A stretch of DNA of 10,414 bases from an uncultured Bryobacteraceae bacterium (GTDB lineage Bacteria; Acidobacteriota; Terriglobia; Bryobacterales; Bryobacteraceae). The position numbers and the translations under genes are program-made. The stretch lies in contig CAKZVG010000461.1 of the NCBI GenBank assembly GCA_937921835.1, positions 1-10,414 on the forward strand, in the 5' to 3' direction. The notes beneath the pieces are model-generated. The model was not told where the DNA came from. It saw only the letters and a list, made by a program, of their open reading frames with translations, and did not search any database. This document shows positions 1-10,414 of this stretch, piece after piece. The number at the start of each line of letters is the position of its first letter. The stretch's first letter is position 1.

Positions 1-527
1 AGCGACGAGGCGCGCGGCGCCGAATAGTACAATTCCCGCAGATCCTGTTCGAGGACCCGGCCGCCGGGTCCCGACCCCGCCACCCGCTCCGGACGGAAGC
101 CGTGCTCTTCGGCGAAGCGCCGGGCGCGCGGGCTCCAGAACGAAGCGCCGGCGGCGGCGGGTTGAGCCATCGCCGCCACCGGCGCCGCGGGCGCCGCCGG
201 CCGGGCTGGCGGCTCTGGCGGGGCTGGCGGGGTTGCCGGGCTCTGCCCGGGCGCCGCAGCCTTCGGGCGGAACTCCTCGGCGCTCTCGCCCGGCGCGCCG
301 ATCACGCAGAGATTGGTGAACACTGGCACCAACGCGCCTTCTTCGAAGAACACTTCAAGCAGTGTACCCGCCCGCGGCGCGTTGACCTCAAAGGTCGCCT
401 TGTCGGTCTCGATCTCGGCGACCGGCTCTCCGGCCGCAACCGTCTCACCCTTGCGCCGGAGCCAGCGGACAAGGATGCACTCCTCGACCGTGTTCCCGGG
501 CTTCGGCATTTCGACCGCGAACGCCAT
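1..527 (-). CDS. Dihydrolipoamide acyltransferase (E2) of a 2-oxoacid dehydrogenase complex, N-terminal part
   Basis: This is the N-terminal 175 or so residues of an E2 subunit, the core acyltransferase that takes an acyl group from E1 onto a swinging lipoyl arm and passes it to CoA. The gene runs off the left edge, so the catalytic domain is not seen. Residues 1-80 form a lipoyl domain with the motif ETDKATFEV; K43 is the expected lipoylated lysine. Residues about 90-130 are a Pro/Ala-rich flexible linker. Residues about 132-166 (SPRARRFAEEHG ... GPGGRVLEQDL) match a peripheral-subunit (E1/E3) binding domain. The ATG overlaps the TAA of the upstream transaldolase gene by one base (TAATG), and a GGAGAG Shine-Dalgarno-like run lies inside the end of that gene, so translation is probably coupled. 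Whether the complex acts on pyruvate, branched-chain or another 2-oxoacid cannot be told from this part. Confidence 0.92.
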   Translation of the reverse strand, partial: MAFAVEMPKPGNTVEECILVRWLRRKGETVAAGEPVAEIETDKATFEVNAPRAGTLLEVFFEEGALVPVFTNLCVIGAPGESAEEFRPKAAAPGQSPATPPAPPEPPARPAAPAAPVAAMAQPAAAGASFWSPRARRFAEEHGFRPERVAGSGPGGRVLEQDLRELYYSAPRASS

Positions 528-1561
528 TACGCGAAGCTCTCCAGCAGCTTCCAGCCGGCCTCGCAGAACTGCGAGAGCGTTCGCTGGGTCGCGCCGAAGG
601 CGATGAAATCCGCCGGGGACATGCCGTCCGGCTCGTAAGCCCGCCGGAACTCGGGCATCGCCTGAAGCCGCTCGATGACCTCGTCCGCGATGGGCAGCCC
701 GATGCGCTCCTCGCGCGGGAAGTCTTTGGTGACGAACGGTGTCTGGAACGCCGGGGCGATCGACATGATCAGTTCCGCGCCTGCCAGCTCCGTGAGGTGG
801 TAGTCGCCGCGCAGCGCGGCCACAAGCAGCACGGCCTCGTAGCCCCGCTGGCGGTAAATCGAGTAGGCGCGCTTGGTGGCGGCAAGCCCGGACTGGCGGA
901 TGTCGGCTTCGCTCACCGGCGCGCGGTTGTCTTGCGCGACTTCGCGCAGGTAGTCGTCCAGCCGCCCGATCATGATGACTGCGAAACACCGGCCTGGCGT
1001 GACGCCCGCCTCCCGGGCGCGCCGGATGCCGGCCCGGTGGCGCTCGGCGATGGCGACCGCCTGCGGCACGGTGAAGCTCACGGTGGCGGTGGCGGTGATG
1101 CCCTCCGCGACGCAGTCCTCGAGCACGTCGAGTCCGGCGGCCGTGGCGGGAAGCTTCACCGCGATGTTGGGCGCGAAGGCGTGGAACCGCCTGGCCATCG
1201 CCAGCATGCACTCGCGATCTCCGGCGCGCAGCGGGTTCACCTGGGCGCAGACGTAGCCGTCAACTCGCTTGCTGGCCTCGTACACCGGCAGCAGTTTTTC
1301 GGCGGCCTTGACCACGGCGACGCGCATCAGCGCCTCGGCCTTGGCCTCGGCCGCGGGCTGCCCACCGAGCGCGGCGGCGATCTCAGCCGCCCAAAGCTGC
1401 CGGTTCCCGCGCACCGCGAGGTTCGACAGGTACGGGTTGGTGGTGACGCCCACCGCGCCCCTTTCGAGTCCCAACTCCAGTTCGGCCGGGTCCGCCGAAT
1501 CGTGCCACCACTTGGTGGGCGTGTTCCGGATGACCCAGTTCAGATAGGTATCTTGCGGCAT
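527..1561 (-). CDS. Transaldolase-family protein (class I aldolase fold)
   Basis: A 344-residue member of the transaldolase family, which uses a Schiff-base lysine to transfer or release a three-carbon dihydroxyacetone unit between sugar phosphates. Visible family motifs are GVTTNPYLS (residues 38-46), IAVKLPAT (133-140) with K136 as the likely Schiff-base lysine, and TATVSFTVPQA (157-167). The N-terminus is unusual for a housekeeping transaldolase, starting with a segment rich in Trp (NTPTKWWHDS) that probably carries the catalytic Asp. The start is supported by a GGGAGA run seven bases upstream of the ATG. The gene lies 67 bases after hpnI and is translationally coupled to a downstream E2 gene, so its product may feed carbon into the dehydrogenase complex. 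The substrate is not known; assignment to the classical pentose phosphate reaction is not certain. Confidence 0.85.
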   Translation of the reverse strand: MPQDTYLNWVIRNTPTKWWHDSADPAELELGLERGAVGVTTNPYLSNLAVRGNRQLWAAEIAAALGGQPAAEAKAEALMRVAVVKAAEKLLPVYEASKRVDGYVCAQVNPLRAGDRECMLAMARRFHAFAPNIAVKLPATAAGLDVLEDCVAEGITATATVSFTVPQAVAIAERHRAGIRRAREAGVTPGRCFAVIMIGRLDDYLREVAQDNRAPVSEADIRQSGLAATKRAYSIYRQRGYEAVLLVAALRGDYHLTELAGAELIMSIAPAFQTPFVTKDFPREERIGLPIADEVIERLQAMPEFRRAYEPDGMSPADFIAFGATQRTLSQFCEAGWKLLESFA

Positions 1562-1591
1562 GGCCGTCTCCCTGCTTCGCGGTCAGAGGGG

Positions 1592-1624
1592 TTAGAAAAG
1601 GACGTAATCGACCGGATCTCCCAT
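1592..1624 (-). other. Ten-codon ORF in the hpnI-transaldolase gap
   Basis: The 67-base gap between hpnI and the transaldolase gene contains a short ORF, MGDPVDYVLF, that starts four bases after the hpnI stop. It could re-initiate ribosomes leaving hpnI and so couple the two parts of the operon. It could equally be chance: no strong Shine-Dalgarno precedes it and no regulatory codon run is present. No convincing promoter or terminator was seen in the gap. Confidence 0.15.
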
Positions 1625-1628
1625 GATA

Positions 1629-2789
1629 TCACCCGGACGCCGGCGGTCCGGTTCGTGGCGGGCGCAGCGCCGCCGGGTTTCCGCGGGGTTCCCGAACAAT
1701 CCTCCCGTCATTCCCAAGCCGCAGCCGCTCCCCGCGCCATTCCACCGCCGTTCCCCCCAGGCCGGCGGCGTAGACGGCGAACGCCCACAGATCCCACAGC
1801 GGGATCAGCGGCGCCGCGGCCAGCGCCAGCCGGCTGCGCACCACTCCCCATCCGCCCACCACCCCCGCCAGAATGCGCAGCGCGGCCAGTCCCGCCGCCG
1901 CCAGCGGCTGGCCCCCCAACAGCGCGGCCAGCGCCCAGAGTCCGGCGTGCGTCACCGGCAGGCCGGCGTAGCCTCCGCCACGCGAGACGCGGATGGTGCG
2001 CGCCCACCGCACCTGGTGCTTCCAGACCCCGCTCCAGGTCGTCTCGCCCAGGAACGTCTCGACCACGGTCTTCGACATCACGGGGCGGCCTCCAAGCGAG
2101 GTGATGCGTTTGGCGAGCTGGTAGTCGTCGGCCAGGTAATCGGCCAGCGCCGCGAAGCCGCCGATGCGGGCGAGGTCCGCGGCGCGGAAGGCCAGCGTCG
2201 ATCCCAGGCCGAATTCGCGCACACCCACCAGCGGGGCCACCAGCACGCTGGGAGCGAAACCGGTTGCGATCCCCAGCGCCTCCCAGCGCCCCGCCCAGGT
2301 GTCCGCCGAAGCCCGGTAGAGGCAGGTGACGATTCCCACGCCAGGCGCCATCAGCGGCCCGGCAACCCGCTGGAGGTAATCCGGCGGAACGAGAATGTCG
2401 CTGTCGTTGACCACCAGCACCGGATGCCGGGCCTCCCCGGCCAGCCGCATCAGAAGACCCACCTTGCCGTTGGCCGCGTCGTGGCCGCCGCGCACCAGGC
2501 GTATGGCGCGCTGCGGGAATTCCGCCGTCAGGCGGCGGATGTCCTCAAGCGCCGGGTCGTCCGCGTCGCGGACACCGAACAGGATCTCGTACTCGGGATA
2601 GTCCAGCAGGGCGTGCGACCGGATGGCTTCGAAGAAGTGGGGATCGCGGCCGCGCACGGGCTTGAGGATCGACACCGGCGGCAGCGGACCGCCCGGCGGC
2701 GGCGGCGAAAGCAGGTGCTTGAGCGAGGCGGCGAGCGAGACCAACTGATACGCGGCGGCGGCGGCGGCGGGGACGAGGATCCAGTTCAC
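1629..2789 (-). CDS. hpnI: HpnI: hopanoid biosynthesis glycosyltransferase (ceramide glucosyltransferase-like, GT21/GT2)
   Basis: A 386-residue membrane glycosyltransferase that, by family knowledge, adds an N-acetylglucosamine unit to bacteriohopanetetrol before formation of aminosugar and cyclitol ether head groups. A hydrophobic N-terminal anchor (about residues 1-22) precedes the GT-A domain. Landmarks are VSILKPVRG (39-47), RDADDP (74-79), NDSDI (128-132, the metal-binding DxD position), DDYQLAKRI (221-229, catalytic Asp region) and QVRWAR (259-264), the Q-x-x-R-W signature of processive/ceramide-type enzymes. Hydrophobic stretches at about 281-313 and 325-345 anchor the C-terminus. It starts with GTG, which overlaps the TGA of the preceding EamA gene by four bases (GTGA) with no obvious Shine-Dalgarno, so coupled translation is likely. 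A run of Ala codons (CGG repeats on the plus strand, about 2752-2771) encodes part of the first helix. Confidence 0.9.
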   Translation of the reverse strand: MNWILVPAAAAAAYQLVSLAASLKHLLSPPPPGGPLPPVSILKPVRGRDPHFFEAIRSHALLDYPEYEILFGVRDADDPALEDIRRLTAEFPQRAIRLVRGGHDAANGKVGLLMRLAGEARHPVLVVNDSDILVPPDYLQRVAGPLMAPGVGIVTCLYRASADTWAGRWEALGIATGFAPSVLVAPLVGVREFGLGSTLAFRAADLARIGGFAALADYLADDYQLAKRITSLGGRPVMSKTVVETFLGETTWSGVWKHQVRWARTIRVSRGGGYAGLPVTHAGLWALAALLGGQPLAAAGLAALRILAGVVGGWGVVRSRLALAAAPLIPLWDLWAFAVYAAGLGGTAVEWRGERLRLGNDGRIVREPRGNPAALRPPRTGPPASG

Positions 2790-3145
2790 AGAGCGAGGAA
2801 GGCCACGCCGCAGGCCACCAGTCCCGCGCCGGCCCAGCGCCTGCCGCTCACCTGCTCCTTCAGCAGCAGGCGGGCAAGCACGGTTTCAAAGACGTAAGTG
2901 GCGGCCGTGGCGGGCACCGCGAAGGTCAGGTCGGCCACCGTCAACAGCTTCATGAAAGCGAAGAAGGAGAGCGCCAGAAATAACACCGCCAGCAGCAGGC
3001 GCCAGCGCAGACACAAACGGCCGAAGACGCGCGGCAACCCGCCGCGGCGGAAGTGGATCTCGCCGTGCCGCTTCATCTCGTAGCTTTGCAGCAGGTCGCT
3101 CACGATGGTCGAGAAGACGATCACGCCCACCAGCGCCCATTTCAT
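2786..3145 (-). CDS. Small EamA/SMR-type four-helix membrane protein (putative hopanoid lipid transporter subunit A)
   Basis: A 119-residue inner-membrane protein with four predicted helices (about 1-19, 49-69, 72-94, 102-119), the size of a half EamA/DMT protein or an SMR subunit. The second half carries the EamA-like pattern ADLTFAVPATAATYV followed by LLKEQV and RRWAGAGL. It aligns without gaps over residues 70-119 with the neighbouring 136-residue protein, so the two are tandem paralogues likely to work as a heterodimer. ArnE/ArnF, the paired small proteins that flip aminoarabinose-lipid, are the closest known analogy; that comparison is inference. The ATG overlaps the preceding TGA (ATGA) and a GGGGGAG ribosome-binding site lies eight bases upstream. 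Its place between hpnJ and hpnI suggests a role in handling glycosylated hopanoids rather than drug efflux. No substrate-specific residue can be named. Confidence 0.82.
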   Translation of the reverse strand: MKWALVGVIVFSTIVSDLLQSYEMKRHGEIHFRRGGLPRVFGRLCLRWRLLLAVLFLALSFFAFMKLLTVADLTFAVPATAATYVFETVLARLLLKEQVSGRRWAGAGLVACGVAFLAL

Positions 3146-3552
3146 CGCGCGGACTCCCCCGCCGCCGGCCGCGCGGCGCGCGTGGTGCGCGGCGGCGTCA
3201 CCGACACCAGCGCCACTCCGGCCACGATCAGCAGCGTTCCGGCCCAGCGCGCGGGCCCGATCTGCTCGGCTAGAAACATTTTGCCCATAAGCGCCGTGAG
3301 CACATAGCCAGCGGCCGTCACCGGCAACACGAAGCTCAGGTCCGCCCAGCTCAGCAGCGCCACGCGGGTGAGCATCCAGAGAATCAGCAGCGCCACGCCC
3401 AGTACCACCCAGGGACTCAGAAAGGCGCTGAGGTAGGACAGCGGCGAAGCGGTCAGCGGCGCGGCCTGCTTCAATCCCAGGCTCAGGCAGAAATTGCCGA
3501 GAACGTTGCTGGCCACCACGGCGGCGGCCGTCAGCGCGGTCTTGGGCCTCAA
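3142..3552 (-). CDS. Small EamA/SMR-type four-helix membrane protein (putative hopanoid lipid transporter subunit B)
   Basis: A 136-residue membrane protein with four predicted helices (about 5-25, 47-68, 72-94, 102-119) and a short, basic C-terminal tail (120-136) that its partner lacks. The pattern ADLSFVLPVTAAGYV, LAEQI, ARWAG repeats the motif of the next gene, which shows a local duplication followed by divergence. The start codon is TTG at 3552-3550, directly after the hpnJ TGA with no bases between; a GAGGG run six bases upstream, inside the last codons of hpnJ, supports this start. The alternative is an internal GTG a few codons later, which would cut the first helix. The protein is likely co-made with HpnJ and may form a heterodimeric lipid transporter with the 119-residue protein; this role is inferred from context only. 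Confidence 0.82.
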   Translation of the reverse strand: MRPKTALTAAAVVASNVLGNFCLSLGLKQAAPLTASPLSYLSAFLSPWVVLGVALLILWMLTRVALLSWADLSFVLPVTAAGYVLTALMGKMFLAEQIGPARWAGTLLIVAGVALVSVTPPRTTRAARPAAGESAR

Positions 3553-5013
3553 TCAGCCCTCGGCGCCCGCGTAGGCGCGGGCCTTGCGCTTCTCTTCCGC
3601 GACGAACTTCTTGCGCTTGGCGCGCAGCGACAGGTACTCGCGGGCTTCCTTGTAAAGCCGCTTGCGCTCGGCCCCATCGAAAATCGCCTTGCGGACCACG
3701 CGCCAGGCGGCCTTGGGGCGGAAATAATACTCGCCATAGAAGCGTTCCACCCAGTCGACCAGCTCGGCGCGGTCCAGCCCCGGGTAAGTGATGTTGGGGA
3801 GCTGGTGGCCCAGCTCGTCGGTCATCGAGTCCAGCGTGATCAGGCCGTTGCGCTGGACGTAGTCGAAGAACTCGGTGCCCGGGTACGGGTGGGCGATCGA
3901 AACCTGAATGGTGTCGGTATCGAGCCGCTTGGCGAACTCGATGGTGCGCCGCAGGGAATCGCGCGACTCGCCCGGCAGGCCGACGATGAAGTCGGCGTGA
4001 ATCAGCAGTCCGAGCTTCTTGGCGTTGGCCGTGAAGCGCTCAGCCATCTCGATGGTGGCGCCCTTTTTGATGTTCTTGAGGATCTGCGGGTCGCCCGATT
4101 CGTAGCCCACGATCATGAGCCGGCAGCCGGACTCCTTCATCGCCTTGAGGGTTTCGTAGTCCGTGGTGACGCGCGAGGTGCAGGACCAGGTAAGCTTCAG
4201 CGGCTTGAGATGGCGGCACACTTCGAGGGTGCGCGCCTTCTGGTAGTTGAAGGTGTCGTCGTCGAAGAAGATCTCCTTGAGGCCGGGGAAGTTCTCCGCC
4301 GCCCAGCGGCATTCGTTGGCGACGTCGGCGGCCGAGCGCAGCCGCCAGCGGTGGCCGGAATGCGTCTGCGGCCACAGGCAGAAGGTGCACAGCGCCGGAC
4401 AGCCGCGCGAAGTGTAGAGCGACACGAACGGGTTCAGCAGGAAAGGGACGTTGTAGCGGCGGAAATCGAGGTCGCGCTGGTAGACCTTGGTGACCCAGGG
4501 CAGCGCGTCCAGGTCTTCGACGTAGCCGCCGTCGGGATTGTGCCCGATCGCGCCGTTCTTACGGAAGCTGACGTTGGGCAGTTCCTCGACCGGCTTGCCG
4601 TTGGCGAAATCGACGATCTGGTGATCGAACTCGCGCCGCACCACGAAATCGATGGCCGGCGACGCGCGCAGGCATTTCTCCGGCTCCACCGTCACCGGCG
4701 GCCCCACGAAGGCCACCTTGAGGCGCGGGTTGTTGTCTTTCATCATCTCGGCGATCTTGACGTCCACGTGGAAGCCGGGCGTGGAGGTGAACAGGACCAG
4801 CAGTTCGAAGTCCTTCGCCATGGCGGCGGTCTGCTCGATGGAGACCTTGTGCGGCGGGGCGTCCACCACTTTGCTGTCCGGCAGCATGCCCGCCGGATAG
4901 CACAGCCAGACCGGATACCAGTAGGATTCGATCTCCCGCGAAGCCGGCCAGCGGGAACTGGCGCCGCCATCGAAGCCCTCGAACGAGGGTGGGTTCAGGA
5001 GCAAAGTCCGCAT
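3553..5013 (-). CDS. hpnJ: HpnJ: radical SAM enzyme of hopanoid cyclitol ether formation
   Basis: A 486-residue B12-binding-like plus radical SAM protein that matches HpnJ closely in length and character. HpnJ-type enzymes are linked genetically to bacteriohopanetetrol cyclitol ether, where the glucosamine ring attached by HpnI and deacetylated by HpnK is contracted to a five-membered cyclitol. Residues 1-140 form the cobalamin-binding-like Rossmann region, opening with MRTLLLNPPSFEGFDGG. The radical SAM core begins with YTSRGCPALCTFC, where C205, C209 and C212 are the [4Fe-4S] ligands (CxxxCxxC). Other marks are FFDDDTF (249-255), VGYESGD (302-308) and DFIVGLPGES (341-350). The C-terminus (about 430-486) is rich in Lys and Arg. 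It is the first gene of the hpnJ-EamA-EamA-hpnI unit. No clear ribosome-binding site precedes the ATG, and a weak promoter-like pair lies just upstream. hpnK is not in the window. Confidence 0.93.
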   Translation of the reverse strand: MRTLLLNPPSFEGFDGGASSRWPASREIESYWYPVWLCYPAGMLPDSKVVDAPPHKVSIEQTAAMAKDFELLVLFTSTPGFHVDVKIAEMMKDNNPRLKVAFVGPPVTVEPEKCLRASPAIDFVVRREFDHQIVDFANGKPVEELPNVSFRKNGAIGHNPDGGYVEDLDALPWVTKVYQRDLDFRRYNVPFLLNPFVSLYTSRGCPALCTFCLWPQTHSGHRWRLRSAADVANECRWAAENFPGLKEIFFDDDTFNYQKARTLEVCRHLKPLKLTWSCTSRVTTDYETLKAMKESGCRLMIVGYESGDPQILKNIKKGATIEMAERFTANAKKLGLLIHADFIVGLPGESRDSLRRTIEFAKRLDTDTIQVSIAHPYPGTEFFDYVQRNGLITLDSMTDELGHQLPNITYPGLDRAELVDWVERFYGEYYFRPKAAWRVVRKAIFDGAERKRLYKEAREYLSLRAKRKKFVAEEKRKARAYAGAEG

Positions 5014-5029
5014 GTAGGGTACTATTCAG

Positions 5030-5059
5030 AGGATACGTTGCCCGGCAGGGCTTCCACAA
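5030..5059 (-). promoter_or_regulatory. Candidate promoter of the hpnJ operon
   Basis: On the minus strand, TTGTGG (5059-5054) and TATCCT (5035-5030) are separated by 18 bases. The second box ends 16 bases before the hpnJ ATG, which would leave a leader of about ten bases without a ribosome-binding site. The match to the consensus is weak, and read-through from the tRNA-Val gene upstream is an alternative. Confidence 0.25.
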
Positions 5060-5139
5060 CCGCGGGATAGAAAGGGACCTCTCCGCATGCTCGGGCGCCG
5101 CCGCCTGCCGCCGCCCCGGGCGCCGCATCCGCGCGAGGC

Positions 5140-5216
5140 TGGTGGGCGGTCGCAGGCTCGAACTGCGGACCTCCTGCTTGTAAGGCAGGCGCTCTGACCG
5201 GCTGAGCTAACCGCCC
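5140..5216 (-). tRNA. tRNA-Val (anticodon TAC)
   Basis: The minus strand folds as a complete cloverleaf. The acceptor stem GGGCGGT pairs with ACCGCCC, the D arm starts TAGCTCAG, the anticodon stem CCTGC/GCAGG holds the loop CTTACAA with anticodon TAC (reads GTA, Val), and the T arm is CGCAG-TTCGAGC-CTGCG. The discriminator is A, and the CCA end is encoded in the gene (5142-5140). It lies about 127 bases upstream of hpnJ in the same direction, with no clear terminator between them. Confidence 0.97.
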
Positions 5217-5339
5217 GGGCTGACTCCTCAAGTTTACTACGCCCGCTCTTGCGGCCCACGCCCCCGCCCGCGGTCCGCGCCGGGGATTGCCGGGCAAAGG
5301 GGGTGGCCGGCGCCCCGCGTGCGGCCTCCCCGCTTCGGG

Positions 5340-5345
5340 CATAAT
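5340..5345 (+). promoter_or_regulatory. -10-like box immediately upstream of ackA
   Basis: CATAAT ends seven bases before the GTG start of ackA. A transcript begun at the usual distance would start at or next to the start codon, giving a leaderless mRNA. No Shine-Dalgarno is seen at a working distance (the GGA before GTG is too close), which fits. No good -35 box was found. Confidence 0.35.
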
Positions 5346-5352
5346 CGTCGGA

Positions 5353-6477
5353 GTGAAGATTCTCGTCCTCAATTGCGGCAGCGCGTCGGTGAAGTACAAG
5401 CTCTTCGAGGACGGCCACGCGCTCCGTGGCGGCCTCATCGAGGACACCGCCGGCTATGAACGGGCCGTGCGCCGCGCCATCGCCGCCGCCGCGCCCGATC
5501 CCGCCGGAGTCGCCGCCGTGGGCCATCGCTTTGTTCACGGCGGCAGCCGCTTCCAGGGCGCGGTGCTGCTGTCGGAGGAAATCGCCCGCGAGATCGAAAG
5601 CTTCAATCACCTCGCCCCGCTGCACAATCCCCCGAATCTTTCCGGCTACCGTGCCGCGCGCGCCGCCCTCCCGGGCTGCCCGCAGGTGGCCGTCTTCGAC
5701 ACCGCCTTCCACCAGACCATCCCGCCGCGGGCCCACCTGTACGCGATCCCCTACGAGTACTCCCTGCGCCACGGCATCCGCCGGTACGGTTTCCACGGTT
5801 CCTCGCACCGCTACCTCACGCTGCGCTACGCCGAACTCCACGGCGGGGACCCGCGCGCCTACAAGCTGATCACCTGCCACTTGGGCAACGGCTGCTCGAT
5901 CACCGCCGTGGACGGCGGCCTTGCCGTCGATACCTCGATGGGTTTCACCCCGCTTGAAGGCCTGGTCATGGGGACCCGCGGCGGCGACCTCGACGCCGGC
6001 GCGCTGCTCCACCTGATGGAGTGCGAAGGCCTGGACACCAGGCAAGCCGCCGGGATGCTGAATCGCGCCAGCGGCCTGCGCGGCCTCTCGGGTCTCAGCC
6101 ACGACATGCGCGAGTTGCTGGCCGCCGAAGCCGCGGGCGACGAACGCGCTCGTCTGGCCCTCGAGGTCTTCTGCTACCGCGTCACCAAGTACATCGGAGC
6201 CTACTACGCCGTGCTGGGCGGCGCCGCCGCGCTCATCTTCACCGCCGGCATCGGCGAAAACGCCCCCGAGATCCGCGCCCGCATCTGCCGGCCGCTGGGC
6301 GCGCTCGGAATCCGGATCGACGAAGAGAAGAACCGCTCCACCTCGGGCCGCGAAGCGGAAATCTCGCCCCCGGGCTCGGCCACCCGCGTGTGGGTGATCC
6401 CGACGGACGAAGAACTGCTGATTGCCCGTGAAACGCGCGCCGCCGTGCTTAGCGCATCGCCGCCTGAAGCGCGGTGA
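5353..6477 (+). CDS. ackA: Acetate kinase
   Basis: Acetate kinase interconverts acetyl phosphate + ADP and acetate + ATP, the energy-yielding step of overflow acetate formation, or activates acetate in reverse. The GTG start at 5353 gives the standard opening [18 protein letters not shown], with N7; an upstream in-frame TTG at 5287 would only add 22 low-complexity residues and is rejected. The 374-residue protein shows VGHRFVHGG (56-64), [12 protein letters not shown] (114-125) with catalytic D116, [10 protein letters not shown] (143-152) with H148, HLGNGCSI (176-183), [18 protein letters not shown] (197-214) with R209, [13 protein letters not shown] (296-308) and PTDEEL (350-355) with E353. 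It is a little shorter than the usual 390-400 residues, the loss being in the region just after the first strands. The gene faces pta, and their 3' ends overlap by 29 bases. This is a cytoplasmic enzyme expected to pair with Pta. Confidence 0.97.
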
Positions 6478-7447
6478 TCACCGCCACGTTGTAGATGTCC
6501 TCGGCCGAGCAGCCCCGCGAGAGATCGTTGCCCGCCCTGGCGAGCCCTTGCAGGAACGGCCCGATCGCCGCCGCCCCGCCCAGCCGCTCCACCATCTTAT
6601 AGGCGATGTTGGCCGAAGCCAGATCGGGGAAGATGAGGGTGTTCGCGCGTCCGGCCACCCTGGATCCCGGCGCTTTCGATTGCCCCACCGCCGGCACCAG
6701 CGCGGCGTCGGCCTGCAACTCGCCGTCGATTTCGAGTTCCGGCGCCCGCGCCCGCACCACCCGCAGCGCTTCCACCACCTTGTCGGCGGCCTTGTGGCGC
6801 GTGCTGCCTTTGGTCGAAAACGACAGCAGCGCCACCACCGGCTCGACGCCCAGCAACACGCGCGTGCTTTGGGCGGTGGCGATCGCGATCTCGGCGAGCT
6901 GCACCGCGGTCGGATCGATGACGATTGCGCAGTCGGCCAGCGCCAGCAGCCCGTTGTGCCCGAAGGCGCGGTCGCGCGCGGCCAGGATGAAGACGCTCGA
7001 CACCGTGCGCACGCCCGGTTCGGTCCCGATGCAATGCAACGCCGCCCGCACCGCCTCGGCGGTTGAGGTCGAGGCGCCTCCCACGCTTCCGTCGGCGTCG
7101 CCCGCCGCGACCATCAACTTGGCGAAATACAGCGGATTGCGCGCCACGCGCGCGGCCTCCATCGCCGTCACGCCCCGCGCCCGCCGCCGCTCGTGATAGA
7201 GCGCCGCGTAAGCCGGCAGCCGCGGCGACGTCTCCGGATCGGCGAAGTTCACTCCCGCCGGGGCGCCCGCCGGCGGGCGGCCTACCAGAACCGGATCGAG
7301 GAGTCCGTCCGCCTGGAGGCGCTCCGCCGCCGCCAGCACGCGCGCATCCTGGCCTTCCGGAAACACAATCCGCATGCGCTTGTTGAGCGTGCGGAGGCGG
7401 GTGGTCTGCGCCGCCATGAACTCGGCGGCGGCTGGCGGAATGGGCAT
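6449..7447 (-). CDS. pta: Phosphate acetyltransferase
   Basis: Phosphate acetyltransferase converts acetyl-CoA + phosphate to acetyl phosphate + CoA, the partner step to AckA. The 332-residue protein is the short form, made of the PTA/PTB catalytic domain only. Motifs are [14 protein letters not shown] (25-38), [13 protein letters not shown] (117-129), LLSFSTKGS (207-215), [17 protein letters not shown] (236-252), [19 protein letters not shown] (273-291) and [12 protein letters not shown] (307-318), where S310, R311 and D317 correspond to catalytic residues known from the Methanosarcina enzyme. The start is ATG at 7447, but M11 would also give a normal N-terminus; no ribosome-binding site is seen for either. 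A TACAAT box nine bases upstream suggests a very short leader. It is encoded opposite ackA with overlapping 3' ends, not in the usual pta-ackA operon order, and its upstream region is built from the end of a broken toxin gene. Confidence 0.96.
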
Positions 7448-7695
7448 GAATCCACTATTGTAACCAGCGCCAGCTCGGGGTTCCGGTCGCCCCAGAAGAT
7501 GGCCGGCTCGCGCCGGATGGACAGGTGGTCGCCAACTCGGAGAATGACGGTCTGGTCCCCGCTATTCCGCAAGGTCGTCACGCTCACGATGCCGCAGAGA
7601 TTCGAGGCTGGATCCGGCTCGGTGATGACGATCCGAAGGTGAGGCGTCGCTGTCCCGCCTGGTGCAGGCATCAGGAAGGTATCGCCGCATTCCAT
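7448..7695 (-). pseudogene. Truncated toxin-like gene of a Panacea-type toxin-antitoxin module (possible PemK/MazF-like fold)
   Basis: The ATG at 7695 directly follows the TAA of the Panacea remnant. The frame encodes MECGDTFLMPAPGG, then [32 protein letters not shown] and [10 protein letters not shown], a series of short beta-strand-like segments that recalls PemK/MazF-type small toxins. This fold call is weak and based on pattern only. Toxin-like sequence stops near the pta start codon. The frame stays open to a stop at 7284-7282, but residues after about 83 are just another reading of the pta N-terminus (Ser, Arg and Pro rich), so the native C-terminus is lost. The stop-to-start juxtaposition and the position behind a Panacea gene are what mark it as the toxin partner. 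It is probably inactive, although a chimeric peptide could still be made. Confidence 0.5.
7457..7462 (-). promoter_or_regulatory. -10-like box immediately upstream of pta
   Basis: TACAAT on the minus strand ends nine bases before the pta ATG, so transcription would start two to four bases before the codon. There is no Shine-Dalgarno, which fits a nearly leaderless message. A convincing -35 box is missing. The box lies inside the reading frame of the truncated toxin-like gene. Confidence 0.35.
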
Positions 7696-8176
7696 TTATG
7701 CGGGTTGCAGCATGGCTTCCGCAGCAGCCAGCGCTTCCAGTTCCGATTCTGGCGCTGCGATCTCGCATTCGGTTTTCTGGGCGGCGCGGGGGATGTCCCG
7801 ACACTCAATCGGAATGGCGCTGCCCTTCGGATCCTGCCACTCGGGCAAGTCATGCGACAGACTCACGAGATCCCACCGGCTCAGCCGCCGACGATACCTC
7901 GTAGTTGCCAGGCGTGGAGATGAAGCGCCTCCACACCGGATCCGTACCCGGCGCGGGTTCCTCGCGGATCAAATCGTAGATCCGGCTGACGACCGGACCG
8001 TTGTCCATGGATACATAACGATCGGTGGTGACCGGTCGGCCCCAACGCAGCAGTGCCTCGCGGTCGAGGAGGTACAGGAGCTTGATGAGCTTCAAATAGC
8101 TCATGCGGCCGCCGCGGAGTTTGAGGAACTTCGCGGCAGCTTCGGTTGCTCTCCGTTCGTTGAAACGCGGCACCAT
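7696..8176 (-). pseudogene. Panacea-domain (DUF4065/SocA-like) antitoxin, broken by internal deletion and frameshift
   Basis: From the ATG at 8176 the frame gives a good Panacea N-terminus: FNERRATEAAAKFLKLRGG, MSYLKLIKLLYLLDREALL, RWGRPVTTDRYVSMDNGP, VVSRIYDLI and TPGNYEV. After NYEV (ending at 7895) this frame degenerates and stops at 7852-7850, giving 108 residues. A second minus-strand frame, from about 7890, continues with the expected Panacea C-terminus: RLSRWDLVSLSHDLPEWQDP, KGSAIPIECRDIPRAA and a Glu/Ala-rich tail ending LQPA at the TAA (7698-7696). The linking segment of roughly 25-30 residues that I expect from the family is missing, so a deletion that is not a multiple of three explains both the gap and the frameshift. 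Panacea domains are promiscuous antitoxins that neutralise many toxin types. The next gene, with no spacer, is the presumed toxin, itself truncated. Confidence 0.8.
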
Positions 8177-8332
8177 CGGCGTCCACTAATTGATCCACGG
8201 CAGAACGGCGTTTCTCGATCACAACCGGTGGCACAGGGTGGGCACATATCTGGTCTGGTCACAATCCCGGAAGCGGCAATTTTGGCGGGGCTGGAAAAGC
8301 GCCCACATCTGTTTGACGGGGCGAGGATTAGC

Positions 8333-8408
8333 TGGAGCCACCCGCCGGGCTTGAACCGGCGACCTGCTGATTACGAATCAGCCGCTCTACCAACTGAGCT
8401 AGGGTGGC
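8333..8408 (-). tRNA. tRNA-Thr (anticodon CGT)
   Basis: A complete cloverleaf on the minus strand. The acceptor stem GCCACCC pairs with GGGTGGC, the D arm is TAGCTCAGTTGGTAGAGC, the anticodon stem GCTGA/TCAGC holds the loop TTCGTAA with anticodon CGT (reads ACG, Thr), and the T arm is GCCGG-TTCAAGC-CCGGC. The discriminator is T, and CCA is encoded (8335-8333). The 3' end faces the broken toxin-antitoxin module, as seen where elements integrate at tRNA 3' ends, but no repeat of the tRNA end was found in the window. Confidence 0.97.
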
Positions 8409-8874
8409 CCGTCAATTCGTAATGATACCATAGCGCGCCGGATTCCAGACTTCGTAACGTTCCACGGGAACTGCCCAAGACAAGTCGCCTGACTGGTTCC
8501 GGCCGTCACGGAGCCGTTTCGGACCAGGGCCGGGCCAACCAGTGACGAACATAGCCGGAGGGATTGGCCGCCGGGTCATGATCCAAGAAGCCGTCGACGG
8601 CGACAGTCAAAGCCCGGCCCATCACGGGGGCTTCTGTCAAAGCCCGGATACGCCGGGACCGGAAGGGTTGCGCACTTGCGAGCGAAGCGCCGTTCTCCAA
8701 GCGGTTTGACGGCTTGGTGGGCCTGGCCTGCGGGAGCAGCGTATTCCAATCGATGGCGCGAGCGTGAGGGGCCGGCGCCGGCGGCGCCTCTACGGCCGGA
8801 ACGCGCGGGTTGGCGATCGGCGCGCAATCCCCCCGGCTGCCAACCGCTGCCTGGCGGCGGGCGCCGCTCAATCC
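8409..8874. other. Unassigned region between tRNA-Thr and the TonB-dependent receptor gene
   Basis: No convincing gene is seen in these 466 bases. A 121-codon TTG-started frame on the minus strand (8506-8871) follows the receptor stop closely but has no recognisable domain and a Pro/Ala/Arg-rich composition. The region holds a 12-base direct repeat, GTCAAAGCCCGG, at 8606-8617 and 8636-8647. It also has a GC-rich hairpin GGCGCC-GGC-GGCGCC at 8774-8788 and a 7-base inverted repeat, GGTTGGC (8808-8814) with GCCAACC (8839-8845). The hairpins lie just downstream of the receptor stop and might act in 3' end formation, but none has a T-tract. Confidence 0.4.
8422..8430 (-). promoter_or_regulatory. 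Extended -10 promoter element of tRNA-Thr
   Basis: On the minus strand TGG precedes TATCAT, an extended -10 arrangement (TGn then hexamer), ending 13 bases before the mature tRNA 5' end. That would give a leader of about seven bases. No good -35 is present. A small inverted repeat, GTTCC-ACG-GGAAC (8459-8471), lies further upstream, and its role is unknown. Confidence 0.4.
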
Positions 8875-10414
8875 TCAGAAAGTCAGCCGTCCTCCGATTT
8901 GCAACTGGCGGGCCGCCGCCGCCGTGGTGAGCAGCCCGTAGTTGGCGTTTTGGATCGTCAGGCTGGCGACACTCTGGAAGTTGACGTGGTTGGCCGCGTT
9001 GTAGGCCTCCACGCGCAACTGGAAATCCATCCGCTCGCTGAGACGGAACGTGCGGAACAGGTTCAGGTTGAAGTTGTAGTAGCCCGGCATGCGGGTGGTG
9101 TTGCGCCCCACATTGCCGATCGAGAGCGGGCTGGAAGGCGCAAAGGGGAAATCCGGATCCGAAGGGGAGATGAGCCAGCGGCGCGCGGCGACGGTATAAA
9201 CTGCTTCGGCGGCCTTTCCGCTGAGGTTGCGCGGGTCGGCGGCGTTGGGGCGCTGGTTCAGCAGCACCAGATTGGTCCGGTTCTGAACGATGGTTCGCGG
9301 GCGCCCGTCCCCGGCGCGGAAAATGCCGTTGACTTGGAAGCCTCCCAGCAACATCGAGGCCGCCCGGTTGTTGCGCAGCAGGAGGCCCTTCCTGCCGAAC
9401 GGCAGATTCCACATCCAGCCCACGCTCAGCATGCGCGGGCGGTCCAGGCCCGAAAGCGACCGTTCGATCTCCGGGAACTGCCACGGAATCTGGAACACGT
9501 CGTTGACGCTCGAAGCCGTGTCGATGTTCTTTGAAAAGGTGAAAGCGGCGTTGAGGCTCAAGCCGTTGCGGAAGCGGCGCTGCACCTTGGTCTGGAGCGA
9601 GTGATAGATCGAACTGGCGTCGTAGCGCAGGACATTGAAGTTGGCGATGGCCGGGAAGGGCCGGACCGCTTGGGATGGCAGGCGGTCGATCACCAGCAAC
9701 GGCGCCTGCTCCAGGCGCGGGGAGTTGCCGGAAACGGCGCGCGGCAGATTGGTTCCCCGGCTCGCCACGTAAGAGACCTCCATGGTGGCCGCCCAGGGCA
9801 GCGCCCGCTGGATGCCGAAATTCCACTGGAGGGTTTGGGGAAGATGAGCGTTGCTTTCCGTGGACAGGGAATTGACCGGGAGCGGAGAACGCTGGCTGGC
9901 CGCGCGATAGAGGGCGAACGGATCGGGAACGCTTTCGATCCGCTCCACCGGCAAACCATCGCGCAGCGCAAACGGTTGCGGGCGGCCGACGCCAAGGTCC
10001 GTGAACGTCTGGCTGCGGACCCAGCCGGAATAGGACACCATTTCCCCGTTGTATATCCAGAAGTTGGAATAGAAAACGGCGAAGCCGGAGCGTAAAACCG
10101 TGCGCTCACCCAGCAGCCAGGCCAGCCCGAGGCGCGGCGCGAAGTTCACGTAGTCGTTCTTCAGGTTCAGGTTGCGCGTGGCGTTGCGAGCCGCCACCAG
10201 CAGGTTTCCCGAGTCCGGGTCGACCCGCGAGTACACGTTGTTCTTCACTGCCTGCTGAAGTTCGAACTCGTAGCGCAGACCGAAGTTGAGAGTGAGCCGC
10301 CGGGTGGCTTTCCAGGCGTCGTGAAAGTAAAGCGCGAGGTTATAGTTGAAGCGCGTAATGGGGATCTGCGGGACAAGGGCGCTGGCCGTTTTGACGGATC
10401 CCAGCAACAGGTCC
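8875..10414 (-). CDS. TonB-dependent receptor, Oar-like beta-barrel, C-terminal part
   Basis: The C-terminal 512 or so residues of a large outer-membrane receptor; the gene enters from the right edge, where the frame is still open, so the 5' end lies outside the window. The visible part is barrel, with alternating strands such as RLTLNFGLRYEFE, PRLGLAWLLGERTVLRSGFAVFY, TLQWNFGIQRALP, MDFQLRVEAYNAANHVNF and the final LQIGGRLTF ending in Phe, the usual recognition signal for outer-membrane assembly. The pattern matches the Oar/Cna-B-type receptors greatly expanded in Acidobacteriota, which as a rule have an N-terminal carboxypeptidase-regulatory-like domain and plug, here unseen. Such receptors import large ligands, often oligosaccharides, in a TonB-ExbBD-driven way, but the ligand of this one cannot be told. 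There is no obvious partner gene nearby; it precedes the tRNA-Thr on the same strand. Confidence 0.93.
   Translation of the reverse strand, partial: DLLLGSVKTASALVPQIPITRFNYNLALYFHDAWKATRRLTLNFGLRYEFELQQAVKNNVYSRVDPDSGNLLVAARNATRNLNLKNDYVNFAPRLGLAWLLGERTVLRSGFAVFYSNFWIYNGEMVSYSGWVRSQTFTDLGVGRPQPFALRDGLPVERIESVPDPFALYRAASQRSPLPVNSLSTESNAHLPQTLQWNFGIQRALPWAATMEVSYVASRGTNLPRAVSGNSPRLEQAPLLVIDRLPSQAVRPFPAIANFNVLRYDASSIYHSLQTKVQRRFRNGLSLNAAFTFSKNIDTASSVNDVFQIPWQFPEIERSLSGLDRPRMLSVGWMWNLPFGRKGLLLRNNRAASMLLGGFQVNGIFRAGDGRPRTIVQNRTNLVLLNQRPNAADPRNLSGKAAEAVYTVAARRWLISPSDPDFPFAPSSPLSIGNVGRNTTRMPGYYNFNLNLFRTFRLSERMDFQLRVEAYNAANHVNFQSVASLTIQNANYGLLTTAAAARQLQIGGRLTF

Follow-up and report, generated by a model that had tools for sequence, protein, structure and literature searches.

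A pair of small EamA genes between hpnJ and hpnI as a candidate flippase for composite hopanoids

Two small EamA genes of an uncultured Bryobacteraceae bacterium, lodged between hpnJ and hpnI, probably encode a flippase for the products of HpnI, HpnK and HpnJ that works in the manner of ArnE/ArnF; the probability of this reading was put at about 0.6. The pair travels with enzymes that decorate hopanoids and resembles a pair that flips lipids, and for these reasons it may be the missing inner-membrane transporter. Here, 'the window' refers to the whole stretch of DNA analysed (10,414 nucleotides).

Results

Gene order and subunit structure

The four genes hpnJ, EamA, EamA and hpnI overlap or abut, as the earlier note had described (Table 1). 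The first EamA gene, whose TTG start is putative (a mechanical ORF call), begins immediately after the TGA stop codon of hpnJ, with 0 bp between them, while 4 bp overlaps occur at the junction of the two EamA genes and at that of the second EamA gene with hpnI. The placement of the operon's EamA pair between hpnJ and hpnI was likewise upheld, with both enzymes scoring above their TIGRFAM cut-offs. The Pfam domains of HpnJ are B12-binding and radical SAM only. The HpnK-like protein of the same genome was below its cut-off (187.3 against 232.6), and so the cyclitol ether is only a putative product there.

Table 1. Features of the hpnJ-hpnI locus and the evidence for each
Feature	Position	Strand	Evidence
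hpnJ, radical SAM/B12 enzyme, BHT cyclitol ether step	3553..5013	-	TIGR03471, 755.8 bits (cut-off 577.6)
First EamA subunit, 136 aa, N- and C-terminus predicted inside	3142..3552	-	ORF; EamA 23.2 bits (under cut-off); homology to second subunit (E = 1e-13); charge bias
Second EamA subunit, 119 aa, N- and C-terminus predicted outside	2786..3145	-	EamA 33.9 bits (over cut-off); charge bias; SMR fold match of model
hpnI, glycosyltransferase, N-acetylglucosamine onto bacteriohopanetetrol	1629..2789	-	TIGR03472, 319.7 bits (cut-off 310)

The second subunit passed the curated cut-off for EamA (PF00892, 28.2 bits) and the first failed it. The two subunits aligned without gaps between residues 50–119 and 49–118 (70 residues, 39% identical); the gapless homology previously noticed at residues 70–119 was borne out, therefore, and is slightly longer. 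It was also correct that the two genes are a tandem duplication, but the duplication was not a local event. Second subunits from three phyla formed one group in phylogenetic trees, so the duplication is ancient and common to these phyla. ArnE and ArnF were placed outside the pair clade, though on long branches. A second tree left out ArnF, EmrE, both halves of L108 and L180, and L191, because these had long branches in the first tree.

The description of both subunits as four-helix proteins was confirmed by simple hydropathy for the first; for the second, where hydropathy found only two helices, it was confirmed by the predicted structure, which has four long helices and one short. The 10-helix DMT form (approximately 300 residues in one chain) was not matched by proteins of this length and helix number. 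The modelled second subunit matched EmrE/Gdx-Clo over most of its chain, predicting an SMR fold. Searching PDB by sequence produced only a weak match to NIPA2, a tblastn search of plasmid records with the second subunit produced no match, and PF00893 was not matched by the EamA proteins of the window up to E = 0.1. Charge bias was positive in 21 of 29 first subunits and negative in one, while it was negative in all 29 second subunits. Opposite membrane orientations are therefore predicted for the two, as is the case for ArnE and ArnF, whose charge bias leans in the same two directions.

No acidic residue was present at the E14 position in any of 34 acidobacterial subunits, the position being assigned by reading of the alignment. 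On the same reading, 9 of 17 acidobacterial first subunits had Asn at E14. All 17 second subunits had an acid in helix 1, either D or E. The available text of PMC9574504 describes Asn as a frequent replacement for the E14 glutamate among lipid-type SMR members.

Association with hopanoid genes

An EamA pair was found downstream of hpnJ in 68 of the 74 hpnJ loci with room for one, these loci being taken from the 80 closest matches out of at least 589 that were confirmed; of the six genomes whose hpnJ locus had no adjacent pair, five carried a pair elsewhere. Among 199 Acidobacteriota genomes, the pair was present in 27 of 29 with HpnJ (i.e., 29 of 30 genomes at >400 bits, leaving out G030 at 346.9 bits), although these genomes are non-independent and 19 of the 27 belong to one family. 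It was present in none of the 22 genomes with squalene-hopene cyclase but without HpnJ. Strong pairs, defined as two halves of at least 90 bits each and less than 400 bp apart, occurred in genomes holding both HpnJ and the cyclase in 27 of 29 instances; the count took in 68 of 88 EamA matches, the remaining 20 being single matches of 73.9 bits or less. Where a strong pair shared a contig with hpnJ, it lay on the same strand and no more than 1.6 kb downstream in 25 of 26 instances. The association goes beyond chance, and for Acidobacteriota the concern that the pair might sit mostly away from hopanoid genes is answered in the negative by these figures. In two Acidobacteriota genomes (G074 and G169) a pair was present, and searches at strict thresholds matched none of HpnJ, HpnI and the cyclase.

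A single run of hpnJ-hpnK-EamA-EamA-hpnI was observed in L114, L238 and L240. HpnI, HpnK and a single EamA gene occurred together without HpnJ in L090, and HpnI had a single EamA gene nearby in L089 and L091. Gene calls came from a simple ORF picker, with several spurious frames, and where a neighbour matched no profile, its name (ArnC-like, ArnT-like, HpnA, HpnG, HpnM, HpnN or HpnE) came from reading the sequence. In L244 hpnI is followed by a 282-residue gene, which was rejected as a DMT protein, having no Pfam family, while a 290-residue gene after hpnI in L245 matched EamA weakly (20.3 bits against the 28.2 cut-off). Two loci, L170 and L135, have an ABC exporter next to HpnI; as there were only these two cases, it was set aside as a third solution.

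HpnL in genomes without the pair

The two Acidobacteriota genomes with HpnJ that lacked the pair both had HpnL adjoining hopanoid genes. At 60 bits or more, HpnL occurred in 2 of 2 pair-lacking and 0 of 27 pair-bearing HpnJ genomes (p = 0.0025; small sample, kinship uncorrected); the window's own genome had no HpnL match at E = 1e-5. HpnL (TIGR03476) belongs to LPG_synthase_TM, a Pfam family unrelated to the EamA pair, with chains of approximately 320–355 residues, and its relatives carry flippase-like names. Its setting is like that of the pair, since it neighbours hpnI, hpnJ and hpnK in Burkholderiales and in the pair-lacking G029. The function of HpnL is described as unestablished in the available part of PMC12583986; it may do the pair's job in HpnJ genomes without the pair.

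In a third phylum, all 18 HpnJ genomes that lack a neighbouring EamA gene had HpnL of at least 114 bits, and 3 of the 12 that have one had HpnL of at least 100 bits (p = 1.5e-5). Three genomes of this phylum combined an EamA gene adjoining hpnK with an HpnL match of 139–152 bits. A clean split was not relied upon here, because the HpnL matches were mostly outside hopanoid context and below the cut-off (195.65, with all but two of the 30 HpnJ genomes beneath it), and because EamA was scored next to HpnJ loci, with a genome-wide search in G201 alone of the 30. In 20 stretches around such matches (17 genomes), no other hopanoid gene was detected with the seeds to a distance of approximately 7 kb; HpnL was near hopanoid or hpnJ genes only in G506, G582 and G201. 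Two genomes with the pair, G210 and G207, had HpnL matches of 113 and 97 bits, respectively; these too were outside hopanoid context, and were counted as matches and not as hopanoid HpnL.

Cyanobacteria and the fused form

The link to HpnJ is weak in cyanobacteria, where a strong pair or fusion was found in only 3 of 12 HpnJ genomes, and where four genomes had the fusion and no HpnJ. Visible links in this group are with HpnI: the order HpnI-EamA-EamA was seen in two cyanobacteria, and one of the six fused genes, but only one, was seen beside HpnI. In the fused form both halves occupy one chain, and 77 of 78 second halves had Asp at the E14 position (as read from the alignment), so that proton coupling is possible there. 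The fused model produced no match at E = 0.001, using Foldseek alone. Inverted-repeat fusions of four-helix SMR proteins had gone undetected according to a 2022 review; the cyanobacterial fusion would be a naturally occurring example, built from a four-helix pair of SMR type.

Comparison with known transporters

ArnE/ArnF is the undecaprenyl-phosphate-aminoarabinose flippase of the E. coli arn operon, and flips the amino-sugar lipid made by ArnC (a glycosyltransferase) and ArnD (a deformylase). The EamA pair is similar in consisting of two overlapping small genes with four helices each and opposite charge bias, and in belonging to an operon that also encodes a glycosyltransferase and an enzyme that removes an acyl group; frequent Asn in place of the E14-type glutamate is another likeness, following the available text of PMC9574504. 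It differs in its hopanoid linkage, in what appears to be a clade of its own, and in a predicted lipid that is a hopanoid rather than a polyprenyl phosphate. It also scores far under the family cut-offs: against ArnE (NF011625, cut-off 92) the second subunit of the window scored 25.4 bits and the first 15.7, both failing, while no match to ArnF (NF002816, cut-off 99) was listed for either. The L114 pair scored 28.9 bits to ArnE and 25.0 to ArnF.

EmrE/Gdx-Clo share with the pair the predicted fold of each subunit and the principle of an antiparallel dimer; the acidobacterial subunits differ in lacking the E14-type acid, and those of the window in lacking a PF00893 match and in their lipid-pathway context. 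HpnN, an RND transporter that takes hopanoids to the outer membrane in the account available from PMC12583986, is comparable in hopanoid trafficking but belongs to another family and a later step.

Discussion

The proposal of a hopanoid flippase, made in the earlier note, gained from the gene context, the predicted opposite topology, the SMR fold, the absence of an E14 acid and the arn-like gene logic, and lost from the low ArnE/ArnF scores and the weakness of the cyanobacterial HpnJ link. Tight coupling to hpnJ, and the restriction of HpnJ to B12-binding and radical SAM domains, would also suit a role without transport, in which the pair is a platform in the membrane for HpnJ or HpnI, or their obligatory partner, and anchors the enzyme or presents substrate; this is rather improbable given that the fold and opposite charge bias are typical of transporters, and that HpnL, with its flippase-like relatives, occurs where the pair is missing. 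About as improbable is the movement of another lipid of the branch than the HpnJ product, for example that of HpnI or HpnK only. The loci combining HpnI with single EamA genes, and the cyanobacterial HpnI-EamA-EamA order, point this way, but the strict HpnJ link in Acidobacteriota argues against it.

It is unlikely that the pair is an ArnE/ArnF-type flippase of undecaprenyl-phosphate sugars for lipid A or glycan that entered the operon by chance. Among named NCBIfam models, ArnE comes closest to the second subunit, and several more distant single EamA genes adjoin transferases read as ArnC- or ArnT-like; however, these relatives are outside the pair clade, no such transferases stood beside the pair in the acidobacterial hpnJ loci read, and the pair co-occurs with HpnJ. 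A small SMR-kind exporter of drugs or cations, which the fold and size would allow, is very improbable; the membrane-embedded glutamate of Qac-type exporters is absent from all 34 acidobacterial subunits, and the context is hopanoid.

In the flippase reading, the two EamA proteins would form an antiparallel SMR-fold heterodimer serving the HpnI/HpnK/HpnJ branch. These enzymes, presumably acting at the cytoplasmic face, add N-acetylglucosamine to bacteriohopanetetrol, deacetylate it and produce the cyclitol ether. The pair would then allow the bulky polar head group to pass through the inner membrane and reach its periplasmic leaflet, much as ArnE/ArnF acts after ArnC and ArnD, and from there the lipid could proceed to the outer membrane. 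A more speculative extension, which we consider doubtful, is that a hopanoid-dedicated SMR-fold clade preserves three stages of its evolution: a single gene of near-balanced charge (hpnJ-hpnK-EamA), the antiparallel pair of the window, and the cyanobacterial inverted-repeat fusion with a hydrophobic linker. This clade would be exchangeable with HpnL, and the acid that second subunits have in helix 1 would hold the glucosamine or cyclitol amine. Exchangeability, if true, would supply the function of HpnL.

Composite hopanoids, which are lipids of membranes, also serve as biomarkers in rocks. No inner-membrane flippase is named for them in the available part of PMC12583986. As a flippase candidate, the EamA pair can be tested in cultured acidobacteria, and it makes HpnL worth examining for the same role.

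Gene order in the window

On the minus strand of the window, hpnJ was followed by two EamA genes, hpnI and a transaldolase-like gene, with the junctions from hpnJ to hpnI either abutting or overlapping by 4 bp. Gene order and coordinates agree with the earlier note, which had placed an EamA pair between hpnJ and hpnI, and its gap-free alignment of the two proteins (residues 70-119) was recovered over a longer stretch of 70 residues (39% identity, E = 1e-13). The same genome (Acidobacteriota, judging by its closest hpnJ loci; completeness 62%) encoded, outside the window, a squalene-hopene cyclase and an HpnK-like deacetylase (187.3 bits against a cut-off of 232.6).

Positions of the EamA pair, its neighbours and the fused form
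Feature	Stretch	Position	Strand	Remark
hpnJ	Window	5013-3553	minus	HpnJ above NCBIfam cut-off
First-subunit EamA gene	Window	3552-3142	minus	
Second-subunit EamA gene	Window	3145-2786	minus	
hpnI	Window	2789-1629	minus	HpnI above NCBIfam cut-off
EamA pair	L100	435-1252		No HpnJ, HpnI or cyclase match in the genome at the thresholds used
EamA pair	L101	about 5173-5936		No HpnJ, HpnI or cyclase match in the genome at the thresholds used
Fusion of both subunits	L181; also L182-L185	5964-6860 (L181)		Cyanobacteria; one chain of ~273-309 residues, hydrophobic linker

The divergent transaldolase-like gene, 3' of hpnI (527-1561), reached 103.9 bits with its best NCBIfam model (cut-off 367) and had no match across 80 related hpnJ loci. 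Elsewhere in the window, at 5287-7447, genes for acetate kinase and phosphotransacetylase are encoded on opposite strands and overlap at their 3' ends.

Association of the pair with hpnJ

The closest 80 of at least 589 confirmed HpnJ loci were used, of which 74 offered at least 1 kb past the hpnJ stop. Among these closest loci, the pair lay downstream of hpnJ on the same strand in 68 of 74. Of these 68, 64 had the first EamA domain starting no more than 300 bp after the hpnJ stop; the two EamA genes overlapped by 4 bp in 58, and hpnI came next in 45. Six loci had no pair after hpnJ (L027, L056, L073, L075, L083, L085); the pair was elsewhere in the genome for all except L075. Genes of HlyD, TPR and TolC type stood 5' of hpnJ in L143 (278-3885), and alike in other loci of L052-L084; within the closest 80 of at least 589, a TolC-type match was present in 19 and HlyD in 16. 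They may serve a subsequent stage of export.

HpnJ (present if >400 bits), the pair, HpnI and the cyclase were looked for in 199 evenly sampled Acidobacteriota genomes. Of these genomes, 29 encoded HpnJ and 29 a strong pair, with 27 encoding both (Fisher P = 9e-29, uncorrected for kinship, the 27 genomes belonging to four families with 19 in one). The pair was therefore not found mostly away from hopanoid genes, the outcome that would have counted against the earlier proposal. When it shared a contig with hpnJ (n = 26), it was always downstream on the same strand, and within 1.6 kb in 25 cases. In G130 it lay ~8 kb from hpnJ, with two genes for squalene/phytoene synthases and one for an amine oxidase as neighbours, and in G195 it was on a different contig, beside genes resembling those neighbours by sequence. 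Two genomes, G074 and G169, carried the pair without matches to HpnJ (E 1e-100), HpnI (1e-40) or cyclase (1e-50). None of 22 genomes with cyclase but without HpnJ had a strong pair, and therefore the pair in Acidobacteriota tracks the branch that decorates the head group, not hopanoids in general. A single EamA relative (88-97 bits) was near HpnI in three of these 22 (G037, G066, G196).

Operon forms in other lineages

A single run of hpnJ-hpnK-EamA-EamA-hpnI was seen in G096 (L114), and hpnK-EamA-EamA-hpnI in a Blastocatellia MAG (L141). In a third phylum, that of a 'Deltaproteobacteria' MAG, HpnJ exceeded its cut-off in 30 of 297 genomes; the stretches read contained hpnJ-hpnK-EamA-EamA-hpnI in two, hpnJ-hpnK-single EamA in seven, hpnJ-radical SAM-hpnK-single EamA in three (radical SAM confirmed in one), and by profile no EamA in 18, save one match of 25 bits. 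A hopanoid-type cluster of Leptospirillum includes an EamA-like transporter domain, with no function given in the part of the source available (PMC12654047). Among HpnI loci without HpnJ (L089-L095), several had HpnK and a DegT-type aminotransferase (Pfam, L090) and some had a single EamA; these loci perhaps concern another head group. One run in L124 (1312-5580) comprised an HpnI-like protein (228.6 bits, under cut-off), a polysaccharide deacetylase, a NIPA/EamA-like protein of 307 residues and a radical SAM protein of the B12 type; its logic resembles that of the hpn operon, with members drawn from other families.

Among 117 cyanobacterial genomes, HpnJ exceeded the cut-off in 12, of which only three had a strong pair or fusion; four further genomes had the fused form without HpnJ. 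HpnI-EamA-EamA occurred in two cyanobacteria, and of six fused genes only that in G226 was seen beside HpnI, the stretch read for G305 spanning 3.4 kb. Single EamA matches of ~60-70 bits in four other cyanobacteria adjoined sugar transferases that looked ArnC- and ArnT-like; the two placed in trees both fell outside the pair clade. A family of ~285-290 residues, possibly an unrecognised hopanoid gene, stood beside hpnK (L135 5287-6162, without Pfam or NCBIfam match) or beside fused EamA and HpnI (L181 5097-5951). In two cyanobacteria an ABC exporter adjoined HpnI (L170 2568-4232, TIGR01194, 486 bits; L135 14601-16220).

Subunit ancestry and predicted topology

In trees of 93 and 100 EamA halves, every second subunit (34 and 36 rows) lay to the same side of one branch (SH-aLRT 99 and 97, respectively), many other forks being unresolved with 124 columns. 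In both trees the first subunits were next to this group, and the cyanobacterial fused halves followed in matching order. Single EamA proteins of hpnJ-hpnK and of HpnI-linked loci formed their own groups just outside the pair clade, and rows from other contexts were further out. The Lys/Arg balance between N- and C-side was positive in 21 of 29 first subunits and negative in one, and negative in all 29 second subunits; opposite balance is the pattern that the SMR review, in the part available, gives for antiparallel pairs (PMC9574504). Ten single EamA genes of hpnJ-hpnK loci were intermediate (-4 to +1).

Proposed function

The pair of membrane proteins is genuine, conserved and linked to hopanoid genes. 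HpnI attaches N-acetylglucosamine to bacteriohopanetetrol, HpnK removes the acetyl group and HpnJ forms the cyclitol ether (PMC12583986, in part), steps that would take place on the cytoplasmic side. In Acidobacteriota, hpnK is missing from subdivisions 1 and 3, where hpnI and hpnJ are present, whereas Chloracidobacterium thermophilum possesses the complete set and produces the cyclitol ether; the words 'EamA' and 'transporter' are absent from the available main text of that study (PMC5462960). In relatives of the window the pair may therefore carry a product other than the cyclitol ether. The arn operon shares its logic with the hpn genes (transferase, deformylase, ArnE/ArnF flippase), and on these grounds the pair is proposed to move the decorated hopanoid across the inner membrane, although by score it is not a member of the ArnE/ArnF family. 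The lipid would thereby reach the periplasmic leaflet, perhaps following its own gradient. No title naming a hopanoid flippase was among the matches listed for hopanoid with EamA, flippase or small multidrug resistance, or for bacteriohopanetetrol with flippase.

In HpnJ genomes that lack the pair, HpnL (TIGR03476, a family unrelated to EamA) may take over its role. A broader and less likely reading, in which single, paired and fused forms make up a hopanoid-dedicated clade of SMR-fold flippases exchangeable with HpnL, can be offered tentatively. HpnL matches of at least 60 bits occurred in both Acidobacteriota HpnJ genomes without the pair and in none of 27 with it (P = 0.0025, n = 29, uncorrected for kinship). 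The two were G029 (112 bits, in hpnI-hpnJ-hpnK-hpnL) and G192 (72 bits, near cyclase and truncated at the end of its contig). Both matches fall under the cut-off of 195.65, so that the name rests on context. Two Burkholderiales plasmid stretches carried hpnI, hpnJ, hpnK and a lysylphosphatidylglycerol-synthase-type membrane protein matching HpnL, with no EamA annotated there, and in pairless G201 a match of 114 bits adjoined genes read as HpnM and HpnN. Outside the 29-genome sample, pair-bearing G210 (113 bits) and G207 (97 bits) had HpnL matches that were not among hopanoid genes. The split between HpnL and EamA in the third phylum is stronger in number but weaker as a case than that in Acidobacteriota, and the function of HpnL is described as not established in a 2025 paper (PMC12583986, in part). 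Cyanobacterial HpnJ genomes without the pair yielded no HpnL either; if the flippase idea is right, some third solution must exist. These genomes, together with the Asp that the fused relatives carry at the E14 position, weigh slightly against the broader reading and against the main one, in which the pair is most likely a flippase for composite hopanoids, ArnE/ArnF-like in working (probability about 0.6).

The cyanobacterial fusion is a candidate inverted-repeat SMR-type protein. According to the available part of the SMR review, a simple inverted-repeat SMR has yet to be detected; the fused form would qualify, provided that fold is accepted as grounds for SMR membership.
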